A stretch of 64,000 bases of DNA from Rhizobium rhizogenes. Lineage in GTDB: Bacteria; Pseudomonadota; Alphaproteobacteria; Rhizobiales; Rhizobiaceae. Shown here piece after piece: positions 1 to 64,000 of the stretch. Both the position numbers and the translations under genes were made by a program. The notes under the pieces were generated by a model. It made no database searches, was not told the origin of the DNA, and saw only the letters and a program-made list of their open reading frames with translations. Location of the stretch: assembly GCF_002005205.3 (NCBI RefSeq), contig NZ_CP019701.2:1426001-1490000 (forward strand), given 5' to 3'. Position 1 is the stretch's first letter. The number at the start of each line of letters is the position of its first letter.

Positions 1-123
1 AAACTCCTGAATTTCGCTTTCAGACGATGTAAGACGTTTGAAACGCTTTTTCAAACGACAAATCGTCGCTTCTACAGCGAGTGTACATAAAGTTTTCGTG
101 GCATCGCCCGCAGGTCGGCAATA

Positions 124-858
124 TCAGTCGTCGCCATCGCCGCCGCCCGGCGCGAGCAGGCCCAGTTCCTCGAGATCGAGCTGCGTGATCGGGTCTTCGT
201 CCTCACGCAATTCATCGCTCATCATCGGCAGAGGCACGCCGAAATTCGAGGGTATGCGGCCGGAAAGCAGCCCCGCGCCCTTCAGCTCCTCAAGGCCCGG
301 CAGATCGCGCAATTCCTCAAGGCCGAAATGGTCGAGAAACTCCACTGTGGTGCCGATCGTCACCGGCCTGCCGGGTGTGCGCCTGCGCCCACGGAACCTG
401 ACCCAGCCCGCCTCCATCAGCACATCAAGCGTGCCGCGCGAGGTCTGCACGCCACGGATTTCCTCGATTTCGGCGCGTGTCACCGGTTGATGATATGCGA
501 TAATCGCCAGAACTTCCAGCGCGGCGCGTGACAGCTTCTTCGGCTCCTTTTCCTCGGCACGGATGACGAAGGAGAGATCGCCGGCGGTGCGGAAGGCCCA
601 TTGCCCGCCCACCTGCACGAGATTGACGCCGCGCTCGGCATAAAGAACCTTCAGGCGTTGCAGGATGGCGATGACATCCATGCCGCGCGGCAGACGTTCC
701 GCGATGAAGCCTACTGACACCGGTTCGGCGGAAGCAAAGACCAAAGCCTCGGCGATACGCTCGGCCTCCTTAAGCTGGCGCTCGGAAAATACCGGGGGCT
801 CGGCGCCCGCACCATCAGTCACGATGGTGGCCTCGGCGGTCTCATCGTCATTCATCAT
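124..858 (-). CDS. scpB: Segregation and condensation protein B
   Basis: ScpB is the winged-helix subunit of the SMC-ScpAB condensin that compacts and segregates the chromosome. The protein is 244 aa, with two winged-helix modules over about residues 25-190, including the ALEVLAIIAYHQPVTRAEIE segment typical of ScpB, followed by an acidic tail. The start is placed at the ATGATG at 858, preceded by AAAGGA. A longer in-frame start at 876 lacks a better ribosome site. The gene overlaps the end of scpA by 11 bases, which suggests translational coupling of the two partners. In rhizobia tatABC usually follows; that would lie just outside the left edge. Confidence 0.93.
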   Translation of the reverse strand: MMNDDETAEATIVTDGAGAEPPVFSERQLKEAERIAEALVFASAEPVSVGFIAERLPRGMDVIAILQRLKVLYAERGVNLVQVGGQWAFRTAGDLSFVIRAEEKEPKKLSRAALEVLAIIAYHQPVTRAEIEEIRGVQTSRGTLDVLMEAGWVRFRGRRRTPGRPVTIGTTVEFLDHFGLEELRDLPGLEELKGAGLLSGRIPSNFGVPLPMMSDELREDEDPITQLDLEELGLLAPGGGDGDD

Positions 859-1696
859 TGCCAGTCCTTTCGGCATTCACCGCACGGTCGTCCCTTGTGC
901 CCCGGCGCATATAGATGGGCTGGAAAGCCCCCTCCTGCCGGATTTGCAGCGACCCCTCGCGCACCAGCTCCAGCGAGGCGGCAAAGGCGCTGGCGATCGC
1001 CGTCACCCGCATGGCGGGATCCGGCACATATTGCAGCAGATATTGATCGAGCACGGTCCATTCACCGACATCGCCAAGCAGATTGGTCAGAAGCTCGCGC
1101 GCCTCGACCAGCGACCAGACCTGCCGCTTTTCAATCGTGACCTGGGTGATCGCCTGCCGCTGGCGCAGATTGGCATAGGCGCTGAGCAGATCATAAAGAT
1201 TGGCCTCATAGGCCGAGCGGTTGACATGCGGAATATGCTCCGGCGCGCCACGGGCAAAAACATCGCGGCCGAGCTGGGCACGGTTGACGAGGCGTTCGGC
1301 CGCCTCGCGCATCGCTTCCAGGCGTTTCAGCCGGAAGGCGAGCGTCGCGGCCATTTCCTCACCCGAGGGACCGTCATCCTTCGATTGTTGCGGAATGAGG
1401 AGCTTGGATTTCAGGAAGGCGAGCCACGCCGCCATGACGAGATAATCGGCGGCAAGCTCGATACGCACGCGCCGCGCGCTTTCCACGAATTGCAGATATT
1501 GTTCGGCAAGCGCCAGCACCGAAATGCGCGACAGATCGACCTTCTGCGTGCGGGCAAGATGCAACAGTAGATCGAGAGGGCCTTCGAAACCCGCGACATC
1601 GATGACCAGCCCGGCCTCACCCGTCAGCCGCTCCGGCGTCACATCCTGCCAGAGCTTGTCCATCGGTGTTAAATTGCGAGACTTGTCTGCGGCCAT
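848..1696 (-). CDS. scpA: Segregation and condensation protein A
   Basis: ScpA is the kleisin subunit that bridges the SMC heads and binds ScpB. The protein is 282 aa. The diagnostic N-terminal kleisin segment, GFEGPLDLLLHLARTQKVDL, lies at about residues 36-55. A charged middle region follows, and a C-terminal winged-helix region reads TAIASAFAASLELVREG, as expected for binding the SMC cap. It sits 58 bases downstream of nagZ and overlaps scpB, so it is probably in the same transcript. A weak GGCGGATGGA ribosome site precedes the ATG. Confidence 0.93.
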   Translation of the reverse strand: MAADKSRNLTPMDKLWQDVTPERLTGEAGLVIDVAGFEGPLDLLLHLARTQKVDLSRISVLALAEQYLQFVESARRVRIELAADYLVMAAWLAFLKSKLLIPQQSKDDGPSGEEMAATLAFRLKRLEAMREAAERLVNRAQLGRDVFARGAPEHIPHVNRSAYEANLYDLLSAYANLRQRQAITQVTIEKRQVWSLVEARELLTNLLGDVGEWTVLDQYLLQYVPDPAMRVTAIASAFAASLELVREGSLQIRQEGAFQPIYMRRGTRDDRAVNAERTGNDE

Positions 1697-1754
1697 TGTT
1701 CCATCCGCCGGGCGTCCGGCCTGTCGTCCCGAGTAACGGGCCGCCGCCCGATCG

Positions 1755-2771
1755 TCAGGAAACGGCCCACATGGCGTTGAATTCGGCTCTCAGCTCTGCT
1801 TCGTCGGAAGGGTCCGCAGCGGGGAAACCCGCTTCCACGGCCCGCACCCGCTCCAGCGAACGGCCGGAAAGAATGGGAACCTCCTTCACGACCTCCAGCA
1901 TTTCACCCATCACGCCGTTGCAATGCAAGACTATATCGCAGCCGCCCGCAACAATATTCGCAGCTCTTTCACCAAGCGTGCCCTTCAGCGCATTCATGGA
2001 ACTGTCGTCGGACATCAGCAGGCCGTCAAAGCCGATGCGGCCGCGAATGATCTCCTCGATCACCTTTGGCGAGGTCGTCGCCGGCCGCTCGCGGTCGACG
2101 GCGTTGAACACCAGATGCGCGCTCATCGCCATCAATTCGCGGTTCAGCGCCCGGAACGGCACGAAATCATGGGCGTCCAGCTCATCGAGCGGCACATCGA
2201 CAACAGGCAGTTCATGGTGCGAATCCACCATGCCGCGACCGTGACCCGGCATATGTTTCATGACAGGCAGCATGCCGCCCGCCTTCAGGCCGTCGGCCGC
2301 CGCCTGCCCCATCTCGGCCACCATGGTCGGGGTATAGCCATAGGCGCGGTTGCCGATGACATTGCTGGCGCCTTCCACCGGCACATCGAGCACCGGCAGG
2401 CAATCGACATTGATGCCGAATTTCATCAGGTCGAAAGCGTGCAGGCGCGACATCAGCCAGGCGGCGCGCAGGCCGGCGCCCCGGTCGCGCTCGTAGATTT
2501 CACCGAGAATACGGGCATTCGGATAGGCCTGCAGGATCGGCGGCTTGATGCGCTGCACGCGCCCGCCTTCCTGATCGATCAGCACCGGCGCGTCTGGCCG
2601 CCCGACGGCATCACGCATGGCGGCGACGAGATCGGTGATCTGCTGCGGCTCGCCGATATTGCGGCCGAACAGGATGAAGCCCCACGGCTGCTGGTCGCGG
2701 TAAAGGGCGATCTCGTCGGCGGTCAGCGAAAGCCCGCTGCATCCGAGGATCATAGCTTTGCAATCGGTCAT
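1755..2771 (-). CDS. nagZ: Beta-N-acetylhexosaminidase (GH3), cell-wall recycling
   Basis: NagZ is the cytoplasmic enzyme that removes N-acetylglucosamine from anhydro-muropeptides in peptidoglycan recycling. The protein is 338 aa, close to the usual length. Family marks are LIDQEGGRVQRIKPP (about 64-78), the catalytic-loop motif KHMPGHGRGMVDSHHELP (about 172-189) with the acid/base His-Asp pair, and LLMSDDSSMNAL near residue 265, whose aspartate is the expected nucleophile. I chose the ATG at 2771 (MTDCKAMILG) because the upstream 26-residue extension is not family-like. A RIME-like repeat lies directly upstream, between this gene and the SPOR-protein gene. Confidence 0.93.
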   Translation of the reverse strand: MTDCKAMILGCSGLSLTADEIALYRDQQPWGFILFGRNIGEPQQITDLVAAMRDAVGRPDAPVLIDQEGGRVQRIKPPILQAYPNARILGEIYERDRGAGLRAAWLMSRLHAFDLMKFGINVDCLPVLDVPVEGASNVIGNRAYGYTPTMVAEMGQAAADGLKAGGMLPVMKHMPGHGRGMVDSHHELPVVDVPLDELDAHDFVPFRALNRELMAMSAHLVFNAVDRERPATTSPKVIEEIIRGRIGFDGLLMSDDSSMNALKGTLGERAANIVAGGCDIVLHCNGVMGEMLEVVKEVPILSGRSLERVRAVEAGFPAADPSDEAELRAEFNAMWAVS

Positions 2772-2850
2772 GGTGTCACGCTCGCAGGAATAAAGAGGGA
2801 AGAACGTTGCCAAACTCTCAACCCTTGAGGGAGACGGCAACATAAACAAA

Positions 2851-2962
2851 CGTCACCCCGGACTAGATCCGGGGTCCAGCGCGGTCAAGTCCTTGATCGC
2901 GAGAGACTCTTTCACGGCGCAGACGCGCCGTGGCTGGATGCCGGATCAAGTCCGGCATGACG
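2851..2962 (+). repeat. RIME-like palindromic repeat, copy 1
   Basis: This 112-bp element starts CGTCA and ends TGACG. It is built of nested palindromes: CCCCGGA..TCCGGGG, then GCGGTCAAG..CTTGATCGC, then ACGGCGCAGACGCGCCGT, then TGCCGGATCAAGTCCGGCA. The same element recurs at 41691-41803 and 61968-62080 in the opposite orientation. The architecture matches the rhizobial intergenic mosaic elements (RIME) described in Rhizobium and Sinorhizobium. This copy lies inside a minus-strand gene run, so any transcript through it would fold strongly. Confidence 0.85.
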
Positions 2963-3034
2963 GAGAACAGGTGCTCCGTCAGTCCGTTAGATACATCAGA
3001 CAATCAGCGCCGGGGCGTTCCCCGGCGCATCTCT

Positions 3035-6028
3035 TCACCGTGCCACCAGGCAGCTGCCGCCGGCCGAGCGGAACTTCTCGCACAGCGCCACGGCTTCGTT
3101 CTTGTCACCCGCCGGGATACGGACACGGTAGAAGGTGCCCTTGCCGGCAATTTCAGCCGCCTTGATGTCGACACCGCGCCCACCGATGACCGAGCCGAAC
3201 TTGGCGGACATGTTCTGGTAGGACTTCTGGGCCTCGGCCTGGCTCGGCAGCGACGCGATCTGGATGTAATAACCACCGGCAGATGGCGTGCTTGTCGCGG
3301 CAGGTGCGGCGGCGGCGGTCTGCTGCGCAGCCGGAGCGTTCGCCGCAGGGCGGACATTGCCCTGATTGGTAACCGTTGCCACCACATTGGCGGGCTGCGA
3401 GGACGGACGCGCCGAAGGAACGGGTGCGGCGGACTGCGCGGCCGGCGTGGCGGCGGCAGGCGTATTGGCCTGCGGCTGCTCCGGCGCTACCGGAACCCGC
3501 GACGCGGCGATGACGGCGGGAGCGCCCTCACCCGGCTTGGCGGTCTGCGGCGCGGCAAGCTCCTCGACCTTTTCGGCCTTCGGCGGCTGGGCTGCCGGCG
3601 CATCGACTTCCTGGGCGACGAGCGTGCCGTCCGGCTTGACGATCATGGTGCGGACCTTGCGCGGCGAAACGCCGGTTGCACCGGCAGCTTCGTTCTGGGC
3701 GGCCTTTTCTTCCGGCGAAAGCAGGCGCGGATCTTCCGTCTCGCCAACCGGCGTACCGGCGGATTGCATATCGCCGTCATTTTCGCCTTCCAGCGGCAAT
3801 TGCTCGGGGATCAGGGTGCGCTGCACCACATCCACCGGCTGTTCGTTGCTGGAAATCAGCGCCGGCTGCTTCGGATCGGCGGCGCTGCCACCGGCAACGC
3901 GATCGTAGACCGCCTTGTCCTGGTTAGGCACGACGCGACCGCCCGGATTTTCCGGCACGACCTTCATCGGATCGTTATCAGCGGAAATGATGACCGGCGC
4001 GCCGTTCGAGCCGGTGCTGGACGAACCGCCGGAAATCAGCGCGTAAACGCCGCTACCGACAAGCACCAGACCGATGGCGGCTGCCACCGGCATGATCCAG
4101 CGGCGACCGCTGCGTTCGTCTTCATCGCGATAAGCCGCCTGATGATCGACATAGGTATTCTCGGCATCGCGCGAGGCGTTGCCACGGGAAGCCGCAGCCT
4201 CTTGCATGGAGCGGCGGAAATCCTCTTCCAGCGCCCGTTCGAACTCGTCGGCTTCTTCCGGGGCCTGCGCCGGGCGCGCCTGCGCGGCACCACGGTTTTC
4301 GGCATGCTTGTGACGGTCGAGGCCACCGGCGACAGCCGGTGCAAACAGCGTCGCAAGCTCGGTATCGATATCAAGGTCTTCCTCGTGACGGCGAACCTGC
4401 GGCTTGGGTTCGAAAACCCCGACCGGCAGTTCCGGAACATCCATCTCGACGATGTTTTCCGGGTGCTCTTCCGTCTCGCCGATCTGCGAGGGATCGAAAG
4501 GCAGGCTTTCCAGCGTCTGCGGTGCAGCCGGCTGCGGCGCGGCCGCTGCCGGACGCGGCTGAACCGGAGCGACAGGTGCGGCGACGGCTACGGGCGCCGG
4601 GCGCGGCTGCGGTGCGGGCTGTTCCCTCACCGGCTGGGGCGCGGCAACAGCGACGGGCGCGGCGGGCTCCTGGCGAACCGGCTGCGGCGCGGGTGCGGGC
4701 GCAACCTCGGCTTCGGCGATCTCCGAAAGGTCGAGATCAAGATCGAGATCGTCGAGCGCCAGTTCGAAATCATCATCGTTAAAGCCGGCGAAATCCGTAA
4801 AATCCGGTTCCGGAGCAGGCGATGAGGGCGCAGTGGAAGCAACCGGCGTCGGCTTGACGGCCGCTGCGGCGACAGGAGCCGCGGCGGCAACAACCGCCGG
4901 TTCGGCTTTCGCAGCCTGCACGACCGGCGCGGATTGCACCACGGGCTCTTCACCGCGTCCGGGAATGGAATATTTGGCAACGTCGTAGATCAGCTCGTCC
5001 ATCGGCGAGAGATTTCTCGCGACCGGCTGTTCGGCAACCGCAGGCACAACGGGCGGCTCGGCAGGCGTGAAGGCCTCGGCGACGGAAGGCGCGAAAGACG
5101 GCGCGGTTTCCTCCGCCTGAACGACGGCAGGTGCGGGAGTGGGCTCGACCTGCGGCTCTGGACGCGCCGCAACCGGCTGCGGCTCGGAGCGCGGCTCCAC
5201 CCTTCGCGGATCAGCGGCAGAAACATCCCGGCGGGCGCCGAAATTGGCAAGTGGCAGACGCAGGCTGGAGAACTCCAGCGACGAGCGACCACCATGCGAT
5301 GGCGGGCGCACGGAAAGCGGCGCAGGCGCCTCCTCCGCGACGGCAATCTCAACCTCGTCAGCGAGATCGAAAGCCTGCGGCTCCGGCGTATAGACATGAG
5401 CCGCCGAAGCAACATTGCTCGACACATCGGCCGGAAGCTCCGGCATGGCGTGCCATTCGGGCTGGGACGGCTCCACGGCCTGCGGCTCTTCCCATGCGGC
5501 CTGCTGATAGACAACAGGCTCGGCGGCGCGCGGCTGGCGTGAATGCACATCGAAAACTTCCGCCACAGCACCGGCATCGTCGCGGAAATCCGCACGAATA
5601 TCCTGCTGCGCCGACGTTTCAACGTAATTGTGGATATAGGCCTGATCGACCTCCGGAAGCCGCTCTTCCCTCACCTCGGGTTGAGGCACGGCTTCGGCCA
5701 CCGGCTCAAGCTCCGGCTCGCGGCGGGCGAAAACCGATTCGACACGCTGCATGAAATCGTTTGGATGGATACCCGTGCGGACATCGTTCGCCGGATCAAG
5801 AACGACCGGATCGGCGTGCGGCGCATCGTAAACCTCGAATTCCCGAAGCAGCTCGTCTTCGAGATTGAATTCGGGTTCGCGGCGGGTCACCGCTGGCGCA
5901 GCCTCGGAACCCGCATGCGAAGGACGATCTTCGAAGCCGACGATACGCGCCAGTTCTGCCAGAGGATCGTTGTCAGCGAACCCTTCGGACCGGGCGTCCC
6001 GGTTATACGCGACATTTTTTTCGACCAT
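3035..6028 (-). CDS. SPOR-domain membrane protein, Pro/Ala-rich
   Basis: SPOR domains bind septal peptidoglycan stripped of stem peptides, so this is probably a division-site cell-wall protein. The protein is 997 aa. A long cytoplasmic Pro/Ala/Glu-rich, low-complexity region covers about residues 1-635 and has no recognised enzyme domain. One membrane segment (MPVAAAIGLVLVGSGVYALI, about 641-662) follows, then a periplasmic linker, then the SPOR domain at about 917-997 (GYYIQIASLPSQAEAQKSYQ). I prefer the ATG at 6028, preceded by GGTGGA, over the one at 6043, which has no ribosome site. It lies 66 bases downstream of argS. Rhizobial relatives occupy the same place between argS and nagZ. Confidence 0.85.
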   Translation of the reverse strand: MVEKNVAYNRDARSEGFADNDPLAELARIVGFEDRPSHAGSEAAPAVTRREPEFNLEDELLREFEVYDAPHADPVVLDPANDVRTGIHPNDFMQRVESVFARREPELEPVAEAVPQPEVREERLPEVDQAYIHNYVETSAQQDIRADFRDDAGAVAEVFDVHSRQPRAAEPVVYQQAAWEEPQAVEPSQPEWHAMPELPADVSSNVASAAHVYTPEPQAFDLADEVEIAVAEEAPAPLSVRPPSHGGRSSLEFSSLRLPLANFGARRDVSAADPRRVEPRSEPQPVAARPEPQVEPTPAPAVVQAEETAPSFAPSVAEAFTPAEPPVVPAVAEQPVARNLSPMDELIYDVAKYSIPGRGEEPVVQSAPVVQAAKAEPAVVAAAAPVAAAAVKPTPVASTAPSSPAPEPDFTDFAGFNDDDFELALDDLDLDLDLSEIAEAEVAPAPAPQPVRQEPAAPVAVAAPQPVREQPAPQPRPAPVAVAAPVAPVQPRPAAAAPQPAAPQTLESLPFDPSQIGETEEHPENIVEMDVPELPVGVFEPKPQVRRHEEDLDIDTELATLFAPAVAGGLDRHKHAENRGAAQARPAQAPEEADEFERALEEDFRRSMQEAAASRGNASRDAENTYVDHQAAYRDEDERSGRRWIMPVAAAIGLVLVGSGVYALISGGSSSTGSNGAPVIISADNDPMKVVPENPGGRVVPNQDKAVYDRVAGGSAADPKQPALISSNEQPVDVVQRTLIPEQLPLEGENDGDMQSAGTPVGETEDPRLLSPEEKAAQNEAAGATGVSPRKVRTMIVKPDGTLVAQEVDAPAAQPPKAEKVEELAAPQTAKPGEGAPAVIAASRVPVAPEQPQANTPAAATPAAQSAAPVPSARPSSQPANVVATVTNQGNVRPAANAPAAQQTAAAAPAATSTPSAGGYYIQIASLPSQAEAQKSYQNMSAKFGSVIGGRGVDIKAAEIAGKGTFYRVRIPAGDKNEAVALCEKFRSAGGSCLVAR

Positions 6029-6094
6029 TACGTGTTCCACCATCTACGCATTGCAGCTCTTGCCAGCGTATTGTGAGCAAATAATGGTGATATG

Positions 6095-7852
6095 TTATCG
6101 CATTTCGTCAGGTGCGTCCGCTCCCAAAAGCGTAAGGCCCGACTTCAAAACATTCGCGACAGCATTCACCAGCCCAAGTCTGGCAATGCTCAATTCTCGG
6201 TTTTTATCGTTAATAAAACGTAATTCCGGCTGGTCTTTGCCCTTGTTCCAGTGTCCATGGAAGGAACTGGCGAGATCGTAGAGGTAAAAAGCAAGCCGGT
6301 GCGGCTCGTGCGAAAGGGCCGCCGATTCGATCAGGCGCGGATATTCGGCGAGCTTCGCAACCAGCTGCAACTCATTGATATCGCTGATCAAAGCAACAGA
6401 TGCCGCCATCTCTTCCGCAGAGGGAGAAAGCCCCGGAAACGCCTCCTGCGCCTGCCGGAAGATCGACATCGAGCGAGCATGCGCATATTGCACGTAAAAA
6501 ACCGGATTATCCTTCGATTGTTCGGTCACTTTCGCGAAATCGAAGTCCAGCGGCTCGGAATTCTTCCGATAAAGCATCATAAATCGCACGGGATCGCGAC
6601 CCACTTCATCGACAACATCGCGCAGCGTGACGAAGTCGCCGGAGCGCTTCGACATCTTCACCGGCTCGCCGTCACGGAACAGCTTGACGAGCTGGCACAG
6701 AAGAACCGTCAGCTTCGACTTTCCTTCCGATACGGCACGCGCAACGGCTTCCAGACGCTTCACATAACCGCCATGGTCGGCGCCGAGCACATAGATCATC
6801 TCGGAGAAACCGCGGTCGAACTTATTCTTGAAATAGGCGACGTCGGCGGCGAAATAGGTGTAGGAACCGTCCGACTTCATCAGCGCCCGGTCCATGTCGT
6901 CGCCCACTTCCGTGGAACGGAACAGCGTCTGCTCGCGGTCTTCCCAGTCCTCAGGCAATTCACCCTTCGGCGGCGGCAGCGTGCCCTTGTAGACATGGCC
7001 CTTGAAGGTGAGATCGTTGATCGCCGAGAGAATAGGTCCACCATTGCCCTCATGCAGCGTGCGCTCCGAGAAGAACACGTCGTGACGGACGTTGAGCAGC
7101 GCCAGATCCTCGCGGATCATCGCCATCATCGCGTCGATTGCCTTGTCCTTTACGATAGGCAGCCATTTTTCTTCCGGCATGGCGCGCAGCTTGATGCCAT
7201 ATTCATCCGCCAGCGCCTGGCCGACAGGAACGAGATAGTCACCGGGGTAAAGACCGGACGGAATGGTGCCAATATCTTCGCCGAGCGCCTCGCGGTAACG
7301 CAGGAACACGGAACGGGCCAGCACATCGATCTGCGAGCCGGCATCGTTGATGTAATATTCCTTGGTGACGCCGTAACCGGCAAAAGCAAGCAGGTTCGCC
7401 AGCGTGTCACCCACCACGGCACCACGGCAATGGCCGACATGCATCGGGCCGGTCGGGTTGGCGGAGACATATTCGACATTGATCTTCTGGCCCGCGCCAA
7501 TGGTGGAGCGGCCGAAATCGATGCCCTGCCCGATCATGTCGGCCAGCAGACGCTGCCAGTAACCGACGGAAACCTTGAGATTGATGAAACCGGGACCGGC
7601 GACATTGACGCTGTCGACATCGCCATCGGCCTGAAGGGCGGGCACGATGAGTTCGGCCAGCGCGCGCGGATTGGTGCCGAGCGGCTTCGCCAGCACCATG
7701 GCGGCATTGGTTGCGACGTCGCCGTGGCTCAGATCACGCGGGGATTCGACGGTAATTCGACTGAAATCGACCTTTTCGCGGTTCTCTTTCACGAGATCGA
7801 GGGTCTCGAGCGCGTTTTTGATCCTGGTATCGAAATCGGCAAAAATGTTCAT
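6095..7852 (-). CDS. argS: Arginyl-tRNA synthetase
   Basis: This class I synthetase charges tRNA-Arg. The protein is 585 aa. It has an N-terminal additional domain (about 1-110), the HIGH-type motif in [14 protein letters not shown] (about 129-142), the KMSKS-type motif [10 protein letters not shown] (about 395-404), and a C-terminal DALR anticodon-binding domain ([15 protein letters not shown] onward). The start is the ATG at 7852 ([10 protein letters not shown]), preceded by AGGTTGGA. A 43-residue upstream extension in frame is rejected because it overlaps the end of dgt and is not family-like. Confidence 0.96.
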
Positions 7853-7928
7853 CGTTCCAACCTGCGCGAAGGGCTTCTGTTTATGTCCGGCCATCATAAC
7901 CGGGTCGGCTTCGCGATCGCCCGCTGCC

Positions 7929-9146
7929 CTATCGCAAATCGGGGGTGTGGTCAAACAGCCGCTGGTGGGCGCGCAGTGCATAACTGTCGGTCATGCCGGC
8001 CAGATAGTCGCCCACATGGCGGGCCTTGGCGGCCACGCTCATGCCGGAAATGCTGTCCACCCAGTAGTGGCTCTGCATTTCCGCCGGCGTTTCCATATAG
8101 CGGTTAAAGAGATCGGTGACGATCTGCGTCGCGCCGGCGCGGATGCGCATGATTTCCGGATGCCGGTAGATATGGCCGAACAACAGCTTCTTGATCTGCC
8201 GGTCGGTCTCGGCGATCTCGGGCGAGAACGTCGCGACGGTGAAATCGGCGGCGCGGATATCGGCAGCGCTCTGCGGTTTCAGACGGGCAAGATTCTGCTG
8301 CGCGACCCCGATCACGTCCTCGACCATATGGGTGATCTGACGGCGCATGATCTCATTGGCGAAACGCTCCTTGTCGAGCACGGGATATTTTCCCCGCACC
8401 TCGGCCATCAGGCCGCTCAGGAACGGCACTTCCTCCAGCATCTCGAAGGTGAGATAACCGGCACGCAAGCCGTCATCGATATCGTGGGTATTATAGGCGA
8501 TGTCGTCGGCAATCGCCGCCACCTGCGCCTCAAGACTGGCATGGCTGCCGATCTCCAGATCCTGCAGCTCGCAATATTCGAGAATGGGCAGCGGAACCGG
8601 TCCCTTGATCCCCTCGCCCTTCGCATTCACCAGCGGTCCATTGTGCTTGACCAGCCCTTCGAGCGTTTCCCAGGTCAGGTTGATGCCGTCATATTCGGCA
8701 TAACGGCGCTCCAGCTTGGTGACGATGCGCAGCGACTGGGCATTGTGATCGAAGCCGCCATATGGCAGCAGCACCGCATCCAGCGCGTCTTCGCCGGTAT
8801 GGCCGAAGGGCGTGTGGCCGAAATCATGCACCAGCGCCACGCCCTCAGCCAGATCTTCATCGAGCTTCAGCGCGCGGGCGAGCGCTCGGGCGATCTGCGC
8901 CACCTCGATGGTGTGGGTGAGACGCGTGCGGTAATGATCGCCGTCAGGGCTGATGAAGACCTGCGTCTTGTGCTTCAGGCGGCGAAAGGCCGTCGTATGA
9001 ACGATGCGGTCGCGGTCGCGCTGGAATTCCGAGCGCGTCAGGCTTCCGGTTTCGGGAAAAAGACGCCCGCACGTGGTCCATGGATCAGAGGCGAAAACCG
9101 CCCTCTCGCCGCTTCCGAACCCCAATGCGCGCTGGTCTATGATCAT
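7929..9146 (-). CDS. dgt: dGTP triphosphohydrolase-like HD-domain protein
   Basis: This is the HD-superfamily dNTPase of the Dgt type, which hydrolyses dGTP to deoxyguanosine and triphosphate. The protein is 405 aa, the usual length of the short alphaproteobacterial form. HD metal-binding signatures are [10 protein letters not shown] (about 73-82) and [14 protein letters not shown] (about 104-117), with a later aspartate in [14 protein letters not shown]. The ATG at 9146 follows a good AGGTGG site. The upstream extension to 9209 is rejected. It heads the run toward argS, with a 76-base gap. Some members act on several dNTPs, so the substrate is inferred. Confidence 0.9.
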
Positions 9147-9360
9147 GCATCCACCTGTTGTTTTCTCCGGCCGGAACTTCCTTTTGGTCTCGGCCATTGA
9201 CCTTTTCATTCACCCTTCATACCTATCGCAGAGGTCAGCGCAAAGCATCATCGCCGCGCGGACCGCCTTCAACAGGCTATAGACCGCTAATTTGACCGGT
9301 TTATAATAGTGACAACGAGATTATTGCTCTCCGGTTCTTGACCCCGGCAGGAGAAACGAC

Positions 9361-9693
9361 ATGGAAAACAGCGACATTACCCTTTCGGAAGCCGCAGCGA
9401 AGCGAATCGCCGAGATCGTCGCAGCGGATGCGGGCAAACAGGCGCTGCGCGTCTCGGTGGAAGGCGGCGGCTGCTCGGGCTTCTCCTACAAGTTCGATCT
9501 GGCCGAAGACCCCGCCGATGACGATATCGTGATCGCCCGCGGCGACGCCAGGGTGCTGATCGACAGCCTCTCGGTCGTCTATATGGCCGGCTCCGAAATC
9601 GACTTCGTCGACAATCTGCTTGGCCAGTCCTTCCAGATCAAGAACCCGAATGCGGTGGCAAGCTGCGGCTGTGGGACGAGCTTCTCGATCTGA
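9361..9693 (+). CDS. erpA: A-type iron-sulfur carrier (ErpA/IscA family)
   Basis: A-type carriers hold a Fe-S cluster and insert it into target proteins. The protein is 110 aa and carries the three family cysteines: Cys38 in GGGCSGF, and Cys102 and Cys104 in the C-terminal CGCG motif. The AGGAGA site 9 bases before the ATG is strong. The gene is divergent from dgt, with a 214-bp shared promoter region. No isc or suf cluster adjoins, which fits a stand-alone ErpA role, but IscA and ErpA cannot be separated by sequence alone. Confidence 0.9.
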   Translation: MENSDITLSEAAAKRIAEIVAADAGKQALRVSVEGGGCSGFSYKFDLAEDPADDDIVIARGDARVLIDSLSVVYMAGSEIDFVDNLLGQSFQIKNPNAVASCGCGTSFSI

Positions 9694-9788
9694 GATATCT
9701 TTCCACCACATCCTCGTCACCACATTCCAAAAACGGTGGCAATCGTCTTTGCATCGGGTAAAAGTACCCTCACAAAAGGGAAACTCCG

Positions 9789-10586
9789 ATGAAGATTGCC
9801 ACCTGGAACATCAATGGCGTCAAGGCGCGTATCGAAAACCTCTGCCAGTGGCTGAAGGATTCATCGCCTGACATCGTCTGCCTTCAGGAAATCAAGTCGG
9901 TCGACGAGGGTTTTCCCCGGCTTGAGCTGGAAGCGCTCGGTTATCATGTCGAGACCCATGGCCAGAAGGGCTTCAACGGCGTCGCGCTGCTGTCGAAGGT
10001 CAGGCCGGACGAGGTCAATCGTGGCCTGCCGGGCGACGATACCGACGAACAGGCGCGTTTCATCGAGGGTGTGTTTTCCGTCGAAGGCGGCGCAATCCGT
10101 GTCTGCTCGCTTTACCTGCCGAACGGCAATCCGCCAGACGACCCGGTCAAATATCCCTACAAGCTCGCCTGGATGGAACGGCTGCGGCAATTTGCCGAAG
10201 ACCGTCTGGCGCTTGAGGAACCGCTTGTTCTGGCGGGTGACTACAACGTCATTCCCGAACCCTTCGATTGCCACGACCCGCGCGTCTGGGAAGGCGACGC
10301 CCTGTTCCTGCCGCAGACACGCTCGGCGTTCCGCAGGCTGGAACATCTGGGCCTTACCGACGCCGCGCGCGCGACGACGGATGAGGCCGGACTTTATTCC
10401 TTCTGGGATTATCAGGCCGGCGCATGGCCGAAGAACAACGGCATCCGCATCGATCACCTGATGCTCTCGGCGGAAGCGGCCGACAGGCTGCAATCCGTCA
10501 GCATCGAAAAACATGTGCGGGCGTGGGAAAAACCGTCCGACCACGTGCCGGTCTGCGGTTATTTCGATTTCCGGCCGGTCGGCTGA
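9789..10586 (+). CDS. xth: Exodeoxyribonuclease III
   Basis: This is an apurinic/apyrimidinic endonuclease and 3'-5' exonuclease for base-excision repair. The protein is 265 aa, a single EEP-fold domain. Catalytic motifs are visible: CLQEIK with Glu34, LAGDYNVIP (Asp/Asn pair near 153-155), IRIDHLM, and PSDHVPV (Asp256-His257). AAAAGGGAAAC precedes the ATG. It is 95 bases after erpA on the same strand, but the AT-rich spacer suggests its own promoter. Confidence 0.94.
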   Translation: MKIATWNINGVKARIENLCQWLKDSSPDIVCLQEIKSVDEGFPRLELEALGYHVETHGQKGFNGVALLSKVRPDEVNRGLPGDDTDEQARFIEGVFSVEGGAIRVCSLYLPNGNPPDDPVKYPYKLAWMERLRQFAEDRLALEEPLVLAGDYNVIPEPFDCHDPRVWEGDALFLPQTRSAFRRLEHLGLTDAARATTDEAGLYSFWDYQAGAWPKNNGIRIDHLMLSAEAADRLQSVSIEKHVRAWEKPSDHVPVCGYFDFRPVG

Positions 10587-10630
10587 CCGGCTCGCGTCAG
10601 ACCAGCGAAATCGCCTCGACCGGCATCATC

Positions 10631-11425
10631 TCAATTGGAATCGTCGATCTGCATGTTCTGCGCCATCGCGATGGCCGCGCGGCGATCATTTTCGCCCGCC
10701 AGCGAAAAAGCCTGCTCCTGCAGGTTCTGGATCCACGTACAGTCTACCGCCGTGCACTTGTCCAGCGCCGCCGTCATGAAAGCCAGCCCCTGCGCCGTCT
10801 GGCCTTCCTGGAAGATCAGATTGCCGAAGATCGACATGGCGCCGGCATGGCCGTGCTTGCGCGCCTGATTGAGCCACTTCTTGGCCTGCTGCACATCGGC
10901 CCGGCCACCCTCGCCGGCCAGGATCATCTCCGCCAGCCGGAACTGCGCTTCGGCGACACCGAAGGTGGAAGCCACCTGAAAATAAAGCTGGCGAGCCTGC
11001 GAAAGATCCATCTTCACCGGGCTGCCGGGAATGCCGTGACGGTAATAATCGGCAAGGGAAAGAAGCGCGTTGACGAAAAAACCGGTATCCTCGGAACCCG
11101 GCTCTACACCCTGACTGGCGATTTCGCTGTAAATCTTGAAAGCTTCGAAGTCGTTCTTGGCGACGCCATCGCCAAAGGCATACATATTGGCAAGCGCCCA
11201 GCGCGAGCCGGTATGGCCCTTTTCAGCCGCGTAGCGATAGGCCTCGACGGCTTCGCCCTTGTTGCCGTTCTTGTAGGCCTTGAAACCGAACTTGAACAGG
11301 TCGAAGGGGCCGGATTCCTTGGTCACGCCCGCATTAATGTCAAAAGCTGCGGCAGGCATTGCGAGCGACGCAAGCAACATGCCCATAAGGAGCGGCTTTA
11401 AAACGTTGGCTTCACATTTCAGCAT
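10631..11425 (-). CDS. exoR: ExoR, periplasmic SEL1-repeat inhibitor of ChvG/ExoS
   Basis: ExoR binds the periplasmic face of the ChvG (ExoS) histidine kinase and holds the ChvG-ChvI acid response in check. Loss causes succinoglycan overproduction and affects motility and biofilm formation in Agrobacterium and Sinorhizobium. The protein is 264 aa with a signal peptide (cleavage after about residue 27, MPAAA-FD). Several SEL1-type TPR units follow, e.g. KGHTGSRWALANMYAFGDGV and YFQVASTFGVAEAQFRLAEM. Several stretches match the S. meliloti ExoR that I recall almost word for word. The ribosome site is weak and the start could be slightly internal. The gene has about 500 bp of non-coding DNA upstream. 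Confidence 0.93.
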   Translation of the reverse strand: MLKCEANVLKPLLMGMLLASLAMPAAAFDINAGVTKESGPFDLFKFGFKAYKNGNKGEAVEAYRYAAEKGHTGSRWALANMYAFGDGVAKNDFEAFKIYSEIASQGVEPGSEDTGFFVNALLSLADYYRHGIPGSPVKMDLSQARQLYFQVASTFGVAEAQFRLAEMILAGEGGRADVQQAKKWLNQARKHGHAGAMSIFGNLIFQEGQTAQGLAFMTAALDKCTAVDCTWIQNLQEQAFSLAGENDRRAAIAMAQNMQIDDSN

Positions 11426-11931
11426 TTCGGCGAACTTCTCTCACTCTTCCCGGCATATAGCCAATACTTGCGGAATACTGCAAAGCCGAACCCCGCCGGG
11501 TCGCGATTTTTCGAACACACTGCGTCTTTCCGGCAGCACTTTCCAGCGCACCACCGGTGGTCTTTCGTGGTAATTGCCCAAGTTTTTCAGTGAAACAGAT
11601 ATAGGCATAATTTCCGGCAATATAACGGCGTCTTACCGTCTGCCGGTCAGCGTCAAACAAGAAAGCCGGACGAAATTCCCGTATTACTTGCTTAAACCCT
11701 GAATCCAAACCTGTTTTCACTTTCTGCAATTCCAGAGATCCACATCAAACGCCTGCATGTTCTTTCATTCCCGTGCCCATAAACATAAGCCAAGCACCCT
11801 GTTTGTGGCGGGAAATGGACAGATATGCTCACATTCCAACGCGGCCCCACGCTTGCAGAAAAGTGTTGCCAAATCGTCACAAAACTTTCGGCCTGGAAAA
11901 TTTTATGGAGCAGGAATCACAGTCGGGCATG
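11426..11931. other. Non-coding region upstream of exoR
   Basis: This 506-bp region is AT-richer than the flanking genes and has no convincing gene on either strand. It should hold the exoR promoter on the minus strand. A 105-codon minus-strand frame overlaps the exoR start but has no ribosome site and no family-like content. I could not place a ChvI-binding motif. Confidence 0.6.
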
Positions 11932-11963
11932 AAAAAAGGCCCGGTTGGTAAACCGGGCCTTTA
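11932..11963 (-). terminator. Terminator of the FadL-type gene
   Basis: The stem AAAGGCCCGGTT / AACCGGGCCTTT closes a 4-base loop. On the minus strand it is followed by a run of T residues. It lies 25 bases past the stop of the outer-membrane protein gene. The plus side is also T-rich, so it may work both ways. Confidence 0.85.
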
Positions 11964-11988
11964 TTTTAGCATCAGCGGAAGAATGGGG

Positions 11989-13272
11989 TCAGAACTTGAC
12001 CTTGACGCCGGTGGAGATCGCCGCCACGAGATCGCTGCCGAAGCTGTAGCCAGCCTCATCACCGCAGGTCGCCGTGCCGGCCGAGCTGCAGCGGCCGCCA
12101 TTGATGGAGGATTCACCCGAGGTGAGCAGGCCGAGAGCGCCGGCAATCTTGAACTCGAGGTTCGGGGTTGGCGAATAGACGACCTGGGTGCCGATCATCC
12201 AGGTATCGGTCTGCGTGCCGATCACCGTCGAAGTACCACGATCCCAGGTAAGGCTGACGGCACCGCTCCACTGATCGTTGAACTTGTGGCCGATACCACC
12301 GGTAACCGTCCAGCCGTCACGATAATAAAGATCGAGCGTGGTGAGCGAGGTGACACCCGCAATACAGGACGGAACACCGACCTGGCAGAAAGGCACGACC
12401 TGGATCTGGCTCCAGTCCGTCCACTTCACCGAACCGAAAGCAAGCCAGTCCGGCGCAATGCCCGACTGTACCTTCAGTTCCAGGCTGTCCGGCATGGAGA
12501 CCGAACCGTAAACCGGGGTGACCTTGCCGCCGTAGGCGATAAGGGCCGGGCTGCCTGCAGCCGGAAGGCCCCTGAGGTCGACAGTACCGTTCAGATCGTG
12601 ATCGACGGCGCTGTTATAGACAAGGCTGGTGCGGAAAGCGATTTCGGGAATCTCGTATGCGATACCCGCGCGCCATCCCCAGCCGTCGCCTTCCATGTCC
12701 AGCTTGCCGACGCCGGAATAAAGCGAAGGATAAGCCGGGCCGAGCGCTGTCGGGGAAACGACCTGACGATATTTATAACCGCTGATCTCCTGATAGAAAC
12801 CACCGCCGATGATCGAGAAGTCACCCTTGCCGAGATCGAACTTTACGCGGCAGGTGGTAGCGTAGTTATGCGACTTCACCTTGGTTTCGATATTGTAGCT
12901 CGATCCCTGCCAGATGCCGGGGTTAAGGTCCGCCCCCCACGGCTGCGAATAATCGAACATGCAATCACCGAAATCGCCGATCGCGGCCTTCGCGCCAACG
13001 CGTGTCGACCAGTAGTTCTCGGAATCATCGGCAGTCGTAGACCAGGATGCAGGCAGCGGACCGCCGCTCTTCAGCGGATTGTCCCGCGCGTTCTCAACCT
13101 TACGCTGCGGCGCGACGAAAGTAGCCGAACTGTCGAGAACGTAGTCGGACGGATCGAACAGCAGATCGATATTGTAACCGCCACGCTCGAGGCCGCCGGC
13201 CAGTGAAGGCGTGACCGCCGCGATGCTGACAGCGAAACATACCGCGCCGCGAAAAATTGCAGTTTTTGCCAT
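11989..13272 (-). CDS. FadL/OmpP1-family outer-membrane transport protein
   Basis: Members of this family form 14-stranded barrels that admit hydrophobic compounds such as long-chain fatty acids. The protein is 427 aa. A signal peptide (cleavage near SLA-GG) leads to a GGLERGGYNIDLLFDPSDY segment characteristic of the rhizobial group. Alternating amphipathic strands follow, with a C-terminal VAAISTGVKVKF ending in Phe as in many outer-membrane proteins. Four cysteines fall in two extracellular-loop-like segments (PFCQVGVPSCI and GRCSSAGTATCGDE), suggesting disulfides. The ATG at 13272 sits after GGGGAGAG. A TTG four codons earlier is possible. It is monocistronic, with its own terminator. The substrate is unknown. 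Confidence 0.85.
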   Translation of the reverse strand: MAKTAIFRGAVCFAVSIAAVTPSLAGGLERGGYNIDLLFDPSDYVLDSSATFVAPQRKVENARDNPLKSGGPLPASWSTTADDSENYWSTRVGAKAAIGDFGDCMFDYSQPWGADLNPGIWQGSSYNIETKVKSHNYATTCRVKFDLGKGDFSIIGGGFYQEISGYKYRQVVSPTALGPAYPSLYSGVGKLDMEGDGWGWRAGIAYEIPEIAFRTSLVYNSAVDHDLNGTVDLRGLPAAGSPALIAYGGKVTPVYGSVSMPDSLELKVQSGIAPDWLAFGSVKWTDWSQIQVVPFCQVGVPSCIAGVTSLTTLDLYYRDGWTVTGGIGHKFNDQWSGAVSLTWDRGTSTVIGTQTDTWMIGTQVVYSPTPNLEFKIAGALGLLTSGESSINGGRCSSAGTATCGDEAGYSFGSDLVAAISTGVKVKF

Positions 13273-13671
13273 CTCTCTCCCCAATCAAGGCAATGTGATC
13301 GAGGATAGAGTGAAGTGCTAAAGGCTAAATGACAATCTGCCGCAGGCTGCGGCTGCCGCACGAATGCGGCAATTTTTTTACGTAAGAATTTTATGTCTAC
13401 CCTCTTAAATAATCATTTTAGGCTATTTTTCTAATCCTTTCGAAAAAATTGATACAAAACGAAACAAATTCCCAACACGAAATGGAAATGTCGCCAAATA
13501 ACCACAGTGGTACTTTCCCGAAGAAACCCGCTTATGAGGCCGTTTTTATTGGTTTTTTCGGCTTTTCAGCGCTGTCCGGGCAAGCAGCCGCGATGAAATA
13601 ATCCCACTCCGGCGCAGAAATGATTCGGCGCTGCAACGCAGCAATGAAACGAAATCAAACGTGACAAAAGG
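13273..13671. other. AT-rich promoter region of the FadL-type gene
   Basis: About 400 bp are strongly AT-rich around 13365-13500. No open frame has a ribosome site. The region lies between the start of the outer-membrane protein gene and the valS terminator, so it probably carries the regulated promoter of the former. No operator could be assigned. Confidence 0.6.
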
Positions 13672-13702
13672 CAAAAAAACGCCCCGCATTTGAGGGGCGT
13701 TT
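13672..13702 (-). terminator. valS terminator
   Basis: The stem AAACGCCCC / GGGGCGTTT has an 8-base loop and is followed by a run of seven T on the minus strand. It lies 24 bases beyond the valS stop. Confidence 0.9.
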
Positions 13703-13725
13703 CGGTGTTTTGACGAGACCAGGCG

Positions 13726-16569
13726 TTATCCCGCTTCGTTCACCCGCTGCATGGCGGTTCTGAGGCTCGTCAGTTGAACCTCCAGTTCTGCCTTGCGCTC
13801 GCGCTCGGCGGCCACAACCTCAGGATCGGCATTGGCCACGAACTTTTCGTTCGACAGCTTCTTGTCGATGCGTTCCATTTCCGCATCCACCTTGCCGATC
13901 GCCTTTTCGAGACGGGCCTTTTCCGCCGCAAGGTCGACGAGATTGCCGAGCGGCAGGCAGATGGTGGCTTCACCGACGATGATCTGGGCCGAACCCTTCG
14001 GCGCGACTTCACCCGCACGGATTTCGTCGGCCCGCGCCAGACGCCGGATGGCGGCGGCGTGGCGGTCGAGCCGCGCTTCGGTGGAAGTGTTGGCGCCAAC
14101 GACCACCAGCGAGGCAGTCGCGCCCGGCGGCACATTCATCTCGGCGCGTGTCGAGCGGATGCCGGAAACGAGATCGATCAGCCAGTTGATTTCCGCAGCC
14201 GCCGCATCGTCGCGGAACTCCGGCGCCGGCCAGTCGGTGAGGCAGAGCAGATCGTCCCGCTCCTCGCCCTCGCCGGCCGTATGCGCCCACAGTTCTTCCG
14301 TCATGAAAGGCATGAAGGGATGCAGCAGCTTGTAGATTTCGTCCAGAACATAGGCCGCGCAGGCCTGCGATTCCGTCTTCGCCTTTTCGTCTTCGCCGCC
14401 GAAGACGGGCTTCAGCAGTTCCAGATACCAGTCGCAGAACTGGTTCCAGACGAAACGGTAGAGAATGCCGGACGCATCGTTGAAACGGAAATTCTCAAGA
14501 GCCGCCGTCACATCGCGCGCGGTATTGGCAAGTTCGGTCAGGATCCAGCGGTTGATCGTCAGCGACGCGGTTTCCGGCAGGAAGTGCGGATCGCGCTTCA
14601 CGCCGTTCATTTCGGCAAAGCGCGTGGCGTTCCACAGCTTGGTGCCGAAGTTGCGATAACCGGCAATACGCGCGGGGTCGAGCTTCACGTCGCGCCCCTG
14701 CGCCGCCATGATGGCGAGCGTGAAGCGCAGCGCATCGGCGCCATATTCGTCGATCAGTTCCAGGGGATCGATGACGTTGCCCTTGGACTTCGACATCTTC
14801 TGGCCGTTCTTGTCGCGAACCAGCGCGTGAATATAGACCGTGCTGAAAGGCTCGACCGGATTACCGGCATCGTCCTTCATGAAATGCAGGCCCATCTGCA
14901 TCATCCGAACCACCCAGAACGGAATGATGTCGAAGCCCGTGACCAGCACATTGGTCGGGTAATAGCGCGCCAGCTCCGGCGTCTGCTCGGGCCAGCCGAG
15001 CGTCGAGAACGGCCAGAGCGCCGACGAGAACCATGTGTCGAGCACATCTTCGTCGCGCGTCAGGATTTCGCCCGGCGCAAAGTTTTCGAGCTTCTCCTCG
15101 ACCCAGGCCTTCCACGGGCCTTCATGGGCGATATAGTGCTGGATGGCCGCCTGCAGCGCCTCTTCTTCGGTCTTTTCGACGAAGACCTGACCATCCGGAC
15201 CATACCATGCCGGGATCTGGTGGCCCCACCACAATTGCCGCGAGATACACCAGGGCTGGATGTTCTCCATCCACTGGAAGTAAGTGTTTTCCCAGTTCTT
15301 CGGCACGAACTTGGTGCGGCCTTCGCGCACCGAGGCAATGGCCGGCTGGGCCAGTGTCTTGTTGTCCACCCACCACTGGTCGGTCAGGCGCGGCTCGATC
15401 GGCACACCGCCACGGTCGCCATGCGGCACCACATGCTTGTGCGGCTCGATCCTGTCGAGCAGGCCGGCTTCCTCGAAGATTTCGACGATGACCTTGCGGG
15501 CGAAGAAGCGATCCTGCCCTTCCAGACGATCCCATGCGCCATGCAGGGCGGCGGGATGATCGAGACCTTCGAGAAAATCCTCGTTCTCCTTGATGGAGAT
15601 GGTGCCGTCGATATTCATGACGTTGATGGCGCGCAGGCCACAGCGCTTGCCGACTTCGAAATCGTTGAAGTCATGCGCAGGCGTGATCTTCACGGCGCCC
15701 GTGCCGGCTGTCGGATCGGCATAGTCGTCAGCGACGATCGGAACCCTGCGGCCGACGATCGGCAGGATGACGTGCTTGCCGACAATGCCCTTGTAACGCT
15801 CGTCTTCCGGGTTCACCGCAACGCCGGTATCACCGAGCATGGTTTCCGGGCGCGTCGTGGCAACGACGATATAATCGCGCGTTTCGAACTCGGTGGGTTT
15901 GCCCTCCTCGTCGAAGGCAACCGGATATTGATAGGTGACGCCCTTTTCCAGCGGATAACGCAGGTGCCACAGATTGCCCTTCATCTCGATCTGCTCGACC
16001 TCCATGTCGGAAATCGCGGTGAGCAGTTTTGGGTCCCAGTTGACGAGGCGCTTGTCCTTGTAGATCAGGCCCTGCTTGTAGAGCGTGACGAAGACCTCCA
16101 GAACGGCTTCGGACAGGCCCTCGTCCATGGTGAAGCGCTCGCGCGACCAGTCGCAGGATGCGCCAAGGCGTTTCAGCTGGTTGAAGATCAGGCCGCCGGA
16201 TTCGGCTTTCCACTCCCAGACCTTCTCCACGAAAGCTTCACGACCCATGTCGCGGCGGCCCGGAAGCTGCTGTTCCATCAGCTTGCGCTCGACCACCATC
16301 TGGGTGGCGATACCCGCATGATCCATGCCCGGCTGCCACAGCACATCCTTGCCGCGCATGCGCTCGAAACGGACCAATATATCCTGCAGCGTGTTGTTGA
16401 GCGCGTGGCCCATATGCAGGGAGCCCGTCACATTCGGCGGCGGGATGACGATGGTGAAGGTTTCCGCGCCCGGCTTGGCGTTGGCGCCGGCACGAAACGC
16501 ATTCGCCTCGTCCCAGGCTTTGGCGATCTTCGGTTCGACGGTTGCGGAATCGTAGGTCTTTTCGAGCAT
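13726..16569 (-). CDS. valS: Valyl-tRNA synthetase
   Basis: This class I synthetase charges tRNA-Val and edits mischarged threonine. The protein is 947 aa. The HIGH motif is in NVTGSLHMGHALNN (about 46-59). The editing (CP1) domain, with YKGIVGKHVILPIVGRRVP, spans about 200-400. The KMSKS motif (GQKMSKSKGN) is near 589-598. An anticodon-binding domain and a C-terminal coiled-coil arm rich in Glu/Lys (about 880-947) complete it. The start MLEKTYDSATVEPKI is canonical. The gene ends in a strong terminator and lies downstream of popZ with a further terminator between, so it is probably transcribed alone. Confidence 0.97.
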   Translation of the reverse strand: MLEKTYDSATVEPKIAKAWDEANAFRAGANAKPGAETFTIVIPPPNVTGSLHMGHALNNTLQDILVRFERMRGKDVLWQPGMDHAGIATQMVVERKLMEQQLPGRRDMGREAFVEKVWEWKAESGGLIFNQLKRLGASCDWSRERFTMDEGLSEAVLEVFVTLYKQGLIYKDKRLVNWDPKLLTAISDMEVEQIEMKGNLWHLRYPLEKGVTYQYPVAFDEEGKPTEFETRDYIVVATTRPETMLGDTGVAVNPEDERYKGIVGKHVILPIVGRRVPIVADDYADPTAGTGAVKITPAHDFNDFEVGKRCGLRAINVMNIDGTISIKENEDFLEGLDHPAALHGAWDRLEGQDRFFARKVIVEIFEEAGLLDRIEPHKHVVPHGDRGGVPIEPRLTDQWWVDNKTLAQPAIASVREGRTKFVPKNWENTYFQWMENIQPWCISRQLWWGHQIPAWYGPDGQVFVEKTEEEALQAAIQHYIAHEGPWKAWVEEKLENFAPGEILTRDEDVLDTWFSSALWPFSTLGWPEQTPELARYYPTNVLVTGFDIIPFWVVRMMQMGLHFMKDDAGNPVEPFSTVYIHALVRDKNGQKMSKSKGNVIDPLELIDEYGADALRFTLAIMAAQGRDVKLDPARIAGYRNFGTKLWNATRFAEMNGVKRDPHFLPETASLTINRWILTELANTARDVTAALENFRFNDASGILYRFVWNQFCDWYLELLKPVFGGEDEKAKTESQACAAYVLDEIYKLLHPFMPFMTEELWAHTAGEGEERDDLLCLTDWPAPEFRDDAAAAEINWLIDLVSGIRSTRAEMNVPPGATASLVVVGANTSTEARLDRHAAAIRRLARADEIRAGEVAPKGSAQIIVGEATICLPLGNLVDLAAEKARLEKAIGKVDAEMERIDKKLSNEKFVANADPEVVAAERERKAELEVQLTSLRTAMQRVNEAG

Positions 16570-16707
16570 TTCCTGACCTGAATTTTAGAGTTCTTGTGTG
16601 GATTTTTTAAATAAGGATGGACGGTCGAGAGTCAACAGAAACCGAGCCGCGAGCCGCCATTGAGCAGCCCCAAGGATGACTATGCCCCCATAACACCTTC
16701 ATCTTCA

Positions 16708-16738
16708 ACAAAAAAGCCGCCCCGATGCCGGAGCGGCT
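16708..16738 (-). terminator. popZ terminator
   Basis: The stem AGCCGC..GCGGCT encloses a GC-rich loop and has a run of six T on the minus strand. It lies 48 bases past the popZ stop. Confidence 0.85.
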
Positions 16739-16785
16739 CCCGTTTCCTGGCCCGCGACGCATTTGCGCCGGGCGGCCGGACGATC

Positions 16786-17754
16786 TCAGCGACGCGAACC
16801 GCGCGCCACGCGCTCGATTTCTTCCCGCACGAGGCGTTCCACCAGGGTCGGCAGATTGTCTTCCAGCCAGTCCTGCAGCATGGGACGCAGCATCTCGGCG
16901 GCCATATCCTCGATGGAACGACGCTCGACGCCGTCAAAAACCTCCGCCAGTTCGCTGAAGGAACGCGCGATCTGCGCACCGGCCTCGGCGGAAATGAGAT
17001 TGAGCGACAGACCGCCATGGGCTTCAGGCCCGGCCTCAACCCGCGGCTCGGCCAGTTCGAATTCTGGCGCCTCGTCGGCGGGCTGGTGCACTTCGATTTC
17101 AAAATGCTCCCTGGCAACCGGCGCCTCGATGGCGCCGCGCAGTGCAAGCTGATCAAAACGGCCTTCGGCAAAGGACGTATTTTCGATGGCCGCCGCTGCG
17201 GCGTGATCCTCGGTGGCGAAAGGCGCTGCCTTTTCGCTGGCGCCGGCAGCGGCCGCGGCCATCAGCGGCCGCACATCCGTCGGACGCTGCGGCGCGGGAC
17301 GTTCAGCCTGCACCACGTCGAGAGAAGGGGCGGCAGGCGTGGGTTTCACAGCTTCCGTCGCGCCGCGCTGCGCCTGCGCGGCAAATGCCTGCGGCCCCAT
17401 GGCGGCATTGCGGTCGGCGGCAGCGCGCACGCGCGCCGCGACATCGGCCAGAGACATGGTCTTTTCGGCGGAGATTTCCTGCTGTTCAGCCATCTGCTTT
17501 TCGGAAGCCGGCGAAAAATCCTGCGCTGGCCGTGCGCCAAAAGCCTGGTTTGCGGCGGGGGGAACGCGGGCCGGCGGGCTGACGGGCTCCGCAAAGGCCG
17601 CTTCGCCTGCGGCATCGTCTTCATCGTCATAGACCGGCGGCAACTGTCCGGAAAACGCACCGGCAGGTCCCGGCTCGTTGCTTTCGATGATCCGGCGTAT
17701 CGACGCCAGTATCTCTTCCATGGACGGTTCACGCGCTACGCTTGGCTGAGCCAT
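16786..17754 (-). CDS. popZ: Polar organising protein PopZ (DUF2497)
   Basis: PopZ forms a pole-localised scaffold that tethers ParB/centromere and recruits polarity factors; in Agrobacterium it marks the growing pole. The protein is 322 aa. The conserved N-terminal helix EPSMEEILASIRRIIE (about 9-24) is followed by a long Pro/Ala/Glu-rich, probably disordered linker (about 30-230). The conserved C-terminal oligomerisation helices (MLRPMLQDWLEDNLPTLVE and VREEIERVARG) fall at about 280-320. The ATG at 17754 follows GGGGATTGAT. An extension to 17871 in the same frame is rejected. Confidence 0.9.
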   Translation of the reverse strand: MAQPSVAREPSMEEILASIRRIIESNEPGPAGAFSGQLPPVYDDEDDAAGEAAFAEPVSPPARVPPAANQAFGARPAQDFSPASEKQMAEQQEISAEKTMSLADVAARVRAAADRNAAMGPQAFAAQAQRGATEAVKPTPAAPSLDVVQAERPAPQRPTDVRPLMAAAAAGASEKAAPFATEDHAAAAAIENTSFAEGRFDQLALRGAIEAPVAREHFEIEVHQPADEAPEFELAEPRVEAGPEAHGGLSLNLISAEAGAQIARSFSELAEVFDGVERRSIEDMAAEMLRPMLQDWLEDNLPTLVERLVREEIERVARGSRR

Positions 17755-18090
17755 ATCAATCCCCGGTTTCCACTCTTGAGCATTCCAGCCGCACCAGTCG
17801 GGTGCCGGACAGGACGCTTCGCACCTGTTCAATTCCTGCATCGCGCGAATGACAGCCGGACCGGCTGCCATGCCGATGCTCTGAAACAGGTTGGAACAAA
17901 ACCGCCGGGCGTTTTTGCCGTCCCTGTTGCAGGGTCATGCGGGGCAGAAATACGCACACCCCGAATCACCCTTAGTTTAGGGTAGCATAGCCCGGAACTA
18001 AATCACTGATTCGACAAGTTTCGCGGTGATGCACAGCTTTGTGGGAAGGCTGCTCGGGACCCACCATGAAACGGGGCCACGCCCTGCCCC
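17755..18090. other. popZ promoter region, no gene seen
   Basis: The region between the popZ start and the pcm terminator holds no supportable gene. It contains a short imperfect dyad, CCTTAGTTTAGGG, near 17970. In several Rhizobiaceae I recall tolC lying between these two genes. Nothing here resembles a tolC remnant. Confidence 0.55.
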
Positions 18091-18129
18091 AAAAAACAAA
18101 CGCCGGGGTGAAAGGTCCACCCCGGCGCC
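18091..18129 (-). terminator. Terminator of the pcm-like gene
   Basis: The perfect 10-bp stem CGCCGGGGTG / CACCCCGGCG has an 8-base loop. On the minus strand it is followed by TTTGTTTTTT. It lies 24 bases past the gene stop. Confidence 0.9.
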
Positions 18130-18152
18130 ACGAACAGGATGATCGCTGCCGA

Positions 18153-18824
18153 TCAGAAAACGAACTCGGCCGCCTTGGCGAAACCGGGCAGAGGCTTGAC
18201 CGACGCGTTGAAAGAGCTTGCGGCCGAGGTGCTGTTGCCATCGCGTCGATAGACGGTGGCCTTGGCGGCATTGCCATATCCGACAACGACGACCAGACGT
18301 CCGCCGTCGCGCAGCTGATCGGTCAGCGCCGCCGGCACTTCCTCGACGGAACCGTTGACGAAAACCAGATCATAGGGGGCTTCGCCCGCATAACCCTTTT
18401 CGAGATCGCCGGTGACGACAGCAACATTGTCATATCCGAGCGAAGCCAGCGTCTCCGTGGCCTGCGCCGCCAGCGCTTCGTCGCATTCGAGCGAAACGAC
18501 CGAACCGGCAAGCTGCGAAAGAATGGCGGCCGCATAACCGGCACCGCCGCCGACTTCCAGCACCACGTCTTCCTTGGATATGGCGGCAAGCTGCAGCAGC
18601 TTCGCCAGCGGCGAAGCCTTCATGACGTAACGGGCCGGGCGGCCGTCGCGGGCGGGACAGATCTGCAGATCCTCGTCCACATAGGCAATCTGCCGCACGC
18701 CCGCCGGCACGAAAGCCTCGCGCGGCACGCTCAAAAACGCCTTCAGCACCGAATGCGAGGTCACGTCGGTCGTGCGCAGCTGGCTGTCGACCATATTGGC
18801 GCGCGCGGTTTCGAAATCCATCAT
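18153..18824 (-). CDS. pcm: Protein-L-isoaspartate O-methyltransferase family protein
   Basis: This is a SAM-dependent methyltransferase of the PCMT family, which repairs isoaspartyl residues. The protein is 223 aa. Features are the N-terminal family segment MVDSQLRTTDV (about 11-21), substrate-loop text VPREAFVP, SAM motif I LEVGGGAGYAAA (about 89-100), the acidic residue in SLECDE, and motif II region YDLVFVNGSVEEVP. Motif I has Val-Gly-Gly-Gly in place of the more usual IGTGSGY, as in many alphaproteobacterial members, so true repair activity is likely but not certain. The gene starts with ATGATG; the GAGG ribosome site is distant. It is transcribed alone, with a terminator downstream. Confidence 0.82.
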   Translation of the reverse strand: MMDFETARANMVDSQLRTTDVTSHSVLKAFLSVPREAFVPAGVRQIAYVDEDLQICPARDGRPARYVMKASPLAKLLQLAAISKEDVVLEVGGGAGYAAAILSQLAGSVVSLECDEALAAQATETLASLGYDNVAVVTGDLEKGYAGEAPYDLVFVNGSVEEVPAALTDQLRDGGRLVVVVGYGNAAKATVYRRDGNSTSAASSFNASVKPLPGFAKAAEFVF

Positions 18825-19065
18825 ATCGTTATCGCCTCAATTTCGCGGATGCCGGTCGGGAAGCCTCGGCTCCAAAAGCTCAAAACGGCGCAGGTCTCCC
18901 TCGCCTTTGGATAATCTCATAATTGCCAAGGCGCACGCTTTCAAGCGCGGTAAGCGGGATGTGCGGGAAAAAGCGAAACCACGGGGATTTTCACAACGCA
19001 AAGAACGGCAAATCGCCGCAAAACGAGACCGCTTTGCCCGAAAAACATCGATGTCGGTGGAAATT

Positions 19066-19139
19066 TGGAGGCCTCGCCCGGAATTGAACCGGGGTACAAG
19101 GATTTGCAGTCCTCTGCGTCACCACTCCGCCACGAGGCC
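19066..19139 (-). tRNA. tRNA-Cys (GCA)
   Basis: On the minus strand the acceptor stem GGCCTCG pairs with CGAGGCC. The anticodon loop CTGCAAA gives anticodon GCA, the T-loop is TTCAATT, and the 3' end TCCA is encoded. The length is 74 nt including CCA. All four stems pair. Confidence 0.97.
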
Positions 19140-19318
19140 TCACACGCTCTTCAATTCAAGCGATGGCGGGCATTTAGAACGAATCCATTTTGGGCGCAAG
19201 AGGGTTCGTCCCGAATGTGATGTTTTTTCGAACCGGATGGGCGCAACTCCATCGCCAACCATCTAAACGCTTAAGATTGCGTGGTTTTTTGTATCTTACT
19301 CATATTTCAGAAGAAACA

Positions 19319-19360
19319 ATGCCCGCATTCCGCGCATTTGCGGCGATGCGGGCATTGCTT
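19319..19360. terminator. Hairpin after the DUF3309 gene
   Basis: The stem AATGCCCGCAT / ATGCGGGCATT has an inner GC-rich loop and is moderately T-rich on both sides. It probably ends the minus-strand DUF3309 transcript. Confidence 0.6.
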
Positions 19361-19379
19361 CATTTTCCTGAGCGATCAA

Positions 19380-19520
19380 TCAGATGCGCCCGAGCAGCAA
19401 CAGAATAAGCACGATGACCAGAACCAGTCCCAAGCCGCCCGACGGGCCATAACCGTAATTATGATAACCCCAGCTCGGCAGCGCGCCGATCAAAAACAGG
19501 ATGAGCAGAATGACGAGGAT
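19380..19520 (-). CDS. DUF3309 small membrane protein, non-standard start
   Basis: The 46-residue product, with IGALPSWGYHNYGYGPSGGL between two Leu/Ile/Val-rich membrane segments and ending LLLLGRI, is a clear DUF3309 protein. Function is unknown; the family is small, hydrophobic and common in rhizobia. A strong GGAGG lies seven bases before an ATC codon at 19520, exactly where an ATG would be expected. No ATG or GTG lies upstream in frame. A TTG at 19577 would give 65 aa. Either ATC is used as a rare start or a point change has weakened the gene. Confidence 0.75.
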   Translation of the reverse strand: MLVILLILFLIGALPSWGYHNYGYGPSGGLGLVLVIVLILLLLGRI

Positions 19521-20017
19521 GTGTAATCCTCCACTATTGGCATATGTCCTGCCTGATTCAATGATGCAGCCTGACAAAAGTTCCCTTCCGCACCCTTCTC
19601 CGCGACATGTCCTGCAGAATGCACTGAAGCCGTTTCAACGGGTTAGGCCATTCTCGATCACCGGGATGGTGGATCGCGCTCCCACCGGCCGCCGCGCCTG
19701 AAATAATTTGCCGGATAAAAAGCTCCGACCCCGGTTGGCGGGCCGCGGCAGCGAATTATTCGAGGTGATTTCTCGGCCTATGTCGATTGGCCGTTGTCCG
19801 TCATAGTAAGGACAAGTCCCCCGTACCCTGAAACTGGCGGGAGACGGAGAGATCTGGCATCACTGGCAGTGCGCCAGATCTCTCCCGCCCCCTCCCACAG
19901 CCCCAGATTCTCCCCTGCAGGCACACGGATATTTTACCGGTGGTGATATCCGCGTCTCTTGCCTTGCCGGTTTCAGTCCGGCTAGACCCCGGACAGGGAG
20001 GGAGAAACGAGAATCAT
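19521..20017. other. Intergenic region with imperfect inverted repeat
   Basis: About 500 bp have no supported gene. The only clear structure is an imperfect dyad at 19836-19889. The left arm GGCGGGA...GAGATCTGGC, interrupted by six bases, matches the right arm GCCAGATCTCTCCCGCC across a 14-base spacer. Confidence 0.55.
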
Positions 20018-20122
20018 ATGTCCGGTTTTGCGAACCTCATCCCGCTTTTCATCTTCGGCCTCCTCGTCTACGCTTTCTTCCGCTGGGTCGCGCGCGACAT
20101 TCAGAATCCGAAGGGCAAGTGA
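20018..20122 (+). CDS. 34-aa single-span membrane peptide
   Basis: The peptide MSGFANLIPLFIFGLLVYAF continues to a basic C-terminus (RWVARDIQNPKGK). One membrane helix (about 6-22) is followed by positive charges, so an N-out/C-in insertion is expected. GGAGGGAGAAACGAG lies upstream, with the best core somewhat distant. I recognise no family. It starts a plus-strand run of small genes. A longer 60-aa version from 19943 is possible but less likely. Confidence 0.5.
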   Translation: MSGFANLIPLFIFGLLVYAFFRWVARDIQNPKGK

Positions 20123-20208
20123 CCGGGACAAATTACCCCTGGTCTTGCTGCCTGTCGGGAACCGCTGCGCCTCCATATCGTTTTCGCAGACGCACTTCGG
20201 AGGACAGG

Positions 20209-20508
20209 ATGAAAACGCTCCTAACATCGGCCATCATCGCACTCGCACTTGCGGGATGCACCACCGTCGGACCCGGCCCCTATGTCGGACCGGCGCCTTA
20301 TGTCGAACCGATTCCCGGCAGCATCACCTACAGAGGCCAGCCGCGCACCAAGCTGACGAAATCACCGATCGGCAGCACGTTCAGCCACGAATTCCGTATC
20401 GACGGCAGCACGAGGGCGGTCGAGACCTACCGCATCGCGCCCGACCGCTCGCTGGAACTCATCGACCGGCGCATCATCCGCGACTGGCTGTTCGGACGCG
20501 ACGACTGA
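20209..20508 (+). CDS. Small lipoprotein, unknown function
   Basis: The 99-residue product has a lipoprotein signal, MKTLLTSAIIALALAGC, with Cys17 as the lipidated residue. A Pro/Gly/Tyr-rich stretch (GPGPYVGPAPYVEPIPG) follows, then a compact domain of about 60 residues with SHEFRIDGSTRAVETYRIAP. The CGGAGGACAGG site immediately before ATG fixes the start; upstream in-frame sequence is not signal-like. The protein is expected on the periplasmic side of the membrane. No function can be assigned. Confidence 0.75.
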   Translation: MKTLLTSAIIALALAGCTTVGPGPYVGPAPYVEPIPGSITYRGQPRTKLTKSPIGSTFSHEFRIDGSTRAVETYRIAPDRSLELIDRRIIRDWLFGRDD

Positions 20509-20582
20509 CCGCACCGTTCGCGGGATTGCGCATTCACGCCGCTTCGTTTAGAGCCGGGCACGGTAACCAATACGGATAGGCG

Positions 20583-20828
20583 ATGAACACGCGCTGGCAA
20601 AAACCCGTCCTGATCGCGTTTGAAACGCCGGGCGACTATACGAGCATCGAAACCACGCAGGCGGCCTCCTGGGCGCTGATCGAGGACTGGCCGGTTGAAG
20701 ATGGCGAGGCGCTGGACAAGGCGCTGCTGATCTGCGCCGCCGTCGATGCCGGCCGCAAGAAACCGGAGGATGCGCGCAGGGCCTTCATCGCCGCCGCCAT
20801 CGAGGCGGGCCTCGACATCAAGGCCTGA
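20583..20828 (+). CDS. DUF982 small protein
   Basis: The 81-aa soluble protein has the rhizobial DUF982 pattern: W-x-KPVLI near the N-terminus, a central AASWALIEDWP, and AAVDAGRKKPEDARRAFIAAA near the C-terminus. Function is unknown. DUF982 paralogues are numerous in Rhizobiaceae. GGATAGGCG precedes the ATG. It lies 74 bases after the lipoprotein gene on the same strand. Confidence 0.8.
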   Translation: MNTRWQKPVLIAFETPGDYTSIETTQAASWALIEDWPVEDGEALDKALLICAAVDAGRKKPEDARRAFIAAAIEAGLDIKA

Positions 20829-20932
20829 CGGCCACCGGTCCGCCTGCCGCAGGAAGACGAGACGTGCCCTGCGGCAGCGCAAGATCAAGAAAATGGTTCA
20901 ATGGGTCAAAACAGATGGAAGCTGCCGGAAAC

Positions 20933-21022
20933 ATGAAAAAAGCCCTGTTCATCTTTCTTCTCTCCTGCCTGGCGATAGGCCTTCTCGGCCATCTCGTCGT
21001 CGCCTTCGTTGTCACCGGCTGA
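20933..21022 (+). CDS. 29-aa membrane peptide
   Basis: The peptide MKKALFIFLLSCLAIGLLGH ends LVVAFVVTG and is one continuous hydrophobic segment with a positive start. A longer version begins at the ATG at 20915 (35 aa). The ribosome site (CCGGAAAC) is modest. Base composition and the Lys-Lys start support a real signal-anchor peptide, but the case rests on hydrophobicity alone. Confidence 0.4.
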   Translation: MKKALFIFLLSCLAIGLLGHLVVAFVVTG

Positions 21023-21151
21023 CATGCATGAGTGACCTCCGCCCGGCGGCGGAATGTCAGGGCATTAAAAATCTCTAAATTTCATTCTTCTGTTATGGAA
21101 CCGCAATAGGCTCTGTCCGTTCTCTTTCCGCTCGACACAAGGAGGATTGGA

Positions 21152-21241
21152 ATGCGTGACGGACTGAACGGTTTTCTCGAAATCTCGATGCTCGGCTTCG
21201 TGGTCGCAAGTTGCCTTTTCATGGTCAACCTGCCGATCTGA
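21152..21241 (+). CDS. 29-aa membrane peptide with strong ribosome site
   Basis: The peptide starts MRDGLNGFLEISMLGFVVAS and ends CLFMVNLPI. It has one membrane-spanning segment (about 12-27). AAGGAGGATTGGA directly precedes the ATG, the strongest ribosome site in this stretch, and a terminator follows at 21298. These make it a likely expressed gene despite its size. No family is recognised. Confidence 0.6.
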   Translation: MRDGLNGFLEISMLGFVVASCLFMVNLPI

Positions 21242-21297
21242 ACCGCCTGGAAATCCCGTCCCCCACGGCTCCGACAATCTGACGCTGTCAGAACAGG

Positions 21298-21328
21298 AAA
21301 ATGCGGCCTTTCGGGCCGCATTTCTTTT
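21298..21328. terminator. Terminator between the small-protein run and wrbA
   Basis: The stem AAATGCGGCC / GGGCCGCATTT is followed by TTTCTTTTT on the plus strand and by TTTTCC on the minus strand. It lies between convergent genes and can serve both. Confidence 0.85.
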
Positions 21329-21343
21329 TCAGCAAGGTTCAGT

Positions 21344-21943
21344 TCAGGCCGAAAGCTTGGCGGCGAGTTTCGCCACATGCGCGCCCTGGAAGCGTGCGCC
21401 TTCCAGTTCGATTTCGGACGGCTGGCGGGAACCGTCGCCATCGGTGATGGTGGAAGCGCCATAGGGCGAGCCGCCCTTGATCTCATCGACACCCATCTGG
21501 CCCTGGAAGGCATAGGGCAGACCGACAACGGCCATGCCATGGTGCAGGAAGGTGGGGATGAAGCCGAGAATGGTCGATTCCTGGCCGCCGTGCTGGGTGG
21601 CGGACGAGGTGAAGGCCGAACCGACCTTGCCGACCAGCTTGCCGCTGAACCACAGGCCGCCGGTCTGATCCCAGAAATTGCGCATCTGCGAGGCGACCGT
21701 GCCGAAGCGCGTACCGGCGCCGACGATGATGGCGTCGTATTCGGCAAGCTCATCCACCGTTGCCACCGGAGCCGGCTGGTCCAGCTTGAAATGGGAGGAC
21801 TTGGCGACCGCTTCCGGAACGAGTTCGGGAACGCGCTTGACCACGGCTTCCGCGCCGGTGGACTTCACGCCTTCGGCAACCGCATAGGCCATTTTCTCGA
21901 TATGGCCGTAGGAGGAGTAATAAAGTACCAGAACCTTCGTCAT
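21344..21943 (-). CDS. wrbA: NAD(P)H:quinone oxidoreductase, WrbA type
   Basis: WrbA is a tetrameric FMN protein that reduces quinones with two electrons. The protein is 199 aa, the standard length. The flavodoxin-like FMN loop is [13 protein letters not shown] (about 7-19). The other FMN-binding segments are [20 protein letters not shown] and [14 protein letters not shown]-terminal [15 protein letters not shown] is also typical. The ATG at 21943 ([10 protein letters not shown]) follows AAAGGAAACGAAGAGA. A 24-residue upstream extension is not family-like. Confidence 0.93.
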
Positions 21944-22205
21944 TCTCTTCGTTTCCTTTGCTGGAACTGTTTCCGGCGTACCGGCCAGAAGTTTCTTCAA
22001 AAACTCGATGATCATCGGCGTTTACCCGTCAAATCCGTGTGAAGAAAAGGTAGCGGACAGACCGTGATCCCGCCAGCCGGGGATTGGCATACGCACTGTT
22101 CACGATGAGTGAACGGAAAACCGGAACGTCAACCATTTACAAAAAGACATTTTTTCAAAACCGCTTTGCATTCCCCGGGAGCGGGGCTAACGTCTGACAA
22201 AACAG

Positions 22206-23012
22206 ATGACGAGTGCACCCATGTCCAACCCCTCCTCCACTTCCTCCGTTGTCACCGCCGCCATGCTCGCCATCGGCGACGAACTGCTGTCGGGCCGCAC
22301 CAAGGACAAGAATATCGGGCATCTCGCGGATGTGCTCACCATGTCCGGCATTGATCTCAAGGAAGTGCGCATTGTCGCCGACGAGGAGGAATCGATCGTC
22401 GAGGCGCTGAATGCGCTGCGAAGCCGCTATGATTATGTCTTCACCTCGGGCGGCATCGGCCCGACCCATGACGATATCACAGCGGATGCGGTATCGGCGG
22501 CGTTCGGCCTGCCCTGCGAACACGATGCCGAGGCGCTGCGCCTGCTTGGCGACATGTACCGTGTGCGGGAGATGGAATTCACCGAGGCGCGCAAGCGCAT
22601 GGCGCGCATGCCGAGAGGCGCAGCGCATATCGCCAACCCCGTTTCCGTCGCTCCCGGCTTCGTCATCGGCAATGTCTATGTCATGGCCGGCGTGCCGCAG
22701 GTGTTCCAGGCGATGCTCGACAATGTCATGCCGACCCTGCGCACCGGCGCGAAGGTCATGTCGCAGGCGGTGCGCTCGCCCTATGGCGAAGGCGATATCG
22801 GCACGCCGCTGACGGCCATCCAGAAGGCCCATCCCGAAACCAGCATCGGCTCCTATCCGAAATATGACGGGCAGCGCTTTTCGACCGAGATCGTCGTGCG
22901 TGCCCGTGACGCCAGCGTGCTGAAGGCGGCGACCGAAGCCGTTGCCGCCATGATCGAAACCATCGGCCAGGAAAAAAGGCTGGCGGCCGGCAAGGGCGAT
23001 GCGACCGCCTGA
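22206..23012 (+). CDS. CinA/MoaB-type molybdopterin-binding domain protein
   Basis: This is a single MoCF-binding (MogA/MoaB) fold, as found in the N-terminal half of CinA. The protein is 268 aa. Conserved parts are AAMLAIGDELLSGRTKDKN (about 18-36) and the TSGGIGPTHDDITADAVS motif (about 79-96) that binds the phosphate in related enzymes. Only about 100 less conserved residues follow. The C-terminal nicotinamide-nucleotide amidase domain of full CinA is absent, so pyrophosphatase-type chemistry is possible but unproven. The start is ATG 22206 or 22221; neither has a strong ribosome site. It is divergent from wrbA. Confidence 0.8.
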   Translation: MTSAPMSNPSSTSSVVTAAMLAIGDELLSGRTKDKNIGHLADVLTMSGIDLKEVRIVADEEESIVEALNALRSRYDYVFTSGGIGPTHDDITADAVSAAFGLPCEHDAEALRLLGDMYRVREMEFTEARKRMARMPRGAAHIANPVSVAPGFVIGNVYVMAGVPQVFQAMLDNVMPTLRTGAKVMSQAVRSPYGEGDIGTPLTAIQKAHPETSIGSYPKYDGQRFSTEIVVRARDASVLKAATEAVAAMIETIGQEKRLAAGKGDATA

Positions 23013-23116
23013 AACGGAACCGGCCTGCGACGAGAAGGTTTGACCAAAATCAAGGTGGCCATCGGCAAAGACGGCCACTCTCCCCCTAGAAACGACATGT
23101 CACCGAGGAGAGAGAA

Positions 23117-23962
23117 ATGGGTTACAAAACGATACTGGCAGTGGTCGACAATGTTGCGAACACGCAGAAGCTCGGCGAATTCGTGGTAAGCCTTGCCGAT
23201 CAGTTTTCCTCGCATGTGATCGGCCTGCACATGGAAACGCTGGCCGCCGTTCCGCTTGTCGCACCGATGGAAATTCCCGATCCCGCCACCGTGCAGGCGC
23301 TGCAGGACGTGGCGCACAAGGAAACCACCGATGTCGGAACGCTTTTCGAGCGCACGCTGTCCGCCAACGGCGTCTCGCATGAATGGCGCAGCTTCGTCAC
23401 ATCGGTTGGTTACGCCTCCGCATCCGCGATCGACAGCGCCCGCTGCGCCGATTTGATCGTCGCCCGCCAGAGCAGTTCCTCCGCACTGTCCGACAGCCGT
23501 TCGGATATTGACGGTTTCCTTTATGAAAGCGGCCGCCCCGTTCTCCTCGTGCCGCATGTGCTGACGGTGGCCAAACCGATCAAGCGCGTCCTGATCGCCT
23601 GGAACGGCTCGCGCGAGGCGACCCGCGCCACCTTCGACGCCCTGCCCTTCCTCAAGGCGGCCGACAGCGTCGAGATCTTCTCCGTCGATCAGGCCGAAAG
23701 CGAAACGCAGTCTTCGGGCCTTGCCGGCACGGAACTGGCCGCCACGCTCGCCCGCCACGGCGTCAACGTCACCGTGACCTCACAGGAAAAGATCGCCGGC
23801 GTCTCGCCGCAGGCGGCAATCGAAAACCGGCTGTCCGATAACAGCATCGACCTTCTGGTCATGGGTGCTTACGGCCATTCCCGCTGGTGGGAGCTGCTGT
23901 TCGGCGGCGTCACCCGCACGCTGCTCGATTCCATGACGGCGATGACGCTTTTGTCGCGTTGA
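23117..23962 (+). CDS. Universal stress protein, two-domain
   Basis: The 281-aa protein has two UspA-like halves. The first (MGYKTILAVVDN, about 1-145) lacks a clear nucleotide loop. The second (IKRVLIAWNGSREATRA, about 155-281) has the ATP-binding signature VMGAYGHSRWWELLFGGVTR (about 250-269). GAGGAGAGAGAAA precedes the ATG. Proteins of this class respond to stress and stationary phase in the cytoplasm; no specific role can be read here. A palindromic repeat lies just downstream. Confidence 0.87.
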   Translation: MGYKTILAVVDNVANTQKLGEFVVSLADQFSSHVIGLHMETLAAVPLVAPMEIPDPATVQALQDVAHKETTDVGTLFERTLSANGVSHEWRSFVTSVGYASASAIDSARCADLIVARQSSSSALSDSRSDIDGFLYESGRPVLLVPHVLTVAKPIKRVLIAWNGSREATRATFDALPFLKAADSVEIFSVDQAESETQSSGLAGTELAATLARHGVNVTVTSQEKIAGVSPQAAIENRLSDNSIDLLVMGAYGHSRWWELLFGGVTRTLLDSMTAMTLLSR

Positions 23963-24032
23963 ATGTGGATGCGGCGTAAACAGTGCCGCAAGCCCCGCCA
24001 TCTCGCTTGAAACGAGCATCTGCCGCTTGTCT

Positions 24033-24149
24033 CTTCTCCCCGCCGGGGAGAAGTCCGCGGCAGCGGGATGAGGGGCAAGGGTAGAGATATTCGGCGACGT
24101 TGCCCCCTCATCCGGCCCTTCGGGCCACCTTCTCCCCGGCGGGGAGAAG
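24033..24149. repeat. 117-bp complex palindromic element
   Basis: Two near-identical self-complementary modules, CTTCTCCCCGCCGGGGAGAA at the left and CTTCTCCCCGGCGGGGAGAA at the right, flank an inner inverted repeat (GGATGAGGGGCAA / TTGCCCCCTCATCC). The whole unit can fold into one long hairpin. Its design is like dispersed repeats in Rhizobiales genomes but unlike the RIME-type copies in this window. Only one copy is seen here. Confidence 0.75.
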
Positions 24150-24270
24150 AAACAGGCGGCAATCTCTCGGCCCCACCATAATAACAGTCCTGCGCGGAAA
24201 GCTTGCCTTTTTGCCGGACTTGCGGCTATTAGCCAAAGCCATCGACAATTTTGACCAGATGGTAGACGAC

Positions 24271-24768
24271 ATGTCCCTTCCCGATAAAGCCTTTCCCGTC
24301 TCCTGGGACCAGTTCCACCGCGATGCCCGCGCTCTTGCCTGGCGTCTTGCCGGTCTCGACAAAGAGTTCCGGGCAATCGTCTGTATCACCCGCGGCGGCC
24401 TCGTGCCGGCGGCGATCATTTCCCGCGAGCTGAACATCCGCCTGATCGACACCGTCTGCATCGCCACCCGCCATGACTACGTCAATCAGGGCGACACGGT
24501 TCTGCTGAAGGGCGTCGCCCCGGAGCTGGCGGCAGATGGCGGCGAAGGCGTGCTCGTGCTGGACGACCTGACCGATACCGGCAAGACGGCGCTGGAAGTG
24601 CGCGAAATGTTGCCGAGAGCCCATTTCGCCTGTGTCTACGCCAAGCCGAAGGGCGTGCCGACCATCGACACCTTCGTCACCGAAGTCAGCCAGGACACCT
24701 GGATCTATTTCCCCTGGGATATGGGCTTCACCTATCAGGAGCCGATCGCTAAGGGATCGCGCGGCTGA
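24271..24768 (+). CDS. gpt: Xanthine phosphoribosyltransferase
   Basis: The enzyme salvages xanthine and guanine to their nucleotides using PRPP. The protein is 165 aa. The PRPP-binding loop is [16 protein letters not shown] (about 93-108), the N-terminal loop is [15 protein letters not shown], and the C-terminal [10 protein letters not shown] is family-typical. I chose [10 protein letters not shown] at 24271. MVDD at 24259 is a near alternative, and neither has a strong ribosome site. A terminator follows immediately. Confidence 0.92.
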
Positions 24769-24798
24769 TCGCCCCTCACCCTTAAAAACAAGAGCTGC

Positions 24799-24830
24799 AA
24801 AAGCCGTCCCTCCGGGGCGGCTTTTTGTTT
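24799..24830 (+). terminator. gpt terminator
   Basis: The stem AGCCGTCCC / GGGGCGGCT, with one G-T pair, is followed by TTTTGTTT. It lies 32 bases past the gpt stop. Confidence 0.88.
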
Positions 24831-25018
24831 GAAAACGCCATTCTGGCGACAACGGAAAAACACGGAAAAACCGTAGTGTCGCCTTTATGCCGCACCCCGG
24901 AAACGCGCGGTTTTGGCATTCCGCTGCGGAAACCAGCCTCGCGCAAGCTTCAAATTTCGCTGCCAAGTTACTGATTTTTTTGAACGCTTTTGCTTTCCCC
25001 GTTTTCCACAGGCGCTTC

Positions 25019-25065
25019 ACACAATATCTTGTGGTTAAAAATGGGTTTCAATCTATGGCTTGACG
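25019..25065 (+). promoter_or_regulatory. Candidate tandem NrdR boxes
   Basis: ACACAATATCTTGTGG at 25019-25034 is a near-perfect palindrome matching the NrdR-box pattern ACACWATATWTWGTGT. Exactly 31 bp further on, AATCTATGGCTTGACG (25050-25065) keeps the core C-W-A-T...T-W-G. NrdR sites usually come as pairs about 31-32 bp apart, and NrdR represses ribonucleotide reductase genes. Confidence 0.6.
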
Positions 25066-25266
25066 AATCTGTGCCGTGGGAGGAAAGTGACATTTATGTT
25101 GCGGCGGCAACGGACCGGAAAGTAACGAGGCCGGTTCTTCTCCATCTTGAGCGCGCAAGTCCAAAGCGGCGTCCCGGCCATGAGGGGACGGTTCGCCGCT
25201 GGATTCCGCACGCCTTTCGGAAACCGCCAAAAACATGACGCGGGGACTGGCGGCAGGAAGCTGTTG

Positions 25267-25282
25267 ATACTATATTTAGTAT
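25267..25282 (+). promoter_or_regulatory. Additional NrdR-box-like palindrome
   Basis: ATACTATATTTAGTAT is a 16-bp dyad (ATACTA / TAGTAT) with the C-T-A-T-A-T...T-A-G spacing of an NrdR box. It lies 164 bases before the nrdJ start. No partner was found at the expected 31-32 bp. Confidence 0.4.
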
Positions 25283-25446
25283 TCCACACTATGCTTGCAG
25301 CCGAATAAGCCACGATATACAGGGATCACATCCAAGGATGAACATCCCTTTCAGATCGGCAACAACCGGCTGCGCGAAGGCATCGCACGGCTGGACCGGA
25401 TTTTTGCGCCCTTCACCGGGCGCCCAATGGACGAGGACAGGAAACC

Positions 25447-28400
25447 ATGCGCATTGAACGCCGCTTCACGAAGCCCGGCCAATCGCCTTATGCGGAGATC
25501 GACTTCCGCAAGGCCGTCAGTGAAATCAAGAACCCGGACGGATCGATCGTGTTCCGTCTGGCGGACATCGACGTTCCCGCGCAGTTCAGCCAGGTTGCCA
25601 CCGACGTTCTGGCGCAGAAATATTTCCGCAAGGCCGGCGTGCCGAAGTTCCTGAAGAAGGTCGAGGAAAACGATGTTCCTTCCTTCCTGTGGCGCTCCGT
25701 TCCCGACGAAAAGGCCCTGAAGGATGTGCCGGAAGCCGAGCGTTTCGGCTCCGAAACCGATGCGCGTCAGGTTTTCGACCGTCTGGCTGGCACCTGGGCC
25801 TATTGGGGCTGGAAGGGCAAATATTTCTCGTCCGAAGAAGATGCTCTGGCCTTCCGCGACGAGCTTGCCTACATGCTCGCCACCCAGCGCGTTGCGCCGA
25901 ATTCCCCGCAATGGTTCAACACCGGCCTGCACTGGGCCTATGGCATCGATGGCCCCGGCCAGGGCCATTTCTATGTCGACCCCTTCACCGGCAAGCTGAC
26001 CAAGTCCAAGTCCGCTTACGAACATCCGCAGCCGCATGCCTGCTTCATCCAGTCCGTTGAGGACGACCTCGTCAATGAAGGCGGCATCATGGACCTGTGG
26101 GTGCGTGAAGCGCGCCTGTTCAAATATGGTTCCGGCACCGGCTCCAACTTCTCTTATCTGCGCGGCGAAGGCGAAAAGCTTTCCGGCGGCGGCCGCTCCT
26201 CCGGCCTGATGAGCTTCCTCAAGATCGGCGACCGCGCAGCCGGCGCCATCAAGTCCGGCGGCACGACCCGTCGGGCGGCGAAGATGGTCGTCGTTGACGC
26301 CGATCACCCGGATATCGAAGCCTATATCGACTGGAAGGTGAACGAGGAGCAGAAGGTTGCCGCTCTCGTGACCGGCTCCAAGATCGTCGCCAAGCACCTG
26401 AAGGCGATCATGAAGGCCTGCGTCAACTGCGAGGCTGACAATGGCGATTGCTTCGACCCGGCCAGAAACCCTGCCCTGAAGCGCGAAATCCGCGCTGCCA
26501 AGAAGGACATGGTGCCGGAAAACTACGTCAAGCGCGTTATCCAGTTCGCCGAACAGGGTTACAAGGACATCCAGTTCAAGACCTACGACACGGACTGGGA
26601 TTCGGAAGCCTATCTGACGGTATCCGGCCAGAACTCCAACAACTCCGTATCCTTGAAGGACGACTTCCTGCGCGCTGTCGAAAATGACGGCGACTGGAAC
26701 CTCACCGCCCGCAAGGACGGCAAGGTCATGAAGACGCTGAAGGCCCGCGACCTCTGGGAAAAGATTTCCCACGCCGCCTGGGCATCGGCAGACCCCGGCC
26801 TGCACTTCAACACCACCATGAACGACTGGCACACCTCGCCGGCCGCCGGCCCGATCCGCGCCTCCAACCCGTGCTCGGAATATATGTTCCTCGACGACAC
26901 GGCCTGCAACCTCGCCTCGCTGAACCTTTTGCAGTTCAAGGATCAGGCGACGAAGCGCATCGATATCGCCGATTACGAACATGCCGTTCGTCTGTGGACC
27001 GTCGTGCTCGAAGTGTCGGTCATGATGGCGCAGTTCCCGTCGCGCCAGATCGCCGAACTCTCCTATGAATACCGCACGCTCGGCCTCGGTTACGCCAATA
27101 TCGGCGGCCTCCTGATGTCCTCGGGCATTCCCTATGACAGCGCCGAAGGCCGCGCCATTGCCGGTGCGCTCACCGCCATCATGACCGGCGTTTCCTACGC
27201 CACCTCGGCCGAAATGGCCGGCGAGCTTGGCCCCTTCCCCGGCTTTGCCCCGAACCGCGACAACATGCTGCGCGTCATCCGCAACCACCGCCGCGCCGCT
27301 CACGGCCAGTCGGAAGGTTATGAAGGCCTGTCGGTCAACCCGGTGGCGCTCATCCATGGCGATTGCCCGGATCAGGACCTGATCGCCCATGCCGTCGCCG
27401 CCTGGGACAAGGCGCTAGCGCTCGGCGAGCAGCACGGCTACCGCAACGCCCAGACGACGGTTATCGCGCCGACCGGCACGATCGGCCTCGTGATGGATTG
27501 CGACACGACCGGCATCGAGCCCGACTTCGCGCTGGTGAAGTTCAAGAAGCTCGCCGGCGGCGGTTACTTCAAGATCATCAACCGCGCGGTTCCAGATGCG
27601 CTGCGTTCGCTCGGTTACTCCGAAAGCCAGATCGCCGAGATCGAAGCTTATGCCGTCGGCCATGGCAATCTCAACCAGGCGCCCGGCATCAACCCGTCCA
27701 CGCTGAAGGCCAAGGGCTTCACCGATGAGAAGATCGAGGCCGTCAATGGCGCGCTGAAGAGCGCCTTCGACATCAAGTTCGTCTTCAACCAGTGGACGCT
27801 CGGCGCCGACTTCCTCAAGGAAACGCTGAAGGTTTCCGATGAGCAGCTCTCCGACATGAGCTTCAACCTGCTCGAGCACCTCGGCTTCGGCAAGAAGGAC
27901 ATCGAAGCGGCAAACGTTCACGTCTGCGGCGCGATGACGCTGGAAGGCGCACCGTTCCTGAAGGCCGAGCACCTGCCGGTCTTCGATTGCGCCAACCCCT
28001 GCGGCAAGATCGGCAAGCGTTACCTCTCGGTCGAATCGCATATCCGCATGATGGCAGCGGCACAGCCCTTCATCTCGGGTGCGATCTCCAAGACGATCAA
28101 CATGCCGAACGATGCGACGGTTGAGGATTGCGGCGCAGCCTATATGCTCTCGTGGAAGCTGGCGCTGAAGGCCAACGCCCTTTACCGCGATGGTTCTAAG
28201 CTTTCCCAGCCGCTCAACGCCTCGCTGGTGGAAGATGAGGACGACGAAGACCTGATCGAAGAGCTGATCCAGCAGCCGGCTGCACAGCAGGCCGTGACGA
28301 TCACCGAAAAGATCGTCGAACGCGTCATCGAGCGTGTCTCGCGCGAGCGGGAAAAGCTGCCGAACCGCCGTCAGGGTTACACCCAGAAGGCAACCGTCGG

Positions 28401-29265
28401 CGGTCACAAGGTCTATCTGCGCACCGGCGAATTCGGTGACGGCCGCATCGGCGAAATCTTCATCGACATGCACAAGGAAGGTGCGGCCTTCCGTGCGATG
28501 ATGAACAACTTCGCCATCGCCATTTCGCTCGGCCTGCAATATGGCGTGCCGCTGGAAGAATATGTGGAGGCCTTCACCTTCACCAAGTTCGAACCGGCCG
28601 GCATGGTGCAGGGCAACGACGCGATCAAGAACGCCACGTCGATCCTCGACTACGTGTTCCGCGAACTCGCCGTCTCCTATCTCGGCCGCCACGATCTGGC
28701 CCATGTCGATACGTCGGATTTCTCCAACACGGCGCTCGGCAAGGGTATCCAGGAAGGCAAGACCAACCTCGTTTCCACCGGCTGGACCCGCGGTTACAAG
28801 CCGACGCTGGTTTCCAGCAATGGCGGCGAACGGTCGTCTTCCGAGCCGAAGGGCTCGGCAACGGCCACCCCTGCCCGTGGTTCCGCCAACGTCACCTCCT
28901 TCGCCGGCTCCGCCGCCCGCAAGCTGGAACCGACGGTCTCCATCGCAACCTCCGAAATCGTCTCCTTCAAGCGGGACTATGAGGAGCGCGCCAGGGAACT
29001 GGCCGAAGAAATCGCCGAGGAAGTCATCGACGACGTCGCCCAGGAATCCCAGCAGACGGCCACCGCCCTCTTCTCCGACAAGGCCGCCGCCGACGCTGCA
29101 TCGGCCAAGACGGAAGCCAAGAAGGTGGAAAACGAACGCCGCATGCGCTCGATTGCACAAGGCTATACCGGCAACATGTGCTCGGAATGCCAGAACTTCA
29201 CGATGGTGCGGAACGGCACCTGCGAGAAGTGCGATACTTGCGGTGCGACGAGCGGTTGCAGCTGA
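25447..29265 (+). CDS. nrdJ: Class II (B12-dependent) ribonucleotide reductase
   Basis: The enzyme reduces ribonucleotides to deoxyribonucleotides using adenosylcobalamin, with or without oxygen. The protein is 1272 aa, the long alphaproteobacterial form. Visible marks are [11 protein letters not shown] (about 155-165), the barrel segment [20 protein letters not shown] (about 475-494), the thioredoxin-like [18 protein letters not shown] loop, and the catalytic-domain cysteine in [21 protein letters not shown]-type region follows ([20 protein letters not shown]). A C-terminal zinc-finger-like CSECQNFT...[13 protein letters not shown] carries the redox cysteines that regenerate the active site. 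GAGGACAGGAAACC precedes the ATG. An AIPR gene begins 10 bases past the stop. Confidence 0.97.
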
Positions 29266-29274
29266 GGAGATTGA

Positions 29275-30966
29275 ATGGTTACTAAGCTGGTTCCGCCAAC
29301 CCCTGCGACAATCATTGACTTCGGTGTTGTAGAAACAGGCATAAAAGAGCGTGAGACCTTTCAGGTCTCACGCGGATTGGCTTTTGCGAAGCTGGTTACG
29401 GAAACCATCTTTGGTGTTCCCGCAAAAGAAGTTGATGAACACATTGTGGATGGCGGAGCAGATCGAGGTATAGACATCATATACATCGATCACAACAACA
29501 AGATTATAAATATCGGCTCCTGCAAAACCGTTCTTGATTTTAGAAATTCCCACAAATTCTTCCCCGGGGAAGAAATAGATAAAATAATATCATTCATCGA
29601 CGATGTTTTACTACACAGAGATGAGATAATATCTAGTTGCAACGGTCGACTGGCAGCCAAAATCCGTGAAATATGGGAAATTTTTTCAACTGAAGCTTAC
29701 GAAGTAGCTGTTCACCTATTCTCCAATAAATCAACTTTACCGACCGACGCAAGAGAACGCTTATCAACAGCACTGAATCGTCATAATGTTTTACTGTTCG
29801 AATACGGCTTGTTTGAGCTTTCTCATGGGCTAGTTAAGGCAACTAAACCAAAATTTAAAAAGACGCTGAAGGGATGTGAATGCTCATCTGCTCCCGTCGA
29901 AGATTTAGGACGTCGCGCAATTATGGCGCGTGTAAGCCTAGAAGATGCTGCTAGATTTCTCACGGGAGAAAACGGCGGTTTCGATGAGCGTCTGGTTTGG
30001 CAAAATGTCAGGTATTTTCTCGGAATAGAGAACGAAGTTAACCGAGAAATAAAAGCTACTCTTCTGAATAGTCCTGTAGAGGATTTTTGGTATCTAAATT
30101 CCGGCCTCACTATTGTCTGTGAACAGATCTTGTCCAATCCAAATGGGTTCCATCCGATTCACATGGTAAACCCTCAGATTGTAAACGGCTGTCAGACAGC
30201 AACTGTTATTCAGAGTGTCAGCATCGGAACGATGCGAAACCTGAAAGGTGGCTTCATTCAGGTCAAAATAATTGAAACTAAAAGCCCCGAGTTTGTTGAG
30301 CGTATTGCGTTAGCGAGCAACACTCAAAGTCGGATTTTAAGCAGAGACCTGCGAGCTCACGATAATTTTCAACTCCAGATCGCTGAATGCTTGCGTTCAC
30401 TGGGATATTTTTACTGCAGAAAACGGGGTGAGAGAAGCATAGCGACCGGACTTGAGGTGCTAGATTCGGCTCGAGTAGGACAGTTGATGCTCGCATATGT
30501 TTGTGGGGAACCTACAAAAAGCAAGACTAATTCAAACGAAGTTTTCGGAGACCTTTATCACGAGGCTTTCAATCCTCTTGCCGTAACGCCAAACATCATA
30601 GTTACTGCACATGAATGCTATAAAGAGATCGAGAAACGGAGGCAGCAAGCGCTTCACTGGCAATCGTCGGTATCTAAAAATTCATATGAAGAATCTTGGA
30701 TAATCGAAGGCCATTTCCATGTGTTGTTCGTAGTTGGAGAGCTTTTGCGAAGAAAAAGAGGCAACTTAGGCCAAACCGATGATGCGCTGGCATTGTTAGA
30801 TTCTGCCATATCAACTGTTCAGCAATTCGTGCTTCAACATAAAGGTATAGCGAGCTACAGGCTGTTCCGATTGACCTCGTCCAGAGAGGCAATTCTAAAG
30901 CTCTTGGACAGCTCCAATAGCGATCCTAATTTCTCATATCCAAAGCAGTTATCTCTCGACATATAA
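29275..30966 (+). CDS. AIPR-family putative abortive-infection protein
   Basis: AIPR (abortive infection phage resistance) proteins are linked to phage defence by family name and genomic association; the mechanism is not well known. The protein is 563 aa. The N-terminal part has a restriction-nuclease-like motif, HIVDGGADRGIDIIYID (about 56-72), followed by IINIGSCKT with Lys84, resembling a PD-(D/E)XK site with Ser-Cys-Lys replacing the usual Q/E-x-K. The AIPR core is DFWYLNSGLTIVC (about 271-283) and NPQIVNGCQTATVIQ (about 299-313). Codon use is clearly AT-richer than the neighbours, a sign of transfer. Its GAGGAG ribosome site overlaps the nrdJ stop, so it could be read through from nrdJ. 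A perfect 25-base hairpin lies in codons 25-33. Confidence 0.85.
   Translation: MVTKLVPPTPATIIDFGVVETGIKERETFQVSRGLAFAKLVTETIFGVPAKEVDEHIVDGGADRGIDIIYIDHNNKIINIGSCKTVLDFRNSHKFFPGEEIDKIISFIDDVLLHRDEIISSCNGRLAAKIREIWEIFSTEAYEVAVHLFSNKSTLPTDARERLSTALNRHNVLLFEYGLFELSHGLVKATKPKFKKTLKGCECSSAPVEDLGRRAIMARVSLEDAARFLTGENGGFDERLVWQNVRYFLGIENEVNREIKATLLNSPVEDFWYLNSGLTIVCEQILSNPNGFHPIHMVNPQIVNGCQTATVIQSVSIGTMRNLKGGFIQVKIIETKSPEFVERIALASNTQSRILSRDLRAHDNFQLQIAECLRSLGYFYCRKRGERSIATGLEVLDSARVGQLMLAYVCGEPTKSKTNSNEVFGDLYHEAFNPLAVTPNIIVTAHECYKEIEKRRQQALHWQSSVSKNSYEESWIIEGHFHVLFVVGELLRRKRGNLGQTDDALALLDSAISTVQQFVLQHKGIASYRLFRLTSSREAILKLLDSSNSDPNFSYPKQLSLDI
29349..29373 (+). repeat. Perfect hairpin inside the AIPR reading frame
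   Basis: GCGTGAGACCT-TTC-AGGTCTCACGC is an 11-bp perfect inverted repeat with a 3-base loop, 74 bases after the ATG. It is GC-rich within an AT-rich gene. It could fold in the mRNA or act as a dyad-symmetric protein site. Confidence 0.8.
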
Positions 30967-31104
30967 GAAGCGCAAGAGCATCCGGCATCTGCAAGACTAG
31001 GAGAAGCCCTTAGCAAGCCGGATCAACCGGCCCGCGCCTATCTGAAAGTGATCGCCGTCGATCCGGAAGGCACAGCGGCCGCCCTTCGTAAAGGCGCGGC
31101 CTGA
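30967..31104 (+). pseudogene. Startless C-terminal gene remnant after the AIPR gene
   Basis: Directly after the AIPR stop, and in the same frame, 45 codons stay open to the TGA at 31102. The last 35 or so (ARLGEALSKPDQPARAYLKV, then IAVDPEGTAAALRKGAA) have GC-rich host-like codon use and read like a genuine protein C-terminus. There is no start codon with a ribosome site. I infer that the 5' part of an older gene was lost when the AIPR gene was inserted. The parent family is not recognised. Confidence 0.55.
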
Positions 31105-31110
31105 TCCACC

Positions 31111-32436
31111 TCACCCCATAAAATCCAGCAGCAGCTTCACATTCAGCACCGCAATCACCACCGCAATCAGCCACGCAAAAGCCGAGAGCCAGAGCGGCGC
31201 TTTCAGTGCGCCCATCTTGGCCTTGTCGGCGGTGAACATCACCAGCGGGAAGACCGCGAAGGAGAGTTGCAGGCTCAGCACCACCTGCGTCAGGATCAAG
31301 AGTTCCGCCGTGCCGCTATCGCCATAGAAGACGGTGACGGCGGCGGCGGGGACGATGGCGATGGCGCGGGTGATGAGACGGCGCAGCCAGGGGGCGAGCC
31401 GCATCTTGAGGAAACCCTCCATCACGATCTGGCCGGCAAGCGTTGCCGTGACGGTGGAGTTGATGCCGCAGCACAACAGCGCCACGCCGAAGAGCGTCGG
31501 CGCAATCGCAAGGCCAAGCAGCGGCGCGAGCAGATTATGGGCCTCGCCGAGTTCGGCGACATTGGTCTGCCCCGTCTTGTTGAAGGTCGCCGCCGCGAGG
31601 ATAAGGATCGAGGCGTTGATGAGGAGCGCGAACATCAGCGCAATGGTGGAATCGAGCGTCGCGAATTTCAGCGCCTCGCGTTTTTCGGCAATCGTTTCGC
31701 CGATTTCGCGGGTCTGCACGATGCCCGAATGCAGATAGAGATTATGCGGCATGACGGTGGCGCCGAGAATGCCGAGCGCCAGATAGAGCATGTCCGGATT
31801 GGTGACGATCTCCGTCGTCGGCGCAAATCCGAGGATCACCTGCCCCCAGTCGGGATCGGCGAGCGCCACCTGAATGGCGAAACACACGGCGATGACGCCC
31901 AGCAGCGTGATGACCAGCGCCTCCACCCAGCGGAAGCCGAGCTTCTGCAGATAAAGGATCAGGAACACATCGAGCGCGGTGATGAGAACGCCGAGTTCGA
32001 GCGGAATGCCGAAAATGAGGTTGAGGCCGATGGCCGTGCCGATCACCTCGGCGATATCGGTGGCGATGATGGCGATTTCCGCCAGCAGCCACAGCACCAT
32101 GGCTACGGGTTTCGGATAGGCGTCACGACAGGCCTGGGCGAGATCGCGTCCGGAGGCGATCGCCAGACGGGCGCAGAGCGATTGCAGCACGATCGCCATG
32201 ATGTTCGAGACCAGCGCGACGGTGAGCAGCGTATAGCCGAACCTTGAGCCGCCGGCGAGCGAGGTCGCCCAGTTTCCCGGATCCATGTAACCGACCGCAA
32301 CGAGATAGCCGGGGCCGAAAAACGCCATCGCCCGGCGAAACGTGCCGGCATTCGGCTTGACCCTGATCGAACCGTGCACGTCGGACAGCGACAGGTCGTC
32401 GCCATTCCGCCGCCATCCAAAGACAGGCTTGTCCAT
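31111..32436 (-). CDS. mntH: Nramp-type manganese/iron transporter
   Basis: MntH is a proton-coupled importer of Mn(II) in the inner membrane. The protein is 441 aa with about 11 membrane segments. The metal-site motif DPGNWAT lies in segment 1 (about 52-58), with [10 protein letters not shown] in segment 6 (about 226-235) and the family segment [13 protein letters not shown]. The ATG at 32436 is preferred over a TTG five codons upstream. A candidate Mur operator lies 38 bases upstream. In Agrobacterium and other rhizobia mntH is repressed by Mur with manganese, which fits. The gene ends seven bases from a gene remnant that follows the AIPR islet. Confidence 0.94.
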
Positions 32437-32773
32437 TCTCTGAACTTTCAAATGGGAGGCAATTTAATGCAATTGCAAATCATTCGCATAAACAGAACAG
32501 GCTGGCAAGCGGGCTTTTGGCCCACGCGCCATCACAGGCCATTGCCGGGCGTTTTGCCGGCGGGCCTTGCGGCAGAGGATACCATTTCCCGCGCCAGACA
32601 GGCGAGCCATGTCGGAAGCAGCCGGATCAAGCACACGCAGGATGGCCGGAGCGTGCACCATCCCGCAGCAGGCTTCCGTCTGGCGACTGCACCCGCCCAT
32701 TGACAGTTGCGATGGCGTGCCGTGTACACAGAGGCACGATACACATCAGGCATATTTCAGAAGGAGCAGCCGC
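32437..32773. other. Divergent promoter region, mntH / VOC gene
   Basis: A 337-bp region contains the mntH operator candidate at its left end and the AAGGAG site of the VOC gene at its right. No small gene with a ribosome site was seen. Confidence 0.55.
32474..32488 (-). promoter_or_regulatory. Candidate Mur/manganese-responsive operator of mntH
   Basis: TGCAAAT-C-ATTCGCA is a 15-bp palindrome with one mismatched pair, in an AT-rich promoter 38 bases before the mntH start. TGCAAAT/ATTTGCA half-sites are what I recall for rhizobial Mur (Fur-like manganese regulator) boxes. Confidence 0.5.
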
Positions 32774-33139
32774 GTGAACCTGATCGCCCATGTCGAAATT
32801 CCGGTACTTGATATTGAAAGGGCGATGCGTTTTTACGACGCCGTTTTCGATGTGAGCTTTGCGGAAATCGTCACGATCCACGACAATAAAATGGCCTATT
32901 TCCCCTTCGTGGAAGGCAGGGACGGCGCAAGCGGCGCGCTCGCCCAGGGTGAGACCTATGTTCCCACCAAAGACGGGGCGATCATCTATCTTGGCGTGAA
33001 GGACATTGACGATGTCCTTGAGAGAGCCGTGCGGCAGGGCAGCGAGATCCTGTTTCCCAAAACGCCGGTCGATGACACGCTCTTCGTCGCCGAAATTTCC
33101 GACAGCGAGGGAAACCGCATCGCGATCCAGTCTGCCTGA
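32774..33139 (+). CDS. VOC-superfamily (glyoxalase-like) protein
   Basis: The 121-aa protein is one vicinal-oxygen-chelate unit of two beta-alpha-beta-beta-beta modules. HVEIPVLDIERAMRFYDAVF (about 6-25) carries the first metal-ligand position, and AEISDSEGNRIAIQS closes the second module. Many single-domain members are uncharacterised, so the substrate is unknown. The start is a GTG, seven bases after AAGGAG; no ATG in frame gives the conserved N-terminus. Confidence 0.8.
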   Translation: MNLIAHVEIPVLDIERAMRFYDAVFDVSFAEIVTIHDNKMAYFPFVEGRDGASGALAQGETYVPTKDGAIIYLGVKDIDDVLERAVRQGSEILFPKTPVDDTLFVAEISDSEGNRIAIQSA

Positions 33140-33336
33140 CCGGCCGGTTGCGTGGCGGGCCGAAGAATGGCCGGAACACCATTCCGGTTTGCGCGCCGCA
33201 CCCGTGGCGGCGACAGGTTCGGCCACGCAGGCCGCGATCCTCACGGCCTTGTCATCACCCCTGCCCCGCCGGGGCGGAACAGCCGCGCCATGCCTGCGTT
33301 GATCTTCAGGGAAACAACTCAATTCCGGGGAAGTTC

Positions 33337-33564
33337 ATGCGACACGGCAGTAAATTCAGCCTGGTGAACCATCCTAGCCGATGGCCGGAATATATCATGG
33401 CGCATCGGCGGCCGCGCGACTGGCTGATGACGATCAGCGGTATTGTCCTGCTGTTCGTGGTCGCCGCCGCGGTTGCCATGGGTTATCTCGTCACCAGTCA
33501 TCCCGGCAAGCCGGAGCCCAATCCCGGCATCGTGGAGGAACAGGCAACGGAAAACGGCGGATAA
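33337..33564 (+). CDS. 75-aa single-span membrane protein
   Basis: A basic N-terminal section (about 1-28, with HRRPRDW) leads into one membrane helix (ISGIVLLFVVAAAVAMGYLV, about 33-52). A short acidic, Pro-rich tail (KPEPNPGIVEEQATENGG) follows. Charge distribution puts the N-terminus in the cytoplasm. GGGGAAGTTC precedes the ATG. It is convergent with the ABC exporter gene, 30 bases apart. No family is recognised. Confidence 0.6.
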   Translation: MRHGSKFSLVNHPSRWPEYIMAHRRPRDWLMTISGIVLLFVVAAAVAMGYLVTSHPGKPEPNPGIVEEQATENGG

Positions 33565-33594
33565 GCGGCGGGCGGGCGCAGGACGCGCCGCTCA

Positions 33595-35328
33595 TCAGCT
33601 GAGGCCGGCAAGATGCCCGCTGAACTGCGCCTCGTGCAGGCGGCTGTAATGGCCCTTGGCGGCCAGAAGTTCGGCATGGGCGCCGGTTTCGGCAATGCCT
33701 GTCTGGTCCACCACCACGATGCGCGAGGCATCGCGGATCGTCGCCAGCCGGTGGGCGATGACGAGCGTGGTGCGGCCTTTGGCAAGCTCCGTCAGCGATT
33801 GCTGGATGGCCCGCTCCGTTTCCGTATCGAGCGCCGAGGTCGCCTCGTCCAGAATGAGGATCGGCGGGTTCTTGAGGAACATGCGGGCAATGGCAAGACG
33901 CTGCTTCTGCCCACCCGACAATTTCACACCGCGTTCGCCGATGACAGTATCGAGCCCGAGCGGCATGGCCTCGATGACGCTGTCGAGGCGCGCGCGCCGC
34001 GCGGCATCCATGATCTCCCCGTCAGAGGCGCCAAGCCGGCCGTATTCGATATTCTCGCGGATCGTGCCGCCAAACAGAAAGACGTCCTGCTGCACGATGC
34101 CGATCTGGTTGCGCAGCGACGCAAGCTTCATCTTGCGGATATCGATACCGTCAATGGTGATCGCACCGCTGGTGACATCGTAAAAGCGCGGCAAAAGCGA
34201 GCAGAGCGTCGTCTTGCCCGCACCCGAGGGACCAACAAAGGCGACCGTTTCGCCGGCGCTGATCTTCAGGTCGATATTGGCGAGGACCTGTTTGCCCTCG
34301 GCATAACCGAAACCGACATGGCGATATTCGATGCTGCCGGAAAGCGCCGGTGCCTCGATTGCGTCAGGCGCATCGACGATATCAGGCGCCGTGTCCAGAA
34401 GTTCGGTGAAGCGGCGGAAACCGGCAATGCCCTTCGGATAGGTCTCGATGACCGAATTGATCTTTTCCACCGGCCGGAAAAACACGCCGACCAGCAGCAG
34501 GAAACCGACAAAACCGCCTTCCGTCAGGCCGCCCGTCAGCACGAACCAGGCGCCGCAGATCATCACGATCATCTGCGTCAGACGCATGCTCATGTAGCTG
34601 AGCGAGGTGCTGGCCGCCATGATCTTGTAGGCATCCAGCTTCGTGCGGCGGTATTTCTGGTTGTCCTTCTCGAACAGCGCGCGCTCGTGGTCCTCGTTGG
34701 CGAAGGCCTGCACCACCCGCATGCCACCGACATTTTCCTCGATACGGGCGTTGAAATCCCCGACCCGGCCATAAAGCGCGCGGAAATTCTGCGTCATGCG
34801 GCCGCCGTAACGGCTGGTCACCCAGGCGGTAACGGGCACGACGGCGGCGGTGATGAGCGCCAGCGGCACGTTGACCGACAGCATCAAGAGGAACGCACCG
34901 ATGAAGGTCATGATGGCGATGAACAGATCCTCGGGGCCGTGGTGGGCCACCTCGCCGATCTCTTCCAGATCCTTGGTCAGCCGTCCGACCAGATGGCCGG
35001 TCTTCTGGTTATCGAAATAACGGAAGGAGAGTTTTTGCAGGTGATCGAAGGCCAGACGCCGCATGTCCGTTTCGATATTGATGCCGAGCATGTGTCCCCA
35101 ATAGGTGACCGTCGCCATCAGCCCGGTATTCAACACGTAGATGACGAGCAGCCCCACGGAGGCGGCAAGGATGATCGCCCATTCACCGCCCGGCAAAAGC
35201 ACGTCGACAAAGGCCTTCACGGCCATCGGAAAACCGAGTTCAAGCACGCCGGACAAAACCGCGCAGGAGAAGTCGAGAATGAAGAGACCACGATAGGGAC
35301 GGTAATAGGCGAAGAAACGGCGCAGCAT
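33595..35328 (-). CDS. ABC exporter, fused permease and ATPase
   Basis: This 577-aa half-transporter of the MsbA/multidrug type works as a homodimer. A six-helix ABC membrane domain spans about 1-300. The ATPase domain follows, with Walker A GPSGAGKTTL (about 363-372), signature LSGGQKQRLAIAR (about 466-478), Walker B ILILDEATSALD (about 488-499) and the switch histidine in LVIAHRLATI. It is transcribed alone. The substrate cannot be read from the sequence; lipid or drug export are the usual options. Confidence 0.9.
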   Translation of the reverse strand: MLRRFFAYYRPYRGLFILDFSCAVLSGVLELGFPMAVKAFVDVLLPGGEWAIILAASVGLLVIYVLNTGLMATVTYWGHMLGINIETDMRRLAFDHLQKLSFRYFDNQKTGHLVGRLTKDLEEIGEVAHHGPEDLFIAIMTFIGAFLLMLSVNVPLALITAAVVPVTAWVTSRYGGRMTQNFRALYGRVGDFNARIEENVGGMRVVQAFANEDHERALFEKDNQKYRRTKLDAYKIMAASTSLSYMSMRLTQMIVMICGAWFVLTGGLTEGGFVGFLLLVGVFFRPVEKINSVIETYPKGIAGFRRFTELLDTAPDIVDAPDAIEAPALSGSIEYRHVGFGYAEGKQVLANIDLKISAGETVAFVGPSGAGKTTLCSLLPRFYDVTSGAITIDGIDIRKMKLASLRNQIGIVQQDVFLFGGTIRENIEYGRLGASDGEIMDAARRARLDSVIEAMPLGLDTVIGERGVKLSGGQKQRLAIARMFLKNPPILILDEATSALDTETERAIQQSLTELAKGRTTLVIAHRLATIRDASRIVVVDQTGIAETGAHAELLAAKGHYSRLHEAQFSGHLAGLS

Positions 35329-35561
35329 GGCATGACCTGGAGAGGGGGCGCGGCAAAACGCGCGCCGCGGAAAAACGGGAGTTTAATTGTCATATTTCAA
35401 TGCGCGCGCCAAGACCGATGTTCTATTTTTACCAAAATCGTTCAATAGCTTCCGCAATAAACACACAACGGTAATGTGATCGGATTATATTGCACTTATA
35501 TGTATCGGTGTGACAGAGTGAATGCACCCCTTTTGGGGGAGAATGCGAGAAAGAGCCTGCC

Positions 35562-36800
35562 GTGAGTAACAATGACAGCCGTAAGCCCAGTGGCGAACCG
35601 AGATGGCTTGGTCCCGCCAGCCCGACGCGGATCGCCCTGATCCCGCCCATCTCGGCTGCGCGCTGGCTTCTCGTTCTCGTCGCCCTTGCGGGCATTTATT
35701 TCTTCCACGGTTTTCTGGTTCCGGTTCTCGCCGCTCTCGTCATCGGTTTTGCCAGCTGGCCGGTCTATACCCGGCTTTTGCGGCAGGTGGGCGGCAACAC
35801 CACGCTCGGCGCCACCATCGCCATCATCCTCATCCTCGCCTTCCTCGTCGTGCCGATCTTCATCGCCGCTTCCTATACGGCTAGCGAAATCCGCGAATGG
35901 TTCGGCTGGGCGGTGCATGTCAACAAGACAGGCGCACCGGTGCCCGACTGGATTGCCGCGCTGCCCGGCGTCGGCCCCTGGCTCGGGGAGCAATGGGTGA
36001 AATATATCGGCACGCCGGGCGCCATCGGCGAAGTGATCCAGCTCGTCAGCGGCGCCAATATCGGCAATATCTACCGGGCGATCCTGGCCGCCGGCAACGG
36101 TGCCTTCCATCTGGTGCTGACCCTGCTGTTCATGCTGATCGCGCTGTTCTTCGTCTATCGCAACGGCGCCGGCTTCACCCGTCAGGTCGATCTCGTGGGC
36201 GAGCGCATCCTGCCGACACGCTGGGAGCGCATTTCCCGCGTCGTGCCCGCCACCATCAGCTCCACCGTGACAGGCATGACGCTGATCGCCATCGGCGAAG
36301 GCATCATCCTCGGCATCGCCTACTGGATCGCCGGTGTGCCCTCGCCCGTCACGCTCGGCGTGCTCACCGGCGTCATGGCGCTCATTCCGGGCGGCGCGCC
36401 GCTCTCGTTTACGCTGGTGTCGATCTATCTGGTCGCCAGCGGCTCCCCGGCCTACGGTCTGGCGCTGTTCCTCTGGGGGTCGGTCGAACTTTTCATCGTC
36501 GACAAGACCATCCGCCCGAAACTCGTCGGCGGACCGATCAAGCTGCCCTTCCTGCCCACCTTTTTCGGCCTCGTCGGCGGCGTCAAGACCATGGGTTTCC
36601 TCGGCCTCTTCATCGGCCCGGTGCTGATGGCGCTGCTGGTCGCGATCTGGCGCGAATGGGTGCGTGAAGTGGAAATCTCCGCCGCTGCCAGCACCGAGGC
36701 TCCACCGCCGCCATCCACGCAGGAAGGCGCCGTTGATGAGGTTGCCGCGCTCGAAGACAATAGCGGGGAAACGACGGCGTTGCGGAAAGCGGCGTTTTGA
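35562..36800 (+). CDS. AI-2E family (PerM/TqsA-like) membrane protein
   Basis: The 412-aa inner-membrane protein has about eight hydrophobic segments in the AI-2E family layout: an N-terminal pair (about 33-80), a long extracytoplasmic loop, then GVLTGVMALIPGGAPLSFTL (about 266-285) and the C-terminal FIGPVLMALLVAIW. The last 45 residues are acidic and disordered. Some members export autoinducer-2 and others are Na+/H+ antiporters, so transport cargo is unknown. The start is a GTG with only a weak upstream purine run. Confidence 0.83.
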   Translation: MSNNDSRKPSGEPRWLGPASPTRIALIPPISAARWLLVLVALAGIYFFHGFLVPVLAALVIGFASWPVYTRLLRQVGGNTTLGATIAIILILAFLVVPIFIAASYTASEIREWFGWAVHVNKTGAPVPDWIAALPGVGPWLGEQWVKYIGTPGAIGEVIQLVSGANIGNIYRAILAAGNGAFHLVLTLLFMLIALFFVYRNGAGFTRQVDLVGERILPTRWERISRVVPATISSTVTGMTLIAIGEGIILGIAYWIAGVPSPVTLGVLTGVMALIPGGAPLSFTLVSIYLVASGSPAYGLALFLWGSVELFIVDKTIRPKLVGGPIKLPFLPTFFGLVGGVKTMGFLGLFIGPVLMALLVAIWREWVREVEISAAASTEAPPPPSTQEGAVDEVAALEDNSGETTALRKAAF

Positions 36801-36864
36801 TTGGTGAGGCCGGCGGCAGACGCCTCTGCTCCGGCGCCGACAGATAGTCCTCAAACAGCGCATC

Positions 36865-36951
36865 CGTCATGCTCGGGCCTGTCCCGGGCATCTGCCACCG
36901 ATTGATCCCAAGATGTGTGATCAGATTTTCGGCATGGGGCCAAGAATGACG
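36865..36951. repeat. Second-type intergenic palindromic repeat
   Basis: An element of about 87 bp starts CGTCATGCTCGGGCCTGTCC and ends AATGACG. It has a left palindrome (ATGCTCGGGC..GCCCGGGCAT type) and the same CGTCA/TGACG ends as the RIME-like copies but a different body. It looks degenerate on the right side. Confidence 0.5.
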
Positions 36952-37054
36952 CCGAGGGAATGTTTACCCCCCGGAATCTGGACCGGGCAGCCGTGGCAAG
37001 GCAGAGGACCACGTCAAGGATGCGGCAAGGTCGCGGCAAACTCGTGCCGTAGGC

Positions 37055-37510
37055 TTAAAGCGCCTTCTCCATGAACAGGCTAAGCGGATCCGGCCTGTAG
37101 GGTGCGAAGGCCTCGATCTCCACAAATCCCGCCTTGCGGTAAAGGCCGATCGCTTCCGGCTGGCTGATGCCGGTTTCGAGCCGGATGGCGGAAAGGCCAA
37201 GCTCGGCACCGCGCGCGACAAGCGTATCCATGATCAGTTTGCCGATCCGCAAACCCCGCGCATCGGGATCAACGAACATGCGCTTGACCTCCGCCGTGCC
37301 ATCGCCCGCCTCCACCAGCGCGCCGCAGCCAACCACACGGCCATCATGCCGCGCCACGAAAAACGAGACATTGTCCTGCTCGAGCGCGCCGATATCGACC
37401 AGATGATTGCTCTCGGCCGGGTAAAGCGACGCCATATAGGCGTTGGAAAGGTCGATGAGGTGCAGAACCGCTTCCTGCCGGGGTGTTTCAAGCTTGATTT
37501 CGATGGCCAA
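37055..37510 (-). CDS. GNAT-family N-acetyltransferase
   Basis: The 151-aa protein has the GCN5 fold. The acetyl-CoA loop is VDPDARGLRIGKLIMDTL (about 81-98), matching the Q/R-x-x-G-x-G/A pattern. C-terminal ETGISQPEAIGLYRKAGFVE (about 112-131) is also typical. The substrate is unknown. The start is a TTG (TTGGCCATCGAAATC) with GCAGGC upstream. The next ATG would remove the first strand, so TTG is preferred. Confidence 0.85.
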   Translation of the reverse strand: MAIEIKLETPRQEAVLHLIDLSNAYMASLYPAESNHLVDIGALEQDNVSFFVARHDGRVVGCGALVEAGDGTAEVKRMFVDPDARGLRIGKLIMDTLVARGAELGLSAIRLETGISQPEAIGLYRKAGFVEIEAFAPYRPDPLSLFMEKAL

Positions 37511-37616
37511 TGCGATGCCTGCTTTCTCTCAAAAAATGCGTATTTCGTCGTAATGTCACTGCAATCGCGATAGATGAGTTTCTAGAGCATTATTCCCGAC
37601 AGAGGCAACACACCCC

Positions 37617-38036
37617 ATGAAAACAGCCCTCGTTCTCATGACCTTCCTTGGCTGCGACGACAGCGCCACCGATTGCCATTACCTCGCCACCTCGCAGCAG
37701 CGCTGGACGAGCATCGAACTGTGCGACGCCGTGTCGGAAAAGGAATTGGAGCGTTACGCCAACGCGCCCTACCCCGTCGTGGTGGCCGTGTGCCAGACAC
37801 CGGGTGAGCAGGCCCCGCAGACGGCCGGCGCGCAACCTCCCGCCACGGCACCGGCGACTACACCGCAGGCAACGGCGGCGGTTACGCCGAAGGAAGAGGA
37901 AAGTCTCACCAAACAGGCAATCAGTCGCGTCAGCCGGATCCTGCCTTCCACCGAAGGCATAAAGCACCTCCTGGGGACACCGGTGAGGATGGTTGAAAAC
38001 AGCTATTCCTGGATTGCCAAACGGTTCGACAAGTGA
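37617..38036 (+). CDS. Hypothetical protein, Pro/Ala/Thr linker
   Basis: The 139-aa product has three parts: an N-terminal section with three cysteines (FLGCDD, TDCHYL, ELCDAV, about 1-60), a Pro/Ala/Thr-rich linker (about 62-95), and a C-terminal amphipathic part (TKQAISRVSRILPSTEGIKH). The first 12 residues are hydrophobic but too short for a normal signal peptide. GAGGCAACACACCCC precedes the ATG. I do not recognise the family. Confidence 0.6.
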   Translation: MKTALVLMTFLGCDDSATDCHYLATSQQRWTSIELCDAVSEKELERYANAPYPVVVAVCQTPGEQAPQTAGAQPPATAPATTPQATAAVTPKEEESLTKQAISRVSRILPSTEGIKHLLGTPVRMVENSYSWIAKRFDK

Positions 38037-38120
38037 CTGCGGGAAATGTCACGCCAGCTTTCTTTGCCGCTGCAATGCAGAGGGTTCCTGTGAGAGGATG
38101 CACCCGCGGAAACCCGGACC

Positions 38121-39275
38121 TTACGCCGCCTCGACCGTCAGCGCTTCCGCATAATATCGCGCCCTCTGCCGTTCTTCGGCAATGGCGAGCTTGCGCACGG
38201 CATGCAGCAGCTCGAACAGTGTCTCGGAGCCGTTGACGTCGCGGAAATGCGCCAGCAATTCCGCCGAGACGGAGGCCGCCACATCGGAAAGCTGCGAACG
38301 GGCCGCGCGCCGCCACATCAGCGTCGCCTCGATGAAGACATCGACGACATCACCCGAAAGACCGATCGACTGGAACAGGGCCTTCAGCGCATGCGGCCGC
38401 CCGGTCGCCAGAATGGCGCGCACCTTGCGGTCATCGAGACCGGAGAGATTGACCATGGCCGCCGTGAAGAATTCCAGCCGGCCCGAACAGACGGCATGGA
38501 TGAGCAGCGCCGGCGTCAGTTCCAGCCGCTGGCGCAGATGCTCCACCAGCGCCGGCAGTTCCGGCGCGGAAACGCTGGCGGCGATGAGGATGGTGGCGGA
38601 ATCCTCCGCCTCGCGGAAAAGATTGTCGGCGCGGTTTTGCGCGATCATCGCGTGAACCAGCGCCGAACCCGCCAGAGCTTCACTGATGCGGCCCATCAAC
38701 AGGTGGCGCGCGTCGGCGGGCAGTTCGTCGCGGCAAAGCAGGAGGTCGCGTATATCCGCATCGCAGCCATGGCGCTCGGCAATGCGCCGCAGTGAAAACG
38801 GCGTGATGAAGGCATCGTCATTTTCGAGCAGGATGATGGTTTCCGGCAGATCGCCGACTTCGGCAAGCGCCGCACAGACGCCACGCGGCAGGCCGGGCCT
38901 TGCGGCAATGAGGGAGCGCGTCAGGCTTTCGCCGCGCCCGGCAAGATCGACCAGATCGGCCTCACCCAGAACCGGCGAACGGGCAATCACCGTGCAGGCG
39001 ATTTCCGGCTGGTCTTCGGCAAGTGAAACAAGAATGGCGCGCGGTGCGTCATGGGCATCCGCCAGCGCCTCGGCAAGCGCCAGCCGCACACGTGGCGAAG
39101 GGTCGTCAAGCAGATAGGTCATCGCCATATAGGCGGCATCGCGGTTCTCCCGCGCCATGTCGGAATGCAGATAGGCACGGCCGAGAGCATTGGCGGCCTT
39201 TGCCCGCTCGGTCGATCCAGCCTTTTCAGACCAGCGAAGAAATGCCTGTACGATCACCTGAGCCTCGAAACACAT
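38121..39275 (-). CDS. DUF2336 protein, helical-repeat
   Basis: The 384-aa, all-alpha protein has HEAT-like repeats, e.g. AYMAMTYLLDDPSPRVRLAL, ALAEALADAHDAPRAILVSL and AALAEVGDLPETIILLENDD. This fits the DUF2336 family of rhizobia and Caulobacterales. Such repeats bind proteins, but no role is known here. There is no signal or membrane segment. The ATG at 39275 (MCFEAQVIV) is used; a TTG nine bases upstream and a GTG at Val7 are alternatives. Confidence 0.75.
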   Translation of the reverse strand: MCFEAQVIVQAFLRWSEKAGSTERAKAANALGRAYLHSDMARENRDAAYMAMTYLLDDPSPRVRLALAEALADAHDAPRAILVSLAEDQPEIACTVIARSPVLGEADLVDLAGRGESLTRSLIAARPGLPRGVCAALAEVGDLPETIILLENDDAFITPFSLRRIAERHGCDADIRDLLLCRDELPADARHLLMGRISEALAGSALVHAMIAQNRADNLFREAEDSATILIAASVSAPELPALVEHLRQRLELTPALLIHAVCSGRLEFFTAAMVNLSGLDDRKVRAILATGRPHALKALFQSIGLSGDVVDVFIEATLMWRRAARSQLSDVAASVSAELLAHFRDVNGSETLFELLHAVRKLAIAEERQRARYYAEALTVEAA

Positions 39276-39387
39276 TCGCAACAATGGATGACGGCATCAT
39301 CGCCGCCACCATGTATAAAACTCTAGGCGCAAATGGTTTACGTTTGGTTCACCATAAAAATTAACCGCCGCGGAAGAAGGACTATAT

Positions 39388-39998
39388 TTACGGCGCAGTA
39401 GAGGGGCGTTGCAGCTGGAATACATCGCTGCCGCCGTCGCAGTAATCCATATAGCCCATGCGCGCCACGGGGCGGGCAAGCCCCATGTCGATGCGGCCAT
39501 CGCGTATGATCGTCTCATCGATATGGATCGCCATGACCTGACCGATCACCATCCAGGACTCCGATGGCTTTCCATCGACGTCCTCAAGCTGCTGTATCTG
39601 GGTGACACGGCATTCCAGAACCGCCAATGCCTCGCCCACGAAGGGCGCATCCACCACCCGGCCATCGACGGCGGTGAGGCCGGCAAGCCGGAACTCGTCG
39701 ACATCATAGGCAACCGGTGCGGAAGAGGCATTCATCCGGTCCACTAGGTGGCGGCTGACGAGATTGGCGGTGAAGACGCCGGTCTCCTCGACATTGCGAA
39801 GGCTGTCCTTCCTGCCGCTGGAAGAAAACATGACGAGCTTCGGCCGATCCGAAATCGCGTTGAAGAAGGAATAGGGCGAGAGGTTCATGGAACCGTCCCT
39901 GCCCTTCGAGCCGATCCAGCCGATCGGTCGCGGCGCGACGATGGCCTTGAAAGGATCATGCGGCAGGCCGTGCCGGTTGGTATCGGTGGTATAGAACA

Positions 39999-39999
<1 letters not shown>
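39388..39999 (-). CDS. Flavin reductase-like flavoprotein
   Basis: The 203-aa protein has the FMN-binding split-barrel fold of the flavin-reductase-like (DIM6/NTAB) group. HDPFKAIVAPRPIGWIGSKG (about 14-33) and NLSPYSFFNAISDRPKLVMF (about 39-58) are diagnostic of members that bind FMN and reduce it or related substrates. It follows a nitroreductase gene with a TGATG overlap, so the two are translated together and may share a redox task. Confidence 0.85.
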
Positions 40000-40604
<605 letters not shown>

Positions 40605-40690
40605 TCATCGCGAAAATATGGGCCTTGAAATAGCCACGGCATTGGTTTTGAAGTGGTCCGGGAAAATCAAGAAGTCAATCGGTATCGAAA

Positions 40691-41671
40691 ATGTCTGCAA
40701 TCAAAATCGCGGCACGTCTGACCATTGCATGTGCCGCGCTTGGCCTTTTATCGCAAGCCGCTTTTTCGCAGGATGCCTTTAAAGACTTCAAGCAGCTCGG
40801 CGGCACGCCGAAAATGCCGAAACTCAATGCTTTCACCGCCCCGACTGCACCCAATGCCCCGGAAAGCACCGCCCGCGACATCGCCATGGAAGCCAAGCTG
40901 ACCAGCGAAGGCGAAGCGGTGAAGGAGGGCCTGTCCTGGCGCGTCTTCAGCCCCATCCCCGGTACGGACGGCAAGCTGCCGATGCTGGCAAGTTCGGAGG
41001 GCGGTTCGGCGGAATTTCATCTGGTGCCGGGCGAATATTTCGTCAATGTCGCCTTCGGTCGCGCCGGCGTCACCAAGAAACTCAATATCCCGGCCTCCGG
41101 CAACGTCCAGAAACAGGTGCTGATTCTCGATGCGGGCGGTTTCGTGCTGAATGCGGTCGCGGGTTCCGACAGGCAGATTTCCGGCAACCAGCTGAAATTT
41201 TCCGTTTATTCCTCCGACGCCCGCCCGGATGGGGAACGCGGCCTCGTCATGGCCGATATCAAACCCAACACCATCGTCCGCCTCAATGCCGGCACCTATC
41301 ACGTGGTTTCCGAATACGGCAACGTCAACGCGGTGGTGCGCGCCGATATCCAGGTTGAAGCCGGCAAACTCACCGAAGCGACCCTGCAGCACCGGGCGGC
41401 GCAGATCACCCTGAAACTGGTATCGGAAGAAGGCGGTGAGGCGATTGCCGATACGGCCTGGTCCGTGCTGAACGGCGGCGGCGACGTGGTGAATGAAAGC
41501 GTCAGCGCGTTTTCGACCATGGTTCTGGCGGAAGGCGAATATACCGCCATCGCCCGCAACAAGGACAAGGTCTTCCAGCGCAATTTCAAGGTTACGTCAG
41601 GCCAGGATTCCGATGTGGAAGTGCTGATGAAGGATCAGGCGCCGGAAGACATGACCGGGGATTTCGAGTAG
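40691..41671 (+). CDS. Exported protein with three similar beta domains
   Basis: The 326-aa product begins with a signal peptide (cleavage near AAFS-QD). About 35 Pro/Ala/Thr-rich residues follow, then what look like three successive beta-rich repeats of roughly 85 residues. Each has a pattern of a short conserved strand (LSWRVFSP, LKFSVYSS, TAWSVLNG), a Gly/acidic turn, and a closing LVPGEYFVNVAFG / LNAGTYHVVSEYG / LAEGEYTAIARNK strand. This is an Ig- or prealbumin-like layout. It may bind carbohydrate or cell wall. I recognise no named family. A RIME-like repeat and the thrS terminator follow. Confidence 0.7.
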   Translation: MSAIKIAARLTIACAALGLLSQAAFSQDAFKDFKQLGGTPKMPKLNAFTAPTAPNAPESTARDIAMEAKLTSEGEAVKEGLSWRVFSPIPGTDGKLPMLASSEGGSAEFHLVPGEYFVNVAFGRAGVTKKLNIPASGNVQKQVLILDAGGFVLNAVAGSDRQISGNQLKFSVYSSDARPDGERGLVMADIKPNTIVRLNAGTYHVVSEYGNVNAVVRADIQVEAGKLTEATLQHRAAQITLKLVSEEGGEAIADTAWSVLNGGGDVVNESVSAFSTMVLAEGEYTAIARNKDKVFQRNFKVTSGQDSDVEVLMKDQAPEDMTGDFE

Positions 41672-41690
41672 GCGTCACCCACATCTCATC

Positions 41691-41803
41691 CGTCATGCCG
41701 GACTTGATCCGGCATCCAGCCACGACGCGTCTGCGTCGTGAAGAGAGTCTTTCGCGATCAAGGACTTGATCGCGCTGGACCCCGGATCTAGTCCGGGGTT
41801 ACG
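41691..41803 (-). repeat. RIME-like palindromic repeat, copy 2
   Basis: This 113-bp element has the same modules as the copy at 2851-2962 but reversed: TGCCGGACTTGATCCGGCA, then ACGACGCGTCTGCGTCGT, then GCGATCAAGGACTTGATCGC, then CCCCGGATCTAGTCCGGGG. The sequence differs at scattered positions, often with compensating changes in the paired arm. Confidence 0.88.
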
Positions 41804-41851
41804 GACGTGAATGCGTCGCCTTTGCCAGTGTAATTACCCGCACACCCCCCA

Positions 41852-41880
41852 CAAACAAAAACGGCCCCCGAAGGGGCCGT
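41852..41880 (-). terminator. thrS terminator
   Basis: The stem ACGGCCCC / GGGGCCGT has a CGAA loop and TTTTGTTTGT on the minus strand. It lies eight bases past the thrS stop. Confidence 0.9.
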
Positions 41881-41888
41881 AACTGTTA

Positions 41889-43892
41889 TCAGGCAAGCTG
41901 CTTCTTCGCCGCAAGCTTGCGCTTCACATCCGGCGGCGTCGCCTCGTCCACGAGGCTGGTAATCGCGTCTTCGAGCGACATCGGCGTCTGGTTCTGCGAA
42001 CCGAGACGGCGGATGTTGACGGTGCGCTCCTCCGCTTCCTTGCGACCGCAGACGATGATGACCGGAACCTTGGTCACCGAATGCTCACGGATCTTGTAGT
42101 TGATCTTCTCGTTGCGGAAGTCGGTTTCCACCGCCATGCCCGCCTCGCGCAGCGCTTCAGCCACTTCACGGCCGTAATCATCCGCATCCGAGGTGATCGT
42201 CGCGACCACGACCTGAAGCGGCGCGAACCACAGCGGCATATGACCGGCGAAGTTCTCGATGAGAATGCCGAGGAAGCGCTCCATGGAGCCGCAGATGGCG
42301 CGATGGATCATCACCGGCTGCGTCTTTTCGGAGTTCTGGTCGATATAGAAGGCGCCGAAGCGTTCCGGCAGGTTGAAATCCACCTGCGTCGTGCCGCACT
42401 GCCATTCGCGGCCGATGGCGTCCTTCAGCGTATATTCGAACTTCGGCCCGTAGAACGCGCCCTCGCCCGGCAGGATGCCGGTCTTGATGCGGCCTTCGGA
42501 CTGCTCTTCGATGGTCTTCAGAACATCCATCATCACGCTTTCGGCGCGATCCCAGAGATCGTCGGAACCGACGCGCTTTTCCGGGCGCGTGGACAGCTTG
42601 ACGACGACTTCGCTGAAGCCGAAATCCTCATAGACGGAGAGGATCAGATCGTTGATGCGCAGGCATTCCGCCGCCATCTGCTCTTCGGTGCAGAAGACAT
42701 GCGCATCGTCCTGCGTGAAGCCGCGAACGCGCATCAGGCCGTGCAGCGCGCCGGAAGCCTCGTAACGATGCACGGTGCCAAATTCCGCAAGGCGGACAGG
42801 CATTTCGCGGTAAGACTTCAAGCCATGCTTGAAGATTTGCACGTGACCCGGGCAGTTCATCGGCTTCAGGGCGAAGACGCGCTGATCGGCTTCCTCGTCA
42901 TCGGGATGGGTGAAGGCATGGGCGGATTTCACCGCGAACATGTTTTCCTGATACCAGCCCCAGTGACCGGAGGTTTCCCACAGCGATTTGTCCAGCACCT
43001 GCGGCGCATTGACTTCCTGATAGGTATTGGCGAGCCGGCGGCGCATATAGGCCGTCAGCGTCTGGAACATGCGCCAGCCCTTGCCGTGCCAGAACACGAC
43101 GCCCGGACCCTCTTCCTGAAAATGGAACAGGTCCATTTCGCGGCCAAGGCGGCGGTGGTCGCGCTTTTCGGCTTCGGCCAGAATGTGGAGATAATTGTCC
43201 AGCTCTTCCTGCGTCGCCCAGGCGGTGCCGTAGATGCGCGACAGCATCGCATTGTTGCTGTCACCGCGCCAATAGGCTCCGGCCACCTTCATCAGCTTGA
43301 AGGCCGTGCCGATCTGCCCCGTGGAGGCCATATGCGGACCACGGCAAAGATCGAACCAGTCACCCTGATAATAGATCTTCAGGTCCTGACCTTCGGGAAT
43401 GGCATCAACCAGCTCGACCTTGTAGTTCTCACCCTTGGCGGCAAACACGTCCTTGGCCTTTTCGCGCGACCAGATTTCGCGGGTGAACGGCTTGTTGCGC
43501 TGGATGATTTCCTTCATCCGCTTTTCGATCTTCGGCAGATCTTCCGGCGTGAAGGGTTCGTTCTTGGCGAAGTCGTAATAAAAGCCGTTCTCGATGACAG
43601 GGCCGATCGTCACCTGCGTGCCGGGCCACAGTTCCTGCACGGCTTCCGCCATGACGTGCGCGGCATCGTGGCGGATGAGTTCCAGCGCACGCCCGTCTTC
43701 ACGCGTAACGATCTCGATCTTGCCATCGGTGATGGTCTCGGACAAATCGCGCACAGTACCGTCAAGCGCAATGGCGACAGCCTTCTTGGCAAGCGATTTG
43801 GAAATGGATTCGGCGACCTCGCGGCCGGTCGTACCGGCGGGGTAGCTGCGCACGGATCCATCGGGAAATGTAAGGGAAATGGCTTCAGACAT
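41889..43892 (-). CDS. thrS: Threonyl-tRNA synthetase
   Basis: This class II synthetase charges tRNA-Thr and edits mischarged serine. The protein is 667 aa. It has an N-terminal TGS domain ([19 protein letters not shown], about 5-23), an editing domain with [20 protein letters not shown] (about 74-93), and a catalytic core with the zinc cysteine in [13 protein letters not shown]. Motif 2 is [20 protein letters not shown], motif 3 is [17 protein letters not shown], and an anticodon-binding domain lies at the end. The ATG at 43892 gives the normal TGS start. A strong terminator follows. Confidence 0.97.
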
Positions 43893-44018
43893 TGTCGAAT
43901 TCTCCTGTCCAGTCCCGCCAACGAATGCGGGTGGTGTTGGAATAATGATCTGCCCGCGACAGGCGGACAGGCAGGCTGATAAAGGCTTTTGCCATTGCAG
44001 TCAAAGGCGAAGGATAGC

Positions 44019-44543
44019 TCAGCGAAGCATTTGCGCGAGACCATTGACCGTATTGGCGTTGCGGGTGGTGCCGATACCGAGCCTTTTGGTGGTCAGCACG
44101 GACAGCAGCCTGCTCTCGCTCGGCTTACCGCCAAAATCGATCCATAGATCGCCGCCGGCAAGAGCGATTCTTTCCCTTTCGCGGTATTTCTCCAGCAATT
44201 CGAGGACGCCGTTGTCCAGCGGCGCCCGCATCACCCGGACGCAGACATCCGGCGGATTGCCCTGGGCGAAAGGATTGTCCGCCGCCAGTTTCAGCCAGTC
44301 GTCACCCGAACGAACGAGAATATCGACATGTTTGCCGAAACGGCGTTCGAAGGCGCGCTCCAGCCTGTCCTCAATCTCGTGAACAGATGCCGCCCCGGCG
44401 CGAAAAACCAGATTTCCCGTAGCGACCAAGGTTCTGCATTCGGCAAATCCCAGCTCTTCCGCCAATGCCCGCAGATCGGCCATGACGAGCCGCTTGCCGG
44501 CGCCCAGCACGATGCTGTGCAGCAGGGCCACATAGTCATTCAT
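44019..44543 (-). CDS. DUF1697 protein
   Basis: The 174-aa protein matches DUF1697: YVALLHSIVLGAGKRLVMADLR near the start (about 4-25), ALAEELGFAECRTLVATGNL (about 26-45), and C-terminal SRLLSVLTTKRLGIGTTRNANTV. Function is unknown. Its ATG overlaps the stop of yidD (ATGA), so it is probably translated with it. An upstream extension to 44681 is an out-of-family reading through yidD. Confidence 0.82.
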   Translation of the reverse strand: MNDYVALLHSIVLGAGKRLVMADLRALAEELGFAECRTLVATGNLVFRAGAASVHEIEDRLERAFERRFGKHVDILVRSGDDWLKLAADNPFAQGNPPDVCVRVMRAPLDNGVLELLEKYRERERIALAGGDLWIDFGGKPSESRLLSVLTTKRLGIGTTRNANTVNGLAQMLR

Positions 44544-44899
44544 CGATGCAGGCTCCAGTAACGCCACGGCATCCACCAGCGCCTGCTGCCATCGAGCACT
44601 TCCGGCACCGGGTCCAGCCCGCTGGTGCCGCCCGGCCCGCAGCGCGCGACGCGAAACAGCGTCATCCATCCGCCGGCCCAAAGCCCGTGTCGGGCGATGG
44701 CTTCATAACCATATTCGGAACAGGTCGGAATATGACGGCAGGAATTTCCGACGAAGCCGGAGAGTGTCAATTGATAAAGCCGGATGAAACCGACGCCCAG
44801 AAGCCGCCCCGGCGTTTTGGCGAAACTGCCCGTCCAGTTGCGGGATCGGCCCGCCTTTTCCGCCGCCTGCTGGTGCCGGCAACCCGGTTCGCCGCACAT
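44540..44899 (-). CDS. yidD: Membrane protein insertion efficiency factor YidD
   Basis: YidD is a small membrane-associated protein that aids YidC-dependent insertion. The protein is 119 aa. The family core is LYQLTLSGFVGNSCRHIPTC (about 41-60), SEYGYEAIARHGLWAGGWMT (about 61-80) and CGPGGTSGLDPVP. The N-terminal 30 residues, with CGEPGCRHQQ, extend beyond the usual core. The gene starts three bases after the IscU-like gene and overlaps DUF1697, forming a three-gene minus-strand operon. Confidence 0.9.
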   Translation of the reverse strand: MCGEPGCRHQQAAEKAGRSRNWTGSFAKTPGRLLGVGFIRLYQLTLSGFVGNSCRHIPTCSEYGYEAIARHGLWAGGWMTLFRVARCGPGGTSGLDPVPEVLDGSRRWWMPWRYWSLHR

Positions 44900-44902
44900 C
44901 GC

Positions 44903-45349
44903 CTAACCTGCGGCGTTGAGAGCCGGCCGTCCTTCGATCTGGTCGAGCGCATCGACCACCGCTTCGAAGGTCAGCATGGTGGAGGCGTGGCGGGCCTTGA
45001 AATCGCGGACGGGGGAAAGCACCCGCATATCCTCGAAACGGCCCGTCGGCCCCTCGCCGTCCTGTTTCAGCATGGCCAGCATGTCTTCCCGCGCCTGCCG
45101 GATTTCGCCGCTGGAAGCCCCGATGATGTGGTGCGCCATGATGGAGGCGGAGGCCTGACCGAGCGCACAGGCGCGAACCTCATGCGAAAACGCCGTCACG
45201 ACGCCGCCTTCGACCTTCAGGTAGACCTTGAGCTTCGAACCGCACAGCCGAGAGTGTTTCTCGGCGCTGGCGTCCGCATCCTCAAGAACCCCGATAAGCG
45301 GAATATTCCCGGCAAAGTCCAGAATGCGATTATTGTAGATGTCATCCAT
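44903..45349 (-). CDS. IscU/NifU-like Fe-S scaffold, third cysteine missing
   Basis: The 148-aa protein has the NifU N-terminal fold (MDDIYNNRILDFAGNIPLIG). Two of the usual three cluster cysteines are present: Cys36 in SRLCGSKL and Cys61 in EVRACALGQAS. The third is absent: where SufU/IscU has a cysteine after Arg-x-x-Cys, this reads KARHASTMLTF. Such forms are known in alphaproteobacteria. Whether they assemble clusters the usual way is uncertain. It is divergent from folE and operonic with yidD. Confidence 0.8.
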   Translation of the reverse strand: MDDIYNNRILDFAGNIPLIGVLEDADASAEKHSRLCGSKLKVYLKVEGGVVTAFSHEVRACALGQASASIMAHHIIGASSGEIRQAREDMLAMLKQDGEGPTGRFEDMRVLSPVRDFKARHASTMLTFEAVVDALDQIEGRPALNAAG

Positions 45350-45631
45350 CGTCGGTGCCCGGCGCGCTCAAGAATGTCCAAAAACAGGACAGGTCAGATT
45401 TTTCAAACACAGCGTTTGTCGCGGTGAAGCTTTCCTGCCCTTCGTTCTCATTATATGCTAACGAGCTTTCTGGACATCAAGCCGTGATCAAATTAACGGC
45501 TCCGATACCGAAATAACAGCATCGGCCTTGCCAAAATGCTGTAAAACAACCAGATAGCAGCAGCTGCGAACAAGAGTTCGCGATGAAAAACGAATTCAGG
45601 TGCGGCCTTTACCCGCATCGGGAGAGACGAA

Positions 45632-46258
45632 ATGGATGCGATCGTGAAGAATTTCCCCGGCGCTGGCGCAAAACCCGACGTGGCCGAGGCTCGCCCAAGC
45701 CAGGCGGAAGCGGAAGAAGCAGTACGCGTTCTTCTGCGTTGGGCAGGAGAAAACCCTGCCCGCGAAGGCCTTCTGGATACGCCCAAGCGCGTTGCCAAGG
45801 CCTATCGTGAGCTTTTTGCCGGTTACGAGCTGAATGTTCAGGACGTGCTGGGCACGACCTTCGAGGAAGTCGGCGGTTATGACGATGTGGTGCTGGTGCG
45901 CGACATCCCGTTCTTCTCCCATTGCGAACACCATATGGTGCCGATCGTCGGCAAGGCGCATGTCGCCTATCTTCCGGCCGGCCGCGTGCTTGGCCTGTCG
46001 AAGATCGCCCGCGTCGTCGAAATCTTCGGCCGCCGCCTGCAGACGCAGGAAAACATGACCGCGCAGATCGCAAGATCGATCGAGGAAACCTTGAAACCGC
46101 GCGGCGTGGCCGTCATGATCGACGCCGAACATATGTGCATGTCCATGCGCGGCGTCAACAAGCAGGGGTCGACGACACTGACCACCAGCTTCACCGGCAC
46201 GTTCAAGAACGATCCGGCCGAACAGGTGCGCTTCATGACCATGGTGCGGAACCGCTAA
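45632..46258 (+). CDS. folE: GTP cyclohydrolase I
   Basis: FolE converts GTP to 7,8-dihydroneopterin triphosphate, the first step of folate synthesis. The protein is 208 aa. Zinc ligands are Cys98 and His101 (SHCEHHMVP) and Cys169 (EHMCMSMRG). Other active-site text is [20 protein letters not shown] (about 121-140). An N-terminal tail of about 25 residues is variable. GGGAGAGACGAA precedes the ATG. hisI follows on the same strand after 126 bases, as in other rhizobia. Confidence 0.96.
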
Positions 46259-46384
46259 GCGCCGGACCGAAGGCCGTAACGCGGTTTTCGGAAAATCCGA
46301 TGCGCAAGAAAATCCGGAGTGGCGGAAGCGATTCCTTTCATCCGCCGCTCCCATCGTTCCGCTAGTTGATTTTCCGGGGTTACC

Positions 46385-46837
46385 ATGTCCATTCCCTTTC
46401 CATCCGCGCCAGCGGATAAGGAAGTGCTCGAAAACGCAGGCCTTTTTTCACCGAAATTCGATGAACACGGCCTTGTCACCGCCGTGGTGACCGATGCCCG
46501 TGACGGCGAATTGCTGATGGTCGCCCATATGAATGCGCAAGCCCTGTCGCTGACGCTGGAAACCGGCATCGCCCACTATTACAGCCGCTCGCGCGGCAAG
46601 ATCTGGAAGAAGGGCGAAACCTCCGGCAACCTGCAGACGGTGAAGGAATTCCGCACGGATTGCGACCAGGACGCCGTTTGGCTGAAGGTCTCCGTCGCCG
46701 GCCACGACGCCACCTGCCACACCGGTCGCCGCTCCTGCTTCTACCGCACGGTGGGGCTTGCCGACGGCAGGGCCGTGACCACGATTACCGACGACACCCG
46801 CCATTTCGATCCGGCGACGACCTATTCCGGCACATGA
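46385..46837 (+). CDS. hisI: Phosphoribosyl-AMP cyclohydrolase
   Basis: HisI performs the third step of histidine synthesis, opening the ring of phosphoribosyl-AMP. The protein is 150 aa, the stand-alone (non-fused) form. Metal and catalytic residues lie in [20 protein letters not shown] (about 59-78), [12 protein letters not shown] (about 95-106) and [11 protein letters not shown] (about 115-125). CCGGGGTTACC precedes the ATG. Confidence 0.95.
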
Positions 46838-46932
46838 ACGGCCGCCTTCCATCGGCCGCACCAATTTGCTACCAATATAGCAGGTTCCGGGGATAAGGGC
46901 GGAACCTTGTTGAACTGGCAGGGAGTGCGGTC

Positions 46933-47868
46933 ATGTTGGGATGGGGAAATCGTCACAATCAGCTCGCGGCTGGCAACCCGGAAGACCTTGAGCCACCCGT
47001 TGTCGACGCACGTGTCGATACGCGCCGGATCGCGCTGGCGCTCGGTGGCGGCGCCGCCCGCGGCTGGGCGCATATCGGCGTCCTGCGGGCGCTCGACGAG
47101 GCCGGAGTGAAGATCGGCATGATTGCCGGAACCTCGATCGGCGCTCTGGTGGGCGGTTGTTATCTCGCCGGCAAGCTTGACGAACTGGAAGAATTCGCCC
47201 GCTCCCTGACGATGCGCCGCATCGCCGGCCTGCTCGATCTGACGATCGGCGGCGGCGGGCTTTTCGGCGGCATGCGCCTTACCAAACGCATGCAGGAGCA
47301 TCTGGAAGGCCTGCGCGTCGAAAACCTCGAACACCCCTTCATCGCGGTCGCCACCGAACTGCGCACCGGTCACGAAGTCTGGATTCATCAGGGCGATCTT
47401 GTCACGGCCTTGCGCTCATCCTATGCACTGCCGGGAATTTTTGAGCCCGTGCAATGCAATGGCCGCACCCTGATCGATGGCGCGCTCGTCAATCCCGTAC
47501 CGGTTTCGGTCTGCCGGGCCTATGAGCAGGCACTCGTTGTTGCCGTCAACCTCAATTACGATCTTTTCGGCCGCTCCGCCGTGGTCAAACACGCCGCATC
47601 CTCGACGGGCGGCTCCGCATCGGTGACGGACAGCACTCCGCGCCCCGGCCTGCCGGGTGTCATGGTGCAGGCCTTCAACATCATTCAGGACCGGATTTCG
47701 CGCTCCCGTCTCGCCGGCGATCCGCCCGACCTCATGCTGCACCCGCGCATCAACGATATCGGCCTGTCGGAATTCCATCGCGCCAGCGAAGCCATCGACA
47801 GGGGATATGAGGAAACGCGCTCCCGCATTCCGGAACTGGAGCGGATGCAGCAGGCCTTCCGGCGCTGA
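46933..47868 (+). CDS. Patatin-like phospholipase
   Basis: The 311-aa protein is of the RssA/YchK patatin type with a Ser-Asp dyad. The oxyanion loop is LGGGAARGWAHIGVLRAL (about 37-54), the nucleophile elbow is GTSIG with Ser68, and the dyad aspartate is in LIDGALVNPVP (about 181). The C-terminal part (about 230-311) has no extra domain. There is no signal peptide, so it acts in the cytoplasm or at the inner membrane. The lipid substrate is unknown. Confidence 0.88.
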   Translation: MLGWGNRHNQLAAGNPEDLEPPVVDARVDTRRIALALGGGAARGWAHIGVLRALDEAGVKIGMIAGTSIGALVGGCYLAGKLDELEEFARSLTMRRIAGLLDLTIGGGGLFGGMRLTKRMQEHLEGLRVENLEHPFIAVATELRTGHEVWIHQGDLVTALRSSYALPGIFEPVQCNGRTLIDGALVNPVPVSVCRAYEQALVVAVNLNYDLFGRSAVVKHAASSTGGSASVTDSTPRPGLPGVMVQAFNIIQDRISRSRLAGDPPDLMLHPRINDIGLSEFHRASEAIDRGYEETRSRIPELERMQQAFRR

Positions 47869-47875
47869 GGAAGTC

Positions 47876-48298
47876 CTACGTACCCGGAGCGTCTCCAGTT
47901 CGTACGTCTTTGTAAATTGAGTTGATCTTACTCAGCACCGCTTCATCGTCTGTATCGATTTCGTAGAACGTACTGTCGATGGCTCGGATTGTCACCCAAG
48001 TCTTGTCCGTCTGCGTTTGTTCCGAGCCGACAAACTCACCCCAGATAACCTGCCGCGTATTCTCTGCCAGGGCTGCTAATTCGGAGCCCGAAAGCTGGAC
48101 ATTGTGCCGCGCTAATTCTTCCAGCTGCTCGCCACCTTCACCTGTGGCCTCAAACCATTCGTGCCTGGGTTTGGACGACTTGACGGTCGAAACAACCCAA
48201 TTTGCTTCGAAAGAGCGAGGCGCCAAAAGCCGCAGCAAGTCCCTCAGATCAAGAGCAAGGACGTGCTGTTTGAGATCGTAAATTCTAAGTGTCGTCAT
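47876..48298 (-). CDS. Orphan hypothetical protein, AT-richer
   Basis: The 140-aa, Leu- and acid-rich soluble protein starts MTTLRIYDLKQHVLALDLRD and ends in a Thr/Asp-rich tail. AAGGAGAACACT before the ATG is a strong ribosome site. Codon use is noticeably less GC-rich than its neighbours, and it lies alone between two conserved genes, seven bases from the patatin gene stop (convergent). I recognise no family. It may be a recent arrival. Confidence 0.6.
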   Translation of the reverse strand: MTTLRIYDLKQHVLALDLRDLLRLLAPRSFEANWVVSTVKSSKPRHEWFEATGEGGEQLEELARHNVQLSGSELAALAENTRQVIWGEFVGSEQTQTDKTWVTIRAIDSTFYEIDTDDEAVLSKINSIYKDVRTGDAPGT

Positions 48299-48474
48299 AG
48301 TGTTCTCCTTGACGCCACGAGCCGCATTGGGAGCAGAACTTTGTCAACCCGGCCTAGGGCACGCCCCGTCTGCACGGAATCGTTTGAAGTGCTCTGTCTC
48401 TTCGTTGTAGCGCGTTATCCCGACGTGAAACCGACGCACTTTTACCGAAAATGCCCCGCCCCCTGCGCGAAGCC

Positions 48475-48909
48475 TCATCCGGCGATATAGGCCTTGATAT
48501 GTTCCGCCTCGGCCTCGATCTCGCCGATCCGCGCCTTCACCACGTCACCGATGGAGATGATGCCGGCAAGGCGGCCATTTTCCTCGACCGGAATATGGCG
48601 GAAACGTCCGCCCGTCATGATTTCCATCAGCTCGTCGGTGGTTGAATTGTGGTGACAGCGGATGACGTTCTTGGTCATGGCCACGGAGACGGATTGCAGC
48701 AGGGAAGCGGCGCCCTGGCCCGCCACGGCCTTCACCAGATCGCGCTCCGTGAAAATACCGAGAACGACACCTTCGGCATCCGTGACGACGACGGAACCGA
48801 TCTTGTGCGCATGCAGCGTTGCCGCGGCCTCGCCGATGCTGACCTCGGGCCTGACGGTCACGACGTCCCTGCCCTTGCGGTCGAGAAGATCCTTTACGAA
48901 TGTTGGCAT
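48475..48909 (-). CDS. CBS-domain pair protein
   Basis: The 144-aa protein consists of two CBS motifs (about 8-62 and 76-132). GSVVVTDAEGVVLGIFTERD (about 38-57) and RHIPVEENGRLAGIISIGDV (about 106-125) are typical adenosyl-ligand pockets. Such stand-alone modules sense AMP/ATP or NAD and regulate other proteins. The partner is unknown. AGGAGGAAGGC directly precedes the ATG at 48909. The in-frame extension to 49095 is rejected. Confidence 0.9.
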   Translation of the reverse strand: MPTFVKDLLDRKGRDVVTVRPEVSIGEAAATLHAHKIGSVVVTDAEGVVLGIFTERDLVKAVAGQGAASLLQSVSVAMTKNVIRCHHNSTTDELMEIMTGGRFRHIPVEENGRLAGIISIGDVVKARIGEIEAEAEHIKAYIAG

Positions 48910-49113
48910 GCCTTCCTCCTCTTGTCGGCAATCCGCACCGCGCCGCAGCCTCCCCCGGCGGTTGCAAATCATGCACCATGGTGCGCTGAGGCCGGTATGA
49001 ATGCAATCCCGGATGGGACGCGCGCGAGCAAATTTGCGCCATGGCCGACAAGGAGCGTGATCGCGCCCCAAGGCAGGCAGAACCGGCTGAAACACCGCTC
49101 TGCCCGATCGGCG

Positions 49114-49851
49114 TTAGCGCAGCGGGCGGTCGAACAGTCCGAAGAAGAGGAAGCCGAGCACGAAGCCGAAGACGTGCGCATCCCAGGCAATTTCACCGCC
49201 GACATCGCCAAACAGCGGCACGCCGACCGCGATCAGCACATTGCCGAAGAGCCACATCAGCGTGAAGATCAAAACCGTGCGGTTGGAAAGCGCGCCGAGA
49301 ATGCTCTGCCGCGGCATGAGATGGCCAAAGGAGGCGCTGTAGCCACCACGGGCGGGAAAGGCAAAACGGCAAGCCGCCCCCATAAGCGCAGAAACGACAC
49401 CGGAAGCGCCGATCAGCACCGTCACATCTCCCCAGTTCAGCGCCGCATGGCCAAAGGCTGAAACGGCAGCGGAAATGCCCCATAACAGCACAAAGCGCCA
49501 TGTTCCGATCCGGCGCAGAACCGGCGCGCCGAAGGCCATCAACCACAGGCCGTTAAACAGGATATGCTCGATGCCGCCATGCAGGAAGGAATAGGTCACC
49601 GGCGTCCAGAGCCATTCCAGACCCTGCTGCGAAAAAGGCACGGCATAACGCAGCGGAATGAAGCCGAAGGTGAAGATGAACCAGCCATTGCCTTCTTCCG
49701 ACAGGAGATAGGCGGGAACCACATAAGCGAAAAGCAGCGCCGCCAATATGCCGACCAGAAGCGGCGGCAGGTTGAAGACGGGATTGTTCGCGTCGTCTTT
49801 CGGTTCCGGCGTTTCCGAAACCGGCGGCTGTTCGCCGTCCCCGTAGGACAT
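49114..49851 (-). CDS. Rhomboid-family intramembrane serine protease
   Basis: The 245-aa inner-membrane protein has about six to seven helices. Rhomboid signatures are HGGIEHILFN (about 91-100), the catalytic Ser150 in LIGASGVVSALMG, and the helix-6 partner His226 in WDAHVFGFVLGF. A 25-residue acidic N-terminal tail is cytoplasmic. The substrate is unknown. Its start faces a PAS-protein gene across a 354-bp intergenic region. Confidence 0.9.
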   Translation of the reverse strand: MSYGDGEQPPVSETPEPKDDANNPVFNLPPLLVGILAALLFAYVVPAYLLSEEGNGWFIFTFGFIPLRYAVPFSQQGLEWLWTPVTYSFLHGGIEHILFNGLWLMAFGAPVLRRIGTWRFVLLWGISAAVSAFGHAALNWGDVTVLIGASGVVSALMGAACRFAFPARGGYSASFGHLMPRQSILGALSNRTVLIFTLMWLFGNVLIAVGVPLFGDVGGEIAWDAHVFGFVLGFLFFGLFDRPLR

Positions 49852-50205
49852 GATCCCATCCCTGTCTTGCTCGAAATTTCTGTCTTTCGAGCAATATAGG
49901 AAGCCCGGGCGAAAAAAAAGCCGTCCCGCCCGTCAGGCAGCGAACGCCGCAACCGCAAGGGTTTCAGCGCCGATGCCAGGGGGCGGTCCGGCTTGCCGGC
50001 AGGCCGCAGGACTGCGGCGCGGCCAGAAATTGTGCTGACGGGAGCCTTCCCCGACATGGCCGCACCGATGCCACGCGCCTTGCCGTCGCGCAATATCAAC
50101 CCTTTGTTAACCTTAACAAAACCGGATGGCACGAAAATCGCTTCACCTCCACATACAGACGTTCGGATGGACATGACGTCCCAAAAACGAACATGGAGAG
50201 ATGCT
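49852..50205. other. Divergent promoter region, rhomboid / PAS gene
   Basis: About 350 bp hold no supportable gene. The PAS reading frame stays open upstream to 49993 but lacks ribosome sites and family likeness there. Confidence 0.5.
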
Positions 50206-50763
50206 ATGAAGAGCATGGCCGGACTGGACATATATGCCTATTGGGACGAATTGCGCGGCAGGAAAGCCGCGCCGCGGCGCGAAGACATTGATCCCGCAAA
50301 ACTGAAACATCATCTCGGCGACCTCTTCATCCTGACGGATAACGGAGAGGAAACGCCGTTCTTCCGCCTTGCCGGCACACGCATCTGTGCCCTGTTCGGC
50401 CGGGAGCTGCGGGGTCACCGCTTTTCAGAACTCTGGCCGGCGGCAAACGCCGATTTCCCCTGTCGCGTCGCCCGCGGCATTCTGCAACACCAATTGCCTG
50501 TCGTCTTCGATGTCGAGGCGGAAGACGATTATGGCGCGGCACAGCTGCCATTCGAAATGCTGCTGCTGCCACTGCGCACGGATGCCGGAGCCGCCCCGCG
50601 CCTGCTTGGCGCGCTGCTCCCGGAACGTCCGCGGCACGATTTCGCCGCGCCCGTCAATTGCCTTTCAATGAAAAGCAGCCGCCTGCTGCGCATGGACATT
50701 GCGCCAGCGGCCTGTTTTGCAGATATGGAAGCCATCGTCGCGTCAGGTACGGGAAGCCGCTGA
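50206..50763 (+). CDS. PAS_5-type sensory domain protein
   Basis: The 185-aa protein resembles the short alphaproteobacterial PAS family (PAS_5): YWDELRGRKAAPRREDIDPA (about 12-31), LFILTDNGEETPFFRLAGTR (about 41-60) and LFGRELRGHRFSELWPAANA. There is no output domain, so it probably acts through a partner. GGAGAGATGCT precedes the ATG at 50206; ATGs at 50167 and 50173 have no such site. It is followed 185 bases later by a PilZ gene. Confidence 0.78.
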   Translation: MKSMAGLDIYAYWDELRGRKAAPRREDIDPAKLKHHLGDLFILTDNGEETPFFRLAGTRICALFGRELRGHRFSELWPAANADFPCRVARGILQHQLPVVFDVEAEDDYGAAQLPFEMLLLPLRTDAGAAPRLLGALLPERPRHDFAAPVNCLSMKSSRLLRMDIAPAACFADMEAIVASGTGSR

Positions 50764-50948
50764 GGGGGCCGTCAGCCATAGCAGGCACCCCGCGAGGAAG
50801 GGCGAGCGGCCGCCTCAATCACGCACCAGATACGTCAGGAGTGTAACGATATTGTCGATCGGAAGAATTGTAGAGATCAAACAATACAGTCTGTTAACCC
50901 GCGCAAGGTAGAGACTTCTCATCATCGTCCTTTATAATTGCGCTGTCC

Positions 50949-51566
50949 ATGTTTGCATCCCGCTCGGTCAACACTGCCCAAATCCTGCGTCCGGTCGAAG
51001 AGGTTCACCTCGACGATGCCGTCAGTGTGTCCTTTACCGGCCGCCTCATGTTGCCCGACCATCAGGAATATGACTGCACCGCAACGGAGATGACCGCCGA
51101 AAGAGCGCAGTTCAGCTGTTCGGGTATCGCCCGCAATGGTGACCGCGTCATCGCCTATCTCCAGCATATCGGCCGGATCGAGGGCACGGTGACATCGCTC
51201 ACCGCATCCGGTTTCGTCATCGCCATCAACGCGCCGGAGCGCAAGCGCGAAAAGCTTGCGGCCCAGCTGGCCTGGATCGCCAAGCGGCAGCTGCTCGGCC
51301 TGCCGGAAGACCGCCGCCACGATCGCCTGACCCCGCGCAATGCCAAGGCGCATCTGGTTCTGGAAGACGGCGTGCTCGTCTCCTGCCGGCTGATCGACCT
51401 TTCCCTCTCGGGTGCGGCCATCGAAATCGAAAGCCGGCCACCGCTCGGCAGCCGGGTCCAGCTCGGCAAGAACATGAGCGGCAAGATCGTGCGCCATTTC
51501 ATGGAAGGCGTCGCGGTGGAATTCGACCGCGTCCAGTCGCCCGACGCGCTGATCGAATTTCTCTGA
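50949..51566 (+). CDS. PilZ-domain c-di-GMP receptor-like protein
   Basis: The 205-aa protein has a C-terminal PilZ domain (about 118-203). The c-di-GMP motifs are RRHDRLTPR (Arg-x-x-x-Arg, about 121-129) and DLSLSGAAI (Asp/Asn-x-Ser-x-x-Gly). The N-terminal half (about 20-95), with SFTGRLMLPDHQEYDCTATE, looks like a degenerate second PilZ-like barrel. The ribosome site is weak. Targets may be motility or exopolysaccharide, which cannot be told from sequence. Confidence 0.83.
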   Translation: MFASRSVNTAQILRPVEEVHLDDAVSVSFTGRLMLPDHQEYDCTATEMTAERAQFSCSGIARNGDRVIAYLQHIGRIEGTVTSLTASGFVIAINAPERKREKLAAQLAWIAKRQLLGLPEDRRHDRLTPRNAKAHLVLEDGVLVSCRLIDLSLSGAAIEIESRPPLGSRVQLGKNMSGKIVRHFMEGVAVEFDRVQSPDALIEFL

Positions 51567-52348
51567 ACCGTTGCCACCCGGCCTGCACGGCAATTAACAG
51601 CCACAAAACCATGGTACCGGGATTGCACCACAGTCCCGACGAACCCTTTTCCGTTTCACGATACTGAATTTGCGATGGCTGTTCGCCCGGCATTAACGGG
51701 CACCTGCCACATCTTTTTTTTCCGTCATTCAGCCATTGACCTGAATCCGGCCGGCCAAGCCCTCGAGCCGGAAGAAGTCTCGCCGTCGTATCGAGCCGCA
51801 TCGACGCACTTCCGGCGCCGGGTAGTCGCGGCGAGATGAAAACGCTTCAGCGCAAAATCCCGGCCCGGCCCTCTCCTGCCATCCTTCCAGGTGCCCGGCA
51901 GCTGGAGACACCAAATTGTTCGATTTTCGGCCCGGCAATGGCCGCAGATCGAGACGAAAAGCGCACGCCACATTATTTTTCCAGAAAAAATGCAGTTTTT
52001 TTGAAGTTTTTTTCGCCGTTTTTTCGCGCTGTGCCGGCTTGAAACACCCATCCCAAAACGGGAAATCCACGCCCCTGCCTGACACCGCCTGATGACATCA
52101 CGCGGCCGTGAAAATCCCGCCGCACCGAAAACCGCTTTTAATACAGCGGCATAAATGGCTACCGGAATCCTAAGGCCACGATCCGTAAAATTGTAATAAA
52201 ATTTGCTTCGAATACGCATAAAAATTCACTCAAATACAATTCAAAACAACGGCTAATTTGCTGAAATTTAAGCTCAAATTGCCTCTCGCAAATTTCCGGC
52301 GGGTCAAAATATAGCTGCGAATGTCTCCTCAACACGGGGAGACAAGCA
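51567..52348. other. 782-bp region without a gene
   Basis: The widest gap in the window. It starts GC-rich and becomes AT-rich from about 51975. A hairpin GCCCG-GCATTAA-CGGGC at 51685-51701 is followed 11 bases later by eight or so T residues, possibly the PilZ-gene terminator or the end of a small RNA. A 164-codon minus-strand frame has no ribosome site and unnatural composition. The right end should hold the promoter of the cysteine-peptidase gene. Confidence 0.55.
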
Positions 52349-52954
52349 ATGAACAACAACCGTATCGTTTTCGTCCTGATCGCATTCATCGTCAGCGCCT
52401 TCGCCCAGCAGGCCAGCGCTTCGCCGGCCGCCGTGATGCGTGTCATCGGCAAGGCCAATCCGCCGATCGGTCATTATGAATTCTGCCAGACCTACCAGAG
52501 CGAGTGCCAGCCGACCTCGGTCGACACCGGCCCGATGAAGCTGACCGAAGAGCGCTGGAAGACGATGCTCGACGTCAACTACACCGCCAACACCACGATC
52601 ACGCCGATGACCGACATGGAAATCTACGGCGTCGAGGAACGCTGGGCCTATCCCACCACGGTCGGCGACTGCGAAGACTTCGTGCTTCTGAAGCGCAAAA
52701 TGCTGATGAACAAGGGCTTCTCCGCTTCCAACCTGCTGATCACAGTCGTTCTGCAGCCGAATGGTGAAGGCCATGCCGTTCTGACCGTTCGCACCGATCG
52801 CGGCGATTTCGTTCTCGACAACATGCGCAACAAGGTCATGAACTGGTCGGAAACCGAATATACCTACCTGAAGCGTCAGGACACCGCCAACCCCGGTCGT
52901 TGGGTGAAAATTCAGGACGGCCGCGCAACGAATGCGGTTGGCGGCATCCGCTAA
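52349..52954 (+). CDS. Secreted transglutaminase-like cysteine peptidase (BTLCP)
   Basis: The 201-aa protein has a signal peptide (cleavage near ASA-SP) and the family's Cys-His-Asp triad: Cys108 in VGDCEDF, His142 in GEGHAVLTVRT, and Asp157 in DFVLDNM. This is the family of LapG, the periplasmic protease that releases adhesins under c-di-GMP control. Many rhizobial paralogues are of unknown use. Cys46 and Cys53 may form a disulfide. GGGGAGACAAGCA precedes the ATG. A terminator follows. Confidence 0.88.
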   Translation: MNNNRIVFVLIAFIVSAFAQQASASPAAVMRVIGKANPPIGHYEFCQTYQSECQPTSVDTGPMKLTEERWKTMLDVNYTANTTITPMTDMEIYGVEERWAYPTTVGDCEDFVLLKRKMLMNKGFSASNLLITVVLQPNGEGHAVLTVRTDRGDFVLDNMRNKVMNWSETEYTYLKRQDTANPGRWVKIQDGRATNAVGGIR

Positions 52955-52992
52955 AGCCACGCGTCCTCAAAAGCATACCGTCTCCCCAAATG

Positions 52993-53026
52993 AAAAGCCG
53001 GCTCCGCAGGGAAGCCGGCTTTTTCA
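52993..53026 (+). terminator. Terminator of the cysteine-peptidase gene
   Basis: The stem AAAGCCGGCT / AGCCGGCTTT has a 9-base loop followed by TTTCATTT. Confidence 0.9.
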
Positions 53027-53049
53027 TTTCAGCAAGGCGCCACCGAGGA

Positions 53050-53487
53050 TCAGAGCAGGCCAAGCTCGGCCAGTTCGCGCCTCAGATCGGAAGGCATGTC
53101 TTCACTGCCGGCACCGCCGCCGCCGAGATCACGCGGCGCTTCGTCGTCCTTCAGGTAACGCCAGCCCTGAAACGGCCGCTTGGGTGCGGGTGAGGTCTCG
53201 ATGACCTCGGGGCCGAGAATGAGGTCGCAACGGGTAATCCCGTCCTCCCCCTTGAAGGAACGCAGGTCGAGAAGCTTCTGCCGCGCCTGCACCTGTCCCT
53301 TGATGACCCAGTAGAGCGAACCGCCTTCCAGCAATTCCTCAACCCGTTTCGGAATCATCCGGGTGGTGTGCACGCTATGCGGCTCAAGCCCTGCGGCCAT
53401 CGCCGTCAGCGAGCGCTGCGCGACCCAGTCTCTCAAATCCTGGAGTGAATCCGCGCCGACGCAAAGTTTGATGAGATGTAGAGGCAT
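53050..53487 (-). CDS. DUF1489 protein
   Basis: The 145-aa protein fits the alphaproteobacterial DUF1489 family: MPLHLIKLCVGADSLQDLRD, HTTRMIPKRVEELLEGGSLY (about 40-59) and AEL-terminal RPFQGWRYLKDDEAPRDL. It is soluble with no known function. It is convergent with the cysteine-peptidase gene, with a terminator between, and lies 65 bases downstream of sdaA. Confidence 0.87.
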   Translation of the reverse strand: MPLHLIKLCVGADSLQDLRDWVAQRSLTAMAAGLEPHSVHTTRMIPKRVEELLEGGSLYWVIKGQVQARQKLLDLRSFKGEDGITRCDLILGPEVIETSPAPKRPFQGWRYLKDDEAPRDLGGGGAGSEDMPSDLRRELAELGLL

Positions 53488-53552
53488 GCCCCTATCAATG
53501 CCTTTTTGCGGCGGGCGTCAAGCATCTGGACGATGCCGGCCGCCCTGCCCGC

Positions 53553-54956
53553 TCAGCACTCCACAACGTTGACGGCCAGGCCGCCGGTGGAGGTTTCCTT
53601 GTATTTCTCGCTCATGTCGTTGCCCGTCTGGCGCATCGTCTCGATACAGGCGTCGAGCGGCACGAAATGCTGGCCGTCACCCTTCAGCGCCAGCGACGCC
53701 GCTGTCACCGCTTTCACGGCCCCCAGCGCATTGCGTTCGATGCAGGGCACCTGCACCAGCCCGGCAATCGGGTCACAGGTCATGCCGAGATGATGCTCAA
53801 GCGCGATTTCAGCGGCATTTTCGATCTGCTCGGGCGAGCCGCCCATGACCGCGGCAAGACCCGCCGCCGCCATGGCCGCCGCCGATCCGACCTCGCCCTG
53901 ACAGCCCACTTCCGCGCCGGAAATGGAAGCATTGTGCTTGATGATGCCGCCAATCGCCGCCGCCGTCAGCAGGAAGTCACGCACGTCGTCAACCGTCGCA
54001 TCCTCATGGAAGTGCCGGAAATATCGGACAGTGGCCGGAACGACGCCCGCCGCGCCATTGGTCGGCGCGGTGACCACCCGGCCGCCGGCGGCATTTTCCT
54101 CATTGACGGCCATGGCGTAAACGCTCAGCCAGTCATTCGCCATGACCGGGTTCAACCGGTTGCTGCGCCATTCCGCATTCAGCTTCTCATAGATCGAGCG
54201 GGCGCGGCGGCGCACCTTCAGGCCGCCGGGCATGATGCCGTCCACCTTCAGCCCGCGCTCGATGCAGCCATTCATGGCTTCCCAGATCTGGTCGAGGCGC
54301 TCATTCAGCTCCTCGCGGGACACCACCGTCTCCTCATTCGCCCGTTTCATCTGCGCGATGGTGCGGCCGGAACGGCCGGCCATTTCCAGCATCTCCTTTG
54401 CCGAGGCGAAGGGATAGGGCACGCGCGGACCATTATCGATGGTCTTGCCGCGCTGCTTGATTGCCTCCAGTTCCGTATCGGTCACGACGAAACCGCCACC
54501 GACGGAATAATAGATGCGCTTGATCAGCAGCCTGCCCTGATTGTCGAAGGCGCAGAAGGTCATGCCGTTGGCATGGCCGGGCAGCGGGTTCTTCTTGTCA
54601 AAGACCAGATCCTCGGCCGGCCGGAACGTGTAGGCCGGATGACCGGGCGGCGCTACCGTGCCGGCCTTTTCCACCGTCTCGATGATCGCATCCATGGCAT
54701 CGGGATCGACAAGGTCCGGCCGCTCGCCCGTCAGTCCGAGAATGACGGCACGCCCGGTGCCATGGCCGATGCCGGTAAAGGCGAGAGAGCCATGCAGGCT
54801 GACCTTCAGCTGCGAAACGGCCGCCCCCGCAGGACGGGGCCACTCATCGCTGAGGATCAGCGCCAGAAAGCGGTTGGCCGCCGTCATCGGCCCCATTGTA
54901 TGGGAACTCGAAGGACCGATACCGATCTTGAAGACGTCGAAGACCGAAAGAAACAT
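53553..54956 (-). CDS. sdaA: L-serine ammonia-lyase (iron-sulfur type)
   Basis: The enzyme deaminates L-serine to pyruvate with a [4Fe-4S] cluster. The 467-aa single chain has the beta domain first ([20 protein letters not shown], about 1-20) and the alpha domain after it. Probable cluster cysteines are in [29 protein letters not shown] and the C-terminal NVVEC. The active-site SSSHTMGPM motif is intact. A canonical start and length make this secure. Confidence 0.95.
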
Positions 54957-55192
54957 GCGCTTTGTCCTGGCTAATCAGATTCCGTCACCATCATATCCAA
55001 AGCCGCGGCGGATCGCCACCGGAGCATCGGACACAAATATAGCGGGACTTTCGGAAAAATCCGGCGCTTCGGCAAGAACGAAGAGCGTCACCGGCTTTTG
55101 CGGCTGCGACATGAAAGCCGCTCAAACGAAAACAGCACGGTCTCCAGAGGAGAACCGCGCCGTTTCAAAACCCGTCAATTCAGGAGAAGTGC

Positions 55193-55294
55193 TTATGGGC
55201 TGCCAAAAATGTACGTCAATGCGAGAAAAGCGGCAAAGCCTGCAAGTGCGCGCAACGTGACGCCCCAGCAGGATTTCTGAGCGGTTTCTTCCAT
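55193..55294 (-). CDS. 33-aa single-span membrane peptide
   Basis: The peptide MEETAQKSCWGVTLRALAGF continues AAFLALTYIFGSP. A short charged N-terminus is followed by one membrane helix (about 12-31). TGGAGTAATC before the ATG is a good ribosome site. The opposite strand carries a 21-codon Cys-containing frame that I treat as a shadow. No named family is recognised. Confidence 0.55.
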   Translation of the reverse strand: MEETAQKSCWGVTLRALAGFAAFLALTYIFGSP

Positions 55295-55670
55295 GATTAC
55301 TCCAGCTATTCACTCTCCGGGCGATCTTCAAGACCCGGCCCGTGGGAGAAGCATTTATTAAAATCCGGCAGCGAAGGCAAATGCAAAAAGCGGCTAAATG
55401 AAGGCTTTTTCGCCGGTCTGCCATTCGCCCCACGCATAGGTATATGAAAAAACAAGGCGTTAGCCTGAGGCTCAAAGAAACGCCGTTTTTAGCTTCGCCT
55501 CAATTTAGGCTAAAGTGTAACCGTTATTTAAAGGTTTGATACAAACGCCTGTTGAAAACTCTTGGCGGCGGCACGCCACGGTCGAATTTCTCCGGGTGAA
55601 ACGCCGCGCCTTGAAAGGCTGCGACCGCTGCTTTATCGACGATGGCAACAGCAACGGTGCGAGTCTCTCC
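55295..55670. other. Intergenic region with an orphan terminator
   Basis: 376 bp with no supported gene. They hold a strong bidirectional hairpin at 55446-55491 with no obvious gene ending at it. Confidence 0.5.
55446..55491. terminator. Bidirectional terminator-like hairpin
   Basis: The outer stem GGCGTT / AACGCC surrounds an inner stem AGCC / GGCT. It has GTTTTTA on the plus side and TTGTTTTTTC on the minus side. It is not next to a gene end on either strand, so it could end a small RNA. Confidence 0.55.
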
Positions 55671-56021
55671 ATGCAGCAGGCATCCTCTTTTCCGGACCGC
55701 GAAACGGTCGCGTCGAAACTCACCTCGCTGACAAGCGAGGACAAGGCCTGGATATTGCTGCTGACGGAAAACGCGCTGCAGGATGAAAACCTGCTCGCCG
55801 GCCTCAATCTTTATCTCGACCAGCAGGCCAATGCCCGCTTCCTCAACAGCCTGAAGCTGGAAGCCGCCGGTGAATGGCTTGGCGGCAACGCCCCTGCCCG
55901 CCTGCAGATCCGCCTCGCGGAAACTGCCAGGGCCAGCCAGCACCCCGCCTGCCTCGCCTTCCGCAAGGGGCTGACGGCATCGGCCGGGCTGGAAAAAGCC
56001 TATCCCAAAGCGCCGATCTGA
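55671..56021 (+). CDS. Hypothetical all-alpha protein
   Basis: The 116-aa soluble helical protein starts MQQASSFPDRETVASKLTSL and has SEDKAWILLLTENALQDENL and ANARFLNSLKLEAAGEWLGG. Codon use is host-like. The upstream ribosome site is poor (GAGTCTCTCC); an in-frame extension to 55536 reads like a shadow. No family is recognised. Confidence 0.5.
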   Translation: MQQASSFPDRETVASKLTSLTSEDKAWILLLTENALQDENLLAGLNLYLDQQANARFLNSLKLEAAGEWLGGNAPARLQIRLAETARASQHPACLAFRKGLTASAGLEKAYPKAPI

Positions 56022-56132
56022 TCTTTCCGGCTGGCGCATTTCCGGCAGAAGCGTGAAGCGGATTTGCGCCCGGAAATACGAGAAGACAAAGGGCTAGATC
56101 GATTTCGCGATTTGAGGAAAAGCAAAAGCGCT

Positions 56133-56897
56133 CTAATCCGGCACCCTGTCGACGACAGCGATGATGGGCCCCATGGGAAACAGCGCATCCCGCCGGTTCA
56201 TCGCGGGAATATCGACGCTTGATATCGTGCCGTCGAGATAAAGCGCATTGGGCGCATCCAGCACATCCCTGAACAGGGTGGCGAAATCATAAAAGCGCAC
56301 GGTATTTTCCGAAATGGCGAAATGCACCACGCCGTCGCGGGAAACACCGACGCCGTTGCGCCGCTTCAGACTGTCGCTATCGGGTAAAAATCGCGGATGC
56401 AGCTTGCCGTCAATCACCAGCATCGGGCCGGATTGCGTGGCGAAATCCGGCTTCGGATCTGCCGCCAGATAGGCTTGCGTCTCCAGCACCCCGGCGCTTG
56501 CGCCCTTCAGATAAAACACGCCATTCGGCAGAAGGTGAAAATTGCCCCAGCCGCCGCGGGTGCTGACCGGCGAACGTTCCACGCCATCTTCGACAAAAAG
56601 GCCGACGGGCGAATAATCGGAGTGATACATGCCGCCATTCATGGCGAAGATGCTGAACATGTGCTGCCGCCACAGGGCGGAGGACAGGTCGGCGAAAGTC
56701 CGGTATCCCTGCCCGGAAAGCTCGTCGCGGTCATAAATCCGGATCGTGTTCCTTGCCGGATCGAAACTGCAGACGGTATAACGGCCGCCCGCATGGTCCA
56801 TGCTCCTGCAGAAATCCGCCTGCCCGCCGGCCTGAGCCGAAAATGGCAACAGCAATGGCAGCAGCAAGCTTGCCAGTCTCTTCAGCGATCCGTTCAT
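56133..56897 (-). CDS. Exported phosphodiester glycosidase-like (NAGPA) protein
   Basis: The 254-aa protein has a signal peptide (MNGSLKRLASLLLPLLLPFS, cleavage near AQA-GG) and the NAGPA-type fold. Matching segments are FSIFAMNGGMYHSDYSPVGL (about 80-99), FATQSGPMLVIDGKLHPRFL and NALYLDGTISSVDIP. Family members cleave GlcNAc-phosphodiesters or related bonds; bacterial roles in cell-wall polymers are suspected. The ATG at 56897 is chosen because it gives the signal peptide, with GGGGTGGGC upstream. Confidence 0.82.
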   Translation of the reverse strand: MNGSLKRLASLLLPLLLPFSAQAGGQADFCRSMDHAGGRYTVCSFDPARNTIRIYDRDELSGQGYRTFADLSSALWRQHMFSIFAMNGGMYHSDYSPVGLFVEDGVERSPVSTRGGWGNFHLLPNGVFYLKGASAGVLETQAYLAADPKPDFATQSGPMLVIDGKLHPRFLPDSDSLKRRNGVGVSRDGVVHFAISENTVRFYDFATLFRDVLDAPNALYLDGTISSVDIPAMNRRDALFPMGPIIAVVDRVPD

Positions 56898-56949
56898 GCC
56901 CACCCCGTGATTCTCGTCAGGCGAACATTCGCAAAAAAATTCGGTCAAA

Positions 56950-56990
56950 GAAAAGGCGCCACCCCTGTTTCAGGGTGACGCCGGACTTTT
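56950..56990 (-). terminator. Entericidin gene terminator
   Basis: The stem GGCGCCACCC / GGGTGACGCC, with one mismatch, is followed by CTTTTCTTT on the minus strand, 24 bases past the entericidin gene stop. Confidence 0.75.
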
Positions 56991-57005
56991 TAAGGGGAGA
57001 TGTCG

Positions 57006-57167
57006 TCAGCGGCGGGCGGCGCGGTCCACACTGCGGCCGGCGTCCTGCGTCGCATCAACGGCATTCGCCGTATCCCGGCCCATGCCGCGAATGGTGTTGC
57101 CGCAGGAACTCAAGGTCACGACGGTCAACAGAGCCACGAAAACGGTCGAAAGAATGCGTGTGATCAT
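57006..57167 (-). CDS. Entericidin A/B-family small lipoprotein
   Basis: The 53-aa product has a lipoprotein signal with the lipobox at LSSC (Cys22). It is followed by the entericidin core GNTIRGMGRDTANAVDATQD and RSVDRAARR. Entericidins are membrane lipoproteins linked to stationary-phase or osmotic stress; the toxin-antidote idea from E. coli is not established for rhizobial forms. GGGGAG lies somewhat far (11 bases) upstream. Confidence 0.85.
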   Translation of the reverse strand: MITRILSTVFVALLTVVTLSSCGNTIRGMGRDTANAVDATQDAGRSVDRAARR

Positions 57168-57350
57168 TTGAAACTACTCCCCTATGACTTGCCGTCCAAA
57201 GGCAAGCGCCGATGTGATATGCGTCACAATAACGTGAGTCCCGAAAATCGGTTCCAGCGGCATTTCAAAAATTCCTGTCGATGAAAATTAACAGGGTTTT
57301 GAGCTTCGCGAGGGAAACTCCGTGGCTGGATCATGGTTTAGGAAAATCCC

Positions 57351-58136
57351 GTGGGTGATATGACTGACATCAACAATCGGCTTCTGGTGATGACGGCAGG
57401 CGGCACGAACCCCAATGTCATGATCAATGCGCTGGCCGCCCGCTTTCCGGATATCCACGTCTTCATGGAGCAACCCGAAAGCAAATCCGCCATTCTCAGG
57501 CGCCGGGCGCGACGGCTCGGCTGGATTGTCGCCGCAGGCCAGATGGCGACGATGGTCGCATCCCGCCTCGGCAAGCGCTTCACGGCTCGAAGAAGCCAGG
57601 AGATCATCGCCGGGCACGGCCTCTCCGCCGAACTTGACCCTGCCATTCCCGTCTCGCAATTTGCCTCGCTGAACGATGAAGACTGTCACAAGGCCGCCAA
57701 TCTGTTGAAACCGGCGGCGATCTTCACCATTTCCTGCCGTCTTCTGAGCCCGGCGACGCTGCAGGCCCTGCAATGCCCGGTCATCAATTTCCACGCCGGC
57801 ATCAATCCCGCCTATCGCGGCCAGATGGGCGGTTACTGGGCACTGGTGGAAAAAGACCGGGGCAATTTCGGCGCGACCGTGCATCTGGTCGACAGGGGCG
57901 TGGATACCGGCGCCACGCTTTATGAAAAACGGCTGAAGCCATCGCCTGCCGATACCATCGCCACCTATCCGCTGCTTCTCACCGCCGCCTCGGTGGATAT
58001 CGCCGTCAACGCCATCGAAGATGCGCTTTCCGGCAGCCTCGCGCCGCAGCCGCCCTCACCGGGAAAATCGGTGCTACGCTTTCCGCCGACGATCTGGACC
58101 TGGCTGTGGAACGGGCTGACGAAACGGATCTGGTGA
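57351..58136 (+). CDS. Formyltransferase-fold protein
   Basis: The 261-aa protein contains a formyl_trans_N-type domain in its second half: CPVINFHAGINPAYRGQMGG (about 142-161, with the Asn and His of the catalytic triad) and HLVDRGVDTGATLYEKR with the matching Asp. The first 110 residues are shorter and unlike PurN or Fmt. The true substrate (folate formyl transfer or a sugar/amino group) is unclear. GTG start at 57351 with AGGA seven bases upstream; the ATG at 57360 is too far from it. A MetF-like gene follows. Confidence 0.78.
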   Translation: MGDMTDINNRLLVMTAGGTNPNVMINALAARFPDIHVFMEQPESKSAILRRRARRLGWIVAAGQMATMVASRLGKRFTARRSQEIIAGHGLSAELDPAIPVSQFASLNDEDCHKAANLLKPAAIFTISCRLLSPATLQALQCPVINFHAGINPAYRGQMGGYWALVEKDRGNFGATVHLVDRGVDTGATLYEKRLKPSPADTIATYPLLLTAASVDIAVNAIEDALSGSLAPQPPSPGKSVLRFPPTIWTWLWNGLTKRIW

Positions 58137-58224
58137 CCCCGCGCCGCGCCCCGTTGCCAAGCTTCGTCGCAGATGCAGGGCTGTCTTGCCGCAACAGGCA
58201 CAGACTTCGCCGCAAAATCGGTGC

Positions 58225-59145
58225 ATGATAATAAAAAGGATCAAGCACAAATTGCCCGATATTTCCGCCTCTTCCATCATCCCCGCCTCCATTGAAGCCT
58301 CACCCGCGCAGGTGCTCGGCCCAGCCAGCCTGGCCGGTCTTTTTCCGCAGGCTGTACGCGTCTATCTGACCGACACCGGCGCAACCTCGCAGGAAAGGCT
58401 GGTTGATGCGGCAAGACATCTGCGCAATCTCGGTTACGAACCTGTGCCGCATCTTGCGGCACGGCGCATCCCCTCGCGCGTGGAATTTGAGGAGCAGGTG
58501 AAGCGGCTGGCAGGTGAAGCCGGCGTATCGGATGTGCTGGTTGTCGGCGGCGGTGTCGACAGGCCGGCCGGTCCCTTCACCTCCAGCATGGACATGCTCT
58601 CCACCGGTATCTTCGACCGTTATGGAATAAGCCGGATCGCAATCGCCGGCCACCCGGAAGGCAGTCCCGATTTCAGCGAGGAGACGGCCTTGGCGGCGAT
58701 GCGGTTGAAACGCGATTTTGCCGAAAGAAGCGATGCCACCATGCGCATCGTCACCCAGTTCGGTTTCGACCCCGCACGCTTCATCGCCTGGGCGGAAGGG
58801 CTTGCCGCATCGGACATCGACCTGCCGGTGCATATCGGTGTTTCCGGCCCGGCCAAGATCACGACGCTGCTGAAATATGCCGCACTTTGCGGCGTCGGCA
58901 ATTCCATCGCCTATCTCAGGAAGAATGCGCTGTCGCTCACGACTTTGGCCAAGGGGCATTCGCCGGAAAGCATCGTCGGGCCGATCGAACAGCACTGGCA
59001 GGCCAACCCGCAGGGAGCCATCCGGCAAATTCACGTCTTCCCCTTTGGCGGATTGCAGGCATCGTCCGACTGGCTGGTCAAACGCGGAAGCTGGCAAACC
59101 GGAAACACGTCCCGTTCGGCGCCCCCGGATTCGCTGGCGGTTTGA
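58225..59145 (+). CDS. Divergent methylenetetrahydrofolate reductase-family protein
   Basis: The 306-aa protein has the MetF barrel pattern: IPASIEASPAQVLGPASLAG (about 14-33, with the strand-1 Glu), ISRIAIAGHPEGSPDFSEET (about 135-154), IVTQFGFDPARFIAWAEGLA and LPVHIGVSGPAKITTLLKYA. Where MetF has LRGD this protein reads VVGGGVDRPAG, so the flavin-proximal Asp is not in its usual place. A related one-carbon or demethylation role is more likely than housekeeping MetF. The start is uncertain (ATG 58225 assumed). It is convergent with a LysR gene. Confidence 0.72.
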   Translation: MIIKRIKHKLPDISASSIIPASIEASPAQVLGPASLAGLFPQAVRVYLTDTGATSQERLVDAARHLRNLGYEPVPHLAARRIPSRVEFEEQVKRLAGEAGVSDVLVVGGGVDRPAGPFTSSMDMLSTGIFDRYGISRIAIAGHPEGSPDFSEETALAAMRLKRDFAERSDATMRIVTQFGFDPARFIAWAEGLAASDIDLPVHIGVSGPAKITTLLKYAALCGVGNSIAYLRKNALSLTTLAKGHSPESIVGPIEQHWQANPQGAIRQIHVFPFGGLQASSDWLVKRGSWQTGNTSRSAPPDSLAV

Positions 59146-59199
59146 CGACACCACGCCCGTCTGCCCGGCCATGGCGCCGCCGCTCGGGCACCTGCCCTG

Positions 59200-60096
59200 T
59201 CACGCAGCCTTGGCGGCCTCTACGAAGGCATTGCGAATGCTTTCCGCAACCGCAAGCACCGGACGCGACGGCTTGTCGCCGGTGATCAGGCGGATATCGA
59301 AACAGCCGAGTTCCGGCAATCCCTCCTTGTCGCCCAGAATGACCATGTCGTTCTGCACATAGGACCGCGGCAGCGGCGCGATGGCGAGATCGGCGGCAAT
59401 CGCCGCGCGCTGCGCCATCGTATGGCCGCTGAGATAGGCCACACGGAAATTGCGCCCGCGTCTTTCCAGCGAATGGATCGCTTCCGAGCGCCAGATGCAA
59501 CCCTCTTCCCAGATGGAGATCGGCAGCGGATCGCGCAGATAGGCGGTGCCGCATTTGGCCCCGGCCCAGACAAGGCGCTCGCGCATCAGCACCTCGCCGG
59601 TGTCCCTCAAGGGATGCGAGGCACAGTTGACGAGGGCAAGATCAAGCCGCTGCTCGTCCATGCGCTTGTAAAGATTGGAACTGGAATCGATGGTGACATC
59701 GATCATGATGCCCGGGAAAGCCTCGGCGAAACGCTTGAGAATGCCCGGCAACAGGCCACGCTCCCCAATATCCTCCGGCGCGCCGAGACGCACCACGCCG
59801 GAAAGCTCGGGCATGACGAAACGCGACACGGCTTCGTTGGACAGCGCGATCATACGGCGCGCATAGGTCAGAAGCGTCTCCCCATGCGCCGTCAATGTCA
59901 CCGAGCGGGCATCTCGCAGGAACAGCGTCGTCTTCAGCTGCTCTTCGAGCTTCTTGATCTGCATGGAAACGGCTGACGGCGTTCTGAACACCACTTCAGC
60001 GGCGGTGGAAAAATTTCCCGTTTCCGCAATGGCGACGAAGGTTCTCAATATGTCGTTATCCAGCAACGGCAGCGGTTGGCGGAAAGTCACGGTCAT
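59200..60096 (-). CDS. LysR-type regulator, VtlR/LsrB-like
   Basis: The 298-aa LysR protein has its helix-turn-helix at about 12-70 (LLDNDILRTFVAIAETGNFS, then TPSAVSMQIKKLEEQL). The effector domain includes VVRLGAPEDIGERGLLPGIL and AIAADLAIAPLPRSYVQNDM. The N-terminus PLPLLDND and overall text resemble the LsrB/VtlR group of Rhizobiales, which activates small-RNA and DUF1127 genes and links to virulence or symbiosis. A DUF1127 gene lies divergently next door, which fits. The ATG at 60096 removes an unlikely 14-residue leader. Confidence 0.85.
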   Translation of the reverse strand: MTVTFRQPLPLLDNDILRTFVAIAETGNFSTAAEVVFRTPSAVSMQIKKLEEQLKTTLFLRDARSVTLTAHGETLLTYARRMIALSNEAVSRFVMPELSGVVRLGAPEDIGERGLLPGILKRFAEAFPGIMIDVTIDSSSNLYKRMDEQRLDLALVNCASHPLRDTGEVLMRERLVWAGAKCGTAYLRDPLPISIWEEGCIWRSEAIHSLERRGRNFRVAYLSGHTMAQRAAIAADLAIAPLPRSYVQNDMVILGDKEGLPELGCFDIRLITGDKPSRPVLAVAESIRNAFVEAAKAA

Positions 60097-60266
60097 GGCA
60101 CGTACCTTCAAATATTTTGATTTATAGATGGATATCATTTCGTTTGATTGAATGTCAACAAGCGCGCACCATCACGGACATCGAATGAACAGGACCGGAA
60201 GACATATCGCCGAAGTGGGACGCGGCCCAGACGGGAAGCAGGACACATCCGGCAAGGCCACCTGGA

Positions 60267-60303
60267 AATCATTCGTATGATTGATGAATGACATAAAATT
60301 CAT
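60267..60303. promoter_or_regulatory. Two dyads between the LysR and DUF1127 genes
   Basis: AATCAT-TCGT-ATGATT (60267-60282) and ATGAAT-N8-ATTCAT (60284-60303) are adjacent palindromes in an AT-rich promoter, about 75-110 bases before the DUF1127 start. They are candidate LysR-regulator binding sites. Confidence 0.4.
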
Positions 60304-60376
60304 TCTCTTGTTTGATGGAATATGCAGGCGCATATCGACATCGCAAACCGATCGTGGTTCAGGAAAGGATCAAGAC

Positions 60377-60595
60377 ATGACCATGATACATTATCTTCCG
60401 GCAGCGAACCGTTCCACACACCGCCCCTCGTCCGGCGGCTGGCTGCATCGGTTGTCCAGCCATGTTTCCGCCGCTTACGCATCATGGCGTCGCGCAAGGA
60501 TGCTCCGCGCACTGGAGGCATTGCCGCCTGAAACACTGAAGGATATCGGATGGCCGACGACAGACAACAATCGCATAAGCGTCATCCGCAAATGA
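60377..60595 (+). CDS. DUF1127 small Arg-rich protein
   Basis: The 72-aa protein has the DUF1127 core in its C-terminal half: YASWRRARMLRALEALPPET then LKDIGWP. DUF1127 proteins are small and basic; in Agrobacterium some affect RNA and phosphate or growth control, and in Brucella several are direct targets of VtlR. AAAGGATCAAGAC precedes the ATG. An extension to 60281 is unlikely. Confidence 0.85.
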   Translation: MTMIHYLPAANRSTHRPSSGGWLHRLSSHVSAAYASWRRARMLRALEALPPETLKDIGWPTTDNNRISVIRK

Positions 60596-60605
60596 CGACC
60601 AGCCC

Positions 60606-60639
60606 ATGGCTCGCAGCCGTTTCGACACCTGCGAGCCAT
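60606..60639 (+). repeat. Perfect inverted repeat after the DUF1127 gene
   Basis: ATGGCTCGCAG / CTGCGAGCCAT, an 11-bp perfect stem with a 12-base loop, begins 11 bases past the stop. There is no T-run, so it may stabilise the mRNA 3' end or need Rho for termination. Confidence 0.65.
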
Positions 60640-60867
60640 CTCCGGCCAATCCCCGAACACCCCGGCAACGGCGCAAAACGGCCTGCCTGTTTTACATGCG
60701 ACACAACGCCTTTTTAAAAGGCTTGTCGTAAATTTTGCATATTTCAAAAGCGATTTTTTGACAGCCCCGATTCCTAGGCGTATTTTTCGTTAAAGATGTC
60801 GTAAACAGGACATCCAGAAGACCAATTCCAAGAGAGGAATTGCGTATTCGCAACGGAGCACGGGCAA

Positions 60868-61908
60868 ATGAGCAAGAACTCCCAGAAGAAACGCTCAATC
60901 GTCTTTTTTCTCATTCCGCAATTTACCATGCTGCCCTTCGCCGCAGCGGTTGAAACGCTTCGCATCGCCAACCGAATGTTGGGCTATCAGGCCTATGAAT
61001 GGCGCATCGCTTCGCTCGATGGCCAGAAGGTCATGTCGTCCAGTGGTATCTGTCTCGAGGCCGATACCTGTCTTGCCGACGAGCGGCGTTATGTCAGCGG
61101 CGAAAATCGCCCGGAGATGGCGATCATCTGTTCCGGCATCGATGTGGATCAGCACATCAACAAGTCCGTCAACGCCTGGCTGCGCGAAGCCTATAATCGC
61201 GGCATCGCCATCGGCAGCCTCTGTACCGCCGCCCATATCCTCGCGCAGGCCGGCCTTTTGAACGGCAAGCGTTGCGCGATCCACTGGGAGAACCTGCCGG
61301 GCTTTTCCGAGGCCTTCCCGCAGGTGGAAGTCTATGCCGATCTCTTCGAAGTCGACAGCAACATCTACACCTGCGCCGGCGGCACGGCCTCGCTGGACAT
61401 GATGCTGAGCCTGATCGGGCAGGATTTCGGCGAGAACCTCGTCAACCGTGTCTGTGAACAGCAATTGACCGACCGGGTGCGCAGCCCCAACGATCGCCAG
61501 CGCCTGCCGCTGCGCGCCCGCCTGGGCGTCCAGAACAGCAAGGTCCTGTCGATCATCGAATTGATGGAAGGCAATCTCGCCGAGCCCCTGTCGCTGCTCG
61601 ATATCGCCGATGCCGCCGATCTGTCGCGCCGGCAGGTGGAACGTCTCTTCCGTCAGGAAATGGGCCGCTCGCCTGCCCGTTATTATCTCGAAATCCGTCT
61701 CGACCGCGCCCGTCATCTGCTGGTGCAATCGGCCATGCCAGTGGTCGAAGTCGCCGTCGCCTGCGGTTTCGTCTCCGCCTCACATTTCTCCAAATGTTAT
61801 CGCGAAATCTACAATCGCACGCCGCAGCAGGAACGCGCCGAACGCAAGCTCTTGATCAGTGCGTCGCGAATGGCGATGGCGAGCCAGGGTGGCAAAGCCG
61901 CGCATTGA
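60868..61908 (+). CDS. GlxA-family AraC-type regulator with DJ-1 domain
   Basis: The 346-aa protein has an N-terminal DJ-1/PfpI-like (GATase1) domain (about 10-190) with the nucleophile-elbow cysteine in IGSLCTAAHILAQAGLL and the partner segment CAIHWENLPGF. A C-terminal AraC helix-turn-helix pair follows (about 225-330): LLDIADAADLSRRQVERLFR and VAVACGFVSASHFSKCYREI. Relatives such as GbdR and CdhR control catabolism of quaternary amines and amino acids. The ligand is not known here. GAGCACGGGCAA precedes the ATG. Confidence 0.87.
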   Translation: MSKNSQKKRSIVFFLIPQFTMLPFAAAVETLRIANRMLGYQAYEWRIASLDGQKVMSSSGICLEADTCLADERRYVSGENRPEMAIICSGIDVDQHINKSVNAWLREAYNRGIAIGSLCTAAHILAQAGLLNGKRCAIHWENLPGFSEAFPQVEVYADLFEVDSNIYTCAGGTASLDMMLSLIGQDFGENLVNRVCEQQLTDRVRSPNDRQRLPLRARLGVQNSKVLSIIELMEGNLAEPLSLLDIADAADLSRRQVERLFRQEMGRSPARYYLEIRLDRARHLLVQSAMPVVEVAVACGFVSASHFSKCYREIYNRTPQQERAERKLLISASRMAMASQGGKAAH

Positions 61909-61967
61909 AGACGCGGCCTTAAAAAGCCTCGGGCACGATGGCAGGCAGATCGAAGACAAAGCACCTC

Positions 61968-62080
61968 CGTCATGCGGGACTTGATCCGGCATCCAGTCAC
62001 GGCGCGTCTACGCCGTGGGACGAGTCTTTAGCGATCAAGGACTTGATCGCGCTGGACCCCGGATCAAGTCCGGGGTGACG
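61968..62080 (-). repeat. RIME-like palindromic repeat, copy 3
   Basis: This 113-bp copy is in the same orientation as copy 2. The modules are TGCGGGACTTGATCCGGCA, ACGGCGCGTCTACGCCGT, GCGATCAAGGACTTGATCGC and CCCCGGATCAAGTCCGGGG, closed by CGTCA and TGACG. It lies between the GlxA-type gene and nnr (convergent). Confidence 0.88.
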
Positions 62081-62184
62081 GAGTACGGATGATGGAACTG
62101 TGCCAAAAACCACAAGTTCAGCGAGCTGCTAGCTGCCCGCAGAAACTCGACCCAAATCCCTACCCCAACACCATCAGAGAGAAC

Positions 62185-63660
62185 TCATCTAAACGGCCGA
62201 ACCGCGTGGGCAAGATCATCCGCCGTCATGCCAATGCCCGCCCTCTGGCCCGCTTCGCCATGCAACCAGACACCGGCAGCAGCAGCCTCAAAGGCGGGGG
62301 TCCCCTGCGCCAGCAGTGCGCCGATGATACCGGCCAGCACATCGCCGGAGCCCGCTGTCGCAAGGCTCGCCGGCGCATTGGTGTTGACCAGCGCCCGGCC
62401 ATCGGGTGCGGCGATCACCGTGTCCGCGCCCTTATAGACCAACACCGCACCGCTGCGCGCCGAAGCAACCTGCGCCTTCTCGATCTTGCTCAATCCTGCA
62501 TCTGCGGCGAGATCGGGAAACAGCCGCGCAAACTCTCCCTCATGCGGTGTCAGCACGAATTTGCCCGTACCGGATGTAACCTGCTCGAACAGGGTCTCCG
62601 GGCAATCCCTGAAAGCGGTGATCGCATCGGCATCCAGCACAACCGCCCTGTTCCCAAGCAGGGACACGAACTGCCGCGCCTTGTCTAAATCGCCGAAACC
62701 CGGGCCAAGAACGAAAGTACCGTGACGCCGGTCATCCAGCCACAGCCGTAAATCATCAGCATCGTCCAAAGGCAAGTTCATAACCGCCGTCAGCGTCATC
62801 GATAACACGTCCAGCGCTGCACGCGGGGCAGCGACGGTCACGATCCCCGCCCCCGCCTTCAAAGCCGCAAGCGCCGCCATGCGGCTTGCCCCTGTCGCAT
62901 GCGCCGGTCCGGCAAAGACAGTCAAATGCCCACGACGGAATTTATGCGTTTCCATATCGGCGCGGGGTAAGGCCTCCCGCCAGACAAGCGGGTCGTTTTC
63001 CGCCACAGATCCCGCGTGCGCGGCAAGGATGCGGGAGGGAATGCCGATATCGAAGACCTCAAGCGCCCCGCACAGCTCACGCCCCGGCATCAACAGATGG
63101 CCGGGTTTGCGCGCCATGAAGGTCACGGTCCGCTCCGCCCTGAACGATGCTCCGAGAGGCACGCCCCGCCGGCCGCAGAGGCCGGAAGGCAGGTCGACGG
63201 CAAGCACAGGCACGCCTGCCCCTGTTACCGCCGCAATCACCCCGGCAAGCTCTCCGGGAATATCACGCGACAACCCGGCCCCGAAAACCGCATCGATCAC
63301 CACGTCGCCGGCAACGGGCACATAATCGCCAAACGGCAGCGGCGCGACCCCGCTCCGCTCGAACGCCGTCCGCGCATCGCCCTTGAGCACGGTGGCATCG
63401 CCGAGATGATGAACCGCAACCGCAGCCCCGCTTTCCAAAAGCACCCGTGCGGCCACGTAGCCGTCGCCGCCATTATTGCCGCCGCCGCACAGCACGACGA
63501 AGCGCAGCGCCTGCGGATAATGACGCAGGGCAGCCGCCGCGACCGCCCGGCCCGCCCGCTCCATCAGATCATAAAGAGGAATGCCGGATTGCCCCGCCGC
63601 AGCATCGATGCGGGCCATCACAACGGGATCGATCAGGAAGAGCTGCAAAGGGGATATCAT
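62185..63660 (-). CDS. nnr: Bifunctional NAD(P)H-hydrate epimerase/dehydratase
   Basis: Nnr repairs damaged NAD(P)H hydrates. The 491-aa fused enzyme has an N-terminal YjeF epimerase domain (about 1-215; FVVLCGGGNNGGDGYVAARV at about 54-73). Its C-terminal ADP-dependent dehydratase domain (about 225-491) has GIVTVAAPRAALDVLSMTL, VLTPHEGEFARLFPD and ATAGSGDVLAGIIGALLAQG. Both halves look intact. In rhizobia it precedes glnB-glnA, and the region to its right fits that. Confidence 0.94.
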   Translation of the reverse strand: MISPLQLFLIDPVVMARIDAAAGQSGIPLYDLMERAGRAVAAAALRHYPQALRFVVLCGGGNNGGDGYVAARVLLESGAAVAVHHLGDATVLKGDARTAFERSGVAPLPFGDYVPVAGDVVIDAVFGAGLSRDIPGELAGVIAAVTGAGVPVLAVDLPSGLCGRRGVPLGASFRAERTVTFMARKPGHLLMPGRELCGALEVFDIGIPSRILAAHAGSVAENDPLVWREALPRADMETHKFRRGHLTVFAGPAHATGASRMAALAALKAGAGIVTVAAPRAALDVLSMTLTAVMNLPLDDADDLRLWLDDRRHGTFVLGPGFGDLDKARQFVSLLGNRAVVLDADAITAFRDCPETLFEQVTSGTGKFVLTPHEGEFARLFPDLAADAGLSKIEKAQVASARSGAVLVYKGADTVIAAPDGRALVNTNAPASLATAGSGDVLAGIIGALLAQGTPAFEAAAAGVWLHGEAGQRAGIGMTADDLAHAVRPFR

Positions 63661-63943
63661 GGCGCGATCATCCCTTCAAAACGCCGAAAAGGCAATCGAT
63701 ACAAAAATAAGCAGACAGCCGTGAATGAATTATAGTCAAATGCATAAAATATAATCACCAGACCAATATATCAGCGCCGGAACTCAAAATATTCAGTATT
63801 GCTAAAATAATACAAATCAACAGAAATGCTCATGGATTTTTCGGATTTTCGCGAGAAATTCCCCGGAAAACCGCAAAAAGCGAATGCATTTTGTGCCGGA
63901 AAGCCGGGGGAGCGAAGTTTTTTCTTCAAGCCCGCTTCCGATC
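63661..63943. other. Upstream region of nnr and the next plus-strand gene
   Basis: AT-rich at 63720-63830, with no gene. It contains the nnr promoter on the minus strand, and possibly enhancer sites for the sigma-54 promoter at its right end; I could not assign an NtrC site with confidence. Confidence 0.5.
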
Positions 63944-63960
63944 TGGCACAATACGTGCAT
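63944..63960 (+). promoter_or_regulatory. Sigma-54 (RpoN) promoter, probably glnBA
   Basis: TGGCACAATACGTGCAT has the -24 GG and -12 GC exactly ten bases apart, and a TGGCAC -24 box. It points out of the right edge, and the window ends in a purine-rich ribosome-site-like AACGGGAGAA. The nnr neighbour makes glnB-glnA the likely target. Confidence 0.75.
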
Positions 63961-64000
63961 TCTTGTGGCAGAGCGGGAAGAACCTGCTTTAACGGGAGAA

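Follow-up and report, generated by a model that had tools for sequence, protein, structure and literature searches.

Sequence comparison shows that the 3' side of nrdJ is a cargo site that, within the genus, holds small interchangeable modules, of which several are defence systems. In other genera, most close relatives of the AIPR gene found there in Rhizobium rhizogenes likewise follow nrdJ, usually as an adjacent cistron that all but overlaps it. We analysed a stretch of 64,000 nucleotides of contig NZ_CP019701.2 (positions 1,426,001 to 1,490,000), here called the window, to which the coordinates refer. This nrdJ-coupled address, found across genera and shared with other defence cargo, is new as far as the literature shows: no description of an nrdJ hotspot was found in the open-access literature of PubMed Central, and the one paper naming nrdJ alongside related terms is reportedly about a haloarchaeal virus. 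We favour, with moderate confidence, a scheme in which a defence AIPR gene occupies the nrdJ cargo site, is coupled to nrdJ, encodes an NTP-switched nuclease and spreads by recombination anchored in nrdJ. As a fixed and searchable address, nrdJ could be used for finding defence genes across a large bacterial order. Ribonucleotide reductase makes DNA precursors, which DNA phages need, and the question is raised why defence genes hook onto an enzyme on which these phages depend. The features of the site are as follows.

25447-29265, plus strand: nrdJ, class II (B12-dependent) ribonucleotide reductase, 1272 aa (NCBIfam NF005736), left border of the interval
29264-29269, plus strand: GAGGAG, ribosome-site-like sequence over the nrdJ stop, read in the sequence
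29275-30966, plus strand: AT-rich gene of the AIPR/AbiU family, 563 aa (ORF, family profiles and composition)
29308-29850, plus strand: predicted PD-(D/E)XK nuclease domain, residues about 12-192, with D63, D67 and K84
29349-29373, plus strand: perfect 11-bp inverted repeat inside the AIPR reading frame (sequence scan)
29890-30336, plus strand: predicted ParB/Srx-fold domain, residues about 206-354
31012-31104, plus strand: remnant, the 3' end of an HTH antitoxin gene that partners BrnT in relatives (match to locus L047)
31111-32451, minus strand: mntH-like transporter gene (ORF; name from the original prediction), right border of the interval

The AIPR protein adds one member to an already known kind. 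It matched Pfam AIPR (PF10592) at 4.7e-36 and 125.4 bits, above the curated cut-off of 25, with residues 243-388 aligned to positions 3-156 of 308, and it matched most of the PADLOC AbiU profile (9.9e-54; residues 35-493 on positions 23-478 of 537). The gene had been proposed to be foreign DNA, AT-rich among GC-rich neighbours, and its composition bears this out. Among the 50 ORFs of at least 120 aa picked within the window, which served as the baseline, its GC (0.435) and GC3 (0.414) were the lowest; the other ORFs had a mean GC of 0.614 (sd 0.023) and a mean GC3 of 0.717 (sd 0.062), giving z-scores of -7.6 and -4.9, respectively. The extent proposed for the AIPR stretch, up to 31104, has to be shortened, since the gene stops at 30966 and 31012-31104 are the tail of an antitoxin gene. 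The absence of mobility genes nearby was confirmed: there was no transposase, integrase or tRNA between nrdJ and the mntH-like gene. The sole tRNA detected in the window, tRNA-Cys at 19066-19139, lies about 10 kb from the AIPR gene, and an Rfam scan of the window returned this tRNA alone, with nothing at threshold near nrdJ. An integrative element, with a recombinase inside and direct repeats at both ends, was not recognized at the site, since AIPR is the sole gene between nrdJ and the antitoxin remnant and the nrdJ end is not repeated there. The AIPR gene probably serves phage defence.

The left border of the site is well defined, NrdJ scoring 2377.9 bits against NCBIfam NF005736 (cut-off, 1737). 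The nrdJ TGA ends at 29265 and is followed by GGAGATTGA and by the AIPR ATG at 29275. The AIPR gene thus stands 9 bases behind nrdJ, as tightly as had been described, and the GAGGAG of its likely ribosome site indeed overlaps the TGA. No terminator-like hairpin was found in the nrdJ-AIPR gap of the window or of 11 other nrdJ-AIPR loci, while such a hairpin followed nrdJ at 24 of 39 sites in the genus (9 of 195 shuffles); a gap that is short has little space for a hairpin. The 9-bp gap, the overlap of the ribosome site with the nrdJ stop codon and the missing terminator lead us to infer coupling: with nrdJ as the presumed source of its transcript, AIPR would be made from the nrdJ message and its translation would be coupled to that of nrdJ. 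The idea that AIPR rides on nrdJ transcription is plausible on these sequence grounds, and it gained from the hairpin-free junction and from the recurrence of the tight spacing in relatives. A promoter scan of 28900-31400 returned three matches, all on the minus strand and at chance level. An NrdR-like control site was considered and rejected, since an NrdR-like pattern matched three times in the window against 6.5 expected, never near nrdJ. Within NrdJ itself, residues 296-367 (26332-26547) gave a weak YebC/TACO1-like match under the curated cut-offs.

The comparison then covered the 80 best of 251 AIPR loci, all from named genomes. nrdJ was present in the fetched stretch of 11 of these loci, and in all 11 the AIPR gene lay 3' of nrdJ on the same strand. 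These loci come from Pararhizobium, two Mesorhizobium, Kaistia, Labrenzia, Rhodoblastus, a Bosea MAG, two Bradyrhizobium (one M78 gene between), an alphaproteobacterial MAG (34%) and a Rhodopseudomonas MAG (35%). Among the 11 closer relatives (44-80% identity) with readable upstream sequence, a set to which L093 does not belong because its upstream sequence is missing, 9 stood behind nrdJ, 2 of them with one M78 gene between; adding the window makes this 10 of 12. The distance from the nrdJ stop to the AIPR start, taken as the likeliest start and mostly TTG in the relatives, was 9 bp in the window, 18, 10, 13, 10 and 14 bp in L085 to L089 and -1 bp in L097 and L098. A gap of -1 to 18 bp was thus seen in 6 of the 9 closer relatives behind nrdJ, plus L097 and the window; longer distances were found in Rhodoblastus (at least 124 bp) and L104 (259 bp).

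Other placements were also observed, the first two of them in the 2 closer relatives that do not stand behind nrdJ. In Microvirga VF16 (L094 5015-9551), an AIPR relative (52%) follows Mu-transposase-C, TniB and TniQ genes, and a Tn7-like element may therefore carry the AIPR lineage. Rhizobium RCAM05350 (L095 9989-11680) has a relative of 80% identity with nrdJ not near and with stops breaking the middle of the frame. L170 (G146) carries a distant AIPR (27%) close to the end of nrdJ but on the other strand, apparently a separate arrival at this place. Downstream of the Kaistia AIPR there is a RES-domain gene (L088:12169-12603, plus strand), perhaps part of a toxin-antitoxin system.

Within the genus, nrdJ was found in 39 of 39 genomes and AIPR-family genes anywhere in 6 of 39, window included. 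The AIPR gene could have turned out to be common to all relatives at this site and host-like in composition; instead, none of the 38 other genomes had an AIPR match behind nrdJ (2.2 kb searched downstream in one genome and 5.0-5.2 kb in the rest), and the gene keeps its GC z-score of -7.6. The mntH-like gene followed nrdJ in 18 of 39 genomes, window included, the other 21 having no match in the stretch read. The comparison of the nrdJ-to-mntH interval suggested by the original prediction revealed a variable site: the interval measured 1849 bp in the window and ranged from 725 to 2087 bp across the 17 other genomes, whose contents there are unrelated. As a control, the gap upstream of nrdJ stayed within 665-842 bp in all 20 genomes measured, the window among them.

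The cargo was scanned using 40 chosen ORFs (Pfam on 39, with L049:1201-1581 left out, and PADLOC on 29). Known or candidate defence systems were behind nrdJ in at least 10 of 39 genus genomes, including the window with its AIPR gene. Pycsar was found in L054 (cyclase at 1.9e-184, with effectors), in L077 (TIR effector) and, by clustering with them, in L079. CBASS was found in L066 (cyclase, E1-E2 and SAVED-2TM) and in L080, which has a patatin effector and a cyclase that clusters with that of L066. Other sites held PD-T7-4 (L064), PDC-S33 (L051), PDC-M34AB (L056) and PDC-M53AB (L053). Several cargoes had no family match, and others looked ordinary, namely an MFS transporter (L059), DUF4432 (L050) and a TetR regulator (L072). 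The site thus shows the same flanks, exchangeable contents and many defence genes that mark a defence hotspot, as counted at this one interval. The "one-gene islet" originally proposed still describes the single gene here; it is no lone accident, since the site is variable, takes other defence cargo and is favoured by this AIPR lineage.

It is possible, although we lean against it, that the nrdJ 3' end is merely a permissive landing place, which recurs as an address because nrdJ is a long conserved recombination anchor, and that AIPR functions without nrdJ, from which it would obtain no more than a promoter. Many unrelated cargoes at the same place, mostly after a terminator-like hairpin (24 of 39 sites), fit this explanation, as do the transporter of L059 and the DUF4432 gene of L050. 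However, the near-overlapping spacing of AIPR and nrdJ in 8 loci, window included, counts against it, and M78 genes are likewise tight behind nrdJ in L333, L337, L091 and L092.

The right side of the interval retains a trace of earlier contents. The bases before the mntH-like gene matched the end of the L047 antitoxin gene with 89% identity over 102 bp. In L047 (1018-1615), this gene belongs to a pair in which Pfam identified an HTH_3 antitoxin and a BrnT_toxin partner (2.6e-27), and the pair occupies the same place in L057, L058, L060 and L063. BrnT toxin and HTH antitoxin fill a 725-732 bp interval in 5 of the 18 mntH-bounded genomes (Pfam was run on one), and BrnT-cluster genes are behind nrdJ in 7 of 39 genomes. 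In the 13 non-BrnT intervals, window included, antitoxin remnants identified against the L047 gene were 29-367 bp long in 10, of which the shortest three matches (29, 38 and 45 bp) are weak; a remnant was undetectable in L049, L052 and L053. Since the remnant lengths vary, cargo seems to enter from the nrdJ side and to eat into the pair to differing depth. In the window, AIPR evidently took the place of a BrnT toxin-antitoxin pair. The replaced state is what we see; the incoming gene would have overwritten the resident pair.

The chemistry of AIPR proteins, called little known in the original prediction, could be narrowed to a predicted nuclease fold and a putative ParB-like domain. In the structure model, the N-terminal domain has a FokI/MspJI-like PD-(D/E)XK fold and is joined to the putative ParB-like domain; SspE was among the fold matches. 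Foldseek alone gave no match at E ≤ 0.001, whether the query was the whole model or just the middle domain, and the family alignment had 0 hits among the sequences of solved structures; the fold assignments thus depend on a second look with VIA-align and on conserved residues. The PD-(D/E)XK active-site motif is D...(D/E/Q)xK. We examined it in 96 near full-length proteins out of 120 (the best 120 of 542; alignment A1) and prepared a second alignment, A2, from 63 of 74 references. D63, D67 and K84 were invariant in 96 of 96 proteins; D67 and K84 of the motif are thus kept, while position 82 varies (S 64, Q 21, N 6, T 5), with S the commonest. From the two modelled domains we infer an NTP-gated DNA nuclease with SspE-like logic, which would tie AIPR proteins to a testable chemistry. 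A ParB-like NTP-binding switch would be joined to the N-terminal nuclease; a phage-linked cue, perhaps phage DNA or an altered nucleotide pool, would lead to NTP binding or hydrolysis, as for SspE, and this event would license the nuclease to cut phage or host DNA.

We consider it unlikely that the nuclease fold is dead and that the protein is instead a regulator or decoy, a DndB-like repressor whose DNA binding depends on NTP and whose target may be the palindrome within the AIPR gene. This would suit the Ser at position 82, the likening of AIPR to DndB by HHpred in PMC8546572 and the description of DndB as an ATP-dependent repressor in PMC12704722, and the palindrome is kept in close relatives. 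However, a dead domain would not need D63, D67 and K84, and these are invariant in all 96 proteins. The palindrome itself may be an operator or an mRNA hairpin. None of 500 synonymous recodings was as stable for the window, L085 (Pararhizobium) and L087 (Mesorhizobium), and 16 of 500 were for L086 (Mesorhizobium). L089 also gave 0 of 500, yet with a different layout, and the other seven gave 47-365. Both arms are preserved through synonymous changes in the nearest relatives, and the window has no copy of the palindrome beyond itself.

Known systems resemble parts of this picture. The protein is like AIPR (PF10592) and PADLOC AbiU (AbiU1) in matching a profile over most of its length, in its sporadic occurrence and foreign composition and in being a single gene; it differs in being the next cistron of nrdJ and not part of a restriction-modification operon. 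A 2012 description assigns AIPR proteins an N-terminal HEPN domain (PMC3506569), in contrast to the PD-(D/E)XK fold of our model; PD-(D/E)XK nucleases filled the fold search over residues 12-192, with no HEPN row among the matches listed. SspE, a DUF262/ParB-like GTPase with an HNH nuclease whose mechanism is described in PMC13251355, joins a ParB-like switch to a nuclease, the arrangement predicted for AIPR, but in AIPR the nuclease fold is another one and N-terminal, and phosphorothioation genes are not adjacent. DndB, placed in the ParB superfamily in PMC10853773, differs in that AIPR has an extra nuclease domain and no dnd genes alongside. The AIPR part of MzaE matched weakly (36.1 bits, far under the cut-off of 1050), and the partner genes of the MZA system are absent beside the window AIPR, which is thus not counted as MZA. 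The accessible portions of PMC3506569, PMC3710099, PMC2292703, PMC8546572, PMC9122126, PMC12704722, PMC10853773 and PMC13251355 contain no test of an AIPR nuclease.

As to arrival, the close AIPR lineage is sporadic: three genera have it in a single genome each (1 of 39, 1 of 14 and 1 of 45). AIPR and NrdJ identities were correlated (Spearman 0.59 over 66 pairs, which are not independent) and the trees largely agree, with L104/L097 as a clear exception. The tree agreement and the rarity within genera together suggest transfer mostly among relatives. It appears very unlikely to us that nrdJ and AIPR are an old co-inherited unit, lost many times, with no mobile arrival: the correlation and the trees would be expected from such a history, but the lineage is too rare in all three genera, AIPR is AT-rich against its surroundings, L097/L104 break the agreement and the BrnT-pair remnant shows replacement in the window. 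A plasmid or phage source of the close lineage was rejected, the best plasmid match being 26.5% and the best phage match 29.4%; viral contigs offered only 24-30% identity at 15 loci. AIPR homologues (29%) do occur in a P2-like phage, flanked by replication genes and packaging genes, and the depositors' annotation reads preventing superinfection.

We favour transfer in which AIPR would spread via recombination anchored in the conserved 3' end of nrdJ, the right end being loosely defined. Downstream of its AIPR gene, Labrenzia R4_2 (L089) has a second copy of the nrdJ end, 97% identical over 146 alignment columns and including 114 identical bp. The native flank adjoins the far copy; the near copy has other codons at its end for the same residues. 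A single crossover with a circle that bore AIPR plus an nrdJ tail would produce this arrangement. In two relatives this AIPR is missing behind nrdJ, namely G731 (97.5% identity over the nrdJ piece) and G719 (93.4%). Both have the native nrdJ end continuing into the native flank, although in G731 this flank gives way after some 110 bp to about 2.8 kb of other DNA. However, the first half of the altered near tail is also present at the AIPR-less G719 site, which counts against a clean reading. No duplicated nrdJ tail was found at the window site, to which the tail model thus applies by analogy only. The only tail repeat at the 38 other genus sites, in L058, was 23 bp long (E 0.009) and was taken as chance. 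Comparison of the last 900 bases of nrdJ with 8 relatives gave patchy identity and no clear recombination breakpoint.

Tail duplications offer a handle on how one-gene modules might move integrase-free. A 49-aa NrdJ tail query matched in 365 of 397 genomes of the order, and 14 had two or more copies. In 6 of the 14 (G443, G689, G545, G640, G658 and G633), the second copy ended 0.7-2.4 kb downstream on the same strand; in G470 it was about 4 kb on, if the contig is circular, and G539 had its copies at contig ends. The other six comprised contig-edge copies (G366 and G370), second nrdJ-like frames (G655 and G678) and unclear cases (G475 and G506). Between the tail copies we found M78 peptidases in G443, G689 and G658, an M78 peptidase plus transposase-like ORFs in G470 and no clear gene in G545 and G640.

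M78/ImmA-type peptidases stand directly behind nrdJ in L337:3653-4309 and L333:3659-4351 (minus strand) and in L091:9063-9770 and L092:9109-9798 (plus strand). They end in an NrdJ-like cysteine tail, which is a near-copy in L337. Among M78 homologues (the best 120 of 131; P0121-P0240), 103 of 120 had CxxC...CxxC near the end and 17 of 120 a strict NrdJ-like ending. The peptidase tail may be a decoy, a docking piece or a recombination scar.

A joint reading, speculative and in our view improbable, would link these observations. The nrdJ 3' end would be the protein-gene counterpart of a tRNA attachment site, and small defence modules would move as a gene plus a copy of the nrdJ tail, recombining in the tail without a recombinase of their own. 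At least two families settling there, the AIPR lineage and the M78/ImmA-type peptidases, would be tightly coupled to nrdJ because they monitor ribonucleotide reductase, or what it makes, when phages attack, with the NrdJ-like tail of the peptidase as decoy or docking piece. The core defence hotspots of Pseudomonas aeruginosa reportedly share the fixed chromosomal address and exchangeable defence cargo of the nrdJ site. In contrast to these, the border here is the nrdJ stop codon, the modules comprise one to few genes, and nrdJ-tail copies delimit some of them in other genera.

Two of the 14 genomes with more than one tail copy have further features. In G539 (L341-L343), copies with an identical downstream flank are found at several contig ends, which suggests a recent duplication breaking the assembly. 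In G633 (L338 4036-5331, minus strand), a SLATT membrane protein gene and a ThsB-TIR gene, a Thoeris-like pair, lie between nrdJ and the second tail.
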